From positions 2,914,001 through 2,978,000 of the forward strand of contig NZ_CP102099.1 in assembly GCF_024582815.1 (NCBI RefSeq): DNA of 64,000 nucleotides, in the 5' to 3' direction. Below are positions 1-64,000 of the stretch, in pieces. A model generated the notes under the pieces. The model was not told the origin of the DNA. It was given only the letters and a program-made list of their open reading frames with translations, and searched no databases. The stretch's first letter is position 1. Each line of letters begins with the position of its first letter. The DNA is from Acinetobacter colistiniresistens (GTDB lineage: Bacteria > Pseudomonadota > Gammaproteobacteria > Pseudomonadales > Moraxellaceae). Position numbers and translations under genes: made by a program.

Positions 1-1
1 G

Positions 2-463
2 CTCATTGAAGCTGCGCAACAACACAATGTTCTTCTAGATCAAGCATTCCTCCAACTAATAGTAGAACAAAATGATAAAAAACGCTTCCAAATCTCAGAC
101 GATGGTTTGATGATCAGAGCTGTGCAAGGCCACTCAACAAGCACTGTACAGCGGCAAATGATTGCACTAAAACCACCACAATATTTATATCATGGCACAG
201 CGAGTCGATTTATAGATTCAATTCAGACGCAAGGCTTAATTGCAGGACAGCGTCATTATGTACATTTAAGTGAAAATAAAGAAACGGCTTTGAATGTAGG
301 TCAACGCTATGGCAAGCCTGTGCTCTTCTTAATCAATACGGTACAAATGCATAAAGATGGCTTTGAGTTTTATCAGGCAGAAAATGGTGTTTGGCTAACA
401 AAGCATGTACCAACACAATATTTATCACTAAATGATCAGACCAAGGCAGAATCATTGGTCTGA
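2..463 (+). CDS. kptA: RNA 2'-phosphotransferase KptA (5'-truncated by window edge)
   Basis: KptA/Tpt1 enzymes transfer an RNA 2'-phosphate to NAD+, releasing ADP-ribose 1'',2''-cyclic phosphate and nicotinamide. The frame is open from base 2 through to the TGA at 461-463, so the visible part is the C-terminal ~153 residues of a protein that normally has 180-200. The family signature is clear: a DDG-IRAVQGHS segment at the start, then a YHGT motif, then a HVHLS-like segment (here HYVHLS) and a late NGVWLT stretch. In bacteria without a known tRNA-splicing pathway the true substrate is uncertain. An internal ATG at 107 is not a start, because homology continues upstream of it. Confidence 0.9.
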   Translation, partial: LIEAAQQHNVLLDQAFLQLIVEQNDKKRFQISDDGLMIRAVQGHSTSTVQRQMIALKPPQYLYHGTASRFIDSIQTQGLIAGQRHYVHLSENKETALNVGQRYGKPVLFLINTVQMHKDGFEFYQAENGVWLTKHVPTQYLSLNDQTKAESLV

Positions 464-481
464 TCTGATTCCGAGATTGAG

Positions 482-1942
482 TTAACGCACACTTTCCAAA
501 GCCGTCACTAACAACGTCCAACATTTCTCGACCGTTTCTACTTTAACTCTTTCACCCGGCGCATGCGCCCCTTGAATATCAGGGCCAAACGATACCATTT
601 GTAAATTCGGATAATGTTCAGCGATAATGCCACACTCCAAACCAGCATGAATCACTTTCAAGTTTGGTTCAATTTTAAATGCGGATTGATAAGCTTGTTG
701 TAGACATTTCAATGCAGCCGAATCTGGATTTGGTGTCCAACCCGATACTAACGGCGTTAATTCGGATTGAATCTGGAAATTGGCAAAGTGTTGTTGAATA
801 TTTTGTGCAAATGTCACGGCTTCTTGGTTCACCATCGAACGAACCATAATTAAGGTTTTCGCTTCATCTTTTGTCAATTTGATCACACCAATATTATTTG
901 AGGTCTCAACCACATCGGGTAAAGCAGCACTCCACTGTGCAACGCCATAAGGGCAAGTTGCCAAGGCCTGCAACCAAGCTTGTTGCTGCTGCATTGTAAT
1001 AACTTCATGTATCTGATTGGCATTTTTTTGTATGGTAATGTGCAGTTGATCATCAATACCTTTTAGTTTTTGTTGCCATTCAGCCTGTGTAGCTGCAACT
1101 GCTTTTTCTAGAGCAGTCAATTGATCTATCTCAATTGCAATGGTTGCCACAGCTTCACGCGGGATGGCATTTCGTGCCGATCCACCGACAAACTCAACCA
1201 GTCGACCATTGAATTGTGCTAAATAGTCATTCAGGAAATTGGCTAAAATCATATTGGCATTACCACGACCTAGATGAATATCAACCCCAGAGTGACCGCC
1301 CTTTAAACCTGATACCAGTAAATCTACATAAATTAAATTTGCTGGTGCTGTTTCATATGCAAGTGGCTGCCCCACTTCCAAATCAATACTTCCTGCACAA
1401 CCAAGATACAATTCGCCCCATTCTTCAGTATCAATATTAAAGAGCCATTGTCCAGTTAAAACACCGGACTCAAGCAAACGAGCACCGCTCATTCCCGCTT
1501 CTTCATCAATGGTTAGCAGAACCTCAATCGGCCCGTGCGCAATATCATTTGACTCTAATACGGCCAACGCTAGTGCAACCCCAATGCCATTATCCGCACC
1601 TAAGGTCGTATTTTCAGCAATCAACCAGCCATCTTTTAATACAGGTTGGATTGGATCTTTAAAAAAGTCATGTTGGGTCCCGCGGTTTGCCTGAGTCACC
1701 ATGTCCAAGTGTCCCTGCAAAATCACACCTGCAACCTGTTCTTTACCCGCTGTAGCGGCTTTTCGAATGATTAAATTCCCTATGTCATCAACATAGGTTT
1801 CCAAGTTGCGCTGTTCCGCCCAATCTTTTAAATGTTGCCTTAATTGTTGTTCATGCTTGGATGGTCGAGGAATCGTACATAAGGTCTCAAAGTGTTGCCA
1901 AACCGCTTGGGGTGATAATTTAGAAAAATCGACCTGTATCAT
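482..1942 (-). CDS. pepD: Aminoacyl-histidine dipeptidase PepD (M20 family)
   Basis: Cytosolic zinc dipeptidase that cleaves Xaa-His dipeptides such as carnosine-type substrates. The 486-residue length is the normal family length. Metallopeptidase M20 landmarks are visible in order: GHLDMV with the first metal-binding His and Asp, LGADNGIG with the bridging Asp, TIDEEAGMSG with the catalytic Glu pair, NIDTEEWGE, and a C-terminal GPDIQGAHAPGE carrying the last His ligand. A dimerisation or lid domain lies between roughly residues 200 and 390. The gene is convergent with kptA, 18 bp apart, and stands alone. Confidence 0.93.
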   Translation of the reverse strand: MIQVDFSKLSPQAVWQHFETLCTIPRPSKHEQQLRQHLKDWAEQRNLETYVDDIGNLIIRKAATAGKEQVAGVILQGHLDMVTQANRGTQHDFFKDPIQPVLKDGWLIAENTTLGADNGIGVALALAVLESNDIAHGPIEVLLTIDEEAGMSGARLLESGVLTGQWLFNIDTEEWGELYLGCAGSIDLEVGQPLAYETAPANLIYVDLLVSGLKGGHSGVDIHLGRGNANMILANFLNDYLAQFNGRLVEFVGGSARNAIPREAVATIAIEIDQLTALEKAVAATQAEWQQKLKGIDDQLHITIQKNANQIHEVITMQQQQAWLQALATCPYGVAQWSAALPDVVETSNNIGVIKLTKDEAKTLIMVRSMVNQEAVTFAQNIQQHFANFQIQSELTPLVSGWTPNPDSAALKCLQQAYQSAFKIEPNLKVIHAGLECGIIAEHYPNLQMVSFGPDIQGAHAPGERVKVETVEKCWTLLVTALESVR

Positions 1943-2045
1943 GCACCTATATCCTCAAATAAAGCGTTTAAACCAATATACACCATACACTCAAAGGGCG
2001 ATGATGTTAAATCACTTCATTTTAGATTTTATGTGCAAATTTGAC

Positions 2046-2429
2046 TTAGCTTTTCCACACAAACTGAGAAAAACTATGCTCTGCTTTTAAGCTATTTTCA
2101 ACAGCTTGAGCCAATTGGCGAATAACACTCTGGGTTTCAATACGCTCAAACCAGGCTTGTTCTTGCTGAGGATTGGCAGAGATTTCACAGAGAATATGCC
2201 CTTCGGTATCTTGCTGTGAGCATAAGATGGAAAGCGGTAATTGGTGATTGTCGATACGCACTTCAATTTTTTCATGCTCATGACGGATATGCTTCGCATC
2301 AAAACCGTATTGTTCTAATTGTTTATACAGCAGCGCAGCCACGTACTCTTGCGTGATATAGCATTCATTCGGTGGATGATCAACCATCCCGTGTTTTGGG
2401 CAATCTGCTATAAATTGCAACGTTTTCAT
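2046..2429 (-). CDS. Hypothetical protein, 127 aa
   Basis: I do not recognise this family. The start is supported by a GAGGGA ribosome-binding site seven bases upstream of the ATG. The protein is soluble, without signal peptide or membrane segment. Its N-terminus (CPKHGMVDHPPNECY) has a Cys/His-rich look, and two further Cys lie in the middle, so metal binding is conceivable but unproven. It lies upstream of pepD in the same direction with a ~100 bp gap, so cotranscription is possible. It may be an Acinetobacter-restricted protein. Confidence 0.7.
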   Translation of the reverse strand: MKTLQFIADCPKHGMVDHPPNECYITQEYVAALLYKQLEQYGFDAKHIRHEHEKIEVRIDNHQLPLSILCSQQDTEGHILCEISANPQQEQAWFERIETQSVIRQLAQAVENSLKAEHSFSQFVWKS

Positions 2430-2722
2430 GCTATTCCCTCTATTCTTATGTTTTTTAGCTCTGGATCGCAGCGCTAAACCAACTGGTACGCTAAGAATTA
2501 TTATATATACAATTGTCTTTAATGGATTAGCTGATTGTCTTAGTTCTATAGCTAAATTGATAAATTTAGACCCGATTAGATATGTACATCGACAAACTCC
2601 GTCTTTTTATTATTTAAGCGTTTTAGCATTATCTTTAGCCAATTGTCTTTATCGATATGCTTATATAAAAAAGCAGCATTTAACTTATTTTCAAAGCTAA
2701 ACACTGCTTTTTTAAAATCAGC
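2430..2722. other. Intergenic region, no convincing gene
   Basis: The + strand has a 90-codon open frame (2428-2700). It overlaps the start and ribosome-binding site of the leftward gene, runs into a terminator hairpin, and resembles no family I know. I treat the stretch as non-coding: promoter for the leftward 127-aa gene plus the terminator of tyrA-aroA. Confidence 0.5.
2667..2713. terminator. Bidirectional intrinsic terminator after tyrA-aroA
   Basis: AAAAAAGCAG at 2667-2676 pairs with CTGCTTTTTT at 2704-2713. The loop is 27 bases, so the stem is less tight than usual, but there is a T-run on either strand. It lies just beyond the stop of tyrA-aroA. Confidence 0.6.
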
Positions 2723-4972
2723 TTATGGATTCACAACCTGTACATCCAAACCCGCTGAATTTGCGAGTTCAGTAAATGTCGGGAAACTTGTCGCCACAGT
2801 TTCTGTACCATGAATGGTAATGTTACCCGAGGTACGCAAACCAGCCATACTAAAACTCATGGCAATACGATGGTCATGGTGTGATTCAATTTCACCACCA
2901 GTAAAGATCGCAGACCAATCACCAGACTTGCCTTTCCCTTCGATGATAATGCCATCTTCGGTTGGGGTGCAATCAATCCCCATGATTTTCAAGCCATCTG
3001 CCATCACTTGGATACGGTCAGATTCTTTAACACGAAGCTCAGCAGCACCTGTCAGAACCGTTTGGCCTTCTGCACATGCAGCAGCAATGAATAATGCAGG
3101 GAATTCATCGATGGCTAACGGCACTTGATCTTCTGGCATATGAATGCCTTTCAGCGTTCTAGAACCTTTGATATGAATATCTGCAATGGGTTCACCGCCT
3201 GCAATACGTTCATTTTCTACGCTTAGATCAGCACCCATCTGCTTAAGAATTTCAATCACACCTGTACGCGTTGGATTAATCCCCACCGCTTCAAGAATGA
3301 CGTCTGCTCCTTCAGTAATTGCAGCACCCACCATAAAGAATGCAGCAGATGAAATATCAGAAGGTACCTGAATATCAGTCCCCACTAATTTACCACCACC
3401 CACGAGTGAAATTTTATTGCCTTCGGTTTTTACCTCATAACCAAAGGCACGTAACATACGCTCGGTATGGTCACGGGTTGGTTCAGGTTCAGTCACTGAA
3501 GTTTCACCAGCCGCCCATAAGCCTGCCAGTAAAATGCCTGATTTCACTTGAGCAGACGCCATTGGTAAATCGTACTGAATCCCTTTAAGGGCTTGGCTAC
3601 CTGTAATACTGACTGGTGGTGTACCTTTCTCACCTGTGGTTTGGATTTGTGCACCCATTTCACGTAATGGCTTGGCAATACGCTCCATTGGACGTTTAGA
3701 CAATGAGGCATCACCTGTCATCACTGAATCAAACTTCTGCGCAGACAACATGCCTGACAGCAAACGCATACTGGTACCTGAGTTCCCCATATACAAAGCA
3801 CTTGCTGGCGCTTTTAAACCGTGCATGCCCACACCATGAATGGTGACTTCACCATTCTTAGGCCCTTCGATGCTCACGCCCATGTCACGGAAAGCCTGCA
3901 AAGTTGCGAGTGCATCTTCACCCTCCAAGAAGCCAGTCACATGGGTTGTGCCTTCAGCAATCGCACCAAACATGATGGAGCGATGTGACACAGATTTGTC
4001 ACCTGGTACGGTGAATTTACCTGTAAATGTTTTCTTTCCCGGTAAAATGGTAAATTGCTGTGTCACCTTGTTTTTCTCCATCAAAGGTTTTTTGGCCAAC
4101 ATATGGTTAAAGTGCTGACGTGCCGCTTGAGCATGCCCAAGTAGTCCCATCAACGCTTGCGAATCTTCCTGTTCAATCAATTTCTTTAAAACTGACAATT
4201 GCTGTTCAAAGCCATCAACAGCATTCAAAATTGCAGTCTTATTGGCAAAGAAAATGTCATGCCACATCTGTGGATCACTGGCTGCAATCCGAGAGAAGTC
4301 ACGGAAACCGCCAGCAGCATAGCGGAAAATGTCTAAATTATCTTCACGATTTGCCAGTTGCTCAACCAAGTTGAATGCCATCAAATGCGGTAAATGACTG
4401 GTATGTGCCAATACCTCATCATGTTTTGCCACATCCATGCAAATAACTTCAGCTTTTGCCGCAGACCAGAGTTGAACCAGCTTTTCAACAGCCCAATCCG
4501 CACTACTTGGCAAGGGAGTCAAAATTACTTTATGGTTAACAAATAAATCAACTTTACCTGCATGTACCCCAGTATGCTCAGCTCCCGCAATCGGATGCCC
4601 AGGTACAAAACCGACTGGCAAGTTTTCGCCAAAGACTGCTTTCGCCGCTTCAACGACATTGCCTTTGGTACTTCCTACATCAGTAATGATGGTATTGTCT
4701 GCCAAATAAGGTTTGATTTGCTCAAGCACGTTTTGCGTTGCACGAACAGGCAAGGCTAAAACAATTAAATCTGCATCCTGAACTGCTTCTTCAGGCGTAG
4801 CATAACCGTGTTGAATAAGACCGAGTGCTTTGGCATCTTCTAATGTTTTTTTTGAACGTGTTGAAGCCACAATTTGAGATGCAAGCTGTTCTGCCACAAT
4901 CACACGAGCAAGGCTAGACCCAATCAGTCCAAGCCCAATAAATGCAACTTTTTTAAATAATGGTTGAGACAT
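2723..4972 (-). CDS. tyrA-aroA: Fused prephenate/arogenate dehydrogenase - EPSP synthase (TyrA-AroA)
   Basis: Bifunctional aromatic amino acid enzyme of 749 residues. Residues ~1-300 are a TyrA domain with an N-terminal NAD-binding GLGLIGSS loop and the HPIAG and HTSHLPH segments of cyclohexadienyl dehydrogenases. Residues ~310-749 are a 3-phosphoshikimate 1-carboxyvinyltransferase with GDKSVSHRS, GNSGTSMRL and RVKESDRI. The fusion is established for Acinetobacter and relatives. The AroA half carries the four motifs I associate with class II, glyphosate-tolerant enzymes: GDKS, RDHTE, SAQVK and NPTR. It lies 116 bp downstream of pheA, separated by a palindromic repeat, and together they cover chorismate-branch steps to phenylalanine and tyrosine. 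Confidence 0.95.
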   Translation of the reverse strand: MSQPLFKKVAFIGLGLIGSSLARVIVAEQLASQIVASTRSKKTLEDAKALGLIQHGYATPEEAVQDADLIVLALPVRATQNVLEQIKPYLADNTIITDVGSTKGNVVEAAKAVFGENLPVGFVPGHPIAGAEHTGVHAGKVDLFVNHKVILTPLPSSADWAVEKLVQLWSAAKAEVICMDVAKHDEVLAHTSHLPHLMAFNLVEQLANREDNLDIFRYAAGGFRDFSRIAASDPQMWHDIFFANKTAILNAVDGFEQQLSVLKKLIEQEDSQALMGLLGHAQAARQHFNHMLAKKPLMEKNKVTQQFTILPGKKTFTGKFTVPGDKSVSHRSIMFGAIAEGTTHVTGFLEGEDALATLQAFRDMGVSIEGPKNGEVTIHGVGMHGLKAPASALYMGNSGTSMRLLSGMLSAQKFDSVMTGDASLSKRPMERIAKPLREMGAQIQTTGEKGTPPVSITGSQALKGIQYDLPMASAQVKSGILLAGLWAAGETSVTEPEPTRDHTERMLRAFGYEVKTEGNKISLVGGGKLVGTDIQVPSDISSAAFFMVGAAITEGADVILEAVGINPTRTGVIEILKQMGADLSVENERIAGGEPIADIHIKGSRTLKGIHMPEDQVPLAIDEFPALFIAAACAEGQTVLTGAAELRVKESDRIQVMADGLKIMGIDCTPTEDGIIIEGKGKSGDWSAIFTGGEIESHHDHRIAMSFSMAGLRTSGNITIHGTETVATSFPTFTELANSAGLDVQVVNP

Positions 4973-4991
4973 AAAACATATTTGCCTATGT

Positions 4992-5065
4992 AAAAATCTC
5001 CCCTAACCCCTCTTTTAAAAGAGGGGAAACTCCTCCCTTTATAAAGGGAGGTTGGGAGGGATTTT
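4992..5065. repeat. REP-like element: two perfect palindromes inside an outer inverted repeat
   Basis: CCCCTCTTTTAAAAGAGGGG (5007-5026) and CCTCCCTTTATAAAGGGAGG (5032-5051) are each perfect 20-base palindromes. They are flanked by complementary outer arms: AAAATC-TCCC around 4992-5003 and GGGATTTT around 5058-5065. The whole can fold as a three-way junction. It lies between pheA and tyrA-aroA and resembles dispersed intergenic repeats of this genus. Confidence 0.75.
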
Positions 5066-5088
5066 AAAATTTATTACAATAAATAGAC

Positions 5089-6198
5089 TTACAAAACAGC
5101 GATTGGATACGATCCAAGTACACGTAGTTCTTTGACCATTGGACGAATTTCTTCCAATGCCGCCGCAACATTTTCCTGACCAATATGCCCTTCCAAATCG
5201 ATAAAGAACACATACGCCCATTTTTCAGGTAATGCTGGACGCGTTTCAATGCTGGTCAAGCTGATTTGATGCTTAGCAAATGGTGCAAGAATTTCCAGTA
5301 AAGCACCAGCACGATCATGCGCAGAGATCAATAACGAAGTCTTGTCATTACCACTTTGAGGGATCTTCTCACGACCAATGACAAGGAAACGTGTGGTATT
5401 TTCAGGGTTATCTTCAATATTGCTATGTAAAATCTCGAGGTTATACATGTTTGCTGCAATATCAGATGCAATTGCTGCTGAATGCCATTCGTTACGAATA
5501 CGGCGCGCCGCTTCCGCATTTGAGTTCAGCGCAACACGCTCTACACCCGGATAGTGGGCATCTAACCATTTGCGGCATTGTGCCAAGGTTTGCTGATGCG
5601 CATAAATCTGTTTAATGCTGTCTTTACGGGTATTCTCGGATACAAGGAATTGATGATGAATACGTAGTTCAACTTCCCCAATCACATTGACGGTCGATGA
5701 TTTAAAGCAATCCAGCGTATGGTTAACAATACCTTCAGATGAGTTCTCCACTGGAACAACGCCATAATGTGCGCTACCCGCTTCGACTTCACGGAAGACT
5801 TCATCAATGGTTGGTAATGGACGTACAACCGCATCTTTACCAAAATGCTTTAACACAGCAGAATGCGTATATGTTCCTTCCGGCCCTAAGAACGCAATAC
5901 TTTGTGGTGCTTCAAGTGCCAGACAAGCAGACATGATTTCACGGAATAAACGTGCCATGGTCGCATCAGACAAAGGTCCCTGATTACGCTCCATCACTTT
6001 GCGCAGCACTTGAGCTTCACGTTCAGGGCGATAAAACAGTGGATTTTCTTCGGATGCAAATTTCGCTTTAGCTACCGCTTCTGCCAGTGTCGCACGGCGG
6101 TTGAGTAACTCTTGGATTTGTTGATCAACACTATCAATATCGTTACGAATTTGTTCTAAATTAAGTGAATTCGATGTGTTTTGTCCATCGTTTACCAT
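5089..6198 (-). CDS. pheA: Bifunctional chorismate mutase / prephenate dehydratase (P-protein)
   Basis: Converts chorismate to prephenate and then to phenylpyruvate for phenylalanine synthesis. The 369-residue form has an AroQ-type chorismate mutase helix bundle (residues ~15-95, IRNDIDSVDQQIQELLNRRA), a prephenate dehydratase domain starting at AFLGPEGTYTH, and a C-terminal ACT domain with RAGAL and ETRP, the positions used for phenylalanine feedback in this family. I chose the ATG at 6198, which has a GAGG ribosome-binding site nine bases upstream; an in-frame ATG at 6222 lacks one. It is first in a probable pheA/tyrA-aroA transcription unit. Confidence 0.95.
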   Translation of the reverse strand: MVNDGQNTSNSLNLEQIRNDIDSVDQQIQELLNRRATLAEAVAKAKFASEENPLFYRPEREAQVLRKVMERNQGPLSDATMARLFREIMSACLALEAPQSIAFLGPEGTYTHSAVLKHFGKDAVVRPLPTIDEVFREVEAGSAHYGVVPVENSSEGIVNHTLDCFKSSTVNVIGEVELRIHHQFLVSENTRKDSIKQIYAHQQTLAQCRKWLDAHYPGVERVALNSNAEAARRIRNEWHSAAIASDIAANMYNLEILHSNIEDNPENTTRFLVIGREKIPQSGNDKTSLLISAHDRAGALLEILAPFAKHQISLTSIETRPALPEKWAYVFFIDLEGHIGQENVAAALEEIRPMVKELRVLGSYPIAVL

Positions 6199-6335
6199 TG
6201 AATGCAGCCTCAGCAAAATCATCTATAAGAATGGATTAAAATCTATGTATGAATCGATTATCCGAACTAGAGTATAACAATACTTTTATGCATTAAACAC
6301 GCTGAGTTTTAACTCTTTTTCGCATTAAACTTTAT

Positions 6336-6354
6336 TGATAATGATTTTCATTAT
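6336..6354. promoter_or_regulatory. Fur box upstream of siderophore esterase
   Basis: TGATAATGATTTTCATTAT is close to the Fur consensus GATAATGATAATCATTATC. It sits about 40 bp upstream of the esterase start, where it would block transcription in iron-replete cells. Confidence 0.8.
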
Positions 6355-6393
6355 ATATTTCCTGTCAAATTTTTGACGAGTGTAAATAAAGTA

Positions 6394-7335
6394 ATGTTTA
6401 GACGTCTTGGTATTTTGACTTTTTCTTTCATGATCGCTAGCCAATCAGTGGTTGCACAGCCTGCTACGGCAAGTTCCAGCTCAACTCAAGAAGTACAAGC
6501 AAATACCCAGACCAAACAAAGTTTTATCCTGAAATCAAAATATACTTCTCAAGACTACCTGATCCAGATTGCCGTTCCCGATCGTGCAGCACCTGTAAAT
6601 GGCTTTCCTGTTTTGTATGTGCTGGATGGCAATGCCGCCTTTGAAAGCGCGGCCAATATTGCGAGATCAGTTGGTGTAGGTGCAAATCGTTTGGGGCTTA
6701 GCCCTGTGGTAATTGTTGCAGTTGGCTATCCCCACCAGAGCACCTTTGATGTGCAAAAACGCGCCTTAGACTATACCCCTAAAACGTCTGCCGAATTTCA
6801 AGCGCAGGCAAAATATCAGTATGGTGGTGCAGACCAGTTCATCCAGTTCTTAGATAAAGAACTTAAACCTGCAATCAGTTCACGAATTAAGGTCAATGCC
6901 CAGCAACAAAGCTTATTCGGACACTCCTTTGGCGGATTGTTTGCATTACATACCTTCTTTTCGAAGCCACAGACATTTCAGCGATATATTGCCGCAAGCC
7001 CTTCACTTTGGTTTGACAACTACGCCTTAGCCAATAGACAGGCTGAATGGCTAAAAAATAAAACCAATACAACTCAAAATGTAATGCTTATGACCACCAT
7101 CGGTACGCAAGAATTAGGGAAAGGACCCGCGGCAGATCCCAATGCTTTAAAAAAGCAAAATGATTTTTATCAAAATTTTAAAGACCAATACTCGAAACAA
7201 TTTTCTTTTTGGCATTTTCAGCATCCCGCTGAACAGCACCTGACCAATCTGTACGCCAGTCTCCCAAAAGCCATTCTACTTGCAGGATGTCAAACCGAAC
7301 ATTGTGCTGCTTTATTTAATGAGCCAAAGCCTTAA
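6394..7335 (+). CDS. Periplasmic alpha/beta-hydrolase, siderophore esterase-like (IroE/Fes type)
   Basis: Putative esterase of the family that hydrolyses ferric-siderophore or catecholate ester backbones. The start chosen is ATG 6394, giving a signal peptide (FRRLGILTFSFMIASQSVVA, then QPA); a TTG at 6373 is in frame but lacks a ribosome-binding site. The nucleophile elbow GHSFGG is followed by SPSLWFDN, as in IroE-like enzymes, and a late His lies in PAEQHLTNLY. The Fur box ahead of the gene supports a role in iron acquisition. The substrate is not determinable from sequence; it could instead be a generic exported esterase. Confidence 0.82.
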   Translation: MFRRLGILTFSFMIASQSVVAQPATASSSSTQEVQANTQTKQSFILKSKYTSQDYLIQIAVPDRAAPVNGFPVLYVLDGNAAFESAANIARSVGVGANRLGLSPVVIVAVGYPHQSTFDVQKRALDYTPKTSAEFQAQAKYQYGGADQFIQFLDKELKPAISSRIKVNAQQQSLFGHSFGGLFALHTFFSKPQTFQRYIAASPSLWFDNYALANRQAEWLKNKTNTTQNVMLMTTIGTQELGKGPAADPNALKKQNDFYQNFKDQYSKQFSFWHFQHPAEQHLTNLYASLPKAILLAGCQTEHCAALFNEPKP

Positions 7336-7353
7336 TCTCTTCCTGCATAAAAC

Positions 7354-7387
7354 AAAATAGCCTGCTATAGAGCAGGCTATTTTTTTG
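7354..7387. terminator. Bidirectional terminator between esterase and acyl-CoA dehydrogenase
   Basis: AAAATAGCCTGCT (7354-7366) pairs with AGCAGGCTATTTT (7371-7383) across a four-base loop, followed by more T. It serves both convergent genes. Confidence 0.9.
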
Positions 7388-7397
7388 AGGGGCTGAA

Positions 7398-8543
7398 TTA
7401 AGCTTTACCGATAATGCCACGTGCCACGATTTCTTTCATGATTTCGTTAGTACCACCATAAATACGCTGGATACGTGCATCAACGAAGAAACGTGAAATT
7501 GGATATTCAATCATATAGCCATAACCACCGAAGAGTTGAAGCAAGTTATCAGCGACTTTCATTTGCATATCAGTACTAAAGCTCTTCAATGCAGCGGCTG
7601 TTTCAACATCTAACTTGCCTTCATTGTATAAAGCTACATTTTGGTTATAGAAAGCAGCTGTTGCCAACTCATCAATCTTCGCTTGAGCCAAGACAAAACG
7701 TGTATTTTGGAATTGTGAAATTGCCTGACCAAAGGCTTGGCGTTCTTTTACATACGCTGTTGCTAAATCAATTGCGCCACGGATTGCACCCAATGCCGTT
7801 GAAGCAATCGCGGTACGTTCACGTGGAAGCTCCTGCATCAGGTAAGCAAAACCTTGCCCTGCTTGGCCCAACAATTGATCTTTCGGTACTTTGACATTAT
7901 CAAAGAACAACTCTGACGTATCTTGTGAGTGCAAACCAATTTTGTCGAGGTTGGTTCCCTTTTTAAACCCTTCTAAATGTGTATCCACCAACATGAGTGA
8001 CACACCTTTGGCACGTGCTTGTGGATCAGTCTTCACAGCTAGAACCACAAGATCCGCATGTTGACCATTTGAAATAAAGGTCTTCGAACCATTTAACACA
8101 TAATGATCATCTTGCAAGATAGCACTGGTACGCATCGCCTGTAAGTCAGAACCTGCACCTGGCTCAGTCATACCAATCGCACCCACGACTTCACCCGACA
8201 CCATTTTTGGCAACCAATACTGTTTTTGTTCTTCTGTCGCAATGTGCTGAATATACGGCGCAGCAATTTCAGAATGACATGAAATCGCAGTTGATAATGC
8301 GCAATAGCCTGCACGTGCAGACTCTTCAACCAACATCAATGAATAATGCGTTGGTACACCATAACCGCCGTATTCTTCTGGAACATCGACACACAAGAAT
8401 CCATTTTCACCCAATGCGCTCCATACCGAACGTGGCATAATGCCTTCACGCTCCCATTGGTCATAATGCGGTGCAATCTGCTCGCTCATAAAGCGTTTAA
8501 AGTTATCGCGGAAGAGTTCCAAATCTGAATCGTAAGCTAACAT
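7398..8543 (-). CDS. Acyl-CoA dehydrogenase
   Basis: FAD-dependent oxidation of acyl-CoA to trans-2-enoyl-CoA, feeding electrons to ETF. About 381 residues, the usual length. Visible family features are the IGMTEPGAGSDLQ signature in the middle domain, the ALKSFSTDMQMKVADNLLQLFGGYGY segment, and the C-terminal YGGTNEIMKEI segment of the flavin site. Two adjacent ATGs follow an AAAGGAAATA ribosome-binding site; the second has better spacing. Chain-length or branched-chain specificity cannot be read from sequence. It is monocistronic, with no neighbouring beta-oxidation genes. Confidence 0.93.
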   Translation of the reverse strand: MLAYDSDLELFRDNFKRFMSEQIAPHYDQWEREGIMPRSVWSALGENGFLCVDVPEEYGGYGVPTHYSLMLVEESARAGYCALSTAISCHSEIAAPYIQHIATEEQKQYWLPKMVSGEVVGAIGMTEPGAGSDLQAMRTSAILQDDHYVLNGSKTFISNGQHADLVVLAVKTDPQARAKGVSLMLVDTHLEGFKKGTNLDKIGLHSQDTSELFFDNVKVPKDQLLGQAGQGFAYLMQELPRERTAIASTALGAIRGAIDLATAYVKERQAFGQAISQFQNTRFVLAQAKIDELATAAFYNQNVALYNEGKLDVETAAALKSFSTDMQMKVADNLLQLFGGYGYMIEYPISRFFVDARIQRIYGGTNEIMKEIVARGIIGKA

Positions 8544-8790
8544 CATTATTTCCTTTCGCTTTCATTGTTCTTAAAAGTTTGTTCGCAGTCATGCTAATAA
8601 CTTTTAGATGGGATGTCATGTCCCGTTTACATCAAATCACTAGACTGATTCGGTCAATAATTTTGTTTGCATCACCGATCTTCAGTTCACAGTTGTTTAT
8701 TGATTAAACAGCTTGTTGGTTTTTTTATGCTATACAGCGCAGTTTTATGTCATATTGATTTTATTCTTTGTGACAACCTTCACTACGGCC

Positions 8791-9786
8791 ATGAACACCA
8801 AACGTAATATTTATAAAACCGCAGAACATCCATTTGCTCAGTATGTGCGTATTTTAGGTAAGGGCAAAACAGGGTCTCGTTCGCTCAGTTACGAAGAAGC
8901 TTATCAAGCTTTTACGATGATTTTAAAAGATGAAGTACTGGATGTGCAGTTAGGTGCATTCTTGATGCTGTTGCGTGTTAAAGAAGAGTCTGTGGATGAG
9001 CTGGCAGGTTTTGTTCAAGCCACCCGTGACCAACTCAGTTTTCAGCCACTTGATGTTGACCTTGACTGGTCTTCTTATGCAGGCAAGCGTAAGCACTATC
9101 CATGGTTCTTATTGGCAGCACTGACTTTAGCACATCATGGTTACAAAATTGTGATGCATGGTGCATCTGGTCATACCATTAACCGTGTCTATACCGAACA
9201 AGTACTACAATACTTAGGCTATTCAATTTGCCAAAATGAACAAGAGGTTCGTGAGCAGCTGGAACAACACCATTTTGCCTACTTGCCACTTGAGGTCATC
9301 TCACCAATTTTAAGTGAATTGATTTCACTACGAAATGTCATGGGATTACGCTCACCAATTCATACACTGGCACGCCTGATCAACCCCTTTAATGCCAAAG
9401 CAACCTTACAGGCAATTTTTCACCCTGCTTATCGTAGTTCACACCAGCAAACTGCGTTTCGTTTGGGTTATCAAAACAGTGCAGTGATTAAAGGTGAAGG
9501 TGGCGAGTTTGAGCGTAATCCTGATGCCAAAACCTTAATTTGTGGGATTAAAAATGGTGAGTTATACGAACTCGAACTGCCTAAATTGACCCCTGACCGT
9601 AGCCCAATTGAAGAAGAGCTTGATTTAGCTGTGTTTAGAGCCGTTTGGCTGGGTGAGCAAACACATGAATATGGAGAAATGGCAGTCATTGAAACTATGG
9701 GAATCGCACTATATACCATGGGTGTGGTCAATAGTTATGATGAGGCAATGGAGAAAGCTCAAGCCCTTTGGCAGAGCCGTTTCTAA
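8791..9786 (+). CDS. ybiB: TrpD2/YbiB-like glycosyltransferase-fold protein
   Basis: Belongs to the anthranilate phosphoribosyltransferase-like family (YbiB/TrpD2). Members keep the TrpD fold but are reported to bind nucleic acid rather than make tryptophan. The N-terminal helical domain (YVRILGKGKTGSRSLSYEEAYQAF..ILKDEVLDVQLGAFLMLLRVKEES) and the phosphoribosyl-binding-like HGASGHT loop are recognisable. I start at the ATG at 8791; a longer frame from 8713 adds a hydrophobic stretch that does not belong to the family. It is alone, with a hairpin terminator behind it, and no trp genes are near. Confidence 0.85.
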   Translation: MNTKRNIYKTAEHPFAQYVRILGKGKTGSRSLSYEEAYQAFTMILKDEVLDVQLGAFLMLLRVKEESVDELAGFVQATRDQLSFQPLDVDLDWSSYAGKRKHYPWFLLAALTLAHHGYKIVMHGASGHTINRVYTEQVLQYLGYSICQNEQEVREQLEQHHFAYLPLEVISPILSELISLRNVMGLRSPIHTLARLINPFNAKATLQAIFHPAYRSSHQQTAFRLGYQNSAVIKGEGGEFERNPDAKTLICGIKNGELYELELPKLTPDRSPIEEELDLAVFRAVWLGEQTHEYGEMAVIETMGIALYTMGVVNSYDEAMEKAQALWQSRF

Positions 9787-9794
9787 TATCAAAT

Positions 9795-9823
9795 AGACCA
9801 AGGCTATCAAACGGCCTTGGTCT
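9795..9823. terminator. Hairpin after ybiB
   Basis: AGACCAAGGC (9795-9804) pairs perfectly with GCCTTGGTCT (9814-9823) over a nine-base loop. The following T-run is weak. The right arm touches the stop codon of the convergent gene. Confidence 0.65.
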
Positions 9824-10239
9824 TATGGTTCAACATAATAAAAATCTGGCCAAAACGGATATTCATGAGCGGAAGAATGAATATTTCTTAAGCTCAATTG
9901 ATCACCGATTTTGATTGTAATCTTATTCGAATCATAAGGACCAGACAGATACGCATCTCTTTGTTGACCAATAAGTGTCTTACAATAGGCATGATGCGCT
10001 TTGATCTTTTGGGAGTTCCGCATGGTTTGAGCGTCCATGACCTCAATCCCAATCAACAACATAGGATAACCATCATTTTTTATTGCTGTATATTCAGTTT
10101 GAGGTGAAGTGTATTTCTGGCTGGCAATCACCTTCACCTTGAGTAAACATTCAATCGGCTGTTTAGCCAAGGCAGTGCCACTCAGTAAACTAAGCAATAA
10201 GAACGTGCAGACAAGTTTTATAAGTTTCATCCCATTCAT
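9823..10239 (-). CDS. Exported hypothetical protein, 138 aa
   Basis: Unrecognised small secreted protein. It has a clear signal peptide (KLIKLVCTFLLLSLLSGTALA, cut before KQP), then about 115 mature residues with three Cys. That pattern suggests a periplasmic disulphide-containing protein. The alternative start three codons in (ATG 10230) fits the signal peptide equally well. It ends inside the ybiB terminator hairpin. Confidence 0.72.
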   Translation of the reverse strand: MNGMKLIKLVCTFLLLSLLSGTALAKQPIECLLKVKVIASQKYTSPQTEYTAIKNDGYPMLLIGIEVMDAQTMRNSQKIKAHHAYCKTLIGQQRDAYLSGPYDSNKITIKIGDQLSLRNIHSSAHEYPFWPDFYYVEP

Positions 10240-10258
10240 TATTATCTTTTGATAAAGA

Positions 10259-10289
10259 TAAAAAAAGCCCAGTGTTGACTGAGCTCTTT
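10259..10289 (-). terminator. Terminator after the DUF1315 gene
   Basis: Imperfect hairpin (CAGT / ACTG core with flanking GC pairs) ending in seven T on the minus strand, just past the DUF1315 stop codon. Confidence 0.6.
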
Positions 10290-10293
10290 AAGT

Positions 10294-10566
10294 TTAAACA
10301 AAACGAATCGGCTTAAATTCAGGTTCGTTATGATGATGATCATCATCACATTCCTCACCGTCTTTTTTTGTACCGCGGTCGATATAACCACTGCGCTGTT
10401 CTTTAGGCAAATGTTCCATTTCCCATGCATACACAGCTTGCATACAAATTTCACGCTGCTCTTTAGTTAATGCAATCCCATTAGGCCATTTACCAATTTC
10501 AACAGCAGTTTTCAGGCGCTCAACAATTTCAGGATTTAAAATAGCGAGCATTTGTTCAATATTCAT
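10294..10566 (-). CDS. DUF1315 (YeaC-like) protein
   Basis: Small cytosolic protein of 90 residues in the DUF1315/YeaC family, of unknown function. The conserved opening is visible: a short helix, then LKTAVEIGKWPNGIALTKEQRE and the AVYAWE segment. The C-terminus has a GEECDDDHHHNEPEF run that could bind metal. Its ATG overlaps the nadK stop codon as ATGA, so translation is coupled to NAD kinase. Confidence 0.85.
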   Translation of the reverse strand: MNIEQMLAILNPEIVERLKTAVEIGKWPNGIALTKEQREICMQAVYAWEMEHLPKEQRSGYIDRGTKKDGEECDDDHHHNEPEFKPIRFV

Positions 10567-11471
10567 GAGTCATCCTGTTGAAAAGATTCAAAATCTTGAT
10601 TCCACCCCAATTTGGTACGACACGCCATATAAAAGTCATAACCCGGTGGATGTAATAAGCTTAGTTTAAACGGATGTTTGCGGATATGCACCGTATCACC
10701 GACATTTAATGCAACACTATGTTGACCATCAGCACTGACCATCGGCAAAACACGGTTTTCACGGATCGTGATCTTAATTTCACTTTGCCCACCAACCACA
10801 ATCGGACGTGATGACAAGGTATGCGGATGCATCGGAACCAGTGCAATTGCATCCATACTCGGATGCAAAATCGGCCCGCCTCCAGAAAGTGCATAAGCAG
10901 TTGAACCTGTTGGCGTTGACACAATCAAACCATCGCTATGCTGACGATAGACATATTGTCCGTCAATATTCAGTTCAAAATCGATCATATGAACCGATCT
11001 GCCCGAATGTAGCACTACATCATTCAGTGCAATGGCATCATAAATTGTTTCACCATTGGTTCGAACTTCCATTTCTAATAAGAAACGGCGATCCAGCTGA
11101 AACTGACCTTGTAAAACCTGATCGAGTTTAAAAATCGCTTCAGCAGGTTTGATGTCTGTTAAAAAACCCAGTCGACCACGGTTAATCCCGATCACAGGGG
11201 TATTATGCCGAACCAACGCACGTGCAGCATGTAGCAACGAACCATCACCACCGACTACAATCACTAAATCTACAACTTCGCCCAGTAAATTTCGACTTAC
11301 GGTCTGCCCATGGCTATAGGGAACCAGTTTCGCTGTTTCCTGATCAAAAACGGGGTTTAAACCTAAATTGATCAAATGATCATGAATTAAACATAACGTT
11401 TCTACTACAGAATATTTATCTGGTCGTCCAATTAGACCAATATTTCGAAAGGATTTATGTGAAATTTGCAC
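10563..11471 (-). CDS. nadK: NAD kinase
   Basis: Phosphorylates NAD+ to NADP+. The GGDGS motif (VVVGGDGSLLHAARAL) and the conserved STPTGSTAYALSGGGPILHP block of the NAD-binding domain are present. Starts are ambiguous: GTG at 11471 follows GGAG and gives 302 residues beginning VQISHKSFRNIGLIGRP, which is the length I expect for the genus; ATG 11507 and TTG 11522 are also in frame. The stop overlaps the DUF1315 start, forming a two-gene unit. Confidence 0.92.
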   Translation of the reverse strand: MQISHKSFRNIGLIGRPDKYSVVETLCLIHDHLINLGLNPVFDQETAKLVPYSHGQTVSRNLLGEVVDLVIVVGGDGSLLHAARALVRHNTPVIGINRGRLGFLTDIKPAEAIFKLDQVLQGQFQLDRRFLLEMEVRTNGETIYDAIALNDVVLHSGRSVHMIDFELNIDGQYVYRQHSDGLIVSTPTGSTAYALSGGGPILHPSMDAIALVPMHPHTLSSRPIVVGGQSEIKITIRENRVLPMVSADGQHSVALNVGDTVHIRKHPFKLSLLHPPGYDFYMACRTKLGWNQDFESFQQDDS

Positions 11472-11705
11472 GAATAATTCAGCTCCGTCGCGATTACTGA
11501 CTATCATATCACTAACAACCAATGTTGCGTTGATGATTGATTAAAAAGTATAAAAATGTCTATCCGTTGTTTTTTTATACGATTAATGTCAACGCATCCT
11601 TAAAGTTTTTATTGCATGTAGCTATTTATTCACAGTTTTATGATTGCAAAATGACAATAAGCTATCGCATCATTACCGACATTGTTTTGGTTTTAACGCA
11701 AATCT

Positions 11706-14114
11706 ATGAAGTTTGAACGTGGTATTGGTTTTCTAGCACTCATTTTTTCAATGTTAGTGATAGGTGTCTTTGTTGCTTTTAGTATCTATCTGATCAGCTT
11801 AGATAATATTATTCGTGACAAGTTTGAAGGTCAGCGTTGGGACATCCCTGCCAAGGTGTTTGCTCGCCCATTAGAAATCTATTCTAATGCCCAGATTACT
11901 CAAGAGAATTTTACTCAAGAGTTAAAATTATTGGGTTATAAAAACACAGCGAATTACGATAAGTCAGGCAGCTATGTAGTACAAGGCAATAAAATGTTTG
12001 TGCATACTCGTGGCTTTGACTATGGTGACAGTACTGAGCCTGAACAGGTACTTGAACTTGCCTTTACCGATGGTCAGGTGAGTGAGATTCGCTCAACCAA
12101 ACCCTCAAATACAGGCATTGCACGTTTAGAACCTTTATTAATTGGCGGTATTTATCCTCAACATAATGAAGACCGTGTGCTCATTAAGCTGAATAAAGTA
12201 CCCAAAACCTTAATTGAAGCGTTAATTTCAACCGAAGACCGTAACTTCTATCACCACCACGGTATTTCAATCCGCGGCACAGCCCGTGCCTTGGTGAGTA
12301 ATGCGACAGGTGGCCGCCGCCAAGGTGGTTCAACCTTAACGCAACAGTTGGTCAAGAATTTCTATCTCTCTCCAGAGAAAACACTGAAACGTAAAGTCAA
12401 TGAAGCACTAATGTCTCTATTGATTGAATTACATTACAGTAAAGATGAAATTCTGGAAGCTTACTTGAATGAAGTGAACCTTGGTCAAAATGGTAGTTAC
12501 TCGATCAATGGTTATGGTTTAGCATCACAGTTTTACTTTGGCCTGCCTTTGCGTGAGCTAAACGTCTCACAGCAAGCCTTTTTGGTTGGCCTCGTCCAAG
12601 GTCCATCCTTATACAATCCTTGGCGCAACCCTGAGTCAGCCAAGAAACGACGAGATGTTGTGTTAAACAACATGATGGTGATGGGTTACTTAACCGAAGC
12701 TGAATATCAGGATGAAATTGCCCGCCCATTAAATGTGGTGAGTAAACCGACTTTGGGCCCTGCAAAGTTCCCAGATTTCCTTGATATCGTGCGTCGTCAA
12801 CTCCGTACGGAATATCAAGAAAGCGACATTACCAATCAAGGCCTAAGAATTTTTACGACGCTGGATCCAATTGCGCAGACCCAAGTTCAAAATGCCTTTA
12901 AGAATACCGTTGATCGTTTAGCCAAAGCCAATCCCGGCCGTTTGAAAAACTTGCAAGGTGCTGTACTGGTTGCACATCCAGAAAACGGTGAATTAGTTGC
13001 AGCAGTAGGTTCAACCCAAGACTTTACAGGCTTTAACCGTGCACTCGATGCCAAACGTCAAGTCGGCTCATTATTAAAACCAATTATTTATTTAAATGCG
13101 ATTGAGTCTGGTCGTTATACCTGGGCAAGCCCAATCGAAGATAGTGCAGTGAATATTCCAATTGATGGGGATAAGAGCTGGACACCGAAAAACTATAGTG
13201 GCGGCGAGCATGGTGTAGTACCGATGCAACAAGCATTGGCCAACTCTTATAACCTCTCTACTGTGCGTTTGGCCAATGAGTTTGGCTTGTCTGCATTTAC
13301 CAATAAATTAAGACAATTTGGCGTCAGTTCTGATATTCCGGCCTACCCTTCTATTTACCTCGGTGCAGTGAACATGTCACCAATGGAAGTATTAAGCATT
13401 TACGGAAATTTTGCGACAGGTGGCTTTAAATACCCTCCACGCTCGATTCGTACAGTCGTCGACGCAAAAGGACATCTACTCGATCGTTATGGCCTAAATG
13501 TGCAGCAGACCATAGATCCTGCTGCAGCTTATATTATCAACTACGGTTTACAGCAAGTGATGCGCTCTGGTACAGGCCGCTCTGCTTATAATAGTCTGCC
13601 AGAATCGCTTAATCTGGCGGGTAAATCAGGAACCACCAATGACACGCGTGACTCTTGGTTTGCGGGTTATTCCGGAAACCATGTGGCGGTTGTCTGGTTA
13701 GGTCTAGACGACAATAAAGTAACAGGCTTAACAGGTTCCTCAGGTGCATTACCAGTCTGGATCAATGTGATGCGCCAGTTACGTCAGGAACCTGTCAATC
13801 TGCGTCAAACCGACAATGTGCAATGGCAATGGATTGATAGTGCAACAGGCGACTTATCTGCTCAAGGCTGTGATGGCGCCATGTATATTCCATTACTGCG
13901 TCAAACCGTACCGCGTCGTGCAACCCTGTGTGGCCAGTCTCATTATGAGGTAGAACCCACCTATATTCCTCAGAATAATGAAACCCCTGTGGAGGATCAT
14001 CAGGACGGGATCAGTAATTACATTCGTGAAAGTGAAAACCAAATGGATACAGATTTATCCAATCGCCAGCCAAGCCGTGTGATCTCTAGCGGCAGCTATA
14101 GCGGTGACAACTAA
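11706..14114 (+). CDS. mrcB: Penicillin-binding protein 1B, bifunctional transglycosylase/transpeptidase
   Basis: Class A PBP that polymerises and cross-links peptidoglycan at the inner membrane. It has 802 residues: an N-terminal membrane anchor (~residues 9-31), a UB2H-like region, then a glycosyltransferase domain with Glu177 in STEDRNFYHHHG and the GGSTLTQQLVKN motif. The transpeptidase domain has SLLK (active Ser in VGSLLKP), SYN (ANSYNLS) and KSGTTND. The C-terminal tail is disordered and rich in Ser and Asp. The downstream TPR lipoprotein lies only 19 bp away and may act with it, by analogy with outer-membrane PBP activators; that link is inference. Confidence 0.95.
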   Translation: MKFERGIGFLALIFSMLVIGVFVAFSIYLISLDNIIRDKFEGQRWDIPAKVFARPLEIYSNAQITQENFTQELKLLGYKNTANYDKSGSYVVQGNKMFVHTRGFDYGDSTEPEQVLELAFTDGQVSEIRSTKPSNTGIARLEPLLIGGIYPQHNEDRVLIKLNKVPKTLIEALISTEDRNFYHHHGISIRGTARALVSNATGGRRQGGSTLTQQLVKNFYLSPEKTLKRKVNEALMSLLIELHYSKDEILEAYLNEVNLGQNGSYSINGYGLASQFYFGLPLRELNVSQQAFLVGLVQGPSLYNPWRNPESAKKRRDVVLNNMMVMGYLTEAEYQDEIARPLNVVSKPTLGPAKFPDFLDIVRRQLRTEYQESDITNQGLRIFTTLDPIAQTQVQNAFKNTVDRLAKANPGRLKNLQGAVLVAHPENGELVAAVGSTQDFTGFNRALDAKRQVGSLLKPIIYLNAIESGRYTWASPIEDSAVNIPIDGDKSWTPKNYSGGEHGVVPMQQALANSYNLSTVRLANEFGLSAFTNKLRQFGVSSDIPAYPSIYLGAVNMSPMEVLSIYGNFATGGFKYPPRSIRTVVDAKGHLLDRYGLNVQQTIDPAAAYIINYGLQQVMRSGTGRSAYNSLPESLNLAGKSGTTNDTRDSWFAGYSGNHVAVVWLGLDDNKVTGLTGSSGALPVWINVMRQLRQEPVNLRQTDNVQWQWIDSATGDLSAQGCDGAMYIPLLRQTVPRRATLCGQSHYEVEPTYIPQNNETPVEDHQDGISNYIRESENQMDTDLSNRQPSRVISSGSYSGDN

Positions 14115-14133
14115 GTCAAAAGGATGATGGCAT

Positions 14134-14679
14134 ATGATGAAGCATACAACGGTGATGATCGGTGTGTTACTACTTGCAGGCTGTACCGCTGCACCTGAAA
14201 AAACACCCACCAAAACAGCACCTACGCAGCCACCAAAGAAAGTAACCCAACCTTCTTCTGGTGTAAAAATTACGCCTTATGATCAAAAAGAGATTAAACG
14301 CCAAAGTGTTCCTGTCGTTGTACCGCAACAAAAAGTTCAGCAAACGTTTAATGATGGCAGTCAACTGCCTGCATTTAAAACTTTAATGCAAAAAACACAG
14401 GTGGCATATAAGCAGCAGCAACTTGCAGAAGCTGAACGTTATGCTTTACAAGCGCAGCGCATTGCACCACAAGCGACTGAGACTTATCTGTATTTGGCAT
14501 TAATCGCAGATCAGCGCAAGGAATATGCCAATGCCGAGGCACTGGCACGTCGTGGCTTAAGCTATGCGCAAAGCAATGCCATGAAGAAACAGCTCTGGCT
14601 GATCATTCTAAAAGCCAGTGAAGCACGAGGTCATAAGATTCAAGCCCAAGAGGCCAACAAAGCCATTCAAGCACTTTAA
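14134..14679 (+). CDS. TPR-containing lipoprotein
   Basis: Lipobox LLAGC after a short hydrophobic stretch predicts a lipidated Cys at about residue 17. A Pro/Thr/Lys-rich linker (~20-70) is followed by tetratricopeptide-like helices (~95-175; LAEAERYALQAQRIAPQATE and YANAEALARRGLSYAQS). An AAAGGATG ribosome-binding site precedes the start. Position right after mrcB and the linker-plus-TPR design suggest a PBP1B partner, functionally like LpoB-type activators but not obviously homologous. The function is unproven. Confidence 0.8.
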   Translation: MMKHTTVMIGVLLLAGCTAAPEKTPTKTAPTQPPKKVTQPSSGVKITPYDQKEIKRQSVPVVVPQQKVQQTFNDGSQLPAFKTLMQKTQVAYKQQQLAEAERYALQAQRIAPQATETYLYLALIADQRKEYANAEALARRGLSYAQSNAMKKQLWLIILKASEARGHKIQAQEANKAIQAL

Positions 14680-14680
14680 T

Positions 14681-15586
14681 TTAAAGTTTGAACTGACGAA
14701 TCCCTGCAAGCCCATAAGCATGATGTTTTTGGGCTTGTTCTAAATCTGCAGGAGCAACCCCTCCTAAGGCAAATACAGGAATATCACAGCCTTGTGCCAA
14801 TTCAGCAAAACCCTCCCAGCCTAAGCCCTGTGCTTCAGGATGTGTTGTTGTCGCATTTACAGGACTGAGAAACACCGCATCACAGCCAATCTGATGGGCA
14901 TGCTGCAAGGCCACAGCATCATGACATGCCGCAATCAAACGTTTCCCTACCACCAATTCAGCTTTGTTCAACTGCATCAACTGGGATTGTTTGAGGTGAA
15001 TAGTTTGAATTTTTGCTTGCAGATCACTGCTCAATTGCTGCCAAAGTGCGTAATTCACAATCAAGCGTGAATATTGTTCATCAGTTAAAATCTGCAATTG
15101 TGAATCAATCTGAGCTTGATCCTCTAAAGCAGTCCGCCAATAGAGCAAGGTGTTGTGTTGTGACATCTGATTGAGCTGATCACTGATTTGAATCAGATGT
15201 GGCCAGCTTAAACGTTTTAAAATTGCGGCATTGGCTTTGGGAAAATTTAAATTTACCAACTCATCACGGCGATACCATGCCCAAGGCTGATGGATGAGAT
15301 TAAGTAACCCATCAGGTACATAGGCATGGAATAAATGTAAATTGACAATGATGTCATCATATTCGTGACAAATCCGATCAAATACATGCCAGTCTTTTAG
15401 TCCAATCCCTACTTCTTCAAAAATTTCACGGCGGCAGGCCTGTTCAGGCGTCTCCCCCAATTCAACTTTTCCGCCTGGAAATTCATGTTTATTGCCTTGA
15501 TGTTGATTGGCTTGTCTCCAGCCCACCAATACTTTGCTTTTATGTAATAGAATTGCGATCGCAACATCAACCGTAGCTTTGGCCAT
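14681..15586 (-). CDS. Nudix hydrolase fused to thiamine-phosphate-synthase-like domain (MutT-ThiE-like)
   Basis: A two-domain protein of 301 residues. Residues ~1-135 form a MutT-type Nudix domain with the full box GGKVELGETPEQACRREIFEEVG, consistent with 8-oxo-dGTP sanitising. Residues ~185-301 resemble the TMP synthase/TenI barrel (LIAACHD, DAVFLSPVNATTTHP, VFALGGV). This fusion is known in gammaproteobacteria; the role of the second domain is not settled. It is convergent with the TPR lipoprotein, with stop codons only one base apart over a short palindrome. Confidence 0.87.
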   Translation of the reverse strand: MAKATVDVAIAILLHKSKVLVGWRQANQHQGNKHEFPGGKVELGETPEQACRREIFEEVGIGLKDWHVFDRICHEYDDIIVNLHLFHAYVPDGLLNLIHQPWAWYRRDELVNLNFPKANAAILKRLSWPHLIQISDQLNQMSQHNTLLYWRTALEDQAQIDSQLQILTDEQYSRLIVNYALWQQLSSDLQAKIQTIHLKQSQLMQLNKAELVVGKRLIAACHDAVALQHAHQIGCDAVFLSPVNATTTHPEAQGLGWEGFAELAQGCDIPVFALGGVAPADLEQAQKHHAYGLAGIRQFKL

Positions 15587-15697
15587 AACAGACTAAAATC
15601 TCTCATCTTTTCGGCTTTATTTTAAGGGCTTTAAGGCACTATTCCCATGTCAAAAAACAAAATTAATAGAGGATTTTGTAAATTGTTAAAATTTCCG

Positions 15698-15731
15698 TTG
15701 ACAGGCCTATTCGATAATGATTATCATTTAA
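15698..15731 (+). promoter_or_regulatory. hemP promoter with overlapping Fur box
   Basis: TTGACA (15698-15703) and TATCAT (15722-15727) at 18-bp spacing form a good sigma70 promoter. GATAATGATTATCATTTAA (15713-15731) matches the Fur consensus nearly perfectly and covers the -10 element. Confidence 0.88.
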
Positions 15732-15763
15732 ATCATTAAAAAACACACCACGGAGCATAACAA

Positions 15764-15934
15764 ATGAACGCACCATTTAGCCTTTTCACTCGTAGTACTG
15801 ATGCAGCTCAATCTTTACCAATGTTGCATTCAAATAACCTTTTTGCCCTAGGCCGAGAAATTCGGATTATGCATGCTGGTGAGGAGTACCGCTTACGTTT
15901 AACCCGCAACAATCGCCTGATTTTAACAAAGTAA
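15764..15934 (+). CDS. hemP: Hemin uptake protein HemP
   Basis: A 56-residue protein. The C-terminal EYRLRLTRNNRLILTK matches the HemP/HmuP signature (Y-LR-T-NKLILTK). HmuP proteins in other bacteria promote transcription of haem-uptake genes. The start has CGGAG at a good distance. The gene stands alone, with its own Fur-controlled promoter and terminator and no haem receptor next to it. Confidence 0.88.
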   Translation: MNAPFSLFTRSTDAAQSLPMLHSNNLFALGREIRIMHAGEEYRLRLTRNNRLILTK

Positions 15935-15972
15935 TATAATAATAATCGGACAAAAATAACAAACGTGGGAAT

Positions 15973-16002
15973 AGCAGTATGTCAGCGCATACTGCTTTTT
16001 TA
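15973..16002 (+). terminator. hemP terminator
   Basis: AGCAGTATG (15973-15981) pairs with CATACTGCT (15988-15996), six-base loop, then T-run. Confidence 0.9.
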
Positions 16003-16402
16003 ATCGCATAGCCCATTTAAATTTGCCTGATTACGTCAACATGATGGTGGCTTTAAAATCCACGTATTCAGCAAATGCATTCATGAGATCTGTCACTTTA
16101 ATCTTAAAAATAAAACACATGCAAAAAATCAGATGATAACCATGTTGAGTTCTGGAATAACCTAGTGGTTTAAACTTGATCGACAGCAACCTCAAGGTGC
16201 TTGACCAGTTTATAGTTAATATCCATTTCACTAGTCAATATCATGGCCTTTTATTTTTAAAGACATATCCTCTTTCATGGTCAGCTTTTTTTGAGCCGTG
16301 ATGATTTAAACAGACCTCATACTGCTGTCATCAATTCGCGATATCCATTAAAGCAAATGAAATGAGCTGAATCTGAAAATTAGAGCCAGTCTGCACAAAT
16401 TA
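16003..16402. other. Intergenic stretch, nothing recognised
   Basis: About 400 bp of AT-rich DNA. The longest minus-strand frame (16031-16231) has no ribosome-binding site and no family resemblance. I see no RNA gene; it may be decayed sequence. Confidence 0.5.
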
Positions 16403-18190
16403 TCAGCTCAACGGCACCACACGCAGAACTTCTTCAAGCGTGGTTACACCCTCTAGTACTTTACGCGCACCAGCTATACGTAAAGGTTCGATGCCTTCTT
16501 TTTTGGCCTGTGCCTTTAAATCATTCAATGTACCATGCGCACTAATCAATGACTTGAGTTCTAAGCTGACTGGCATAAACTCATAAATCCCAACACGGCC
16601 TTTATAACCCGTATGGCGACATGCTTCACACCCTACTGCGTTATACATGGTCGTCGGCATATCCATCATATAGTCAAAGGTTAAATGTTCCCATTGTTGT
16701 TCATTCATCGGCCCTGCTTGCTTACAGCTTGGGCACAGTCTTCGAACTAAACGCTGAGCCAAAACCCCTAAAATAGTAGCTGCGGTGAGGAACGGCTGGA
16801 TACCGAGATCATGTAAACGCGTCAAACTAGAAGGAGCATCATTGGTATGTAAAGTGGAAAGTACCAGATGGCCAGTTAATGCCGCTTGAATCGCCATATT
16901 TGCGGTATCATGGTCGCGAATCTCACCCACCATGATAATATCAGGGTCTTGACGCATTAATGCGCGCACACCATCAGCAAAACCTAATTCAATATTGGGA
17001 TTAACCTGCATTTGGTTAAAGCTGGGCTCTAACATTTCAATCGGATCTTCGATGGTACAGACATTGACCTGCTCGGTTGCCAATTGTTTTAAAGACGAAT
17101 ATAGCGTGGTGGTTTTACCCGAGCCCGTTGGTCCGGTTACCAAGATAATGCCATGACTATGCTGAGTCAGTTGCTGCCAACTCTGCAATAAATGCCCTTC
17201 AAAACCCAACTGCTGGAAACTACGCACTAATACTTCTGGATCAAAGATACGCATCACCAGTTTTTCGCCAAAGGCCGTTGGCAACGTTGAAAGACGTAAT
17301 TCAGTCTCTTGTCCTTTTGGTGTTCGCGTTTTTAGGCGTCCATCCTGTGGTTTCCGCTTTTCTGCAACATTCATTCGACCCAAGATTTTAATCCGGGAAA
17401 TCACTGCAGTAAGCGTATTGGCAGGCATGTTATAGATGGTATGCAACACTCCATCAATACGGAAACGCACCTTACCTTTATCTTTACGCGGCTCTAAGTG
17501 AATATCACTGGCGCCTTGCTCAAAGGCAAATTGCAGCACCCAATCTACCAGTTTGACAATATGTTGGTCATTAGCATCGGGGTTCTGGGTATCGCCTAAC
17601 TGCAGTAAGGCCTCAACACCTTTATTTTCCCGATCATAAAGACTGGCATTTTGCGATGAACTCACTGCCCGACTGACTTGATAATATTCAATAAGATAAC
17701 GTTGTAGTTGTTCTGGGTTGAGCAGAACTTTCTCAATTTTCTTGGGTGCTAGGCTACGTTCTAGATTATTGAGCCACTCTGTCGTAAAAGGCTGATCCGT
17801 TCCAATTAGAATGCGGTCAGGCTGTACTTCAACTGCTAAAATATGGTTTCGTACCGCAAACTCTTGTGACATCACACTGGTTAAAGCCGCCACATCTGCT
17901 TTTAACGGATCAATCACAAATAAAGGAATATCGGCTTTTTCAGCCAACCATTGACATAAACGATTCAACGCTAAGGTAGAACCTACATTGAGTTGATCCT
18001 TTAAATTGAAATTGGCTATCCACTGTAAGGGATGCCATTTCAACTGATCTTTTTGACGATGTGTGGTTTGGATGAGTAACTTATCCCGTTCAGTAATCCG
18101 ACCGTCTTTCAGTAGTTGCTCCAAGCACCACGTCACATCAACCGTAAATGAAAAATTTGCAAATTTTGCCTGAGCTTGCATTACCGTCAT
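16403..18190 (-). CDS. gspE: GspE/PilB-family type II secretion / type IV pilus ATPase
   Basis: Hexameric motor ATPase at the inner membrane; 595 residues. It has an N-terminal N1/N2 region (~1-190), then Walker A GPTGSGKTTTLYSS, an Asp box (TIEDPIE), Walker B/His box (DPDIIMVGEIRD, LSTLHTNDA) and a tetracysteine zinc element (CPSC ... CEAC). No other gsp or pil genes adjoin, so it is an orphan, which is usual for the scattered type II loci of Acinetobacter. Either of two ATGs (18190 or 18181) could be the start; a GGGG lies just upstream of the first. It could drive export of the lipase encoded at 58.5 kb, but that is inference. Confidence 0.85.
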   Translation of the reverse strand: MTVMQAQAKFANFSFTVDVTWCLEQLLKDGRITERDKLLIQTTHRQKDQLKWHPLQWIANFNLKDQLNVGSTLALNRLCQWLAEKADIPLFVIDPLKADVAALTSVMSQEFAVRNHILAVEVQPDRILIGTDQPFTTEWLNNLERSLAPKKIEKVLLNPEQLQRYLIEYYQVSRAVSSSQNASLYDRENKGVEALLQLGDTQNPDANDQHIVKLVDWVLQFAFEQGASDIHLEPRKDKGKVRFRIDGVLHTIYNMPANTLTAVISRIKILGRMNVAEKRKPQDGRLKTRTPKGQETELRLSTLPTAFGEKLVMRIFDPEVLVRSFQQLGFEGHLLQSWQQLTQHSHGIILVTGPTGSGKTTTLYSSLKQLATEQVNVCTIEDPIEMLEPSFNQMQVNPNIELGFADGVRALMRQDPDIIMVGEIRDHDTANMAIQAALTGHLVLSTLHTNDAPSSLTRLHDLGIQPFLTAATILGVLAQRLVRRLCPSCKQAGPMNEQQWEHLTFDYMMDMPTTMYNAVGCEACRHTGYKGRVGIYEFMPVSLELKSLISAHGTLNDLKAQAKKEGIEPLRIAGARKVLEGVTTLEEVLRVVPLS

Positions 18191-18228
18191 TTCCCCAAAT
18201 TTTTAACATATTTATATTTTTAAAGTTT

Positions 18229-18960
18229 TTAACTTTGCTCTACACTGACTACCGTGACATGCCTATCATCAACTGTAAAACGAATATTCAGTTCTGAAAA
18301 ACACATACCATAGACCCGTTCAGCATCATCTTGATAAGCCGGCCGTGGATCTAAAGATAACACTTGTTCCAGCTCATCGAATATCTTTTTATCTAAAATC
18401 CTCTGCCCCAGTAACTGCTGTTGTTGCGACTGTGCAGTTTCTGTCCAGAGTACTTTTTTTCGAATGGGTTCTTGTTGCGCATAACCACTTATCGAGTTCT
18501 CAATGGCATCAGAATATTGGATATACGGTTTGATGTCGAAAATCGGTGTGCCATGTAGTAAATCACTCCCCATCACATAGACGCGCACAGCTTTCCCCTG
18601 CTTTTCAACCCGTAAAAAACGCACCACCGACAAACCGATTGGAGATGGACGATACATACTCCGTGTGGCAAAAACTCCAATTTTCTGATTGCCGCCTAGC
18701 CGTGGCGGGCGTACCTGCGGACGAAATTTAGACATTTGATTCAAAGCGTTATCTTGATTTTTATTTTCATGAAACTGCCACAGCAGCCACAAATGGCTAA
18801 AATCTTCGATTCCCTCAAAGGCTAAAATATCGTTATAGGGTTCCGCCATCTCTATATAGGACTCGACTTGCACGAGATTTGGTTGTCGTGGAATACCAAA
18901 TTTCTCACGATAAGGAGAATGCATATGACCGATGATCGGCATGACTACAGAATTACTCAT
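18229..18960 (-). CDS. trmO: tRNA (N6-threonylcarbamoyladenosine37-N6)-methyltransferase TrmO
   Basis: Adds a methyl group to t6A37 of certain tRNAs using SAM. The TsaA/YaeB fold is recognisable: GHMHSPYREKFGIPRQP at the start, FSHLWLLWQFHEN, the conserved VRPPRLGGNQKIGVFATRSMYRPSPIGLS block, and DIKPYIQYSDA. 243 residues is the normal length. The start is ATG 18960; the GTG just before it is less likely. It lies 38 bp from the downstream gspE-like gene in the same direction. Confidence 0.93.
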   Translation of the reverse strand: MSNSVVMPIIGHMHSPYREKFGIPRQPNLVQVESYIEMAEPYNDILAFEGIEDFSHLWLLWQFHENKNQDNALNQMSKFRPQVRPPRLGGNQKIGVFATRSMYRPSPIGLSVVRFLRVEKQGKAVRVYVMGSDLLHGTPIFDIKPYIQYSDAIENSISGYAQQEPIRKKVLWTETAQSQQQQLLGQRILDKKIFDELEQVLSLDPRPAYQDDAERVYGMCFSELNIRFTVDDRHVTVVSVEQS

Positions 18961-19060
18961 CACTTTTTCTTATAAACACAATTAAATATATTCAGTTTAT
19001 CGAGAATGATTTTAGATTAGAATAGCCATCTGTTTCTTTTAACTGTGATCGAGACCTTTA

Positions 19061-19840
19061 ATGGCTGCTTTTAACGTTGAACGCATTACTCATGTTCACC
19101 ACTGGAATGACACACTTTTCAGTTTTAAAACTACACGCGATACCAGCTTACGTTTTAAAAATGGTCAGTTTGTGATGATCGGTCTTGAAGTAAATGGTAA
19201 GCCTTTGATGCGTGCTTATTCGATCGCGAGTGCGAATTATGAAGAGGAACTCGAATTCTTCTCAATTAAAGTACAAGACGGTCCATTAACTTCTATCTTA
19301 CAAAAAGTACAAGTGGGCGACGAAATTCTTATTTCTAAAAAGCCGACAGGCACTTTAGTTCATGATGACCTATTACCAGGCAAAAACTTATACCTTTTAT
19401 CTTCTGGTACTGGACTTGCTCCATTCCTTGCACTGCTTCGTGATCCAGAAACTTACGAAAAATTTGAAAAAGTAATTATGGTTCACGGTACACGTTATGT
19501 ATCAGAACTTGCATATCAGGATTTAATCCTAAATGAACTCCCGAACCACGAGTTCTTCGAAGAATTAGGTATCAAAGACAAACTGATTTACTATCCAACA
19601 GTGACACGTGAACCATTCCATACTCAAGGTCGTGTAACCACTGCAATTGAGTCTGGTGAACTATTTGAAAAAATTGGTTTACCACGTTTCAACCGTGAAA
19701 CTGACCGTGCCATGCTTTGTGGTAGCCCTGCCTTCCTGAAAGATGTTGCAGCGTTACTTGATCAACATGGTCTGGTTGAATCACCGCGCATGGGCGTGAT
19801 GGGTGATTATGTAATCGAACGTGCATTTGTTGAAAAATAA
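19061..19840 (+). CDS. fpr: Ferredoxin/flavodoxin-NADP+ reductase
   Basis: FAD enzyme moving electrons between NADPH and ferredoxin or flavodoxin; 259 residues. FAD-binding MRAYSIASANYEEELEFFSIKV matches the RxYS motif. The NADP-binding part has LLSSGTGLAPFLALLRDPETYEKF, VHGTR and LCGSPAFLKD. The C-terminus ends VERAFVEK-like (here IERAFVEK), as in Fpr. It is divergent from trmO and has its own terminator. Confidence 0.95.
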   Translation: MAAFNVERITHVHHWNDTLFSFKTTRDTSLRFKNGQFVMIGLEVNGKPLMRAYSIASANYEEELEFFSIKVQDGPLTSILQKVQVGDEILISKKPTGTLVHDDLLPGKNLYLLSSGTGLAPFLALLRDPETYEKFEKVIMVHGTRYVSELAYQDLILNELPNHEFFEELGIKDKLIYYPTVTREPFHTQGRVTTAIESGELFEKIGLPRFNRETDRAMLCGSPAFLKDVAALLDQHGLVESPRMGVMGDYVIERAFVEK

Positions 19841-19851
19841 TTTTCAGCCAT

Positions 19852-19883
19852 AAAAAAACCGAGGTTTCAGCCTCGGTTTTTTT
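19852..19883 (+). terminator. fpr terminator
   Basis: AAAAAAACCGAGG pairs with CCTCGGTTTTTTT around a six-base loop; bidirectional. Confidence 0.93.
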
Positions 19884-19964
19884 ATTATAGCAAGCTTAAA
19901 ATCAAACTATATCTTATTAATTTGGTTAAAATCGCTATTTAATAAAACTAAACTTAATAAATAA

Positions 19965-20525
19965 TTAAGCAGCTTCCAAATGAATTAAACGCTCAATATA
20001 ATACCAGCACTCTTCAATTTTAGCGCGATCCTTGTTCACTTTCGCATATGCAGTCATACCATCAAGTATATTGATATACATCGCGGTTAATACATGTGGT
20101 TGAAACACCTTCGCCTTTTCAAATAAATCTTCGATCAGCGCCATTAACCACTCACGATATTCAACAATCGGCCCAATAATTGAAGGATACTGTTGTAGTA
20201 TTTCTAAAGAGGCTTTCTGAAACATACAACCATGAAAATCATCTGTATTAAACCAAGCCAAATGCCAAAAATAAACGGCTTTGATTTTCCCCAAATAATC
20301 ACCTTCTGCTATTAAACTGATTTCGTGTTCAATGGCGACTTGAATACTTTTATTCCTACGAGAAAGGCATTCTTCAATCAAATTTTCCTTAGAAGGAAAA
20401 TATTTGTAGAAAGTCATTTTGGCAACGCCAGACTCACTGATAATTCGGTCCACACCTACAGAGCTGTAGTTATGACGGTTAAAAAGATCTAGAGCCGTTA
20501 CAATGATATCTTCTTTTTTTGACAT
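19965..20525 (-). CDS. TetR/AcrR-family transcriptional regulator
   Basis: 186 residues. The N-terminal helix-turn-helix is typical (DIIVTALDLFNRHNYSSVGVDRIISESGVAKMTFYKYFPSKENLI). The ligand domain is of the type seen in NemR/YcdC-like regulators. Its natural partner is probably the divergent diiron-protein gene at 21954, but an IS982-family element now sits between them. The ligand is unknown. Confidence 0.9.
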   Translation of the reverse strand: MSKKEDIIVTALDLFNRHNYSSVGVDRIISESGVAKMTFYKYFPSKENLIEECLSRRNKSIQVAIEHEISLIAEGDYLGKIKAVYFWHLAWFNTDDFHGCMFQKASLEILQQYPSIIGPIVEYREWLMALIEDLFEKAKVFQPHVLTAMYINILDGMTAYAKVNKDRAKIEECWYYIERLIHLEAA

Positions 20526-20781
20526 TTTATTATCCTTTTAGAATTCTATCAAAAAACTTAATGCATTATTTAGACATAGTTTAAGTGCTGGAAATTCTGG
20601 CCACTCACTATGTGTGTTTATGTTATTGTAAGAGCATTATAGAAAAGTCATATTTTCTTTATTGTCCCTCTTATAGGGTATGTAAAAATCAGTCTATAAA
20701 CAAGATCATTTGTAAAAAACCTTTCTATTTTTAAAATATTTTTTTAAACGTGAAGCAATTCACTCTTTATTTACAGTTAAG

Positions 20782-20789
20782 TTAATTAA
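20782..20789. repeat. Left target-site duplication of IS982-family element
   Basis: TTAATTAA directly left of the element; an identical copy lies at 21762-21769. Confidence 0.75.
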
Positions 20790-21761
20790 CCCGAATCGCG
20801 GATAAGAAATTGACTTGAAAAATAAGAGGACTAGAGCCATCAGTTGAGTTACCACACCAAACTCACAACTCTAGTCCTGATGTTCAATAGTACCGAATTA
20901 TTCTGCGTAATTGATGATTTTTTTCTTAAATTTGAATCAACTTATTGGGAGTTTCTCAAACAAAACTGTGGTTCCTTAAGAATCAGAACTGCTCAACTCA
21001 AAATTTCAGAAATCTGCTTTATTGCCATTTGGTACAAATGCTCTCATTTCAATAATTTCAAAGCCTTTTTCACCTGGTTAAAAGAAGATAAAAGCCATTT
21101 ATTTAAGTACTTGCCTTGCTATCAAAGGATGATTCATCTGATCAATATGCACCAATTGGCCCTACACGCTTTACATGTGGCGCTGATGAAAGACCAAACT
21201 ACACAATATTTATGGATTGATTCAACAACTCTGCCAGTTTGTAAAAATCAACGGATTCAGCGTCATAAATCATTAGTCCAAATTGCATCACGTGGTAGAA
21301 GCTCAATGGGCTGGTTTTATGGCTGTAAATTACATATTGCGATGAATCAATTTGGTGAAATTGCCTGTTCTGCTTTATCGAATGGACATGTTGCTGACAT
21401 AAAAATGGTTGAGCAATTGGTTGCTGGTATAGAAGCAAAACTTTACGGGGATCGAGGTTACATCAGCCAAGAATTAAAAATCAGATTGAAAGATCAAGGT
21501 ATTGATTTAATTACTTATCATCGAAAGAATATGCAGGCTATTCAACTCTGTGCATCAGATGAATATCACCTAAGACAACGCAATAAGATAGAAACATTAT
21601 TCAGTTTATTGAAGGGGCAATACAATTTAGTGACGAGTAAAGCACGTAGTATTCATGGATTTCTTGGAGGAATTTATGCCTCGCTATGCGCATATCAATT
21701 AACCCATCAAAATAAGCCAACAATTCAAATTAAGGAATCATCGGCTTAAGCAGGATCCGGG
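20790..21761 (+). mobile_element. IS982-family insertion sequence, 972 bp, intact
   Basis: Imperfect terminal inverted repeats begin CCCGAATCGCGGATAAG on the left and CCCGGATCCTGCTTAAG on the right (reverse complement), 12 of 17 matching. Both ends abut TTAATTAA, consistent with an 8-bp duplication. Because that octamer is its own reverse complement, the exact boundary could shift by a base or two. One transposase gene fills the element. Confidence 0.88.
20880..21749 (+). CDS. IS982-family transposase
   Basis: DDE transposase of 289 residues from ATG 20880; a TTG at 20844 extends the frame but adds no family sequence. Typical IS982 features: LWIDSTTLPVCKNQRIQRHK with the first Asp, SSMGWFYGCKLHIAMNQFGEI, YGDRGYIS with the second Asp, and RNKIETLFSLLKGQYN with the Glu. 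The reading frame is intact, so the element may be active. Confidence 0.93.
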   Translation: MFNSTELFCVIDDFFLKFESTYWEFLKQNCGSLRIRTAQLKISEICFIAIWYKCSHFNNFKAFFTWLKEDKSHLFKYLPCYQRMIHLINMHQLALHALHVALMKDQTTQYLWIDSTTLPVCKNQRIQRHKSLVQIASRGRSSMGWFYGCKLHIAMNQFGEIACSALSNGHVADIKMVEQLVAGIEAKLYGDRGYISQELKIRLKDQGIDLITYHRKNMQAIQLCASDEYHLRQRNKIETLFSLLKGQYNLVTSKARSIHGFLGGIYASLCAYQLTHQNKPTIQIKESSA

Positions 21762-21769
21762 TTAATTAA
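21762..21769. repeat. Right target-site duplication of IS982-family element
   Basis: TTAATTAA directly right of the element, matching 20782-20789. Confidence 0.75.
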
Positions 21770-21953
21770 TAAACTTTCTTACTATTTTTTAGCCCACTTA
21801 ATAAATTGATTTCACAAAAAAATCATTTTATATTTAAATCATCCAATAAAAAGATGTTTGGTTGAACCAATAGTTATATTCATAAGCAACCAAAAAAATC
21901 TAACTAAATAATTGGAAAAGCAATAATATTATTAATTCATCGAGTACAAGACC

Positions 21954-22808
21954 ATGCCAAAAAAATTTGAAAACTTTAACGACCCAAGACAGAAAGCTAT
22001 TGAAGGTATGAAAAATAGTATTTCTGCAGATGTCTGGAATAAGAACTTGAATTTTCTGAATGAACTTCGCGCAGAAATTTCAAATCATCCTGTTTCACGA
22101 CATCCTGCCATTCAACTTTTAAATGACGGTGTCATTGACAAAGAAACTTTGAAACACATTCATTTAGAATATCGTCATGCTATCGTACAAGTATTTACCG
22201 ATGCATTATTGATGGCTCAATTCCAAAGCAAACAACTAGAACCACGTTTATTATCTGGTTCTAAAATGTTCCCTCGTTTTTTACTTAATCTAAATATTCT
22301 GGATGAATTCGGTTTCCGCCCTGGCTTAGACGAAGAAGGTTACTATTCAGGCAACCCTGAATATGCTCATTACCCTCTCTTTGAAGACGTGTTAAATGAC
22401 TTTGAACTAGGTCAAGCAGAACGTAATGACTATCAACCGTCTCTCATTTCACAACGCGTTCGCAATTTTCTGGAAAACTCATTCCATAGCTATCAGGCGG
22501 TGTCGGCACTATTGGCTGTCGCCGAAGAAGAGGTCATTTTATTTAGCCCCGCATTACGTCAGGCAACTAAAGCCGTTGGTTTTGATGTTGATAGCGGTTA
22601 TTACTATGTCCATGGTGTTTCACATGACGCTTCAGCTGAGGCAGCTGATGATGATCATGAAGATGATTTATGGTTTGTGCTGGCACAAGCTTGCGTTGAA
22701 TCTGAATACGCATCGATTCGTCAACTCTGTCTTGAATACTGTGATTTATGGGAACAGTTCTGGGATGAACAAATTGCCTACTACGGAAGTTTCAAAAAAT
22801 TGGCTTAA
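21954..22808 (+). CDS. Iron-containing redox enzyme family protein (haem-oxygenase-like fold)
   Basis: A 284-residue protein resembling the haem-oxygenase-like diiron oxidase/oxygenase superfamily. Candidate metal ligands follow the family spacing: Glu72 and His75 (LEYRHA), a Glu in AEEEV (191-193), His220/His224 (VHGVSH) and a later acidic/His cluster (DDDHEDD, ~232-238). There is no signal peptide. Substrate unknown; relatives oxidise amino acid or fatty acid derivatives. It is preceded by the IS insertion and followed by a strong terminator, so it is monocistronic. The TetR gene on the far side of the IS is the likely regulator. Confidence 0.8.
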   Translation: MPKKFENFNDPRQKAIEGMKNSISADVWNKNLNFLNELRAEISNHPVSRHPAIQLLNDGVIDKETLKHIHLEYRHAIVQVFTDALLMAQFQSKQLEPRLLSGSKMFPRFLLNLNILDEFGFRPGLDEEGYYSGNPEYAHYPLFEDVLNDFELGQAERNDYQPSLISQRVRNFLENSFHSYQAVSALLAVAEEEVILFSPALRQATKAVGFDVDSGYYYVHGVSHDASAEAADDDHEDDLWFVLAQACVESEYASIRQLCLEYCDLWEQFWDEQIAYYGSFKKLA

Positions 22809-22825
22809 TTTCTTTTATATCAAGG

Positions 22826-22862
22826 GCCATCGTCAACTTTTCAGTTGAATGATGGCTTTTTT
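22826..22862 (+). terminator. Terminator after the diiron-protein gene
   Basis: GCCATC-GTCAAC pairs with GTTGA-GATGGC around TTTTCA, followed by six T. Confidence 0.88.
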
Positions 22863-22991
22863 ACAACCTAAAAAATTCATTAATACAAGCATAGCAACAT
22901 ATCTTCAGATATCACCTGAAAATGAATTGGCTCAAAGCTAGTGCGTAATTTACGATATAATTCACCTTTCTTTCGCACATATATTCAGCAC

Positions 22992-23447
22992 ATGTTTTCT
23001 CAACTCGATGTCAACTTATTGGTTCTTCTCGTTTTATTAGGCTGTGGTATCTTTAGTCAAAATACAGCCGTAACCATCGCGGCAGCATGTCTCATTTTGG
23101 TCAAACTCACCCCATTGAATCAGTTTTTTCCTTATATTCAAACCCATGGTCTGAATATTGGCATCATTATCTTGACGATAGGTGTCCTTGCTCCTATCGC
23201 AAGTGGTAAAATCAGTGGTGAAAGTATTCTGAAATCATTTATCAGCATTAAGTCTTTAGCTGCAATCGCTGTTGGACTCTTGGTCGCATGGCTTGGTGGA
23301 CGCGGAGTTAAACTGATGAGCAATCAACCCGATGTTGTTGCAGGACTTTTGATTGGAACCGTGGCAGGCGTTGCTTTACTACGTGGCGTGCCCGTCGGCC
23401 CTCTAATTGCGGCTGGAATATTGTCCCTGCTGATTGGTAAATCTTAG
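22992..23447 (+). CDS. DUF441 (YeaL-like) membrane protein
   Basis: Inner-membrane protein of 151 residues and four or five hydrophobic segments. It matches the UPF0756/DUF441 family: [29 protein letters not shown] (here [13 protein letters not shown]), and a C-terminal [22 protein letters not shown]. The start at ATG 22992 gives the standard family length; an upstream frame to 22941 adds 17 residues. Function unknown. Confidence 0.88.
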
Positions 23448-23533
23448 TACTTCCCAAGCGAGCAACAAGAACATCGCGCTAATCAATAGCAAGGTAGTGT
23501 ATTTCCCACTACCTAATGATAAACAATGCTTGA

Positions 23534-24454
23534 TTAAGCCTCATAATAAACAGTACGTAATTTTGAAAACTTCTCCAACTGCTTAATAAAACCTTCAAAA
23601 TAACTCTTCTCTTTATCCTCGACTCGATAGCCTGCATATAAGGTCCTTCTTAAGCCTTGCGGTGAAACACAATCCAGACGACGACTCACCACCCAGCCCT
23701 TTTGTTCATATTCATTTACCACCCAATCAGGCAAAGCGGCAATACCTCGTCCACTGGCAACCAGTTGGATCAGCATTTGAGTTAAATCCGTGGTTCGAAT
23801 CTGCTTAGGGTGAATATTTGCGGGAAGAAACAAATGCGCCATGATATCCAAACGATGCTTATCAACTGGATAAGTAATCAAGGTTTGCTCAGCTAAATCT
23901 TCAACAGAAATCTTTTCGGCACGAACCAAAGGATGCGTATTTGAAAGTACTAGTCGTGATTCATATTCAAAAATCGGAAAGTATTCAATTCCTTTTAATG
24001 CAATCGGATCAGCAGTAATCAATAGATCAAATTCCGCATTTTGCAGTAATTCATGAGGATTCGATTCAAAACCCGCTGCAAAGTCCAGATCGACATCGGG
24101 ATATTGATGACGGTACTGATTCAATAAAGGCATAAGCCAATCGAAACAACTATGACATTCCGATGAGAAGATAATCCGTCCGGTTTGGCCATGCACAATA
24201 CGGGTAATATCGGTTTGTGCAATTTGAACCTGTGGCAAGACATCATCTGCCAGTTTCAGTAAGCGCTCTCCAACATTGGAAAAACTCACTGGACGACTGC
24301 GACGATTCACAACTTCTACGCCATACCAGTGGTCTAATTCTTTTAACTGATGTGAAATCGCTGAGGGGGTCAGACATAGATCGGTTGCTGCTGCAACCAA
24401 AGAACCGTGCTCTCTTAAAGCAATTAAAGTTTTCAAATGACGAAGTTCTAACAT
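23534..24454 (-). CDS. metR: LysR-type methionine-biosynthesis regulator MetR
   Basis: 306 residues. The N-terminal HTH (HLKTLIALREHGSLVAAATDLCLTPSAISHQLKELD) and effector domain track E. coli MetR closely: ECHSCFDWLMPLL, DLLITADP, YESRLVLSNTHPL, TLITYPVDKHRLDI and GRGIAALPDWVVNEYEQKG. MetR activates metE/metH with homocysteine as co-effector. A TGAA-N5-TTCA box at 24584 in its own upstream region suggests autoregulation. No met structural genes are in the window. Confidence 0.9.
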   Translation of the reverse strand: MLELRHLKTLIALREHGSLVAAATDLCLTPSAISHQLKELDHWYGVEVVNRRSRPVSFSNVGERLLKLADDVLPQVQIAQTDITRIVHGQTGRIIFSSECHSCFDWLMPLLNQYRHQYPDVDLDFAAGFESNPHELLQNAEFDLLITADPIALKGIEYFPIFEYESRLVLSNTHPLVRAEKISVEDLAEQTLITYPVDKHRLDIMAHLFLPANIHPKQIRTTDLTQMLIQLVASGRGIAALPDWVVNEYEQKGWVVSRRLDCVSPQGLRRTLYAGYRVEDKEKSYFEGFIKQLEKFSKLRTVYYEA

Positions 24455-24851
24455 GGCTATGGCCTAGTGATTTAATCCCCTTGCATCCCCCATTTTTAAG
24501 CGAAACCGATTACAAATCATCATCAAATTCTAAATATGGGTTTGCTTCCTCGTTAAAGGCAAGCTGCTAAAAAGATTTTTAGTTGAATTTATTTCATCTT
24601 AACACAAAACTCATTAATTTGTCTCAACATAAGCTTTTTGTTTAGCTCTTACTCGTGTGTTGTATCAACAATCAACTGCCCGTCATCTCATCGTCGTAAT
24701 CTCCGACTTGGTACAGTTTTGAAACATGATAACGCTGGGGACTTAGAAATAGAGTCATTAAAAAATTTCAGCTTAAGCTGAGAACATTTCATTTTATTGA
24801 GCCGCCACAGGCTTCTAAAACTTTTACAATAGAAAATTACTTTTGCAGACC
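24455..24851. other. metR-queH divergent intergenic region
   Basis: About 400 bp without a gene. It contains a perfect MetR-type box (24584-24596), a one-mismatch copy TGAG-N5-TTCA (24779-24791) and a perfect 14-base palindrome TCAGCTTAAGCTGA (24768-24781). Confidence 0.55.
24584..24596. promoter_or_regulatory. Candidate MetR binding site
   Basis: TGAATTTATTTCA fits the MetR consensus TGAA-N5-TTCA exactly and lies 130 bp upstream of the metR start. Confidence 0.6.
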
Positions 24852-25553
24852 ATGCCTACGATGACAAGACAAAGTCAAAAGACGCTTGAACGCCAAACGC
24901 TCAGCCTACCCGAAGGACACAACAAACTGCTGCTGCATTCTTGCTGTGCGCCTTGCTCTGGTGAAGTGATGGAAACCTTGATTGAGTCAGGCATCGACTT
25001 TTCGATCTTTTTTTATAATCCGAACATTCATCCTGTGAAGGAATATTTGATTCGTAAAGAGGAAAATATTCGATTTGCCGAAAAACATAATATCCCGTTT
25101 ATTGATTGCGATTACGATACTGACAACTGGTTTGCCCGTGCCAAAGGCATGGAAAACGAGCCCGAGAAAGGCATTCGCTGTACCATGTGTTTCGATATGC
25201 GCTTTGAGCGAACAGCCCTGTATGCCTATGAACATGGCTTTAGCCTGATCAGTAGTTCACTCGGTATTTCACGCTGGAAGAATATGCAGCAAATTAATGA
25301 TTGTGGTTTGCGTGCAGCAGCGCATTATCCCAATCTTCAATATTGGGACTATAACTGGCGTAAACACGGCGGCGCAGTTCGCATGCTTGAAATCAGCAAG
25401 CGTGAAGAGTTCTATCAACAAGAATACTGCGGCTGTGTTTATTCACTCAGAGATACCAACCGCTGGCGTATGAGTAATGGTCGTGATCGCATTCAATTGG
25501 GCGTTAAGTTTTATAGTAATGCGATGGAGGATGAGTCAAATCAATCAGACTAA
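24852..25553 (+). CDS. queH: Epoxyqueuosine reductase QueH
   Basis: Final step of queuosine tRNA modification, reducing epoxyqueuosine to queuosine; the non-cobalamin alternative to QueG. About 233 residues. The Cys motifs that bind the Fe-S and iron centres are present: [21 protein letters not shown] and [10 protein letters not shown]. Start ambiguous among ATG 24852, ATG 24861 and TTG 24843; none has a strong ribosome-binding site. Confidence 0.93.
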
Positions 25554-25643
25554 TTCTTCGATGTTAATATTGTAAATATATGATCATCTAAATGATTTAT
25601 ATACCATATAAAAGGCAGCTTATATATTTAAATACGCGGCAAC

Positions 25644-25777
25644 GCCATTCGCAACTGTTTGAGACAGGATTACTTTTGCTTGATAATGTTTTTGCGATAT
25701 AAAGTGTTAAATATTGGTAGCGAACGAGTTTTGCGAATGGCAATGATTTTGCCTACTTTTCCTAAAAGAAAAGTAGG
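25644..25777. repeat. Inverted-repeat intergenic element
   Basis: GCCATTCGCAA (25644-25654) recurs inverted as TTGCGAATGGC (25731-25741). Directly beyond is a hairpin, CCTACTTTTC (25752-25761) with GAAAAGTAGG (25768-25777). Together they look like a compact dispersed repeat. The rest of the 311-bp gap holds no gene. Confidence 0.6.
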
Positions 25778-25865
25778 TCGAAATGAAGTTGAATCCTTAT
25801 ACTAATCTTTTCAATTAAAGACTCTGAAATAGCATAATTTCTCTAGATTAAACTCCATTAAAAGG

Positions 25866-26657
25866 TCAGTTTACAGCAACACTAATTATGCTGTAGAACT
25901 GATTACTTGGCTTTTGCTTGGCATCGACCGCCTCACTGACTTCAATCAGATACTCGCCTGCTTTGGCAAATACCAGATCAGCACTGCCATCTGCCGCTGT
26001 TCTTAAGTTAATCCCTTGCTTATCGGTTGCACCTTTAGCGCGAATCACAACATTCGCATTGGCCAATGCTTGATTGGCTTTCGATGCTTTAATTTTCGCG
26101 GTTTGATTGGCTTTTAACTCACTTGGATGGGTTAAAAACTCAACTTGAATCGGTGCTGTGCTTGCCTGCACAGGCGTATTCTTGTGTTTAGATACATAGG
26201 TCAATAATGTCCATTCACGAGTAATCTCAACAGGTGTAATTTTTTTAGCCTTCAAGTCCGCAGGAATGACAAAATCACGCTCAGCTTTTGCAGGTGCTTT
26301 GTCTGCTGGCATATCAAAGAACATTTTCCATTGTTTTTGATCTTGTACATATTTCAATGGATAACTGGTGCTAGTTTTAACACTATACGTCCCCACTTCA
26401 GGCAACTTTAGATCAAATACAGTTGCCGACCCCAATTTAGACGTGGCTGCAATTGTGGTTTTGCTGTTATTCGGACTGGTAACTTCAAACTTTGCATCTT
26501 TTAATGCATATTCACTTTGCAAAGCTTCTTCTGCATAACCCGAGATCATTGCGACTTGAGTTTGTTCCGTGGTATACGCAAGCGGTGCAACATAGGGTTC
26601 ATGAGCAAAACTATAACCTGAAGCAAGCAGCAATGAACTGATCAATAATTTTTTCAC
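25866..26657 (-). CDS. DUF4198-domain periplasmic protein
   Basis: About 263 residues with a signal peptide (KKLLISSLLLASGYSFAH). It resembles DUF4198 proteins: HEPYVAPLAY opening, two beta-rich domains, and a C-terminal carboxypeptidase-regulatory-like segment (DGSADLVFAKAGEYLIEVSE). Family members accompany metal or TonB-dependent uptake systems. I chose the GTG at 26657, preceded by AAAGGGTGG at good spacing; another GTG at 26669 is in frame. The Fur-like box upstream points to iron control. Confidence 0.78.
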   Translation of the reverse strand: MKKLLISSLLLASGYSFAHEPYVAPLAYTTEQTQVAMISGYAEEALQSEYALKDAKFEVTSPNNSKTTIAATSKLGSATVFDLKLPEVGTYSVKTSTSYPLKYVQDQKQWKMFFDMPADKAPAKAERDFVIPADLKAKKITPVEITREWTLLTYVSKHKNTPVQASTAPIQVEFLTHPSELKANQTAKIKASKANQALANANVVIRAKGATDKQGINLRTAADGSADLVFAKAGEYLIEVSEAVDAKQKPSNQFYSIISVAVN

Positions 26658-26721
26658 TCTTTTTTCCACCCTTTATAAAAATTCTGCTAAAAACATCTGC
26701 TTTGTATTATATATTAATGCA

Positions 26722-26745
26722 AATAATTATCATTAAAATTATCAT
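26722..26745. promoter_or_regulatory. Fur-like box upstream of the DUF4198 gene
   Basis: On the minus strand this reads GATAAT-TTTAAT-GATAAT-TATT, three NATWAT-type hexamers in a row, as expected for Fur. Confidence 0.6.
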
Positions 26746-26929
26746 ATCCTATTTACAACACTTCAGAATTCTACCTCATCAAATCAACAGAGCTTGGTTC
26801 TTTTTAGAAGCAATAAAATGCGATGTTTTGGGTTAACAATAGTTTACAAAGGAACGTCGCTATTGTTCAGCAGTATAGATGGGTTCAACATATTCTTTAA
26901 AATCAAACTATAAACATGGATCGATAACA

Positions 26930-27835
26930 ATGAAGAAAGTTTTTATTTTAATAACCCTGCTGTTTTCTACCACACTTAGTGGCTGTAATGACGATTCAAA
27001 AATGGATAGTGAACCACAAACCACCAATCATCCCCAACAGCAGCAACTGGAGCAAAATAAAGCGCTTGTTAAAACCTTCTATGAAGGTGTATTTGTAGCT
27101 AAAAAGGTAAAAGAATTCTCGGATCGTTATATTTCCGAAAATTATATTCAGCACAATCCCTACTTGCCAGACGGACGACAAGCATTTGTCGACTTTTTTG
27201 AGAAAGAACTTGCTGATCATCCTGATGCGGCATACAGCATTGAACGCATAATTGCAGAAGATGATCTTGTACTCTTACATGTAAGAAGCAAACTCAATAC
27301 AGAGGTCGCCACCAATGCAGGAGTTGATCTTTTTCGCATCGCGAATGGCGTTATTGTTGAACATTGGGATACGAATCAGGATGTACCTGAAAATGAACGC
27401 ACAGCAGCCAATCCAGAGATCATGTTCAATGGGAATAAGAACCATGCGACTTCTCCGGCACACACTAGTGAGAATAAGGCATTAGTCACTACATTTGTTA
27501 AAGGTGCATTTGAACAACATAAGGTCAGAGAGTTTTCTGAACGCTATCTCGCAGATCACTACATTCAACATAATCCTTGGATTGAAAATGGTAGAGAGCC
27601 TTTTATTTCCTTCTTTGAACAGCTCTTCCAAGCTGACCCCGCTGCCAAGTATGAAATTAAACGCGTGATTGCGGAAGGAGATCTGGTTGCAGTCCAACTG
27701 CGCAGCAAATTGAGCAATGAACCTGAAAATGCGGGCTTTGATATTTTCCGAGTAGAGAATGCTAAGATCGTAGAGCATTGGGATGTCAATCAGGCTGTTC
27801 CAGAAAACAGTGCAAATAGCAATACCATGTTCTAG
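26930..27835 (+). CDS. Lipoprotein with two tandem NTF2/SnoaL-like domains
   Basis: Starts at ATG 26930; the frame extends upstream to 26879 without support. A lipobox (TTLSGC) predicts a lipidated Cys near residue 19. Two homologous domains follow, each opening ENKALV-TF and carrying YIQHNP, then FF-(8-10)-IERIIAE or IKRVIAE, then VEHWD-NQ-VPE. Single-domain relatives are common SnoaL-like proteins; the duplication within one polypeptide is less usual. Role unknown, possibly ligand binding at the envelope. Confidence 0.8.
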   Translation: MKKVFILITLLFSTTLSGCNDDSKMDSEPQTTNHPQQQQLEQNKALVKTFYEGVFVAKKVKEFSDRYISENYIQHNPYLPDGRQAFVDFFEKELADHPDAAYSIERIIAEDDLVLLHVRSKLNTEVATNAGVDLFRIANGVIVEHWDTNQDVPENERTAANPEIMFNGNKNHATSPAHTSENKALVTTFVKGAFEQHKVREFSERYLADHYIQHNPWIENGREPFISFFEQLFQADPAAKYEIKRVIAEGDLVAVQLRSKLSNEPENAGFDIFRVENAKIVEHWDVNQAVPENSANSNTMF

Positions 27836-27872
27836 ACTGATCAAATCTAGTTGAAGACCGATGTGATTAAAT

Positions 27873-27897
27873 AAGGCCCATATTATCTGGGCTTTTT
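27873..27897 (+). terminator. Terminator after the NTF2-like lipoprotein
   Basis: AAGGCCCA pairs with TGGGC-TTTTT across a seven-base loop. Confidence 0.7.
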
Positions 27898-28064
27898 AGG
27901 TTTCATCCGCAGGAATTAAATCATAATAATTCATCCTGACCACTTTACTATCAAGCCATTCAGTTCAACGATAGATTTATTTGAAGATTCCTCTTTTTTC
28001 TATATCGGTTTATATCGAGGTATGAAAAAATAATCAGCTTTATTGAAATTATTTTTTGAGATAT

Positions 28065-29261
28065 ATGAGCTCTCCCGCACATCGCTATTCCCTATTCCTC
28101 GTTATTTTTTCCCTTGCTGTAGGTAGTTTCTGTATTGGCACCACTGAGTTTGTAGCGATGGGGCTAATTCAGGAAATCGCCACTGATCTAAATGTCAGTG
28201 TGCCGCATGCAGGTTATTTCATCAGCGCCTATGCCCTCGGTGTTATGGTCGGTGCACCAATTATTGCGATCTTAGGGGCCAAAGTACCACGTAAAACGCT
28301 CTTGCTCAGCTTGATGCTTTTTTATGGCTTGGCCAATGCAGCGACGGCTTTTGCAACAACACCAGAAGCCATGCTGCTGTCTCGCTTTATTGCAGGTTTT
28401 CCACACGGGGCTTACTTTGGCGTAGCCGCCTTGGTTGCGGCTGAACTGGCGGGTAAACAACGCCGTGCCACCGCAATTGCACAGGTGATGATGGGACTCA
28501 CCATTGCCAATGTGATTGGGGTACCAATTGCCACATGGTTGGGGCAACAATTTGGCTGGAAATCAGGCTTTGAATTTTCTGCGGTCATTGCCTTTATTAC
28601 CCTAATCGGTGTCAGTTTATTTGTTCCCAATATTCCACTGCAAAAAAGCGCCAGTATTAAAGCCGAATTGGCAGGCCTTAAAAATATCAATATGTGGCTC
28701 ACTCTTGCCGTCGGCGCGATTGGCTTTGGCGGTATGTTCTCGGTATATAGCTATGTTTCACCGATTCTGACGGAATATACCCATGCCGATATTCGTGTGG
28801 TTCCCATCGCCCTTGCCATTTGGGGCATGGGTATGGTGATTGGTGGCTTGGTTGCTGGCTGGTTGGCAGATAAAAATCTGTTTAAAACCATTATCGGCAT
28901 CCTGATCAGTTCTGCACTCGCCTTTGTCGCTGCCAGCTTTATGATGTCTCATCTCTATACGGCAATTGCGGCCTTATTCCTGATTGGCTTTACGGTGATT
29001 GGCCTTGGTGGTGCTTTACAAACCCATCTCATGGATATCGCAGGTGATGCGCAAACCTTGGCTGCATCACTAAATCATTCTGCATTTAATTTGGCCAATG
29101 CACTCGGCGCCTTCTTGGGTGGTTGGGTACTCAGCCACAATATGGGCTGGTTAGCACCGATCTGGGTGGGTTTCGTATTAAGTTTGGGGGGCTTGGCGAT
29201 TTTATTGATTGCTTTGGCTTATGCCAAATACTCACAAAAAAATGGATCTGTTGTGTCTTAA
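28065..29261 (+). CDS. MFS exporter (AraJ / sugar-efflux / drug-resistance type)
   Basis: Twelve-helix major facilitator of about 398 residues (DHA1-like). The N-terminus has FCIGTTEFVAMGLIQEIATDL and PRKTLLL, typical of the AraJ/YdhP/arabinose-polymer efflux group, and RFIAGFPHGAYFGVAA in helix 4. Start at ATG 28065 with TTGAG upstream. The substrate cannot be inferred; the next genes are siderophore importers, but a functional link is speculation. Confidence 0.88.
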   Translation: MSSPAHRYSLFLVIFSLAVGSFCIGTTEFVAMGLIQEIATDLNVSVPHAGYFISAYALGVMVGAPIIAILGAKVPRKTLLLSLMLFYGLANAATAFATTPEAMLLSRFIAGFPHGAYFGVAALVAAELAGKQRRATAIAQVMMGLTIANVIGVPIATWLGQQFGWKSGFEFSAVIAFITLIGVSLFVPNIPLQKSASIKAELAGLKNINMWLTLAVGAIGFGGMFSVYSYVSPILTEYTHADIRVVPIALAIWGMGMVIGGLVAGWLADKNLFKTIIGILISSALAFVAASFMMSHLYTAIAALFLIGFTVIGLGGALQTHLMDIAGDAQTLAASLNHSAFNLANALGAFLGGWVLSHNMGWLAPIWVGFVLSLGGLAILLIALAYAKYSQKNGSVVS

Positions 29262-29290
29262 AGGCAAATCATAAAAGAACGATACAGAGA

Positions 29291-29318
29291 AAACCCGAAA
29301 ATCAAACTTCGGGTTTTT
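29291..29318. terminator. Bidirectional terminator between MFS and siderophore ABC genes
   Basis: AAACCCGAA (29291-29299) pairs with TTCGGGTTT (29308-29316), then T. Confidence 0.88.
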
Positions 29319-29343
29319 ATTCTAAAATCATCCAGCTGAGTCT

Positions 29344-30297
29344 TTATTTCACCGCATCTGCCACTTCTTTTAACATGGCCTTCATGCCATCCAAGCCATT
29401 ATTCATCAAGTACCAGTTACTTGAATCCAGATAGACGATATTGCCATTTTGCGCCGCTTTGGTTTGATTGATAATCTTGTTATTCAAGACCTGCTTGGCA
29501 CCTTGCTGATTTTCAGTAATCGCAGCGCCACGGTCAATCACAAACAAATAGTCAGGATTTTTCTGAGCAATAAATTCATGTGACACTGCCATACCATGCA
29601 AGCCGACTTTGATCGAGGGATCGGCTGGGGTAAAACCATATAGATTATGGATATTACCAAAGCGTGAGCCTGGCCCATACGCTGCAATCTTGCTGTTATT
29701 CACCAAGATCACCAACGCTGTTTTCCCTTTGGTTTTGGCTTTTAAGGCGGCAATCTCTTTTTCTAGCGTTTGCAATTGCTGCTCAGCATCCTGTTTTTTG
29801 CCGACCATTTCTGCAATATTCAGGGTCTGCTGCTTAAATGAGTTGAACTGATCGTTATAGTCCACATCGACAAAATAAGTCGGTGCAATCTGTTTGATCT
29901 GATTCACCAGATTTTCCATCCGTCCACTCATCAAAATCAACTCAGGTTGACTGGCTGCAATTTTTTCCAGATTTGGCTCTTTGACTGTGCCGACATCCAG
30001 ATATTTGCCATCACTATAGTTTTGTAGCACTTTCGGTAATGGTGTGCCTTTCGGCAATGCCACCACTTTATCATCTGCGCCCAAAGCATGAATGGTATTC
30101 AACGCACTGGTATCCAATACCGCAATTCGAGACACGTTTGCAGGAATCGTGATCTGACCCGACTTACTTTCAAAGCTAAGCGTGTCATGTGTAGCAGTCG
30201 TATTCCCTTCCTGTGTTGCAGAAGGTGTGTTGGAATTACCACATGCAGCCAGCACCACACTCAGCATCATGACTGGCAATGTTTTTTTGAAAAGCAT
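29344..30297 (-). CDS. Siderophore ABC transporter, substrate-binding lipoprotein (FatB/CeuE type)
   Basis: 317 residues with lipobox VLAAC and a helical-backbone periplasmic binding fold. Typical family stretches: RIAVLDTSALNTIHALGADDKVVALPKG, LEKIAASQPELILMSGR, SRFGNIHNLYGFTPAD and NPDYLFVIDRGAAI, which most resemble FatB/VctP/CeuE-type catecholate binders. Last gene of the four-gene importer operon (permease, permease, ATPase, binding protein). No outer-membrane receptor is adjacent. Confidence 0.87.
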   Translation of the reverse strand: MLFKKTLPVMMLSVVLAACGNSNTPSATQEGNTTATHDTLSFESKSGQITIPANVSRIAVLDTSALNTIHALGADDKVVALPKGTPLPKVLQNYSDGKYLDVGTVKEPNLEKIAASQPELILMSGRMENLVNQIKQIAPTYFVDVDYNDQFNSFKQQTLNIAEMVGKKQDAEQQLQTLEKEIAALKAKTKGKTALVILVNNSKIAAYGPGSRFGNIHNLYGFTPADPSIKVGLHGMAVSHEFIAQKNPDYLFVIDRGAAITENQQGAKQVLNNKIINQTKAAQNGNIVYLDSSNWYLMNNGLDGMKAMLKEVADAVK

Positions 30298-30306
30298 AAC
30301 GAACTC

Positions 30307-31071
30307 CTAACTAATGAAATACAAACCTAATTTATGTTGTTGAACCTGTTGGATCGGGATATGAAAATCAAAAATATCCTTGAGAATACGTTCATCCATC
30401 ATCTGCTGTGGATGACCTTGATAGACCAATTGCCCTGCTTTCATGGCAATGATGTGATCGGCATAGACCGAGGCAAAATTGATGTCATGAATCACTACAA
30501 TGATGGACTTGCCATGATTTTCAGCCAGATCCTTTAACACTTTCATAATCTGTGAAGAATGCTTCATATCCAGATTATTCAGAGGCTCATCCAACAAGAT
30601 ATAATCGGTGTCCTGTGCCAGAATCATGGCGATATATGCACGTTGGCGCTGCCCCCCCGACAATTCACTGAGTTGACGATGGCGTAATGCTTCTAAATCC
30701 ATATAGGCAATGCAGCGATCAATCATCTCACGATCTTCTGCGGTCAAGCGTCCTTGTGAATATGGGAAACGACCAAACGCCACCAAATCTTCAATGCTCA
30801 GCCGTAATTCGGTATGATTAGACTGTTTTAAAATCGCCAGCTTTTTCGCAATATCGGCACTTTTCATCTGCTGTAAGTCCTGTCCATCCAGCAACACTTG
30901 CCCTTGATCCGCCTCAATTAAACGGCTCATGATGGAAAGCACCGTACTTTTACCCGCACCATTCGGGCCAATAAAAGCCGTAAACTGGCCTTTTGTGATG
31001 CTCAGTGAAACATCCGTTACCACCTGCTGTTGCTGATAGCTTTTACTTAAATTCTTTAACTCTATTGCCAC
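30307..31071 (-). CDS. Siderophore ABC transporter ATPase
   Basis: 254 residues with Walker A GPNGAGKST, signature LSGGQRQRAYIA and Walker B YILLDEPLNNLD, followed by the switch His (VVIHDINFA). FepC-like. It overlaps the upstream permease by 10 bp and is followed 9 bp later by the binding protein, so the four genes form one operon. Confidence 0.93.
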   Translation of the reverse strand: MAIELKNLSKSYQQQQVVTDVSLSITKGQFTAFIGPNGAGKSTVLSIMSRLIEADQGQVLLDGQDLQQMKSADIAKKLAILKQSNHTELRLSIEDLVAFGRFPYSQGRLTAEDREMIDRCIAYMDLEALRHRQLSELSGGQRQRAYIAMILAQDTDYILLDEPLNNLDMKHSSQIMKVLKDLAENHGKSIIVVIHDINFASVYADHIIAMKAGQLVYQGHPQQMMDERILKDIFDFHIPIQQVQQHKLGLYFIS

Positions 31072-32018
31072 TTTTTATTTTCCTTCAGTAATATCCAGAA
31101 GAAATAAATTCCACCGACAAAGTTGATAATCACACTGAGCGTGGTTTTAAAATTCAATACATGCAGTACGATGAACTGCCCAATCATCAGACAAAGAATG
31201 CTGACCAAAATAATACCCAGCAGTAAAATATGATGCTGATGGGTCTTGAACAGCTCAAGGGTAATGTTAAGTACCAGTAAGCCAAGGAACATCATGGGGC
31301 CTGCCAAAGCAGTTGCTGAGGCCAGCGCCAAGACCACCAGAATCAATAACAAACGGCTGGTCTTGTCATAATCCAGTCCTAAATTCAGCGCATGATCACG
31401 TCCTAGCGCCATCACATTCAGCTTGTGGTAATGCTTTAAGCTATAAACCAGAATCGGCACAATGGTCAGCAGAGACAATCCAACCGTTTCCATTTTCACC
31501 ACATTAAAACTGGCAAAACCAGCATAAGCGGCGATCTGAAACTCATCAGGATCGAGCAAGACCTGAAAGAAAGTGGTCATATTGTCGAAAAAGGTTGAAA
31601 AAATCAGTCCCACCAACAACAGAAAGTAAATATTTTGCTGTGCCACTTTCTGGAAAATAAAGCGATACAGCAATAAGGCAAAAGTGACCATTAACAACAG
31701 GCTGATCAGATAATCCAAGACAAAGTTGAGTGACAGCAAAGTACTGGCACCAAAGAAATAAATCATCTTGGTCTTGGACAATTCATACAGCTTATCTAGT
31801 CCTAAAGCCTGTGGAGTCACCACCCGATTATTCACAATGGTATGAAAGACCAAAGTTGACACACCGACAGCGACACCTGCGACAATGATGGCCACAACAG
31901 TCTTCAAACGTAAACTTAAGGCATATTGCCATGCCACACCCAAATTCCAGCCCAGATATAAGGCAATGCTCAGCAGCATCAACAGAGCCAGAACAATCAG
32001 CTTGGTTTTGTTAGGCAT
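31062..32018 (-). CDS. Siderophore ABC transporter permease (FecCD family), second
   Basis: 318-residue permease with about nine hydrophobic segments. FecCD landmarks include VNNRVVTPQALGLDKLYEL, GRDHALNLGLDYDKT and GPMMFLGLLVLNI. It resembles the FatC/VctG-type half. It overlaps the preceding permease by 8 bp and the ATPase by 10 bp. Confidence 0.92.
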   Translation of the reverse strand: MPNKTKLIVLALLMLLSIALYLGWNLGVAWQYALSLRLKTVVAIIVAGVAVGVSTLVFHTIVNNRVVTPQALGLDKLYELSKTKMIYFFGASTLLSLNFVLDYLISLLLMVTFALLLYRFIFQKVAQQNIYFLLLVGLIFSTFFDNMTTFFQVLLDPDEFQIAAYAGFASFNVVKMETVGLSLLTIVPILVYSLKHYHKLNVMALGRDHALNLGLDYDKTSRLLLILVVLALASATALAGPMMFLGLLVLNITLELFKTHQHHILLLGIILVSILCLMIGQFIVLHVLNFKTTLSVIINFVGGIYFFWILLKENKKWQ

Positions 32019-32964
32019 AGCGATACCTCCTGAGCAATAACCACAGGAAAATCACGCTGCCGACCACGCCCATAATCAGACTTACAGACACTTCATAGGG
32101 ATAAATCACCACCCTGCCAAAAACATCACAAAGCAACACCAGCAAAGCACCCAATAATGCAGTATGCGAAAGCGTTCGACGAATATTGTCACCCAAATAC
32201 AAGCTCACGAGATTCGGTACAATCAATCCAAGAAAAGGAATTGCACCAACCGTCACAATCACCACACCTGTAATCACTGAGACGAGCAGCAAACCCAGAA
32301 ACAAGGTCTGCTTATAATTCAGTCCAAGATTAGTAGCAAAATCCTGCCCTAAGCCTGCCAAGACAAAACGATTGGCAAAGAGATAGATCAGAATCAAAAC
32401 AGGAACACTGAGATAGATCAGCTCATATTGGCCATTTAAAATGGTAGAAAAGTCACCCTGTAACCAACCTGCCAAGTTTTGTAATAAATCCATTTGCAAG
32501 GCGATAAAGGTGGTAAAAGCCGAGATAATACTGCCGAAAATCATCCCCACCAGTGGAACGAAGACTGTATCTCGATGCTTGAGGGTCGCCAGAATACTCA
32601 TAAATGCCATTGCCCCCATCAGTGTCACGGCAATCGCAAAGCCAGTTTTGACAAAGATTGAAGCGCTTGGCAGTAAGATAATCGAAACCAGTACCCCCAA
32701 ACGTGCGCAGTCATATAAACCTGCTGTGGTTGGAGAAACAAAACGGTTGCGGCTGAGTGACTGCATAATCAAGCCACAGACACTTAGACCCGCACCTGCG
32801 ACAATAATTGCCATGAGACGTGGTAAACGACTGGTCCAGAACAGTTGCCACTCTTGAAGATTACCAGCCCACAAGCCTGCAAGACTCATCTCACCGACAC
32901 CGACAAATAAGGAAATAAATGCCAAAGGAAGCAATAATAAAACGAGATAACGCCGCTTAATCAT
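32011..32964 (-). CDS. Siderophore ABC transporter permease (FecCD family), first
   Basis: 317-residue FecCD permease: TSRLPRLMAIIVAGAGLSVCGLIMQSLSRNRFVSPTTAGL and GQDFATNLGLNYKQT, then VTVGAIPFLGLIVPNL. First gene of the operon, of the FatD/VctD type. The upstream gap at 32965-33257 contains Fur-like sequence. Confidence 0.92.
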   Translation of the reverse strand: MIKRRYLVLLLLPLAFISLFVGVGEMSLAGLWAGNLQEWQLFWTSRLPRLMAIIVAGAGLSVCGLIMQSLSRNRFVSPTTAGLYDCARLGVLVSIILLPSASIFVKTGFAIAVTLMGAMAFMSILATLKHRDTVFVPLVGMIFGSIISAFTTFIALQMDLLQNLAGWLQGDFSTILNGQYELIYLSVPVLILIYLFANRFVLAGLGQDFATNLGLNYKQTLFLGLLLVSVITGVVIVTVGAIPFLGLIVPNLVSLYLGDNIRRTLSHTALLGALLVLLCDVFGRVVIYPYEVSVSLIMGVVGSVIFLWLLLRRYRYA

Positions 32965-33020
32965 GTTGGGAGAACTTCATAGGATGCGCAAACTTAAAAT
33001 AAGCTTAAAAAATACAAAAA

Positions 33021-33058
33021 AGATAATAAGAAACTATCACAAATGATAAAGATTATTG
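33021..33058. promoter_or_regulatory. Possible Fur sites upstream of siderophore ABC operon
   Basis: GATAATAAGAAACTATCA (33022-33039) and AAATGATAAAGATTATTGTT (33041-33060) are partial Fur-like inverted hexamers about 60-95 bp ahead of the first permease. Weaker than the boxes at 6336 and 15713. Confidence 0.45.
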
Positions 33059-33257
33059 TTAACTTTTTTTAAATGAAATATCATCGATGTGAAGTACGAC
33101 TTAATTCAGTCAACTTTCCATTCTTTATAAAAAAGCTCCAAACCTCAGCATAACTGCGATTTAGAGCCACATTGAATATCATCTGAGCAGAATGAATAAC
33201 GTTAAATCCCGAACTTATGCCCGATTGCTCGTCTACATTTTTATAATAAATTTCAAA

Positions 33258-34241
33258 TTATTCCGAAAGTTTTTCGCCACAATGCGGGCAAAAACGGTAC
33301 GGCTTCTTTTCCTGATCTTGATCTTCAAGTAACTTTTCTCTGACCAGTTGCATAATAATTTCATGAGTTTGCTCTTTAGGCAAACCCACCTTTTTCCGAA
33401 TCCGTTCAACTTCCACTTGATCATGCAGTAAATCTAAACCTTTGGCCTGTAACGCTTCGCGGAATTCCTGTTCTAGTCTTTGGTTACGCATATTTAATTC
33501 GTTGGCAAGCCCCGAAGCCAGAATACCCGCCGGTAAAGCCGCAATACCGACACCCAGAATGGTAATAAATGCACCCAGTATCCGACCTAAATTAGTGACA
33601 GGAGTAACATCGCCATAACCGACGGTGGTTAAAGTGACCACAGCCCACCACATGGATTGTGGTATCGAACTAAATGCTTCGGGCTGAGCTTTATTTTCAA
33701 CCACATAAATTGCAGATGCGGTCATCACAATCATGATCACCAAGATAAAAATAACCGCTTGGAAAGAACCTTTTTCGCGTTGGATGACGCGCAATAAAAT
33801 TTGCAAGGAAACAAAATAACGAGTCAGTTTCAGTAACCGCACCAAGCGCAAGACCCGCAAGAAACGTAAATCGATCGGAACAATGAAATTGAGATAGGCT
33901 GGTAAGATTGCCAATAAGTCGATAATTGCCCCACCACTTTTCATCCAGCGAATCCGCTGTTTCCAAGCCGCTTGTTGTGGTTCTTCCTCAACAATACTCC
34001 ACAGCCGCAGCAAATATTCCCCGCTAAAAATGATGATCGATAAATTTTCAAAGATATCGAAATAAGGCTTGTACAGCTTATAAAATTCATTGACAGATTC
34101 AAGTAAAACCGCCGCTACGTTGCCAATGATCAAGGCAATCAGCAGATAGTTTACGTAGGTACTGACCTTACTTTTATAGTCATCATTATGCAGATTGTTA
34201 TAAACAAAACGTCTTAACTGTTGCCATGAAAATTGAGTCAT
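33258..34241 (-). CDS. Kv-type voltage-gated potassium channel
   Basis: Six-helix tetrameric K+ channel. S4 carries regularly spaced arginines (RFLRVLRLVRLLKLTRYF), the selectivity filter is TTVGYGD, and S6 follows (GIAALPAGILASGL). The C-terminal cytoplasmic tail is helical and ends with CPHCGEKLSE, a single CxxC pair. ATG 34241 (MTQFSW) gives 327 residues and is my preferred start; ATG 34283 adds 14 residues. Neither has a strong ribosome-binding site. Confidence 0.9.
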   Translation of the reverse strand: MTQFSWQQLRRFVYNNLHNDDYKSKVSTYVNYLLIALIIGNVAAVLLESVNEFYKLYKPYFDIFENLSIIIFSGEYLLRLWSIVEEEPQQAAWKQRIRWMKSGGAIIDLLAILPAYLNFIVPIDLRFLRVLRLVRLLKLTRYFVSLQILLRVIQREKGSFQAVIFILVIMIVMTASAIYVVENKAQPEAFSSIPQSMWWAVVTLTTVGYGDVTPVTNLGRILGAFITILGVGIAALPAGILASGLANELNMRNQRLEQEFREALQAKGLDLLHDQVEVERIRKKVGLPKEQTHEIIMQLVREKLLEDQDQEKKPYRFCPHCGEKLSE

Positions 34242-34509
34242 ACCGTATTTTTTGTTCGATTCAGCAAGCTCAAAATGTAGCATGTTGCTTTCATATTTGA
34301 TAAGAAATTTTAACCCTAAGCTCCATTTCCCTCACAAAACGAAGCCATTTGCCAATTCATTGCCCTATATCACGCTGTTTCAACAAAACTCTCTTTGCAG
34401 TTTGACATTCGCTTCAACGATAATAAAAGCTTAGTGGTTATTTTCTTTAACGATTCATTCATAAAGAACTATAAATTTTATTAAACCCGTGACAACAAGG
34501 GGAATTTAC

Positions 34510-35967
34510 ATGGGATTTAAAGCTCTCCCGACGCTGATTTCTTTATTTATTGCATTCATCATCTGGTTTGTCATTCCGGTACCCGCTGGCGTTGATCCTG
34601 ATGCATGGCATTTACTGGCGATGTTTGTTGGTGTGATTGCTTCCATTATTGGTAAAGCCATGCCGATTGGTGCAATTGCAATTATTGCCATTACTTTGGT
34701 CGCCGTGACGGGTGTCACCAATGACAACCCAAGTGGCGCCATTCAAGATGCGCTTAGTAGTTTTGCCAACCCGCTGATCTGGTTGATCGGTATTTCGATC
34801 ATGATTTCTAAAGGTTTGCAAAAAACCGGATTGGGTGCACGCTTAGGCTATTTATTTATCGCGGTTTGGGGCAAGAAAACCATTGGTATCGGTTATAGCA
34901 TGGTGCTGTCTGAACTGATTCTTGCCCCTGTTACCCCAAGTAATACCGCACGTGGCGGCGGAATTATCCATCCGATTGTCCGTGCCATTTCGACCAGCTA
35001 TGACTCTGACCCAGCCAAAGACACCGAAGGTCGTATGGGGAAATACTTAGCTTTGGTGAACTACCAAGCCAACCCGATTACTTCTGCCATGTTTATTACC
35101 GCAACCGCCCCTAACCCCTTGGTGGTTGATCTGGTGGCAAAAGCAACCAACAGTCAGATTTCCTTGAGCTGGAGTACATGGGCACTGGCGATGTTATTAC
35201 CGGGTTTGCTTGCCTTGATCATCATGCCATTAATCATGTATTGGATGTATCCACCCGAAGTCAAAGAAACCCCGAATGCAGCTCAGTTTGCCAAAACCAA
35301 GTTAAAAGAAATGGGCCCTGTCAGCAAAAATGAAATCATTATGCTCGGCGTATTTGGTATCTTGCTGCTGTTATGGGCAGGCATCCCTGCCATGATTTTT
35401 GGTTCAGCTTGGGCGGTTGACCCAACCACAACTGCTTTTATTGGTTTGGGCTTGCTACTGATTACTGGCGTACTGACTTGGGAAGATATCCTGACGCAAA
35501 AAAGCGCATGGGATACCATCACTTGGTTTGCTGCCTTGGTGATGATGGCGACTTATTTAAATAAGCTCGGTTTAATCACGTGGTTCTCAGGTGTGTTAGA
35601 AACAGGGATTGGTCATTTAGGACTGAGCTGGATGCCGGCCTGTTTACTATTAATGCTCGCCTATCTGTATGCACATTATATGTTTGCCAGTACCACCGCA
35701 CATATCACGGCTATGTTTGCCGCCTTCTATACGGCTGGACTGGCATTAGGTGCACCACCGATGTTGTTTGCCTTAATGATGGCAGCAGCATCAAGCATCA
35801 TGATGACCTTAACCCATTATGCAACGGGTACATCACCTGTGGTATTCGGTTCAGGTTACACCACACTGGGTGAATGGTGGAAAGCTGGCTTTGTCATGAG
35901 TGTCGTCAATATCATCATCTTTGTGCTGATTGGCGGACTTTGGTGGAAAGTATTGGGTTATTGGTAG
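34510..35967 (+). CDS. DASS-family anion (dicarboxylate):sodium symporter
   Basis: Inner-membrane transporter of 485 residues in the divalent anion:Na+ symporter family (CitT/TtdT/YbhI branch). Two substrate-clamp motifs are visible: PVTPSNTARGGGI in the first half and TTAHITAMFAAF with ATGTSPVVFGSGY in the second. The start at ATG 34510 follows AAGGGG. Likely substrates are 2-oxoglutarate, malate, tartrate or similar; the exact one is not readable. Single gene with its own terminator. Confidence 0.9.
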   Translation: MGFKALPTLISLFIAFIIWFVIPVPAGVDPDAWHLLAMFVGVIASIIGKAMPIGAIAIIAITLVAVTGVTNDNPSGAIQDALSSFANPLIWLIGISIMISKGLQKTGLGARLGYLFIAVWGKKTIGIGYSMVLSELILAPVTPSNTARGGGIIHPIVRAISTSYDSDPAKDTEGRMGKYLALVNYQANPITSAMFITATAPNPLVVDLVAKATNSQISLSWSTWALAMLLPGLLALIIMPLIMYWMYPPEVKETPNAAQFAKTKLKEMGPVSKNEIIMLGVFGILLLLWAGIPAMIFGSAWAVDPTTTAFIGLGLLLITGVLTWEDILTQKSAWDTITWFAALVMMATYLNKLGLITWFSGVLETGIGHLGLSWMPACLLLMLAYLYAHYMFASTTAHITAMFAAFYTAGLALGAPPMLFALMMAAASSIMMTLTHYATGTSPVVFGSGYTTLGEWWKAGFVMSVVNIIIFVLIGGLWWKVLGYW

Positions 35968-35980
35968 GATGATTTAGCTT

Positions 35981-36009
35981 AAAAAAAGCCCCTTACAAAG
36001 GGGCTTTTT
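35981..36009. terminator. Terminator after DASS transporter
   Basis: AAAAAAAGCCCC pairs with (A)GGGGCTTTTT over a short loop; bidirectional. Confidence 0.93.
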
Positions 36010-36073
36010 CATGTAACTAATTTAAAGGATACTAGAAATATAAACCCAGACACCGAATAAAATGATATCAGCT

Positions 36074-36298
36074 TCATTCATTAGGCTTGATGTCATAAAC
36101 CCAGTTTCGTGCTTGCTGATCGGTTGTCGTTTCGCAGACATAGTAATCTTGATGCCACGAGTCTTGATGGAAGATTTCCTTTTTGTGGTAGCTGACTTGT
36201 TTGCCATTTTCGACACAGATAAAACTGTCACCTTGATCTTTCACAGCTGAACCGTTAAGAAATCCACCAATACATAAGAAGCGGGATTGTTTCGCCAT
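36074..36298 (-). CDS. Small hypothetical protein, 74 aa
   Basis: Unrecognised. The amino-acid composition looks like a real cytosolic protein (two Cys, several aromatics, no low-complexity runs). A GGAG lies about 13 bases upstream of the ATG, which is somewhat distant. It lies between the DASS terminator and the DUF262-HEPN cassette. Overlapping frames on the other strand are judged shadows. Confidence 0.55.
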   Translation of the reverse strand: MAKQSRFLCIGGFLNGSAVKDQGDSFICVENGKQVSYHKKEIFHQDSWHQDYYVCETTTDQQARNWVYDIKPNE

Positions 36299-36401
36299 TA
36301 ATTTCGATTAACTCCAAATAATTGAATGATAAAAAATAACTCAATTACATTTATGTCGAAAAAATTATAATTGCCATTAGTTAAGCCTTTTTATTTAAAA
36401 A

Positions 36402-36922
36402 CTACTTACAATTCTTCACAAAATATTGATAAATTTTCTGAAAAATTGGCAAAATGCTATCAACCTCCATTATATAAAAACTAGGCGCTTGATAAGAACT
36501 CGCTCCATTTAAATAATTGTGAGCAGCTTCATTACGTAGTGTTTTAAATGTATTCAACTTAGATTCTAATAAGGCTAAATCACCGGAGCTACGTAAATGG
36601 TTTAATAAACTTTCTGTTTTTCCAAACCTAAACTTTTAATTAATAGAACTCTAAAATGATTATCATATGTAAAGCCATAATTTCTCTTAATTGAATCTTC
36701 ACCAATTTTAACTAGATCAGGGTCATTAATATTCTTCATAATTCTACGTATTAATATATCAATACTAACTTCCAACCATCCACAATATTCTATTAAAGCT
36801 AATTTACTATAAAATATCATATGAAGATTGGTATTAACTGATGTATTTTGTGCAGATTTATCATATAGAACTTTCAATTCTTTAAGATTATGCTTAATTT
36901 TACTTTTAGACAATCTAGACAT
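36402..36922 (-). pseudogene. HEPN protein resembling the MAE_28990/MAE_18760 family, frameshifted
   Basis: The frame from ATG 36922 stops at 36602 after GLEKQKVY. Adding one base to the five-base run at 36617-36621 restores a frame to the TAG at 36402, giving about 173 residues. That continuation reads GLEKTESLLNHLRSSG... then TLRNEAAHNYLNG and YQAPSFYIMEVD. RNEAAH fits the R-x4-H active-site motif of HEPN ribonucleases, and the N-terminal FYSKLALIEYCGWLE and YGFTYDNHFRVLLIKSLG resemble MAE_28990-type HEPN proteins. The start overlaps the DUF262 stop as TAATG, so the two are co-translated. The shift could be real decay, recoding or an assembly error. Confidence 0.75.
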
Positions 36923-38036
36923 TAAGCTCTACCAAATATTTCTTCTGCCACATTCAAACGACTATTCACTTTTTCTTTGCTAGCTAAGCCTTCTTTTAAT
37001 GATATTAATGAAAAATTCTCGTGCGATTTAAGTTCATTTACTTTACTTCTAAATACTTCCTCATTTAAGAGTGCTTCATTATTCAAATTTTTATAAACAC
37101 CATAGAGTATGGCTTCTACAATTGTTTTACTAAATTTAGCTATACGCTCATCACGGAATACAAGTGAAAGTGTCTGTAATAGTTTGTTCTTCCATTCTAA
37201 ACACTTACTATCACTAGGATTAAGATGGTCATCCATAAAATCATTCAAGAAATTTGACAACTTACCATTATATTTATCTAACTTTTCTGAAAAAGCTATC
37301 ACCCTTAGATATAACTCTTCATATTGATATCTATAATTACTGCCCAATAATGCATTTGCACTCGATATATTTGAAGTTTTATACTTAAAGAAAGATTGGG
37401 ATTCAGGTGTATTTGCAATTTCTTTCAATAAATTATTCAATTTACCTGAGTATATACAATTACGAATTTCCTGATTATTTAGTTTTGAACCACCTGAATT
37501 TAATCTATGGAATATTGTAAACAGATGGCGCATATGCGATTTTTTACTATAGTCACATCTTAATACAGTAATAGGAATTGTTACATTTTCAATCCGAGAA
37601 AATAAATCAGGATTTTCATTTTTAATTTGATTAGGTGTTTTACCTCTAAGCCTTTGATCAATTTCTTTAATATTTGATAGAGTCCAACTTTCTTCATTCA
37701 AAAACTGACAATAGTAGAAATACGTTGTAAACCATCAATCACCAATCTTTTATCAGTTTTGTAATCGAGACTGATACACATACTTGGAATAGGTAGCTGC
37801 TTAGCTAGAGAATCAATAAATTTAGATCGAGCACTAATAGACCATACTAAATTTCTCTGGAACTCGGGATCGATAGTTAATTGATTGGATTTATACATTC
37901 TCAATAAATCAGCACATGATCTCAATTCATTAAATGCAATTATGTCACTTGGAGGTGTTTCATTATCATCATGTTCTTCTGACAAACGCTCCTCTTCCTC
38001 TACAATTTGCTCTTCATTAATCTCTATTTGTGTCAT
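36922..38036 (-). pseudogene. DUF262 (ParB-like nuclease fold) protein, frameshifted
   Basis: The first part (38036-37698, 112 residues) holds the DUF262 signatures DPEFQRNLVWS and VIDGLQRIST, then stops after TIVSF. The second part (37701-36922) starts MNEESWTL and continues the family (TVLRCDYSKKSHMRHLFTIFHRLNSGGSKLNNQEIRNCIYSG, typical of the domain's middle). One extra base in the five-base run at 37700-37704 would join them as VSFLNEESW, giving about 371 residues. An AGAGGT ribosome-binding site precedes ATG 38036. DUF262 proteins such as GmrS-type halves are linked to restriction and anti-phage defence. The region is visibly more AT-rich than its neighbours. Confidence 0.8.
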
Positions 38037-38063
38037 TTTGAACCTCTAAAATACTTATTTATA

Positions 38064-38097
38064 AAAATAAGGGCTGATTACTCAGCCCTTATTTTTA
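38064..38097 (-). terminator. acnB terminator
   Basis: A perfect 15-bp stem (AAAAATAAGGGCTGA / TCAGCCCTTATTTTT) with a four-base loop, between acnB and the DUF262 gene. Confidence 0.93.
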
Positions 38098-38110
38098 GCT
38101 CACTAACATA

Positions 38111-40750
38111 TTAGGTTAATTGAGCCGCTTGGATTTTCTTGGTATCAACTTGATCAGCTTCTTTTGTATATTCGCTCATCTTGTCGAAGTTCAAGTATTT
38201 GTAGATGTCCGCAGAAGCGCTGTCGATTTGCGACGCGTACTGTTGATATTCTTCTGGGCTTGGTAATTTACCAAGCACCGCAGCAACAGATGCAAGCTCA
38301 GCAGATGCCAAGTAAACGTTTGCACCTTGACCTAAACGGTTCGGGAAGTTACGTGTAGACGTCGATACACAGGTAGTGTTCGGTGCTACACGTGCCTGGT
38401 TACCCATACACAATGAACAGCCCGGCATCTCTGTACGCGCACCAGCACGGCCATAGATGTTATACAAGCCTTCTTCCATCAATTGATGCTCGTCCATACG
38501 TGTTGGTGGAGCCAACCATAAACGAGTAGACAATGAACCACCAGGTACTTTGTCAAGTAATTGACCCGCTGCACGGAAGTGACCGATGTTAGTCATACAA
38601 GAACCGATGAATACTTCATCAATCTTGTCGCCTTGAACATCAGAAAGAAGTTTTGCGTCATCTGGATCGTTCGGGCAGCAAAGAATTGGTTCTTTGATGT
38701 CAGCAAGATCGATTTCGTAAACTTTTAAGTATTCTGCATCAGCATCAGCTTTTAACAGGCTTGGGTTGTCTAACCACTTCTGCATGTTTTCAGCACGACG
38801 CGCTAGCGTACGCGCATCGCCATAACCTTCAGCGATCATCCACTTCAACATGGTGATGTTAGAACGTAAGTATTCAGCAACTTTCTCTTCAGAAAGTGTG
38901 ATTGAACAACCAGCAGCAGAACGCTCAGCAGATGCATCAGAAAGTTCGAATGCTTGCTCAACCGTCAAGTCATTTTCCATTTCTGATAAATCGATCTCAA
39001 GGATACGACCAGAGAAGATGTTTTTCTTACCTTTCTTCTCTACAGTTAAGTCACCCGCTTGAATCGCGTAGTAAGGAATTGCATGTACTAGGTCACGTAA
39101 AGTGATACCAGGCTGCATTTTACCCTTGAACTTAACCAGTACAGATTCAGGCATATCCAGTGGCATAACGCCAGTTGCAGCTGCGAACGCAACAAGACCA
39201 GAACCCGCTGGGAAAGAGATACCGATTGGGAAACGTGTATGTGAGTCACCACCAGTACCAACAGTATCTGGAAGTAACATACGGTTTAACCAAGAGTGGA
39301 TAATACCGTCACCTGGACGTAAAGATACACCACCACGGTTCATAATGAAGTCAGGTAATGTATGATGAGTTGTTACGTCAACTGGTTTTGGATACGCAGC
39401 AGTGTGACAGAAAGACTGCATCACTAAGTCAGCTGAGAAGCCCAAGCATGCCAAGTCTTTTAACTCGTCACGCGTCATCGGACCTGTTGTATCTTGAGAA
39501 CCAACAGTCGTCATTTTAGGTTCACAGTAAGTACCCGGACGGATACCTTGGCCTTCTGCTAAACCACATGCACGACCAACCATCTTCTGAGCTTGTGTGA
39601 AGCCTTTGCCAGTGTCAGCAGGTTGTACTGGTGTACGGAACAATGTAGACGGTGCAAGACCCAATTCTTCACGGGCTTTCGCAGTCAAACCACGACCAAT
39701 GATCAAGTTAATACGACCACCAGCACGTACTTCATCTAAAAGTACAGGCGTTTTAAGCTCAGCTTCTGCAATTTGTGCACCGTCTTTAAATGCAGTTACT
39801 TTTGCAGCAGCGTGATCAATTTTCAATACAACTTCGTCGCCCATGTTCATGTTGGCAACGTCGATTTCTACAGGTAATGCACCTGCATCTTCCATTGTGT
39901 TGAAGAAAATTGGCGCAATCTTAGAACCTAAGCACACACCACCATCTTTTTTGTTTGGAATGTGTGGAAGTTCATCACCGAAGAACCAAAGAACAGAGTT
40001 CGTTGCAGATTTACGAGAAGAACCTGTACCAACAACATCACCTACGTAAGCAACTTGGTTGCCTTTCGCGATCAGTTCTTTGATTTGGTTTAGTGGACCA
40101 ACTTCACCTGGTTTTTCAGGGTTGATACCGTCACGCTCGTTTTTCAACATTGCGTTTGCGTGTAATGGGATGTCTGGACGACTCCAAGCATCTTGAGCTG
40201 GAGACAAGTCATCCGTATTGGTCTCACCTGTTACTTTGAACACAGTGATTTTGATTTCTTCTGGAACATCAGCACGGCTTGTGAACCATTCTGCATCAGC
40301 CCAAGATTGTAATACCGCTTTAGCAGCAGCATTGCCTGCTTTTGCTTTGTCAGCTACGTCATGGAATGCATCAAATACAAGAAGAGTTTTCTTTAACGCT
40401 TCAGCAGCTAATTCAGCCAGCTCAGCATTGTCTAGAAGTTCAACAAGCGGTGCTACGTTATAACCACCAAGCATGGTACCTAGTAAATAAACTGCACGTT
40501 CTTTAGATACGAGTGGAGAGGTTGCTTCGCCTTTTGCAACAGCAGCTAAGAAAGCAGCTTTTACATATGCAGCTTGGTCAACACCTGCTGGAACACGATT
40601 TTCTAGTAAATCGACTAAATAAGCTTCTTCACCTGCTGGTGGATTTTTTAATAAGGCTACGAGTTCAGCAGTTTGAGCATCATCAAGCGGCTTCGGTGGG
40701 ACTCCGAGTGCGGCACGTTCTTGAACGTGTTGGCGGTAAGCTTCTAGCAC
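38111..40750 (-). CDS. acnB: Aconitate hydratase B
   Basis: TCA-cycle isomerisation of citrate to isocitrate by a [4Fe-4S] enzyme; AcnB also acts as an iron-responsive RNA-binding protein in other bacteria. 879 residues with the AcnB-specific N-terminal HEAT-like domain (MLEAYRQHVQERAALGVPPKPL), the swivel domain, and cluster cysteines in SFCHTAAYPKP-proximal and GCSLCMGNQARV segments. The start is GTG at 40750 with AGAGGAA upstream. An inverted repeat lies in the leader. Confidence 0.96.
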   Translation of the reverse strand: MLEAYRQHVQERAALGVPPKPLDDAQTAELVALLKNPPAGEEAYLVDLLENRVPAGVDQAAYVKAAFLAAVAKGEATSPLVSKERAVYLLGTMLGGYNVAPLVELLDNAELAELAAEALKKTLLVFDAFHDVADKAKAGNAAAKAVLQSWADAEWFTSRADVPEEIKITVFKVTGETNTDDLSPAQDAWSRPDIPLHANAMLKNERDGINPEKPGEVGPLNQIKELIAKGNQVAYVGDVVGTGSSRKSATNSVLWFFGDELPHIPNKKDGGVCLGSKIAPIFFNTMEDAGALPVEIDVANMNMGDEVVLKIDHAAAKVTAFKDGAQIAEAELKTPVLLDEVRAGGRINLIIGRGLTAKAREELGLAPSTLFRTPVQPADTGKGFTQAQKMVGRACGLAEGQGIRPGTYCEPKMTTVGSQDTTGPMTRDELKDLACLGFSADLVMQSFCHTAAYPKPVDVTTHHTLPDFIMNRGGVSLRPGDGIIHSWLNRMLLPDTVGTGGDSHTRFPIGISFPAGSGLVAFAAATGVMPLDMPESVLVKFKGKMQPGITLRDLVHAIPYYAIQAGDLTVEKKGKKNIFSGRILEIDLSEMENDLTVEQAFELSDASAERSAAGCSITLSEEKVAEYLRSNITMLKWMIAEGYGDARTLARRAENMQKWLDNPSLLKADADAEYLKVYEIDLADIKEPILCCPNDPDDAKLLSDVQGDKIDEVFIGSCMTNIGHFRAAGQLLDKVPGGSLSTRLWLAPPTRMDEHQLMEEGLYNIYGRAGARTEMPGCSLCMGNQARVAPNTTCVSTSTRNFPNRLGQGANVYLASAELASVAAVLGKLPSPEEYQQYASQIDSASADIYKYLNFDKMSEYTKEADQVDTKKIQAAQLT

Positions 40751-40774
40751 AGTGTTATTCCTCTTTTTTAAAAA

Positions 40775-40816
40775 ATTACTTGTAAGTTCCAGCTTTGTAC
40801 AAGCTTTACAAGTAAT
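40775..40816 (-). promoter_or_regulatory. Nested inverted repeat in acnB leader
   Basis: ATTACTTGTAA (40775-40785) and TTACAAGTAAT (40806-40816) are perfect 11-bp complements. Inside them AGCTT-TGTAC-AAGCT forms a second stem. It is 25 bp upstream of the start codon, so it is either an mRNA hairpin or a dimeric operator. Confidence 0.6.
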
Positions 40817-40972
40817 GTGGACAGCAAAATTTTACTAGACTTCGCGTTAAATGTTAATGCAACTACCGTATTTCTACGTGATGCCCATTATTTTATAGCG
40901 AAATGTTCATCTATTTAAAATACCGCTTTGGTCTTAGGTTAAAGTCTAATAAAACAATAAATTACATCCATA

Positions 40973-41000
40973 AAAAAAGACAAACGGTGTTGTCTTTTTT
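40973..41000 (-). terminator. Terminator after 41010 lipoprotein gene
   Basis: AAAAAAGACAA (40973-40983) pairs with TTGTCTTTTTT (40990-41000) over a six-base loop. Confidence 0.88.
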
Positions 41001-41009
41001 ATATACGCA

Positions 41010-41375
41010 TTAAAAAAGTTTATAGTTTGGCAGCTTGTCATGTGGGGTAACCAAGCATTCTTCCATAAACTGTTTCTTTAAGTTTTCACGTAATGCTTCT
41101 GGATCTTTTTTCAGTTGATCGGCAGGAAGTGCATAAACCGTGTCCAAAATTTTAAAGATAAATTTGCGTGTGGTCTCATCTTCAATTTTTGCCGCATGTT
41201 CCGTTGCTTGTTTTTGCTCAATTCCATTTTGACGATCTAGCGTGATCGAACGTGCTGCGTTGCCCACACTGACACAATAGCCATGCCATCGTTCTTCAGG
41301 GGTTAACGGCTTTTTCTCAGCACAACCAGCCAAAACTAAACCTATTGCAATAAACAAAACTTTTTTCATCATCAT
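41010..41375 (-). CDS. Small lipoprotein, hypothetical
   Basis: About 121 residues. MMMKKVLFIAIGLVLAGC is a classic lipoprotein signal with lipobox LAGC. The mature part is helical and charged (EERWHGYCVSVGNAARSITLDRQNG) with three Cys. The frame runs up to 41396, but one of the three adjacent ATGs (41375, 41372, 41369) fits the signal peptide. Function unknown. Confidence 0.78.
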   Translation of the reverse strand: MMMKKVLFIAIGLVLAGCAEKKPLTPEERWHGYCVSVGNAARSITLDRQNGIEQKQATEHAAKIEDETTRKFIFKILDTVYALPADQLKKDPEALRENLKKQFMEECLVTPHDKLPNYKLF

Positions 41376-41471
41376 ACTGCGGCTAATTTGATGCACACAT
41401 CATACTGAAACTTGTTTATTTTGCAAAAGGAAGCCTTTAAAACAATGCTTTCCGTAATAAAAACATACAAA

Positions 41472-41957
41472 TCATTTACTACAGTGCATGTTATTGCCTA
41501 ACTTTTGACATTTTCCACCATTAGCAGAGAGATACGTTGTTCCAGCGACTAGATTATAGGACTTGCCTTTCATATCCCAACATCTAACCCCGTTGCAGTT
41601 TTTGACAGGGATAAGCACTTCACTTGTCGTGACAACATTGCTTGTAGCTGCCGTGTTCGCATTGACAGGCTTAGTCGATGTTGTTGCGACAGTTGCAGTC
41701 ACCGTTGTGATTTTTGGCTCTTTAGAAGTAGTCAGCGATTGTGCACTCGCCTGTTGGGTGGCCGAAGTACTGGCATTCTTTTTAACAGGATCAAGCTGAG
41801 GTTCTTGTCGTTGTACTGGTTGTGGTGTTGCTGAATAGGTAGTAACACCTTTGGCATCCACCCACTTATAGTATTCTTGGGCATTGACGTGGAGTGTTGA
41901 ACTGATGAACACTAAGCCAAGCACTGCCCAAAGCTGACCAAAAGTGACAGATTTCAT
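41472..41957 (-). CDS. DUF4124-domain exported protein
   Basis: 161 residues. A signal peptide (to VNAQ) is followed by YYKWVDAKGVTTYSATPQP, the DUF4124 signature found near the N-terminus of many gammaproteobacterial envelope proteins. A long Thr/Ala/Ser-rich linker (~55-115) leads to a small C-terminal Cys-containing domain (CNGVRCWDMKGKSYNL and CQKLGNNMHCSK) that could form two disulphides. Function unknown. Confidence 0.82.
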   Translation of the reverse strand: MKSVTFGQLWAVLGLVFISSTLHVNAQEYYKWVDAKGVTTYSATPQPVQRQEPQLDPVKKNASTSATQQASAQSLTTSKEPKITTVTATVATTSTKPVNANTAATSNVVTTSEVLIPVKNCNGVRCWDMKGKSYNLVAGTTYLSANGGKCQKLGNNMHCSK

Positions 41958-42050
41958 TTATTTTCTCCAAAAAACGTCATAAAATCGTTTATTATCAATA
42001 ATTTACAATAATTCTATCACATTTTTTTATTTTCAAGAAACTTACATCAT

Positions 42051-42082
42051 AAAAAACCTGCTTTAAATAAAGCAGGTTTTTT
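42051..42082 (-). terminator. tamB terminator
   Basis: AAAAAACCTGCTTT pairs with AAAGCAGGTTTTTT across AAAT, just past the tamB stop. Confidence 0.93.
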
Positions 42083-42092
42083 ATATCTACAA

Positions 42093-45000
42093 TCAGAAGC
42101 GCCAATTGTAGAATACGTCAATCGCACGCTCTAAAGACTGACTCGCTTCCAGATATAAACGACGGTTCATCTGATAACGCAAGGTCAATTTATTTACAGG
42201 GGTAAATACACCAATACCATAGCGAATGAATAGGTCTGGTGTGATATATCCGGTCAGACTGACCTGCGTATCATCGCCCGTACCCTGCGCATCCAACGCC
42301 AAGCCACTCAAACCAAAGGTTCGACCAATCTGGTTGGTCAAGGCTCGTGTACCGCCCAAGCCCATACTAATCCCCGCAGCAGCAATGGTGTTATTCACGT
42401 CAGACTTAAAGCCTTCGGTATTACTTAAACCACTGTTACCTTCATTAATACGACCAGTAAGTAAAGCATTCAGGGCTTCCTGTTCAGACAAGCCTGCATC
42501 GTTATAAATTTGAATATTCGGTACAGTGGCTGTTCCTGTGACACGTACCCCAACCATGCTACCTTGAACGGGTTTATTGGCATCAATATCCAAGGTCGGG
42601 TTGGCCAATGGTCCATTGAAACGCGCAATAGCACGGTTCAAATCAAGACTTTGACCGTAGGCTTCAATCTTCACTTTTTGACTGACACCAATCGCACCAT
42701 TCGCACGCATTGCTGTTTCTAGACCACGTTGAGAAAGGTGTAAACGGCCAGCTAAAGGAATGGTACTTTCGAAGCCTTGGAAGATCACCTGATTGCCAAG
42801 AGTTACCGTCATATCGGCACGGATATCCCACGGTTTAGCTGCTTTTAAAGTCGCAAGCAGGTCTTGACCTTGTTGTACTACACGCACATCTGGCGACAAG
42901 TTCACCACAGTCGCCGAGCTTTCCGGCATCGAAATGCGCGCACGCGGCACATCAATCGTCCCTTTTAGACTTAAGCGCTGATTAAACGGATAAACGTCCA
43001 GCGTCAGATCAGGTTCTACAATTGCAGTAATCATCGGTGCCTGACGCACCAGTAAATTATCACCTTTTAAGGTCAGGTTGAGATGTGGGTCATTTTTCCA
43101 GTCAAAGCTACCTTTTAAGCGCCCTACACCTTGTCCACTATTAAATGCACCATCAATACTTGCAGAGTCCTGTCGTATAGAAGAATAAAGCTGGATATTG
43201 CTTAAATTGACTGGCAGGGAGATCATACTGATTGCGCCATTTTTTAAACGCATCTCACCTGTAACCTGTGGCTGAGTCAAGGTTCCATTGACCTTACCAG
43301 CCAATGATAAAGTTCCAGCCATTGAGCGTACATCTTTAATAAATGGTTTAAAGACTTTTAGCTGTACGTCATCAAATGCCACTTCGCCACGCATCGGCAT
43401 ATTATTTTGAAATGGGTCAATAATCACATTGGCATAACCCGTACCAATATCAGGTGTTTTCATATCCACACGGAATAACAGACCTTCACTGATACTCTTG
43501 GCAATCAAACTTAACTCATCATAAGTTACAGTCGTTGCAGGATCCTGAGGATCATCCGCTGCCAATCCAATCTCACCTTTACGCGTCACTAAACGTGCAT
43601 CAAGTTTAGGATGACTACCATTTGCCCAAGCTGCTTTGGCATAGCCATTCAATTGACCCGTCACAGCCAGACCTTCAGGCATAAATGCCGTGAAGTCTTT
43701 TAAATCCAGATTTTTGGTAATAAATGAAAAACTACCTTTTTCCTTACTCATACGTGCAGGTTGATCTAAACATAACTGGCTGCTCGAACTTTGCCAGCAG
43801 TGCTGACCTATATAAAGCTCTTGTTGCGCGGTGGTATAGATAATCGGCGCACTCTGATTTTGTACCAAACGAATATTACGTGAAGTAAAATTACCTTTTT
43901 GCAGCTGTCCAAGCCAGTCATTCTTCGGATTAAAACCACCCGCAAGCTGAAGATAAAAATTCGATTGACGGTTTTTACTTTCTACTTTTAATACGTGTGC
44001 TTTACGTGTTCCCGCCAAGTTTACTGTTGCTTGTTCAATTTCACGATTGCCATTACGCAATCGATCCAAAGTCGCTGTCAATTGTGTAGGTGTGGTTTCA
44101 GAAGTCGGCAATTCACCCTGTACACGCAAAGAACGAATCGTCACCAGATCGTTAAAAGCAAAATTATCGACCATGATGTTCGCAGTTGCTCTTAGACGTG
44201 GTTTGGACTGTACATTCAAACTGCCATAAGCTCGACCACGCAAGCCCGGATACAGCTCATACAATGCAGGCGCATTCAGTTTAATACGTAAATTTTGTGC
44301 ATTACCTGTGGCTTGAAGCTGGTTCTGAGCATAAGCAAAGAATAGATCATTGGCTTCAAATTGCTGCGGCAAGAAGCCTTCTTGATTTGAGTCCAATAAC
44401 AGGCTGAGATTACCACGACCACGAATCGGTTTATTATTGATGAAACCCGCCGTATTCAATTCACGAATATCAATACGCTTGAGCTTGTCTGACCATACGC
44501 CCTGTGTTTTTACCCGCCCAGAAATTTCACCTTTCACACTTGAGACAAAATACTGTGGCTTGAAGCGTACCAATGAAGCATTAATATCCCAACCCAGTTT
44601 ATCTTTGAGATTGACTGCGCCTGTGGCATAAACCTTGCCTGCAACACCGTCATGATTGAGTTCATTAATCTTGATGTAATCTGGTGTGCCCGCAATTTTA
44701 ATTTTTAATATGCCATTACCTTGATTCAATGCATTTAAGGAACCATCATAATTCACTGCAAAACTCTTGAAGCCACCACCCGCTTTTTCATCATTAAAAA
44801 TCAGGGCGGCGGTACTTTTACCTTTCAAAGCAAGAGTTTCTGTCTTATTTTCTTGTGGCAATTGCCCTTTTAAATCAATCTGTTCAAGCTGAATAATTTG
44901 TTGGTTTGGTTTGGCAAAACCACTGGCTTTGATTTCACCATTTAATAAGTTAATCGGTGCTGCTGCCGCAATCGTTTGCGGGTTAAAATCCTGTGCCTTG

Positions 45001-46604
45001 AGCTGTGCTTGCCATGATAGCTGTTGTTTTTCAGTTGGTAATTTAACTTTTGCCTGTCCAGTCAAACTGCCTTTTTCAGCTTCATAACGGAAATTTTCAA
45101 CATTTAACAGGTCACCCTTAACGTCTAAACGGGCATCATATTTACCTGTTGGCAATAATGCCTGCTCATGCGGACGGATTGTCGTTGATACATAGATATC
45201 TTGCTGACCTTCTTTTAAGGTCAGATTGGTATGACCTTCTTCACTACTCAGCCAGCCAATATATGGCATAGCACGATCAATCCCTTTCCAAGAAATATCC
45301 AATAACATCGGCTGAGGCTTATTGTCTTTTTCTTCGTCCTGATTGAGCTTAACTGCCCAAGTTTCATATTTATCAAATGCGAGCTGTGCATTGACAACCA
45401 AACCTTTTTGCAAAGAACCGGTTGAGCTTAAGTTCGCATCCAGATTGGGTGGCAAAAAGTCTTGCGCAATTTGCGGTACAGTTTTGTCTTTTGGATCTAA
45501 ACGTTCCAAACGTCCTTTTAGATCCCAAGAGACATGATCGTGCCAATTAACGGAACCCAGCAAATTTGCTGTGCCGCCCATCAGTTGACCATTAAACTCG
45601 CGAATATTCAATTGATGGGTTAAATCCGTATCCATCAGCGCAGTATATTGCCCCTCAGGAACTTGCTCGCCTTTTAAATCCGTATCTAAAGTCAAGACTA
45701 ACTTTTGAATATCACCTTTAAATCTAGCGATGCCATCTTTTGCAAATAACTTCTGATCTTTAATTAATGGTAAGTGATAATTTTTAAAGAATAGCTCACC
45801 ATTCATTGGCACATGATCACGTACTGGATGAACAACTGCCCAACCCGTCAGCAAATCTGGTGTAAGCGTTGCAACACCGACCTTCAGGGTATCCAGACTA
45901 CCTCTAGCGGCAACTTTGATGATCTCAATATCTAGACTTTTTAATGATGGGATAATCAGATCTGCTTTGGCATTTAATGGGTATTTACCACTAAAATCCA
46001 TCTCTCCAGAAGCATTTTGCACGGCTAAATGCTCCATCTTCATGCGAGAGTCTTTAAACTTTAATTTGGTTTCCGACCACAATGCGTCTTTTAGAAAGAT
46101 GTCACTAAAGTCAACCTTCGAGGTTGTGGTTTGAAACTCTAAATGATCTAAAGTTGCATCATCAACACGCAGTACAAAGGGTAATTTAATTGGATCAAAT
46201 CCAAAGGGCTTGCCCGAAGGTGGTTTTTTATCAATAATTTTGAGATTACGTACATCGGCATGGCTGAGGTGTACTTCTTTTTTTAAAATCGCTCGCCAAC
46301 CTAAAGACACGTCGGCACGATCTAAAGAGATTTCAATTGCATCCAGTTCAACCAGCACATTTTTAAGAATGATGCCAGATAACAGGTTACCGCTCTCATA
46401 TTGATATTTGATAATTTTTTGGCTTTGAAGTACACGGTCTAATAAAAAGCGACTCCCTTTATCCGTAGACATCATAACAAGCAAAGAACTGACCAATAAC
46501 AAAAGAATGATCAATAAAATCAGCGCAATATTTCGAAAAATACGCCGTTGCTGTCTTGGTTCTGCTGGAGGTGTAAGTTGCTGTTCTACTTCCGTCATAA
46601 TCAA
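42093..46604 (-). CDS. tamB: TamB, inner-membrane subunit of the translocation and assembly module
   Basis: 1503 residues. It has an N-terminal membrane anchor (~residues 24-46), a very long beta-rich AsmA/TamB repeat region, and the conserved C-terminal DUF490 domain (GRINEGNSGLSNTEGFKSDVNN, VSLTGYITPDLFIRYGIGVF, ending DVFYNWRF). TamB-like proteins form periplasm-spanning grooves thought to move phospholipids and, with TamA, aid outer-membrane protein insertion. It lies 44 bp downstream of tamA. ATG 46598 is an alternative start. Confidence 0.94.
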   Translation of the reverse strand: MIMTEVEQQLTPPAEPRQQRRIFRNIALILLIILLLLVSSLLVMMSTDKGSRFLLDRVLQSQKIIKYQYESGNLLSGIILKNVLVELDAIEISLDRADVSLGWRAILKKEVHLSHADVRNLKIIDKKPPSGKPFGFDPIKLPFVLRVDDATLDHLEFQTTTSKVDFSDIFLKDALWSETKLKFKDSRMKMEHLAVQNASGEMDFSGKYPLNAKADLIIPSLKSLDIEIIKVAARGSLDTLKVGVATLTPDLLTGWAVVHPVRDHVPMNGELFFKNYHLPLIKDQKLFAKDGIARFKGDIQKLVLTLDTDLKGEQVPEGQYTALMDTDLTHQLNIREFNGQLMGGTANLLGSVNWHDHVSWDLKGRLERLDPKDKTVPQIAQDFLPPNLDANLSSTGSLQKGLVVNAQLAFDKYETWAVKLNQDEEKDNKPQPMLLDISWKGIDRAMPYIGWLSSEEGHTNLTLKEGQQDIYVSTTIRPHEQALLPTGKYDARLDVKGDLLNVENFRYEAEKGSLTGQAKVKLPTEKQQLSWQAQLKAQDFNPQTIAAAAPINLLNGEIKASGFAKPNQQIIQLEQIDLKGQLPQENKTETLALKGKSTAALIFNDEKAGGGFKSFAVNYDGSLNALNQGNGILKIKIAGTPDYIKINELNHDGVAGKVYATGAVNLKDKLGWDINASLVRFKPQYFVSSVKGEISGRVKTQGVWSDKLKRIDIRELNTAGFINNKPIRGRGNLSLLLDSNQEGFLPQQFEANDLFFAYAQNQLQATGNAQNLRIKLNAPALYELYPGLRGRAYGSLNVQSKPRLRATANIMVDNFAFNDLVTIRSLRVQGELPTSETTPTQLTATLDRLRNGNREIEQATVNLAGTRKAHVLKVESKNRQSNFYLQLAGGFNPKNDWLGQLQKGNFTSRNIRLVQNQSAPIIYTTAQQELYIGQHCWQSSSSQLCLDQPARMSKEKGSFSFITKNLDLKDFTAFMPEGLAVTGQLNGYAKAAWANGSHPKLDARLVTRKGEIGLAADDPQDPATTVTYDELSLIAKSISEGLLFRVDMKTPDIGTGYANVIIDPFQNNMPMRGEVAFDDVQLKVFKPFIKDVRSMAGTLSLAGKVNGTLTQPQVTGEMRLKNGAISMISLPVNLSNIQLYSSIRQDSASIDGAFNSGQGVGRLKGSFDWKNDPHLNLTLKGDNLLVRQAPMITAIVEPDLTLDVYPFNQRLSLKGTIDVPRARISMPESSATVVNLSPDVRVVQQGQDLLATLKAAKPWDIRADMTVTLGNQVIFQGFESTIPLAGRLHLSQRGLETAMRANGAIGVSQKVKIEAYGQSLDLNRAIARFNGPLANPTLDIDANKPVQGSMVGVRVTGTATVPNIQIYNDAGLSEQEALNALLTGRINEGNSGLSNTEGFKSDVNNTIAAAGISMGLGGTRALTNQIGRTFGLSGLALDAQGTGDDTQVSLTGYITPDLFIRYGIGVFTPVNKLTLRYQMNRRLYLEASQSLERAIDVFYNWRF

Positions 46605-46648
46605 CCCGAGATTGTTTTACCCTTATTAAATTAAAGGGCTAAAAAGTT

Positions 46649-49366
46649 TTAAAGCTGTGGACCAATAAAGAAATGCAAACGAATTGGATTGTTATCATTC
46701 GAAATACCCGATGCGATATCTAATCGAATTGGTCCAATTGGCGATCTCCAGCGGATACCAACACCCACACTATATTCTGTTGGGTTGCTAAATTGTTTGT
46801 CATAGGCGTTACCAAAGTCCGAGAACACGGCAGCTCGCCAGCCATCTTTAAATTGATAATTATATTCCAAAGAGCCAACAGCCAAGGCTTGACCCCCTAT
46901 TTTATAGCCGTTTTCTTCGGGCGATAAGCTCTTGTAGTCAAAACCTCGGAGAGATTGATCTCCACCTGTAAAGAAGCGTAAATTATACGGCACTTTATTG
47001 AAATTATCGGTGAAGATATAGCTTGTATCGCCACGACCAACAAATTGATGATTGTCGTTTTCACCCAATGAGTAAATAAAACGCCAGCCAGCACTTACAA
47101 TTGCCATATTGGCATCTGAAAGCAAAGATTCCGTCCCCAATTCAACTTTATAGGTTTGCTTAAAACCACGCGTTGGATTTAAACGCGTATTGGTATTGGT
47201 TTTAGAAGCCTCATAACCAAGCAATAATGATTCTTGTTCAGAATCGATCCCGGATACTTTAAAGGCATCTGGTAGCTCATTAATATTCACATCACCTTTT
47301 TTGGTTAAGCGATCTAAACGATAACGTAAGCCAAAGGTATGTTGCCAGTCGCCTAATGGGTTTTTAATGACGCGCTCACCACCTAGAACTGCCGACTCAA
47401 CCAACAAATTCACATCAGGACCAATATCGTTGCGGGTTTCACGCTCATAACCACCCACCAGGTTGAAGTAGTCATTTAATGGATGCTTATAAGGAATACT
47501 ATAACGCCCATCTATTGATTGACGAATCTCAGATAACTCGAAGTTGGCATCAAATGAGTGACCATATTTATTCACAATCGCACGACGATACTGGGTACGA
47601 ATACGTGCCCCCGTATCAGTACCATAACCAATACCTGTTTCAAGACTATTTAAGCGATCTGCATTCAGCGTCACCACAACAGGAATTTTTCGTTCTACCC
47701 GCGCCTGTTCTTCTAGCTTCTGACGTTGTTCGTCATCATCATTATGTACAGGCGGCATTGGCATAGATCGTGCTAATGCATAAGGTTGAGCAGGTTCACC
47801 ACCAGAGAATTGTGATTCATCAACAACATCCTGCGTGACTTCTTGCGCAGAAGTGATTTTGGCCCGCGCAATATCCGCCTTTTGTTGACTACTCATCAAT
47901 TGGGATTGCTGGATACGTTGCTGGTCGACCAACGCCTGTAAATCTGGCGGTAAATCTAAAGGTGGCTGAATTGCATCCGGCTTGATAGTATCAACCAGGG
48001 TATAATTAAAATAACGGGTGTTGGTTAAGTTATTTGCCAAAACATTGACACGCCAGAAGGCATAGTCATCACCTTCCTTCCAAGGTGCCAAACTATCTAA
48101 AACTTTTTGGGTCAATGGTAATGGCTTGCTCGGATCACTCATCCGATACTCAACTTGCTTTAACTTATAACGTTCACCTGTTTCGTACTTTAAGTTAATG
48201 TCAGCCGTTTTATCAGGCTGAGTAATCTTGACATCATGCAAGCGCCAAAACGCATCAAAATAACCATTATCTGCAGCAACGTTGGTAATTTTAGTTTTCA
48301 TCGCTTCGTACGAGCCATGATTGAAAATATCACCAACATCCTGTTCTGGAATTAAACGAATGACTTGGAACTGTGGTGTATTTGCGCCTGCACCGGTAAA
48401 TTCAATATTTTGTTCTTTAATTTTGACGGGGTCATTGGGAACCACTATCACTTTTACCTTACTGTCACTTTCTTTGACAAAAGTATAAGTCGCATTGTAA
48501 TAACCCACCGCCTGTGCAGCTTGATTGGTCAATGCACGCAACTGAGGCAACGCAACATTAAAATCTTCAAAAGACTCTTTAGTAAAGCTTGACAACTTGG
48601 CCTTGATATTAAGCGCCAGAATAGGTGGTGCACCACTCACATCAGCAGAAATACGCGGAATTTTATCAGCATTGATTAAATTATCCGGACGCAAACGGTT
48701 AATAATGCGCTTAAAGAAGCCAACTTTTTCAGCAGGTTGATCTGACTTGGTTTGGAACTCGGCTAAGGTTTTACCCGTTTCATTGGCTTCAACCACAATT
48801 TTACTGTCTGACTGGATATCACTCATTAACTGGTCAATATTCAACGGAGCCTGTTTAATCTCAGTTAATTCAGTTTGCGAAACATCGCCAATGACAGGAG
48901 CAGGATTTTTAGCGGTTTGGTCTCGATATGCTTGTGCTTCATTTTTGGCATCTTCTGCAACACGAAAAATTTCATTTGCCATACTCTGATCGACGGGAAT
49001 CACAGGCAAATTTTCCAGATTATCATCCAACTGAATTGGTTTTAATTCATTAATCTGATTACTTGACTGTTCTTGTTCTTTTAATGCAGCCAAACTGTCT
49101 TGTCCGGGTAATATCCCCGAATCAGAAGTATTCATCGCTGGCGGGATTGGTGCAGCGGCAGCAACTGCCACTGCAGCGACATGCTCGTTCTGTTCGGTTG
49201 TCTGATTTTCAGGCGCACCCAAAATTTGCTCTTGAGCATAAACAACTGATATACAAGAACTAATTAAAAAACTACTACAAATAAGTTTAGGAACCCCCTG
49301 CATTTTAAAAATTAAATGCATAGAATGAACCAGTGTCGACTGTTTAAACTTCGTTTTAGATGGCAT
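46649..49366 (-). CDS. tamA: TamA, Omp85-family outer-membrane protein
   Basis: 905 residues, much longer than the 577 of E. coli TamA. After a signal sequence (cut near VYAQEQ) comes a ~190-residue low-complexity region rich in Gln, Glu and Ala. POTRA-like repeats follow (~230-480; ILALNIKAKLSSFTKESFEDF, IIRLIPEQDVGDIFN-like), then a second Gln-rich insert (~490-570), then a 16-strand Omp85 barrel with FFTGGDQSLRGFDY and the terminal RLHFFIGPQL. The start could also be ATG 49321 or 49303, which would shorten the lead before the signal sequence. Operon with tamB. Confidence 0.92.
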   Translation of the reverse strand: MPSKTKFKQSTLVHSMHLIFKMQGVPKLICSSFLISSCISVVYAQEQILGAPENQTTEQNEHVAAVAVAAAAPIPPAMNTSDSGILPGQDSLAALKEQEQSSNQINELKPIQLDDNLENLPVIPVDQSMANEIFRVAEDAKNEAQAYRDQTAKNPAPVIGDVSQTELTEIKQAPLNIDQLMSDIQSDSKIVVEANETGKTLAEFQTKSDQPAEKVGFFKRIINRLRPDNLINADKIPRISADVSGAPPILALNIKAKLSSFTKESFEDFNVALPQLRALTNQAAQAVGYYNATYTFVKESDSKVKVIVVPNDPVKIKEQNIEFTGAGANTPQFQVIRLIPEQDVGDIFNHGSYEAMKTKITNVAADNGYFDAFWRLHDVKITQPDKTADINLKYETGERYKLKQVEYRMSDPSKPLPLTQKVLDSLAPWKEGDDYAFWRVNVLANNLTNTRYFNYTLVDTIKPDAIQPPLDLPPDLQALVDQQRIQQSQLMSSQQKADIARAKITSAQEVTQDVVDESQFSGGEPAQPYALARSMPMPPVHNDDDEQRQKLEEQARVERKIPVVVTLNADRLNSLETGIGYGTDTGARIRTQYRRAIVNKYGHSFDANFELSEIRQSIDGRYSIPYKHPLNDYFNLVGGYERETRNDIGPDVNLLVESAVLGGERVIKNPLGDWQHTFGLRYRLDRLTKKGDVNINELPDAFKVSGIDSEQESLLLGYEASKTNTNTRLNPTRGFKQTYKVELGTESLLSDANMAIVSAGWRFIYSLGENDNHQFVGRGDTSYIFTDNFNKVPYNLRFFTGGDQSLRGFDYKSLSPEENGYKIGGQALAVGSLEYNYQFKDGWRAAVFSDFGNAYDKQFSNPTEYSVGVGIRWRSPIGPIRLDIASGISNDNNPIRLHFFIGPQL

Positions 49367-49525
49367 GTAAAACTCTAAACTTGTTTTTTAATTTATCGTT
49401 TTTGATGGGTGAAATAACTTCAAATCTTTGATTTTTCATCCAATCAGACATAGGTATCATACATGCATTTCATCACATTTTTACAGTTCGTCACATTTTT
49501 TTATAAATCACAATGAAGTGAACAC

Positions 49526-50848
49526 ATGATGAAACAAGATGAGCGCTTAATGACATCGCGTCGCTTCGCCCCGATGTTTTTCACTCAGTTTTTTGGCGCA
49601 CTGAATGATAATGTTTATAAGCAAGCGCTACTGTTAGTGATTACTTATGGGTGGATTCAACAACAAAGTGCTGAGATCAGTACCTTAAATAATTTAGCTG
49701 CCTTATTGTTTATTTTGCCCTACTTCTTTTTCTCGGCAACTGCTGGGCAAATCGCAGATAAATATGAGCGCTCTCAACTGATTCGTTTTATTAAAATATT
49801 AGAAATCGTGATCATGTTGATTGGTACTGCTGGTTTCCTGCTTGGAAATCTATGGTTATTGCTATTTGCCTTATTTTTAATGGGTACCCATTCCACTTGT
49901 TTTGGCCCGATTAAGTATGCGATTTTGCCTGAAATTTTAAAACCACAAGAGCTGATGTCAGGTAATGCCCTGTTTCAGTCAGGTACTTCAATTGCAATTT
50001 TACTGGGAATGATTTTAGGCGGCGCGGTTATTGCTTCGTCTGCCGGCAACCTGCTGTGGATCAGTGTGACTGTCGTAGCGATTGCCTGCATAGGCTATTT
50101 ATGTAGCCGCTTTATTCTGCCGCAAAAAGTTGCAGCACCAGATCTCGAAATTGACTGGAACTTTATTCGTACCAGTTTTCAAACCATTGCCTACGCCAAA
50201 AGTATTCCGATTGTGTTCGTGATTTTATTAGGTAATTCTTGGTATTGGTTTTATGGTGCAACTTACCTGACTCAAATCCCACAGCTGACCCAGCAAAATC
50301 TGCATGCTTCAGAAAATGTCGTCAGCCTATTACTTACCTTTTTCTCGGTTGGTATCGGTGTCGGTTCTTTACTTTGTAGACGCATCGGTGGTACTGATAT
50401 CAATATCAAAATGGTGCCCTATGGGGCAATTGGTTTGACTGTGTTTGCCCTCTATCTGGCAGCCAGCCTGGCTTTTGTTCCTGAGCGTACAGGTGAGTTA
50501 CTCAGTTTAAAAGATATGTTTACACTGGGTGCGGTCTATTACCATGTGATGCTGGCAGTGACTTTACTGGGAATTAGTGGTGGGTTCTATATCGTGCCTC
50601 TCTATGCCATGATGCAAGCCTATTCACCACGCTCACATCGTGCTCGTGTTGTTGCCGCAAATAATATTTTAAATGCTGTATTTATGGTCTCTTCCGCAGT
50701 TTTTTCTATTTTGATCTTAAGCATTTTAAAAATTGATATTAAAATCTTATTTACCATTACCGCTGTTTTAAGTGCAATTTTTTCATTTTGGTTATTAAAA
50801 CGTCTAAAACCGTTATTGGAAAATGCGCCCAACACATTAGAGGATTAA
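49526..50848 (+). CDS. LplT-like lysophospholipid MFS transporter
   Basis: 440-residue major facilitator with about twelve helices. FAPMFFTQFFGALNDNVYKQALLLVI is the LplT signature, as is GPIKYAILPEILKPQELMSGNALFQSGTSIAILLG. LplT flips lysophospholipids inward for reacylation; in many genomes it is fused to an acyltransferase, which is absent here. ATG 49529 is an equal alternative start. coq7 follows after 3 bp, an operonic arrangement. Confidence 0.88.
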   Translation: MMKQDERLMTSRRFAPMFFTQFFGALNDNVYKQALLLVITYGWIQQQSAEISTLNNLAALLFILPYFFFSATAGQIADKYERSQLIRFIKILEIVIMLIGTAGFLLGNLWLLLFALFLMGTHSTCFGPIKYAILPEILKPQELMSGNALFQSGTSIAILLGMILGGAVIASSAGNLLWISVTVVAIACIGYLCSRFILPQKVAAPDLEIDWNFIRTSFQTIAYAKSIPIVFVILLGNSWYWFYGATYLTQIPQLTQQNLHASENVVSLLLTFFSVGIGVGSLLCRRIGGTDINIKMVPYGAIGLTVFALYLAASLAFVPERTGELLSLKDMFTLGAVYYHVMLAVTLLGISGGFYIVPLYAMMQAYSPRSHRARVVAANNILNAVFMVSSAVFSILILSILKIDIKILFTITAVLSAIFSFWLLKRLKPLLENAPNTLED

Positions 50849-50851
50849 TAT

Positions 50852-51487
50852 ATGCGTCATTACACAGGTCTCGATAAACTTATTAATTCCTTTGATCAAG
50901 CTTTACGTAGTTTGGTACCTGGTGCGACCAGTGCACAACGCAGTAATCCTGCCAATGAAGAACCGTCACAACTGTGTGTCAGTGATGCCCGCCATGTTGC
51001 AGGTTTAATGCGCGTCAATCATAGTGGTGAAGTCTGCGCTCAAGCCCTTTATCACGGTCAGGCACTGACTGCAAAACTGCCACATGTACGTGAAGAAATG
51101 CAGCAAGCCGCGATTGAAGAACAAGACCATTTGGCATGGTGTGAAGATCGCTTAAAAGAACTAGATAGCCACACTAGTGTATTAAATCCAATTTGGTACG
51201 GGTTGTCTTATGGAATGGGTGCAATTGCAGGGATTGCAGGCGACAAATACAGCTTAGGCTTTGTCGCTGAAACCGAACGCCAAGTGAGTCAACATTTACA
51301 AGAACACATCCAGCAGCTCCCCGCTCATGATGACCGTTCACGTAAAATCCTGGAGCAGATGAATGAAGATGAGTTGCATCATCGTGACACTGCACTCAAT
51401 GCAGGTGGCGTAGATTTGCCTGTACCTGTACGCATTACCATGACTGCCATTTCAAAACTGATGACCAAAACCAGTTATTATCTTTAA
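50852..51487 (+). CDS. coq7: Demethoxyubiquinone hydroxylase Coq7
   Basis: Diiron monooxygenase that hydroxylates 2-polyprenyl-3-methyl-6-methoxy-1,4-benzoquinone in ubiquinone synthesis. 211 residues with the ferritin-like ligand set: NHSGEVCAQ, IEEQDHLAWC, ETERQVSQH and NEDELHHRDTA. It follows the LplT-like gene by 3 bp and has a terminator behind it. Confidence 0.95.
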   Translation: MRHYTGLDKLINSFDQALRSLVPGATSAQRSNPANEEPSQLCVSDARHVAGLMRVNHSGEVCAQALYHGQALTAKLPHVREEMQQAAIEEQDHLAWCEDRLKELDSHTSVLNPIWYGLSYGMGAIAGIAGDKYSLGFVAETERQVSQHLQEHIQQLPAHDDRSRKILEQMNEDELHHRDTALNAGGVDLPVPVRITMTAISKLMTKTSYYL

Positions 51488-51495
51488 ACTGTCCG

Positions 51496-51528
51496 AGGGA
51501 ATTATTGTAAAATAATTCCCTTTGATTT
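51496..51528 (+). terminator. coq7 terminator
   Basis: AGGGAATTATT (51496-51506) pairs with AATAATTCCCT (51511-51521), then TTGATTTT. Confidence 0.85.
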
Positions 51529-51546
51529 TACCCAACACAATCAAAA

Positions 51547-52005
51547 TTAACGAAATACAATTTTGCCTTTATCAGTTGAATAACGGTCATCCCAAAAACT
51601 TTGCGACTGCTTATTTAAATCAGTAAAAATGGTGTAATTAATTTTACCCTGCCTAAAAGTCAACCGATCCTTTTTATTGACCGCAATCACACGCGTGTCA
51701 TTAACCCAGACTCGTTGTTGCTGGTCAATTCTAATGAATGCCAGTGCTGTTCCATCCGACCTTTCGGCAATCCACTGTGGTTGCTGAGTCGATAGGGTTG
51801 GCGGTGGTGTTTCTAGCGTTTGTTCAACAAATCCAGCGTTGCTATTTTCTTCTTTGCTTTTGCTAATATCACAACCCTGTGCTTCACTAACTTGTGTACA
51901 ACCTGATTGTTCTAATTGTTGTCTATATTTGGCATCAATTGCATAGGCTGAGTTCATGCTGCCATAGAGCATAATCCCCAAGGCAATAAGTAACTTGGCT
52001 TGCAT
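51547..52005 (-). CDS. Exported hypothetical protein, 152 aa
   Basis: Unrecognised. A signal peptide (to NSAYA) precedes a mature region with two Cys 8 residues apart (SGCTQVSEAQGCD), a Pro/Thr linker, and a beta-rich C-terminal half (ERSDGTALAFIRIDQQQRVWVNDTRVIAVNKKDRLTF). Convergent with coq7. Function unknown. Confidence 0.72.
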   Translation of the reverse strand: MQAKLLIALGIMLYGSMNSAYAIDAKYRQQLEQSGCTQVSEAQGCDISKSKEENSNAGFVEQTLETPPPTLSTQQPQWIAERSDGTALAFIRIDQQQRVWVNDTRVIAVNKKDRLTFRQGKINYTIFTDLNKQSQSFWDDRYSTDKGKIVFR

Positions 52006-52092
52006 ACAGAATTCCTCCCTTCATTATTTATTTGTTTCTTCACCATTTAAACATCCCTATACCATCAGGTATGTAACTCAAATGTGTGCACT

Positions 52093-52130
52093 AAAAACAA
52101 AAAATCCACGGCTGCAAGCATGGATTTTCT
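52093..52130 (-). terminator. Terminator after DUF2799 gene
   Basis: AAAATCCA (52101-52108) pairs with TGGATTTT (52121-52128). On the minus strand the hairpin is followed by TTTGTTTTT-type sequence. Confidence 0.75.
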
Positions 52131-52155
52131 AAAATAAGCGTTATTACTTAAAGTT

Positions 52156-52707
52156 TTAATTCAAACCATGTTCTGCCTTAAAACGTTCCAGATTTCGGAC
52201 AGCCTGTTGATAACGAGACTGTACCCAACTGCTATTGATACGTAGATCATATAAGCGTTTTTGATAATCATCCCGAACTTTATTCGAAAGATCTTTACGT
52301 TCCAACTCTTTTAAATAACGATTCATATCGCTTTGGGAGCGATTAAACTCTGAATCTGCCTGATAATATTCATTGGCAACTTGATAGTAACTACGTAAAG
52401 ATTCACGCTTTTCGATTGGACACACATGAATATCGCCACGACCTTCCAAGGCTTCACTAAAAATATTTTCCGGTCGGCAGTAATAGCTCAAGCCTTTTTG
52501 ATAACCTTGATCATACAGCTTTTGATTCGGCACAATATTGGCTTTTTGACAGGAAGAATAATATTTATCCAAGCGTGAATCATGCCCATTCGAGCCATCT
52601 TTTTCGCCCACATTGAACCAATTGGCTGTTTTACATTGCTCGACGCTCATGGCCGCACAACCCGAAAGTAAAATCGTCAACGTCGACAAAAGCAAAATCT
52701 TTTTCAT
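52156..52707 (-). CDS. DUF2799 lipoprotein
   Basis: 183 residues with lipobox LLSGC. CKTANWFNVGEKDGSNGHDSRLDKYYSSCQK and the repeated YDQGYQKGLSYYCRPENIF match DUF2799 envelope proteins of unknown function. The C-terminal half (~110-180) is a predicted coiled coil. Downstream of folK by 42 bp, so perhaps part of the same transcript. Confidence 0.85.
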   Translation of the reverse strand: MKKILLLSTLTILLSGCAAMSVEQCKTANWFNVGEKDGSNGHDSRLDKYYSSCQKANIVPNQKLYDQGYQKGLSYYCRPENIFSEALEGRGDIHVCPIEKRESLRSYYQVANEYYQADSEFNRSQSDMNRYLKELERKDLSNKVRDDYQKRLYDLRINSSWVQSRYQQAVRNLERFKAEHGLN

Positions 52708-52749
52708 GAAAATTCTTCCTAATTATTATGGTATTACCCAGCTACAACA

Positions 52750-53184
52750 TTACATTGTAATGACAGGATAATCTGTACTTTGGAAATGAGCTAAATCTGC
52801 ATGCTGCCACAAATCATATAAAGGAATTTTGACATCCAAAGCTAATGGTAACTTTTTTGGATTAAATTGCATATGCTCTAAAGTTTCACCCCATGCAATC
52901 ACATCAACATCCAAACTGATCTGATGTGATGGACGAACTCGACCAGATTGTGCTTCTAGTTTTTTCAGAATTTCAGTCATTTCAGCAAGACTGCATCGAC
53001 TTTTTAATAAGCAGGCTGAATTCCAATAATCGGCACCAATTCCATCCCGACATGGGATTTCATAAATTGGCGAAAACTCCACTACACCCAAACTTGCGAT
53101 TTGTTGATAAGCAAAAGTGAAATTTTGTTGTTGCTGGAGATTACTCGCCAGTGCGAGCGCAAAAATTGTTTCTGTTGCGTTCAA
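52750..53184 (-). CDS. folK: 2-amino-4-hydroxy-6-hydroxymethyldihydropteridine pyrophosphokinase
   Basis: Folate pathway kinase that pyrophosphorylates the pterin made after FolB. 144 residues, slightly shorter than the usual ~160. Visible: FALALASNLQQQQNF (the IALGSNL-type opening), and QISLDVDVIAWGE, corresponding to the catalytic LDIDLL segment. It overlaps folB by 44 bp in another frame, an unusually long overlap for consecutive pathway genes. Confidence 0.88.
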   Translation of the reverse strand: MNATETIFALALASNLQQQQNFTFAYQQIASLGVVEFSPIYEIPCRDGIGADYWNSACLLKSRCSLAEMTEILKKLEAQSGRVRPSHQISLDVDVIAWGETLEHMQFNPKKLPLALDVKIPLYDLWQHADLAHFQSTDYPVITM

Positions 53185-53521
53185 GGCGAATTCCTACTGC
53201 ATTGGCTTGTGCAATGATGGCGGGTTTGCGAATGGTGATACTGATCGATTCAATCGAAGGAAAGGTAGTAAATAGACATTCAAGCACCAATTGTGCAGCG
53301 TGCTCAATCAGCTTAGGTTGGGCTTGTTGAATCACTTGAGCTGCAAGCTCGCAGATTTGCGCATAGTTGAGCGTATCGTTTAGCTCATCTGATTGTGCAG
53401 CTTGCATTAGATCATTATGAATAGTGAGATCTAGCATTAAAGGTTGAATAATTTGGCGTTCCCAGTTGAAACAACCAACCACGGTATCAACCTTCAACCC
53501 TTCAATTATAATGGCATCCAT
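53141..53521 (-). CDS. folB: Dihydroneopterin aldolase
   Basis: Converts 7,8-dihydroneopterin to 6-hydroxymethyldihydropterin. 126 residues starting MDAIIIEGLKVDTVVGCFNWERQIIQ, matching the conserved opening with the I-G-Y-WER motif; later LNYAQICELAAQVIQ and HAAQLVLECLF. The tail overlaps the start of folK, the next pathway gene. Confidence 0.92.
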   Translation of the reverse strand: MDAIIIEGLKVDTVVGCFNWERQIIQPLMLDLTIHNDLMQAAQSDELNDTLNYAQICELAAQVIQQAQPKLIEHAAQLVLECLFTTFPSIESISITIRKPAIIAQANAVGIRLERNRNNFCARTGE

Positions 53522-53547
53522 AATGACCTAATGAACCGATAAATAAA

Positions 53548-54846
53548 TTAATGCTTTAAAAACGAAGCAGGTTCAATATTGTGAACCATTTTTAAACGTT
53601 GGTCAGCATAAATATCGGTATATGGTGCGAGAACACGCATGAAACGATCAAAATATAGCATTTGCTTGAATAACAAAGCGAAGTCACGCGGGAATTTAAT
53701 ACCGTGACGCTCACCTACTGCCACCATATCCATCATGATGTCATTTAAATCTGCCGGATTAGAACTAAGAATTTCTTGTGGATCTGCCAGTAACACCCCA
53801 CTAAACAAGCGCTCTAAATCATCAGCCAAGATTTGAGTATCAATTTTCTGATGGGTCATGCCCATTTTCAGCATGTTCTCAGCCATGGCGATGTAATTGG
53901 TTTGCTGTAATGCATCCATAAATGCCATACACGCAGTCCAAACCTCAGGTTTTAATTGACCGACAATACCAAAATCAATAAAACCGATACGACCATCTTC
54001 TAGCAGCATCAGATTGCCTGCATGTAAATCGGCATGGAAACTCTTGCACAGCATTAAACTGCCAAACCAAGTGTTCATGGCCGTAATCAAGACCTGAGTT
54101 GGGTCTTTGGCATATTGTTTGACCACATCAAAGTCAGTCAATGATACCCCATACAAACGCTGCATGGTGAGTACACGGCGCGTTGAAAACTGGTGATAAA
54201 CTTTCGGTGCCGTTGCCGCTTGATTACCTGAAACATTCAAATATTGAATAAAGTCATCCAGATTCTGAGCTTCTTCAATAAAATCAACTTCACGCACCAT
54301 ACGTGTTTTGATCTCATCTACAATTTCAGAAAGTGATGCAAACTTGATTTTTGGAACAGCTCTTTCAAGTAGCTTTGTTGCCCAATGCACCACATTCAAG
54401 TCGGTATAAAGAATAGTTTCAACACCTGGCTTTTGCACCTTTAAAACCACATCTTCGCCCGTGACCAATCGAGCGGCATGCACTTGTGCAATTGAAGCCG
54501 AAGCCAAAGGCTTTTCATCAATAAAACTAAAAATTTCATTGAGGTTGCGCCCTTCAAACTCTTCTGCCAAAACTTTTTGGATATAGCTAAATGGTAAGGT
54601 TGGCGTTTGATCTAAACAGCCTTGGAATTCCTGAACGTATTCACGTGGGAATAAAGACGGCGTACTAGCGATAAATTGACCCAGTTTAATATAAGTCGAA
54701 CCAAGCGACTCAAAGGTCTCACGCATAAGTTTGGCGTTGCTTGGTTTTTCAGTTGCATACTTCACACCTGCTTGTGCTGCAACCACCACTGTTTCACCAA
54801 TACGTGCAACAGAGCGTAATCCATCGAATAAAATATTTCTTTTCAT
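53548..54846 (-). CDS. AarF/ABC1/UbiB-family kinase-like protein
   Basis: 432 residues. Atypical kinase motifs: the KxGQ region TYIKLGQFIASTPSLFP, the Ala-rich ASIAQVHAA loop, and the catalytic loop FHADLHAGNLMLLEDGRIGFIDFGIVG. UbiB relatives support ubiquinone synthesis or lipid handling; this one lacks the clear C-terminal membrane helices of UbiB, so I leave the symbol blank. It lies between moeB and folB, with 26-56 bp gaps. Confidence 0.87.
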   Translation of the reverse strand: MKRNILFDGLRSVARIGETVVVAAQAGVKYATEKPSNAKLMRETFESLGSTYIKLGQFIASTPSLFPREYVQEFQGCLDQTPTLPFSYIQKVLAEEFEGRNLNEIFSFIDEKPLASASIAQVHAARLVTGEDVVLKVQKPGVETILYTDLNVVHWATKLLERAVPKIKFASLSEIVDEIKTRMVREVDFIEEAQNLDDFIQYLNVSGNQAATAPKVYHQFSTRRVLTMQRLYGVSLTDFDVVKQYAKDPTQVLITAMNTWFGSLMLCKSFHADLHAGNLMLLEDGRIGFIDFGIVGQLKPEVWTACMAFMDALQQTNYIAMAENMLKMGMTHQKIDTQILADDLERLFSGVLLADPQEILSSNPADLNDIMMDMVAVGERHGIKFPRDFALLFKQMLYFDRFMRVLAPYTDIYADQRLKMVHNIEPASFLKH

Positions 54847-54902
54847 AATCTTTCTTGCCTCACAGATGGCTTTAGTTTAGCAAATTTTGCTCAATTTACC
54901 GA

Positions 54903-55676
54903 TCAAGTTGCCTGACAAACTGGACAATTTATATCTTTTTCAAATTTAAGAATACGTTGCGTTAAATTTAAGCCATTCCAAAGCAATAGTTTTTGCTTGA
55001 GTGGAGTCAAACCTAAGCCTAAAAATAGCAATGTGTGATGTGCTTGTAATGACGCTATCATTACAGGAGTGGTGGCTAATACGCCTGACTCCGCACAGCG
55101 CAGCCCTTCATTGGCATGATCTTCTTTCGGAAACAGGCATTCATAACAGGCTGAATCAGCATCTACCATAAACATCTGTCCTTCAAAACCAATCGCCGAC
55201 GCACTAATTAAAGGGACTTGATGTTTTTTACACACTGCATTGACCAGATAACGAGTTGTAAAGTTATCACAGCCATCTAAGACTACATCTTGATGCTGTA
55301 CGAGTTCATCAGCATTCGTTTCATCAAATCGTATATTTTGATAACTGACCTGTATATGCGGATTAATGTCTTGTAGATGCTTTGCCAATATTTCTGCTTT
55401 GTATCGACCTAAATCATTTGTCGTAAAGGCAATTTGTCTTTGTAGATTACTTATTTCAATCGTGTCGGCATCGACAATGGTAATTTTACCTACACCTGCA
55501 CGTGCCAACAGCTCGGCACTGGTACAGCCGATTCCGCCTGCGCCGATAATCAACACATTGGCGAGTTTTAGTTTTTCTTGTGCTTCGATATCCCAACCAT
55601 CTAATAAAATCTGACGACTATAGAGATGCATTTCCTCATTGCTTAGCTCAAATTCGTTTTCTAAATGGTCTGACAC
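54903..55676 (-). CDS. moeB: MoeB/ThiF/HesA-family adenylyltransferase
   Basis: E1-like enzyme that adenylates the C-terminus of MoaD or ThiS. 257 residues. ATP-binding IIGAGGIGCTSAELLARAGVGKITIVDAD and NLQRQIAF are clear, then CDNFTTRYLVN. A CYEC pair and a C-terminal CPVC pair form the zinc site, and a Cys in LRCAESGVLA is near the catalytic position. No moa or thi genes are adjacent, so whether it serves molybdopterin or thiamine is undecided. Confidence 0.87.
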   Translation of the reverse strand: MSDHLENEFELSNEEMHLYSRQILLDGWDIEAQEKLKLANVLIIGAGGIGCTSAELLARAGVGKITIVDADTIEISNLQRQIAFTTNDLGRYKAEILAKHLQDINPHIQVSYQNIRFDETNADELVQHQDVVLDGCDNFTTRYLVNAVCKKHQVPLISASAIGFEGQMFMVDADSACYECLFPKEDHANEGLRCAESGVLATTPVMIASLQAHHTLLFLGLGLTPLKQKLLLWNGLNLTQRILKFEKDINCPVCQAT

Positions 55677-55739
55677 GTGGTTTGCTTCTTTATCATCAAG
55701 GGTATTGCTGATTTTAAGTCGATGTCTGCTTGGAGGAAA

Positions 55740-55921
55740 GTAATAAATTGGAACCAGCTCTGTTTTCTTTTGACAAAAAGCTATTTTTACCCCAATATTT
55801 TTCTTACTCTTTAACAGCTTAATAAAATCAATAAGTTACTATATCAGTTAGAAACTTTGGGTAATGATGCTTTTTAAGTATAACTTGATGTTTTGGCTGA
55901 TATTATTTTCATTATTTTATA
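55740..55921 (+). promoter_or_regulatory. Probable CRISPR leader
   Basis: AT-rich stretch directly before the first perfect repeat, opposite to the degenerate end. This places the leader on the left and transcription on the plus strand. Confidence 0.6.
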
Positions 55922-56909
55922 GTTCATGACGGCATACGTCATTTAGAAATTCATTGGATGCAACAAGAATAAGATTGTTTAGTTCATGACGGCATACGTC
56001 ATTTAGAAATTTGATTGTCACATTAGATCGAGCCTTTAATAGTTCATGACGGCATACGTCATTTAGAAAGGAAAATAAAAAAACCCCCGAAGGGGTTTGA
56101 TGTTCATGACGGCATACGTCATTTAGAAAAAGGTCAAGCTTGGTGATTCTGCTCGACAAAAGTTCATGACGGCATACGTCATTTAGAAATAGGAAAGGAT
56201 GGCTGGAAATCAGACTACCCTGTTCATGACGGCATACGTCATTTAGAAATGATAAAGCCTGTTTGATTCAACCGCAAATGCGTTCATGACGGCATACGTC
56301 ATTTAGAAAAGTAAAAGGGTTTGCTATTGCAAGCATAGCGGGTTCATGACGGCATACGTCATTTAGAAATTTTGCACTATCTACAATGGATTTTAATGCA
56401 GGTTCATGACGGCATACGTCATTTAGAAATAAAATCCGTGTTAACAGAACCACAATCTACTGTTCATGACGGCATACGTCATTTAGAAAAATTTAATGAC
56501 AGGCGAGTGTGACATACTCGAGTTCATGACGGCATACGTCATTTAGAAAATAGACAGGAATGATCGGCAACATTGGTACAAGTTCATGACGGCATACGTC
56601 ATTTAGAAATTACCGCCTCCCCGATTCCATTTAGGAAATTCGTTCATGACGGCATACGTCATTTAGAAAAGTCGCTCATTTGGGCAAAGAGTCACAGAAT
56701 TGTTCATGACGGCATACGTCATTTAGAAAACTTTGGAATATATCATGAGTGGTTTTAGCTTGTTCATGACGGCATACGTCATTTAGAAAAGATCAAAGAC
56801 ATTGTCGAGCAAAACAATGTTGTTCATGACGGCATACGTCATTTAGAAATCACTTGCAACGTGCAACGGTAATCAAGGAGGGTTCATGACGGTATACGTC
56901 ATTTAAATT
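55922..56909 (+). CRISPR. Type I-F-like CRISPR array, 17 repeats, 16 spacers
   Basis: 28-bp repeats at strict 60-bp intervals with 32-bp spacers. The repeat opens GTTCATGACGGCATACGTCA and ends TTTAGAAA. Its core ATGACG-GCATA-CGTCAT forms a six-bp stem with a five-base loop. Repeats 1-16 are identical; the last (56882-56909) has a C-to-T change in the loop and a decayed 3' end. Spacer length and repeat architecture fit subtype I-F. No cas gene is in the window, so processing would depend on a locus elsewhere. Confidence 0.97.
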
Positions 56910-57357
56910 AATTTACTAATCGGAGATAAGATTTAAATTGAAAACCACGATGTATCAAAGCGTTTAAAGAAATAGGAAATCGAATTCTGGCAGTTTGTAA
57001 TACTTGAAGAACCCATGTTTTTTCAGCTAAAAATTCAAATAAGATTTTATCATTACATATCCTCGGGCCAGTAAAGATATCTGTCTGATAAGCCTGTCCT
57101 ATGCATAATGACTCCAACAATATATTTTTATCCAGGTCGACTAATGCCAAAGTTAAATTTTCCTCGAAGATACAATCCTGACTAAGGAAAAGAAGATAGC
57201 AGTGAGAATATACACAGACCACACCTTCTAACACTTTACCCTCAACCATAACCCCTGTCTTTTTCCCCTTAACCAAGACTTCAGACAGAGGCAAACTCTT
57301 ATCTGTCATATCTTGGATCAATGCTAAACCAATATAATCAGCTACATACATATCCAA
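56908..57357 (-). CDS. Hypothetical protein next to CRISPR array, 149 aa
   Basis: Unrecognised; no signal peptide or membrane helices. The protein is rich in Leu, Val and Ile with six Cys, and its predicted pattern is mainly beta strands then a C-terminal helix (TWVLQVLQTARIRFPISLNALIHRG). The stop codon overlaps the last two bases of the degenerate final repeat. The gene points toward the array. ATG 57351 is an alternative start. I would not assign a Cas function from position alone. Confidence 0.6.
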   Translation of the reverse strand: MDMYVADYIGLALIQDMTDKSLPLSEVLVKGKKTGVMVEGKVLEGVVCVYSHCYLLFLSQDCIFEENLTLALVDLDKNILLESLCIGQAYQTDIFTGPRICNDKILFEFLAEKTWVLQVLQTARIRFPISLNALIHRGFQFKSYLRLVN

Positions 57358-57409
57358 CCTTACCTAACTAAAATTATGACTGATTATATTTCCATCTATT
57401 ACTTTTGCT

Positions 57410-58441
57410 CTACTTCCGATCATGCATCATTTCATAAGACTGCGCTCTTAACAAATCCTCTTTGCTGCCAAAGGATTGATTACGTAACTGATTAATCGCC
57501 TGCTGCTTACTGGCATCCGTGGCGTCACTCTTTAAAATCTGATCACGTGCGGCCAAGTAGCCATTGACCTGTGTTTGCCACCCTGCTTCTTCTTGATCGA
57601 CCTTTTCCAAACGATCTGCCGCTTCTGGCCCTAATAAACTTTCACGCATATTCCGAAGCTCTTGTGCAGAACCACCCTTTTCCCGTACTTCTTGAGTTAA
57701 TTGCTGCAATTCAGAAAATTGCATCGAAACCCGAACGCCATCGGCCAGTGTACTCGGAAGCTGATCAATCAATTTCGCCAATTCAGCTGCCTTTTGCTGA
57801 GCGGTCAGGGTTTTATTGGCATGGATACGCATTTGATCAATATTGAACTGATTCAGGTTATGTTCATTACCAAATAAGGCATTAATCTCAGCCGCATTAA
57901 AAAACTGCTGCTGTACTTTATACATCTGATCAATCACTTTCTGATACCCATCAATATCGCCCGTCTTAAAGTTGCCCGTTGGTTTTATATTTTTTAAGGC
58001 ATGACTATAGGCTACATATTGATCTAACAGATGACTGGCATAACTCGAAGCTGTGTCAGGTAAAGTCGCAGTAAGGTACTGTCGGATATCAGCAACCAAT
58101 TCTGTTTCGGTTTTCTCTCCTAAACTGGAAAAGAAATAATCGAAACAACTGCGAATACCAACCGTTAAAATTAATTTACCATTGGCATCGACCTGAATTG
58201 GACAATCAATTTCTGTACCGCGCAATGAAGCAGCCAATTCTGGTATTTTGCCTTTTTGATTATTTTGCGCGTTGGCTTCTAAGCCATTGCCTATAAGCTG
58301 TGATTGAGCCTGTTGGTTTGGCTCATGCGGTGTATTTTGAGCATCTGGTCTAAATATCCAATAGATTAAAGCCAACAAGAGCAATAAACATACAATCAAA
58401 ACTAAACTGATGGTTTTATTATTCAAAAATTTACCGTTCAT
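57410..58441 (-). CDS. lifO: Lipase-specific foldase (lipase chaperone, Lif)
   Basis: Steric chaperone that folds the secreted lipase in the periplasm. 343 residues: an N-terminal membrane anchor (~residues 11-29, SLVLIVCLLLLLALIYWIF), an Ala/Gln/Pro-rich linker, then the folding domain with IRSCFDYFFSSLGE, matching the RxxFDY-S-x-GE foldase motif. The rest is helical, as in known Lif structures. It is downstream of lipA with a strong hairpin between them. Confidence 0.9.
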   Translation of the reverse strand: MNGKFLNNKTISLVLIVCLLLLLALIYWIFRPDAQNTPHEPNQQAQSQLIGNGLEANAQNNQKGKIPELAASLRGTEIDCPIQVDANGKLILTVGIRSCFDYFFSSLGEKTETELVADIRQYLTATLPDTASSYASHLLDQYVAYSHALKNIKPTGNFKTGDIDGYQKVIDQMYKVQQQFFNAAEINALFGNEHNLNQFNIDQMRIHANKTLTAQQKAAELAKLIDQLPSTLADGVRVSMQFSELQQLTQEVREKGGSAQELRNMRESLLGPEAADRLEKVDQEEAGWQTQVNGYLAARDQILKSDATDASKQQAINQLRNQSFGSKEDLLRAQSYEMMHDRK

Positions 58442-58482
58442 AATCCCTTGCTCTATTTATCATTCTTTCTTTGTTTGAACCG

Positions 58483-58519
58483 TTAAAAATGAAAGGAGCA
58501 ACGGATTGCTCCTTTCATT
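58483..58519 (-). terminator. Hairpin terminator/attenuator between lipA and foldase
   Basis: AATGAAAGGAGCAA (58488-58501) pairs perfectly with TTGCTCCTTTCATT (58506-58519) over CGGA. On the minus strand it is followed by TTTTTAACGG. It lies only a few bases past the lipA stop and 40 bp before the foldase start. Confidence 0.88.
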
Positions 58520-58525
58520 AATGAA

Positions 58526-59566
58526 TTACAAACCTAGATTTTTCAGACGATTTGCCTGAGTCCGATAAGGGGTGACCGGATTTTGTAAGAATCCAACCAA
58601 ACCGAGGATTTGATTGACTTCATCCAAATGGTTAAATGCATAATTGTCACGGATTACCGTACCCAAATGGCTCGAACAACGCGGTACCAAGCCATCATTT
58701 TCTCCAGAAATCAGTAACGATGTTGCAGTTAATGCATAGTCCATTGGGTCTAATGCATTGGTAAATGGACTGGTTCCACTCCACGAATAATAACGCACGC
58801 CATTCACCAGTTCAGTACCTGAACCACATGCTGTAGTTGGTACAGCTGCGGGGAAACGTTGGTTAAAATTGGCTGAACCGCTGGTGGTTAATGAGTTTAA
58901 ACCTGCAATCGCATCTTGATCATAATAATGCCCTGAACCAATCCCCACTAATGAGAAGAAGGCATTAACCCCTGCTGAGATCACAGGTGCCAAGACTGGA
59001 CCCGCAGGTGATTTAACCACTGAGTCGACGACATCTGCCACATCTGAACCTTTAGTTGGACCACCAACTGCTGTGACTGATGCAATTTTATTCGGCAACA
59101 AGCTGGCAACATAACGAACCGATTGAGAGCCATGACTATGGCCAATTAAATTAATTTTCTCTGCACCAGTAATCGCCAACACCTGCTTTGCCTGTAGCAA
59201 TAGTTGCTCACCGCGTACTTCCGAAGAATTAAACGAAGCTTGCTGTGCAACGAAGACATTCGCACCATTACCAACCAAGTCTTCAGTAATCCCATTCCAG
59301 TATTGCAAAGGACCTACCGCAGAGAAACCGGCCATCCCATGCGCCAATAAAATTGGATACTTGGTTTTCGCATAACTTGATGTAACACTGGTGCTACCGC
59401 CGATTGAACAAGAGTTCACATTACAGTTTTGCCATGATGCCTTGGGTGCAAAAAAATCAAACAAACCTGCGTGTACCACAGATCCGCTGCTCACCACCAT
59501 GCCTGCCATCAACGCCATGACATTTAAATATTTTTTCTTCACGTTTTTGCTCCTAGCATTTTTCAT
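58526..59566 (-). CDS. lipA: Secreted triacylglycerol lipase (family I)
   Basis: 346 residues with an n-region rich in Lys/Arg and a signal peptide cut after VVHA (~33). Catalytic Ser144 is in GHSHGSQ; the Asp and His follow in SGENDGLVPRCSSHLG and NHLDEVNQ, the pattern of Pseudomonas/Burkholderia-type lipases that need a foldase. Two Cys (in TACGSG and RCSSH) could form the stabilising disulphide. Export is normally Sec plus type II secretion. Upstream lie two direct repeats (59676-59717). Confidence 0.94.
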   Translation of the reverse strand: MKNARSKNVKKKYLNVMALMAGMVVSSGSVVHAGLFDFFAPKASWQNCNVNSCSIGGSTSVTSSYAKTKYPILLAHGMAGFSAVGPLQYWNGITEDLVGNGANVFVAQQASFNSSEVRGEQLLLQAKQVLAITGAEKINLIGHSHGSQSVRYVASLLPNKIASVTAVGGPTKGSDVADVVDSVVKSPAGPVLAPVISAGVNAFFSLVGIGSGHYYDQDAIAGLNSLTTSGSANFNQRFPAAVPTTACGSGTELVNGVRYYSWSGTSPFTNALDPMDYALTATSLLISGENDGLVPRCSSHLGTVIRDNYAFNHLDEVNQILGLVGFLQNPVTPYRTQANRLKNLGL

Positions 59567-59675
59567 TTTTATTACAGAGATTTAGTCTTTTTCTTCGTAT
59601 CTGGAATCATTCCGAGCATACAAACGACTGGCAAAAATCATACTCCTTCAAACTTTTATGTGATTTTTAGACTAA

Positions 59676-59717
59676 AACAATTTGTGCCAAAATCATAACA
59701 ATTCGCGCCAAAATTAT
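59676..59717. repeat. Two 21-bp tandem direct repeats upstream of lipA
   Basis: AACAATTTGTGCCAAAATCAT is followed directly by AACAATTCGCGCCAAAATTAT; 18 of 21 positions agree. The spacing of two helical turns suggests an activator site. The rest of the 348-bp gap between lipA and the flavin reductase has no gene. Confidence 0.6.
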
Positions 59718-59914
59718 GATTGATCGAAAAGATTCCGATGAATGCACATTTTCAAATTATCTTGACTGTTTAAGTTCAAACAATCAGCTGGATTAAAAAT
59801 CGGGTACTGTCACATTTGCAGTTTTAATCGTGCCTGTAAACGTTGGGAAATTGGTTAAAATTTTGCGGAAGTTTGTGTAACAATGACAGAGTACTCCCAC
59901 CTTTTGGATGTTGT

Positions 59915-60490
59915 ATGCGCCACTCGGAAATAAAGGCTGTTGAACTTTCCAAAGCCTATCGCTTATTAAATCACGGCCCAACGGTTTTGGTTTCTGCTCA
60001 ATACGGACAAGAATGCAATGTCATGGCAGCAGCTTGGGCCTGTGCTTTGGAATTAACACCTGCAAAAGTCACTGTAGTCTTAGATAAAAGCACCAAAACC
60101 CGTCAACTGGTTGAGCAAAGTGGTTATTTTGCCTTGCAAGTTCCCTGCTATGCACAGATTGATCTAGTGCATCAACTCGGAACGATCAGTCAGTTTGAGC
60201 ATCCAAACAAATTAGAAGAATGCAAAACCGAATTGTTTTACCAAGATGATTTCCCTGTGCCACTGGTGGCAGGCAGTCTGGCTTGGCTAGTCTGTAAAGT
60301 GATTCCAGAACCACACAATCAACAAGCGCACGACTTATTTATCGGTTCCGTAGTCGGTGCTTGGGCGGATTCACGCGTATTTCGCGATGGACATTGGCAC
60401 TTTCAAGATGCCAGTAAAGCGTTGCGCAGCCTACATTACATTGCAGGTAGGACATTCTATTTGATTGGTGATGAAGTTAAGGCCAAATAG
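59915..60490 (+). CDS. Flavin reductase family protein (flavoredoxin-like)
   Basis: 191 residues from ATG 59915, preceded by GGA; a longer frame from 59843 is not supported. FMN-binding split-barrel features: HGPTVLVSAQYGQECNVMAAAWACALELTPAKVTVVLDKSTKTRQLVEQSGYFALQVP. Members reduce flavins or act as flavoredoxins. Electron partner unknown. Confidence 0.83.
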   Translation: MRHSEIKAVELSKAYRLLNHGPTVLVSAQYGQECNVMAAAWACALELTPAKVTVVLDKSTKTRQLVEQSGYFALQVPCYAQIDLVHQLGTISQFEHPNKLEECKTELFYQDDFPVPLVAGSLAWLVCKVIPEPHNQQAHDLFIGSVVGAWADSRVFRDGHWHFQDASKALRSLHYIAGRTFYLIGDEVKAK

Positions 60491-60529
60491 TCTTTGATAT
60501 AAGGCAAAGCCAAACAAGCTTTGTCTCTT

Positions 60530-61102
60530 TTATTGATCATTGACTTTCATCAACTCACTATACATAAGATCTAAAAACTGCTGCTGTTCTTGAATATTTT
60601 TAAAGTAACGTTGATAAAGACCACTACAGCTTTGCACATCAGCAATATTGGCTTTGTTAAATGACCAATCCTTTCGATCTTTGATACTGATTCCTAGATC
60701 ATCATTACAACGCTGCCATAACTGAGAAAATCTGGTTCGTTTATTTGCATCCAATTTTTTAAAGTCGGCATGTACAGAATAGCCGCGCATAGCTGAATTA
60801 AAGAACTGAGAAATCATGGTGACCGGTACACCGCCCCAATCAATGCTTTGACCAATCGGCAACCGAATATCGGTCAGTTTATTTTCTGACATGATCTCAG
60901 GCTGCCTACCTTGTTTGAAGTACTGTTCCTCATAAACCAAGGTTGTTCCTGCTGGAACATAGATCTTTTTAACCAACATCGGTTGCTGTGTCACATAGTA
61001 CGGATAATTCGGGCTTGAATTGCCACCTGTCGGGTTCATATTGCCGATACAGCCTGTTAAGGTCAGTGCCAATGTTATGGATAAAAAAATCATGGGTTGC
61101 AT
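60530..61102 (-). CDS. Hypothetical lipoprotein, 190 aa
   Basis: Lipobox LTLTGC gives a lipidated Cys near residue 18. After a Pro/Tyr/Asn-rich linker comes a globular region with two further Cys (RCNDDLG and VQSCSGLYQRYF). No family recognised. Followed by a weak hairpin (60501-60528) shared with the convergent flavin reductase. Confidence 0.72.
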   Translation of the reverse strand: MQPMIFLSITLALTLTGCIGNMNPTGGNSSPNYPYYVTQQPMLVKKIYVPAGTTLVYEEQYFKQGRQPEIMSENKLTDIRLPIGQSIDWGGVPVTMISQFFNSAMRGYSVHADFKKLDANKRTRFSQLWQRCNDDLGISIKDRKDWSFNKANIADVQSCSGLYQRYFKNIQEQQQFLDLMYSELMKVNDQ

Positions 61103-61251
61103 CGGTCTATTCCTTCTTGTTGAATCATTTTTATTATTCTTCGACCTTAAATCGAAATTGCTCTAGAAACAATATCCAATAGCGTAAACACCAAAGTATA
61201 AAAAACCGTTATGAAATGCTCTCCACAACGGCGTTTGCATAAAAGCTTAAC

Positions 61252-62022
61252 TTATTTCGGCGCCATACGAATCGCACCATCTAAACGGATCACTTCACCA
61301 TTCAGATAGGAGTTTTCAGCAATATGTGCCACTAAACGCGCAAACTCTTCTGGGCGACCTAAACGCGATGGATAAGGCACCATTTGTCCCAAGGCATCTT
61401 GCACATTTTGAGGCAAGCCTTTCAACATTGGCGTTTCCATAATCCCAGGGGCAATGGTCATGACACGAATCGCATGGCGAGCTAGTTCCCGCGCAATCGG
61501 TAGCGTCATTGCCACCACTGCACCTTTTGATGCTGAATAGGCCGCTTGTCCAATTTGGCCGTCAAAAGCAGCAACCGAAGCAGTATTCACAATCACGCCT
61601 CGATCTTCATCACCTTCTGCAACAGTATTTTTACTCATGGCGTCTGCTGCAAAACGCAGCATATTAAAAGTCCCCGTTACATTGATCTGTAAAGTTTTAG
61701 AGAACATCGCCAAATCATGTACGCCGTCTTTACCCACTACTTTTGCAGAAGGGCCAATGCCGGCACAATTGATCAGGCCATATATGCTGCCATGTTTCGC
61801 CAACACATCTTTAAAGAACTGCTCTGCCGCAGCTTCATCCGTCACATCTAGTTTTACAAATTCTGCTGCTGCCCCCAAGGCTTGCGCTTGTTGTTCTCCA
61901 GCATCGACATTCATATCGACCAATGTGACCGAAGCGCCCTTTTCAACCAAGTATTCCGCTGTTGCTGCACCTAAACCTGAACCGCCACCTGTAATAACAA
62001 AATGTTTTCCCTGAATTTTCAT
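61252..62022 (-). CDS. Short-chain dehydrogenase, 3-hydroxyacyl-CoA dehydrogenase type II-like
   Basis: 256-residue SDR enzyme. Nucleotide-binding TGGGSGLG, the NCAGIG element, and catalytic YSASK with the preceding Ser (NTASVAAFDG). IAPGIMETPML and GEVIRLDGAIRMAPK resemble HSD17B10-type 3-hydroxyacyl-CoA dehydrogenases. The divergent AraC-type gene (142 bp away) is a likely regulator. Substrate is inferred only from family. Confidence 0.88.
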   Translation of the reverse strand: MKIQGKHFVITGGGSGLGAATAEYLVEKGASVTLVDMNVDAGEQQAQALGAAAEFVKLDVTDEAAAEQFFKDVLAKHGSIYGLINCAGIGPSAKVVGKDGVHDLAMFSKTLQINVTGTFNMLRFAADAMSKNTVAEGDEDRGVIVNTASVAAFDGQIGQAAYSASKGAVVAMTLPIARELARHAIRVMTIAPGIMETPMLKGLPQNVQDALGQMVPYPSRLGRPEEFARLVAHIAENSYLNGEVIRLDGAIRMAPK

Positions 62023-62164
62023 TTACGTTTCCTATCAAATTAAAGATATAAATTTTTATCACTAAGCCTAAAGGCAACTTTTTCCGATACAATTTCAAAA
62101 AGTAGCAAATTTAATGCAACTTTTGAGCATTCAATCTAATTACTCTCCTGTATTTTATTGATAT

Positions 62165-63235
62165 ATGAATAAAAACCTAAACTTTGATCTTAATTCAGCT
62201 AAGGACACCATTTCAAATGCTTTGCTTCGTGAAGCGTTGAGTGTCGCCGCAAGTCGTGGTTTAAATATTGTCAATATCGCCAATCGTGCAGGCATTTCAG
62301 CAGAATTACTAACCTCATCCAAAGCCCGTGTGCCCGTGACGCAATGTGCGCAGTTATGGGTCGAACTTGCAGAAAGCATGAATGATGAGTTTTTGGGCAT
62401 GGATCGCCATCCCATGCGCCGAGGCAGTTATCGTCTATTGGCAAAATTAGCCTTCAATGCTGAAACCTTAGAGCAAGCCATTCAGGAGATTTTAAAATTC
62501 CTGAGTCTGGTGCTTGATGATATTCACGGTGAATTGGTACAACGCGGTTCCAAAGCCTATCTGATCTTGCACGATCGTGAGCATCCCAAACGGATGTTCA
62601 CTTATTCTACCTATCTAATGCTGGTGCATAGTTTGATGTGCTGGTTGAGTGATCAGCGTATTGGCTTTCATAAAATGAGCTTTAGATGTCATTCTCCAGT
62701 CGAACTACAGGATTATCGGGTGCGCTTTTGCGAAGATATTCAATTTAATGCCGACCAGAATCAGATTGAGTTTGATGCCCATTATCTCAAGCATAAAATC
62801 AAAAAAGACAAACAGGCGCTCAATGATTTTCTAAGAAAAACCCCTTATAACCTGATTGTACGCTTTAAGAATGAGAACTCGTTAAGCTTACAAATTCGTC
62901 GCCAATTGCTGTTACAACCGCCATCGCAGTGGGATGAATTGAAAGAGATTGCACAACAACTCAATATGTCAACTGCCACCATTCAGCGTCGCTTAAAGCA
63001 GGAAGGTGTCAGTTATCAGCAACTTAAAAATGACATTCGCTGTGATATTGCGATTGAACGATTGTGCAAAAGTAATGATTCAATTCAAAATATCAGTGAT
63101 GATCTGCATTTCCATGACCCAAGTGCGTTCCATCGCGCCTTTAAGAAATGGACAGGACTCAGTCCAGGCAGCTATCGTAAATCTTCACCATATAAAAAGG
63201 AACTTTTGGATCGCTCAGAACGCTCAAAGGAGTAA
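62165..63235 (+). CDS. AraC-family transcriptional regulator
   Basis: 356 residues. The N-terminal ~200 form the arabinose-binding-like domain seen in OruR/ArgR-type regulators (FLGMDRHPMRRGSYRLLAKLAFNAETLEQA). The C-terminal double HTH has LKEIAQQLNMSTATIQRRLKQEGVSYQQLKNDIR and DDLHFHDPSAFHRAFKKWTGLSPGSYR. Divergent from the SDR gene and directly upstream of the PaiB-like gene. Confidence 0.9.
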   Translation: MNKNLNFDLNSAKDTISNALLREALSVAASRGLNIVNIANRAGISAELLTSSKARVPVTQCAQLWVELAESMNDEFLGMDRHPMRRGSYRLLAKLAFNAETLEQAIQEILKFLSLVLDDIHGELVQRGSKAYLILHDREHPKRMFTYSTYLMLVHSLMCWLSDQRIGFHKMSFRCHSPVELQDYRVRFCEDIQFNADQNQIEFDAHYLKHKIKKDKQALNDFLRKTPYNLIVRFKNENSLSLQIRRQLLLQPPSQWDELKEIAQQLNMSTATIQRRLKQEGVSYQQLKNDIRCDIAIERLCKSNDSIQNISDDLHFHDPSAFHRAFKKWTGLSPGSYRKSSPYKKELLDRSERSKE

Positions 63236-63238
63236 ATG

Positions 63239-63871
63239 ATGTATTTACCAGAAATATTTGAAGAAACAGATCTTGAGAAACTCTATCAATTGATTCAGGA
63301 CTATCCTTTTGCGACTTTAATGAGCCATAGTGCTGAAGGCATAGAAGCCAATCATTTGCCCTTTCATTTATTGCGTGATGAGCAAAGCCAGACAGCGACA
63401 CTGGTTGCACATATTGCCAAGAATAATCCGTTGCATACGCAAATTAAAAACGACACTGAAGTTCTTATTATTTTTCAGGGTGAGCAAGCTTATATTTCAC
63501 CAAACTGGTATCCGAGCAAGCAGCAACACCATCAACATGTACCAACATGGAACTATCAAGTGGTTCATGTCAAAGGTCGCATTTATTTCTTACATGATGA
63601 AAAAGCCCTACGTGGCATTTTGGCTAAACTGACACGGGTTCATGAAGCCAAACAAGCAACGCCATGGAAAATGTCGGATGCACCAAGTGAGTATATTGCT
63701 CGGGAACTGCAAGGGATTGTTGGCATTGAAATTCAGATTTCGCACATTACAGGCAAGTTTAAGCTGAGCCAAAATCGAGATAAAGAAGATGCCTTAGGGG
63801 TTGTAAATGGACTGCAACAACAAGGTGACAACCGATTAGCCGATGCAGTACAGCAATATATTGAAGATTAA
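63239..63871 (+). CDS. PaiB-family FMN-binding protein
   Basis: 210 residues. Opens MYLPEIFEETDLEKLYQLIQDYPFATLMSHS and has EANHLPF, IFQGEQAYISPNWYPSK and VPTWNYQVVHVKG, all PaiB/FMN-binding split-barrel signatures. The AAGGAG ribosome-binding site spans the end of the AraC gene; the second of two ATGs (63239) has the better spacing. Annotated relatives are negative regulators or flavin-binding enzymes. Translationally coupled to the AraC regulator. Confidence 0.88.
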   Translation: MYLPEIFEETDLEKLYQLIQDYPFATLMSHSAEGIEANHLPFHLLRDEQSQTATLVAHIAKNNPLHTQIKNDTEVLIIFQGEQAYISPNWYPSKQQHHQHVPTWNYQVVHVKGRIYFLHDEKALRGILAKLTRVHEAKQATPWKMSDAPSEYIARELQGIVGIEIQISHITGKFKLSQNRDKEDALGVVNGLQQQGDNRLADAVQQYIED

Positions 63872-64000
63872 ACGGGCTTTCGTCCTAGACTTACACGATC
63901 ATTGCCGCCATAGTCCTGAATGGTCTTGATCTGCTCAAAACCTTGTTGCTCAAAAATATCTCGTACTGCTTGGCCTTGGTCATAGCCATGTTCAAGCACA
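63868..64000 (-). CDS. prmC: PrmC, peptide chain release factor N5-glutamine methyltransferase (3' end only)
   Basis: The minus-strand frame reads LEHGYDQGQAVRDIFEQQGF followed by QIKTIQDYGGNDRVSLGRKPV and stop. This is the characteristic PrmC/HemK C-terminus (EHG-QG-VR-LF, DYGGNDRV). Its TAA overlaps the PaiB-like stop codon. The rest lies beyond the window. Confidence 0.88.
   Translation of the reverse strand, partial: VLEHGYDQGQAVRDIFEQQGFEQIKTIQDYGGNDRVSLGRKPV

What the first reader, a model, noticed from the sequence alone, without database searches (positions are those of the whole stretch)
36402..38036. DUF262-HEPN two-gene cassette, candidate defence system
Seen: a DUF262 protein (EFQR, VIDGLQR motifs) translationally coupled (TAATG) to a protein whose restored frame carries RNEAAH, an R-x4-H HEPN ribonuclease motif. 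The pair is more AT-rich than its neighbours and lies between two core-gene terminators. Known: DUF262 proteins and MAE_28990-type HEPN proteins occur in restriction and defence islands. Inferred: a nucleotide-sensing or DNA-targeting DUF262 part may control a HEPN RNase in abortive infection.
Basis: partly seen in the sequence, partly recalled or inferred. Interest (0 to 1): 0.75.

Follow-up and report, generated by a model that had tools for sequence, protein, structure and literature searches.

The report
Broken phage-defence pair behind acnB
Two damaged genes here belong to a known bacterial phage-defence system, PD-T4-2, and they sit in a chromosomal spot just behind a housekeeping gene where related bacteria keep many different small genes, several of them defence-like.

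Summary
The pair at 36402-38036 (minus strand) is real and is PD-T4-2, an anti-phage system known from E. coli: a DUF262 protein (A) and a HEPN-type protein (B). All four frame pieces match the PADLOC models (E 1.9e-56, 1.4e-89, 9.8e-29, 4.8e-14). The HEPN is nearest RiboL-PSP-HEPN (weakly), not MAE_28990. Both genes are broken by a frame change at a five-base run; no frame change was flagged in conserved genes of the window against three relatives, so decay is likelier than assembly error, which is not excluded.

The address is more interesting. The pair starts 24-26 nt behind the acnB terminator hairpin. Over this window and 100 other species of the genus, that place is empty in 5 and holds a first gene in 96, in 44 families, 88 of 96 on acnB's strand; 20 families have a start codon within 30 nt of the hairpin. 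Several match defence families. ANC 4169 keeps an open-frame PD-T4-2 there. I infer a dock for small genes living on acnB read-through. The system is known; whether the dock is known I could not establish.

The parts
37698..38036 (-). PD-T4-2 A, first piece (112 aa): N-terminal part of DUF262/GmrSD_N with EFQR and VIDGLQR; ends at a frame change near 37700
   Evidence: P0002 residues 1-112 match at 100%
36922..37701 (-). PD-T4-2 A, second piece (259 aa) in another frame: rest of DUF262 and C-terminal part; no DUF1524 found
   Evidence: P0002 residues 112-371 match at 98.5%
36602..36922 (-). PD-T4-2 B, first piece (106 aa), TAATG overlap with A; ends after a frame change near 36617
   Evidence: P0123 residues 2-104 match at 68%
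36402..36632 (-). PD-T4-2 B, second piece in another frame, carries R-N-E-A-A-H (R-x4-H)
   Evidence: P0123 residues 102-172 match at 76%
38063..38096 (.). acnB terminator hairpin (GGGCTGA type), left border of the variable site
   Evidence: no second copy in the window with up to 3 mismatches; one other place in the genome with up to 2 mismatches
38111..40750 (-). acnB, fixed left neighbour (aconitase B; name by eye)
   Evidence: match in 175 of 175 genomes of the genus
36074..36298 (-). 74-aa conserved ORF of unknown function, right-hand landmark of the site in part of the species
   Evidence: no Pfam or NCBIfam match at E 1
34489..35967 (+). permease-like gene, convergent right neighbour (name by eye)
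   Evidence: match, fragments included, in 59 of 175 genomes

Best explanation
The pair is a decayed copy of the known anti-phage system PD-T4-2, lodged in a genus-wide exchange site directly behind the acnB terminator hairpin. In intact copies, protein A (DUF262, a ParB/Srx-like NTP-binding domain, here with D-G-L-Q-R) most likely senses infection, perhaps through phage DNA or nucleotides, and releases or activates protein B, a HEPN ribonuclease that cuts RNA through R-x4-H. Shown here: family, order, coupling, motif conservation, breaks, site. Inferred: sensing by A, RNA cutting by B, the order of events. In this strain the pair is probably not functional. The site probably works as an expression dock: many genes there start too close behind the hairpin for a promoter of their own, so they would be transcribed by read-through from acnB or from a promoter in acnB's 3' end (inferred).
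For: PADLOC PD-T4-2_A and _B on all four pieces. In 7 of 7 other loci that I opened with a full-length A relative, a B-type gene follows within 12 nt or overlaps: L006, L007 (62), L008 (65), L009 (66), L073 (30, 40), L113 (60, 50), L119 (90); in L006-L009 and L119 the B type was judged by eye from size and R-x4-H. B: R129, A132, A133, H134 invariant in 11 of 11 full-length relatives. A: D101-G102-L103-Q104-R105 invariant in 57 of 57 chosen relatives. Breaks: P0002 and P0123 each map to the window in two frames, while no frame change was flagged for 48, 50 and 46 relatives' genes with hits. Site: 44 first-gene families, 88 of 96 first genes on acnB's strand, 5 empty, 38 of 44 families wholly on that strand. 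A terminator within 30 nt before an ATG: 1 of 227 ORFs in four regions, and that one is PD-T4-2 A itself. No sigma-70-like match on the minus strand between acnB and A (the scan found fewer sites than its shuffles, so it says little).
Against: HEPN match to Pfam is weak; no solved structure matches the B profile at E 10, and the A profile only at 0.17 (7p9k, DUF262); no fold could be predicted. Both breaks sit in homopolymers, which is how long-read assembly errors look. Read-through was not measured. In four compared genomes 8 of the 39 other intervals vary more in length than the acnB interval, so variable spots are not rare here. 8 of 96 first genes are on the other strand, and some loci hold transposase-like ORFs (by eye: L091, L097; L129, L162).
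Confidence: 0.8

Rival explanations
1. The breaks are assembly errors in homopolymers, and the strain carries a working PD-T4-2.
For: Both breaks are at five-base runs. P0002, an A protein in one frame with 98% identity and 16 cluster members, exists; its source field is '-', so I cannot say which strains it comes from.
Against: 241 runs of five or more in 52 other window ORFs and no frame change flagged in conserved genes against three relatives, against 2 of 10 such runs in the pair. No full-length B over 69% identical was found; the only closer B is the 106-aa broken form itself, 2 cluster members.
Confidence: 0.17
2. The broken frames are read by ribosomal frameshifting or switched by phase variation.
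For: Both breaks lie in A/T runs.
Against: The runs are five bases long, while the 52 other window ORFs hold 15 runs of seven or more; the listed relatives are read in one frame.
Confidence: 0.03
3. It is a toxin-antitoxin pair for maintenance or stress rather than phage defence.
For: Small coupled pair with a HEPN-type protein; HEPN proteins occur widely in genetic conflict systems (PMC3710099 abstract start, and passages).
Against: Deleting PD-T4-2 in its E. coli strain greatly raised T4 plaquing, and it protects in K-12 (PMC9519451 section 7).
Confidence: 0.1
4. The acnB site is not special: it is one of many variable intergenic spots, and nearness to the hairpin only marks where homology with acnB ends.
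For: 9 of 40 syntenic intervals vary by 400 bp or more in four genomes, the acnB interval ranking ninth.
Against: An ATG within 30 nt of a terminator is found for 1 of 227 ORFs in those genomes, but a start codon within 30 nt of the hairpin in 43 of 96 loci at the acnB site (the two scripts use somewhat different rules); 88 of 96 first genes share acnB's strand.
Confidence: 0.3

Closest known systems
PD-T4-2 (Vassallo et al. 2022)
   Same: Same two families in the same order; all four pieces hit the PADLOC models of that name
   Different: Broken in both genes; sits behind acnB
GmrSD, BrxU, SspE (DUF262 with DUF1524)
   Same: DUF262 N-terminal domain; motif and NTP use as described in PMC10952713 passages; weak profile match to PDB 7p9k, a DUF262 protein
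   Different: No DUF1524 nuclease domain found in A; a separate HEPN-type protein instead
RiboL-PSP-HEPN in operon with ParB (Anantharaman et al. 2013)
   Same: HEPN of this type next to a ParB gene is listed in their table (PMC3710099 passages)
   Different: Match to PF18735 is weak
Core-gene defence hotspots (Pseudomonas, E. coli; Acinetobacter by Yi et al. 2025)
   Same: Variable defence genes between fixed core genes (titles and abstract starts; passages)
   Different: Here mostly one- or two-gene cassettes lie right behind one terminator. Yi et al. (PMC11723918) is not held; I saw only its title in a reference list, so overlap is unknown

Membership tests
PD-T4-2 | A component matches the PD-T4-2_A model | tested here: met
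   1.9e-56 and 1.4e-89 on two pieces
PD-T4-2 | B component matches the PD-T4-2_B model | tested here: met
   9.8e-29 and 4.8e-14 on two pieces
PD-T4-2 | A and B adjacent, A first | tested here: met
   TAATG overlap; same order in 7 of 7 other loci opened
PD-T4-2 | Each gene open in one frame | tested here: not met
   Each is split over two frames; hence a broken member
PD-T4-2 | Protects against T-even phages | not testable with these tools
   Shown for the E. coli system (PMC9519451 section 7), not here
HEPN ribonuclease | R-x4-H conserved | tested here: met
   11 of 11 full-length relatives; RNEAAH in the window
HEPN ribonuclease | HEPN fold | not tested
   Structure prediction was busy at all 14 attempts (listed in Tried and rejected)
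HEPN_MAE_28990 | Pfam PF18737 match | tested here: not met
   Not among the families matched by 11 relatives at E 0.1 nor by the window pieces at E 1
HEPN_RiboL-PSP | Pfam PF18735 match over cut-off | tested here: inconclusive
   9 of 11 relatives match, best 2.9e-4; 18.7 bits against 28.4 for the one member shown in full
GmrSD type IV restriction | DUF1524 (GmrD-type) nuclease domain | tested here: not met
   Not found in the A pieces at E 1 nor in L073 A at 0.01

The most novel reading that the evidence does not exclude
Behind the acnB terminator, Acinetobacter species keep a genus-wide dock for interchangeable one- or two-gene cassettes, many of them defence genes, that bring no promoter: leaky read-through past a fixed hairpin gives each newcomer the same low expression, which suits toxic abortive genes, and alleles are swapped by homologous recombination in the flanking core genes, without an integrase of their own.
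Probability: 0.4. Interest if true: 0.65.

Novelty: new member of a known kind. Interest (0 to 1): 0.42.

Why it matters
The system is known, so its presence here is ordinary. The address may matter more: if acnB's terminator region supplies expression to whatever lands behind it, the 44 first-gene families found there are a list of candidates to test (24 of 40 cassette proteins scanned match no PADLOC model at 1e-4), and the dock gives a simple testable account of how small toxic defence genes could move between species without an integrase and be expressed at once. A broken PD-T4-2 here and an open-frame one at the same site in ANC 4169 show presence and decay of one system at one address.

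Tried and rejected
Rejected: new defence system (it is PD-T4-2); MAE_28990 HEPN; GmrSD (no DUF1524); plasmid-borne relatives at DNA level (no match); an Rfam RNA in 35000-39500 (none at 0.1); the hairpin as a repeated attachment site (two places in the genome with up to 2 mismatches; no second copy seen at the far cassette ends by eye); species naming through rpoB against PDB (uninformative).

Controls with limits: the PADLOC control on 51 of the 52 other window ORFs (the longest, 42093-46604, was left out) reports 58 matched families, 25 shown, each in one member, named PDC-S07, mad3 and E1-E2; the number of control proteins hit is not given. Enrichment of defence genes at the site is therefore described, not tested. 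The 40 cassette proteins scanned were picked by hand from the ORF lists (30, among them both PD-T4-2 proteins of L073; 10): 16 of 40 match PADLOC at 1e-4, some weakly (AbiGi 8.7e-5; coiled-coil-like matches of L125). The hairpin count used 47 of 61 loci; the 14 others were dropped because they lack that hairpin, 11 of them having another hairpin and a 144-aa gene about 180 nt on. The hairpin finder missed the hairpin in 17 of 101 loci, some of which have it (L056, L073, L082). The distance for A in the window is 26 or 24 by the two scripts. The background scan found the near start in 11 of 12 positive loci (missed L097); its first version, used a stricter T rule, missed the acnB hairpin and gave 0 of 227. 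The 100 genomes looked at were not a random draw: first those with the permease near acnB, then those with room on the contig; 74 of the 174 other genomes were not looked at behind acnB. L120-L123 were fetched and not opened. Of the 4 papers holding the name PD-T4-2 I opened two.

Full report
What is there. The first gene carries EFQR and VIDGLQR, the second R-N-E-A-A-H, and they overlap as TAATG. GC falls to 0.28-0.30 against about 0.40-0.47 in the neighbouring genes.

What it is. Pfam finds GmrSD_N (DUF262) in both A pieces (5.3e-16, over cut-off; 3.8e-5, under). PADLOC finds PD-T4-2_A (1.9e-56, 1.4e-89) and PD-T4-2_B (9.8e-29, 4.8e-14). PD-T4-2 comes from E. coli ECOR65; its deletion there greatly raised T4 plaquing (PMC9519451, passages, section 7). 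A review lists PD-T4-2 under DUF262 and under PF18735 HEPN and says it has no DUF1524 (PMC10952713, passages). The 2013 HEPN survey already lists RiboL-PSP-HEPN in operon with ParB (PMC3710099, passages). So the pair is a member of a known system. 4 papers of the library hold the name PD-T4-2; I opened two of them, and the passages read give no mechanism for it. 2 papers hold both DUF262 and HEPN.

Relatives. 2415 proteins match the larger A piece (best 120 listed). The best, P0002, is 371 aa in one frame and 98% identical; it has 16 cluster members, a longest contig of 4234 bases and no source name, so I cannot say whose it is. For B, 9 proteins matched; one is the broken 106-aa form on a contig of this chromosome's length, the others are 59-69% identical. 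A search with a full-length B gave 11. B's R129, A132, A133 and H134 are invariant in 11 of 11; 9 of 11 weakly match PF18735, and PF18737 is not among the matches. A's D-G-L-Q-R is invariant in 57 of 57 chosen relatives. In 7 of 7 loci that I opened with a full-length A relative, a B-type gene follows within 12 nt or overlaps: Saprospiraceae L006, Flavobacterium L007, Zixibacteria L008, Aureisphaera L009, Acinetobacter sp. ANC 4169 L073, an unnamed gammaproteobacterium L113, a viral contig L119. The system is rare in the sampled genomes: B in 2 of 175 of the genus and 2 of 369 drawn from the class, the window's genome counted in each.

The breaks. P0002 and P0123 each map to the window in two frames. 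The changes lie at five-base runs near 37700 and 36617. As a control I mapped genes of three relatives to the window: 43 of 48, 45 of 50 and 41 of 46 with hits were intact; 1, 0 and 1 were flagged, the same stretch at 19968-20552, for an in-frame stop and not a frame change; 4, 5 and 4 fell in neither class. In the other direction 2, 3 and 3 window ORFs were flagged, each by in-frame stops. The 52 other ORFs hold 241 runs of five or more, the pair 10. Random assembly error would have to hit 2 of 10 runs here and none of those checked elsewhere. I therefore favour decay, without proof from reads.

The site. acnB has a match in 175 of 175 genomes of the genus, the permease in 59 of 175, fragments included. 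The stretch behind acnB was fetched from 100 of the 174 other genomes. The genus is Acinetobacter by one named record: G110's contig has the length and gene positions of NZ_NEGE01000002.1, Acinetobacter sp. ANC 4169. In the first 61 loci (60 and the window), 47 have the GGGCTGA hairpin behind acnB; 4 are empty (232-287 nt from acnB to the 74-aa gene) and 43 hold a gene, in 22 families, 43 of 43 on acnB's strand; 16 of 22 families have an ATG within 30 nt of the hairpin. With 101 loci, 96 have a first ORF of 90 aa or more in 44 families (blastp linkage at 1e-4), 88 on acnB's strand and 8 on the other, 5 empty; 38 of 44 families are wholly on acnB's strand, and 20 families in 43 loci have an ATG, GTG or TTG in frame within 30 nt of the hairpin. 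In four compared regions of 64-68 kb, 1 of 227 ORFs has a terminator that close before its ATG, and it is PD-T4-2 A. Against this, length variation between core genes is not rare: 9 of 40 intervals vary by 400 bp or more in the same four genomes, and the acnB interval ranks ninth.

Contents. Examples: SLFN_AlbA_2 plus NACHT (L042), DUF4062 (L046), putAbiC (L048), AAA_15 with both PD-T4-4 parts (L057), PDC-S46 (L059, L160), Abi_C (L065), PDDEXK_4/PDC-S26 (L066), PDC-S59 (L082), Mrr_cat/PDC-S02 (L085), HEPN_RiboL-PSP (L095), SLFN_AlbA_2 (L099). Not all look like defence: a family whose L041 member has an FGE-sulfatase domain holds the place in 9 of 96 loci, and a 193-aa family whose L055 member matches nothing in 11 of 96. 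16 of 40 hand-picked cassette proteins match PADLOC at 1e-4; the control does not give a comparable count. ANC 4169 has PD-T4-2 at the same place with A 60% identical while AcnB is 92% identical, so the two copies are either separate arrivals or old alleles.

How it may work. Shown: family, order, motif conservation, breaks, position. Inferred: A senses and uses NTP, by analogy with GmrSD, BrxU and SspE (passages); B cuts RNA. Inferred: starts within 30 nt of the hairpin leave no room for a promoter of the usual size behind it, so transcription must come through or from before the hairpin; no sigma-70-like match lies on the minus strand between acnB and A, though that scan found no more sites than its shuffles. 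By eye I saw no integrase-like ORF between acnB and the 74-aa gene in the lists; an integrase-like 339-aa ORF lies beyond the 74-aa gene in L089 and L092, and transposase-like ORFs occur in L091 and L097 and in L129 and L162.

Prior art for the site. Searches with acnB, hotspot and related words gave no listing whose title or abstract start names this site; I read no more of those papers than that, except passages of PMC12421847 and PMC10121019. Yi et al. 2025 on Acinetobacter hotspots could not be read.

Verdict. The finding as stated is an ordinary, broken member of a known system. Its address is worth a follow-up.

Noticed in passing
window 55914-56730: CRISPR array-like tandem repeats, unit about 60 bases with GTTCATGACGGCATACGTCATTTAGAAA; the interval 55676-56908 differs in length among relatives. 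Looks like a type I-F repeat (recalled). No cas search was made.
   Followed up: partly
L007:4159-7240: In Flavobacterium sp. Root935 the PD-T4-2 pair starts 169 nt behind a gene on the same strand that looks like adenosylhomocysteinase (by eye).
   Followed up: no
L119:2986-4593: A PD-T4-2-like pair, each gene open in one frame, on a 40.7 kb viral contig next to a helix-turn-helix repressor-like gene (by eye).
   Followed up: no
L073:3900-4529: B of ANC 4169 ends in a long run of S-E-T repeats, absent from the other 10 full-length B proteins aligned.
   Followed up: no
L059:529-2706: The PDC-S46 gene at the acnB site is split into ORFs of 115 and 558 aa, while L160 holds it whole at 723 aa: perhaps a second decayed cassette at this site.
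   Followed up: partly
window 9786-10563 and 41957-42093: Two further spots vary in length among four genomes by up to 4.6 and 1.9 kb; in G037 the first holds a VgrG-like gene with small neighbours (by eye).
   Followed up: partly
L055:570-1662: A 193-aa family, found in 11 of 96 loci and 3-6 nt behind the hairpin where printed, sometimes with a 166-aa partner; both L055 proteins match no Pfam (E 0.01) or PADLOC (1e-4) model: a candidate unknown gene to test.
   Followed up: no
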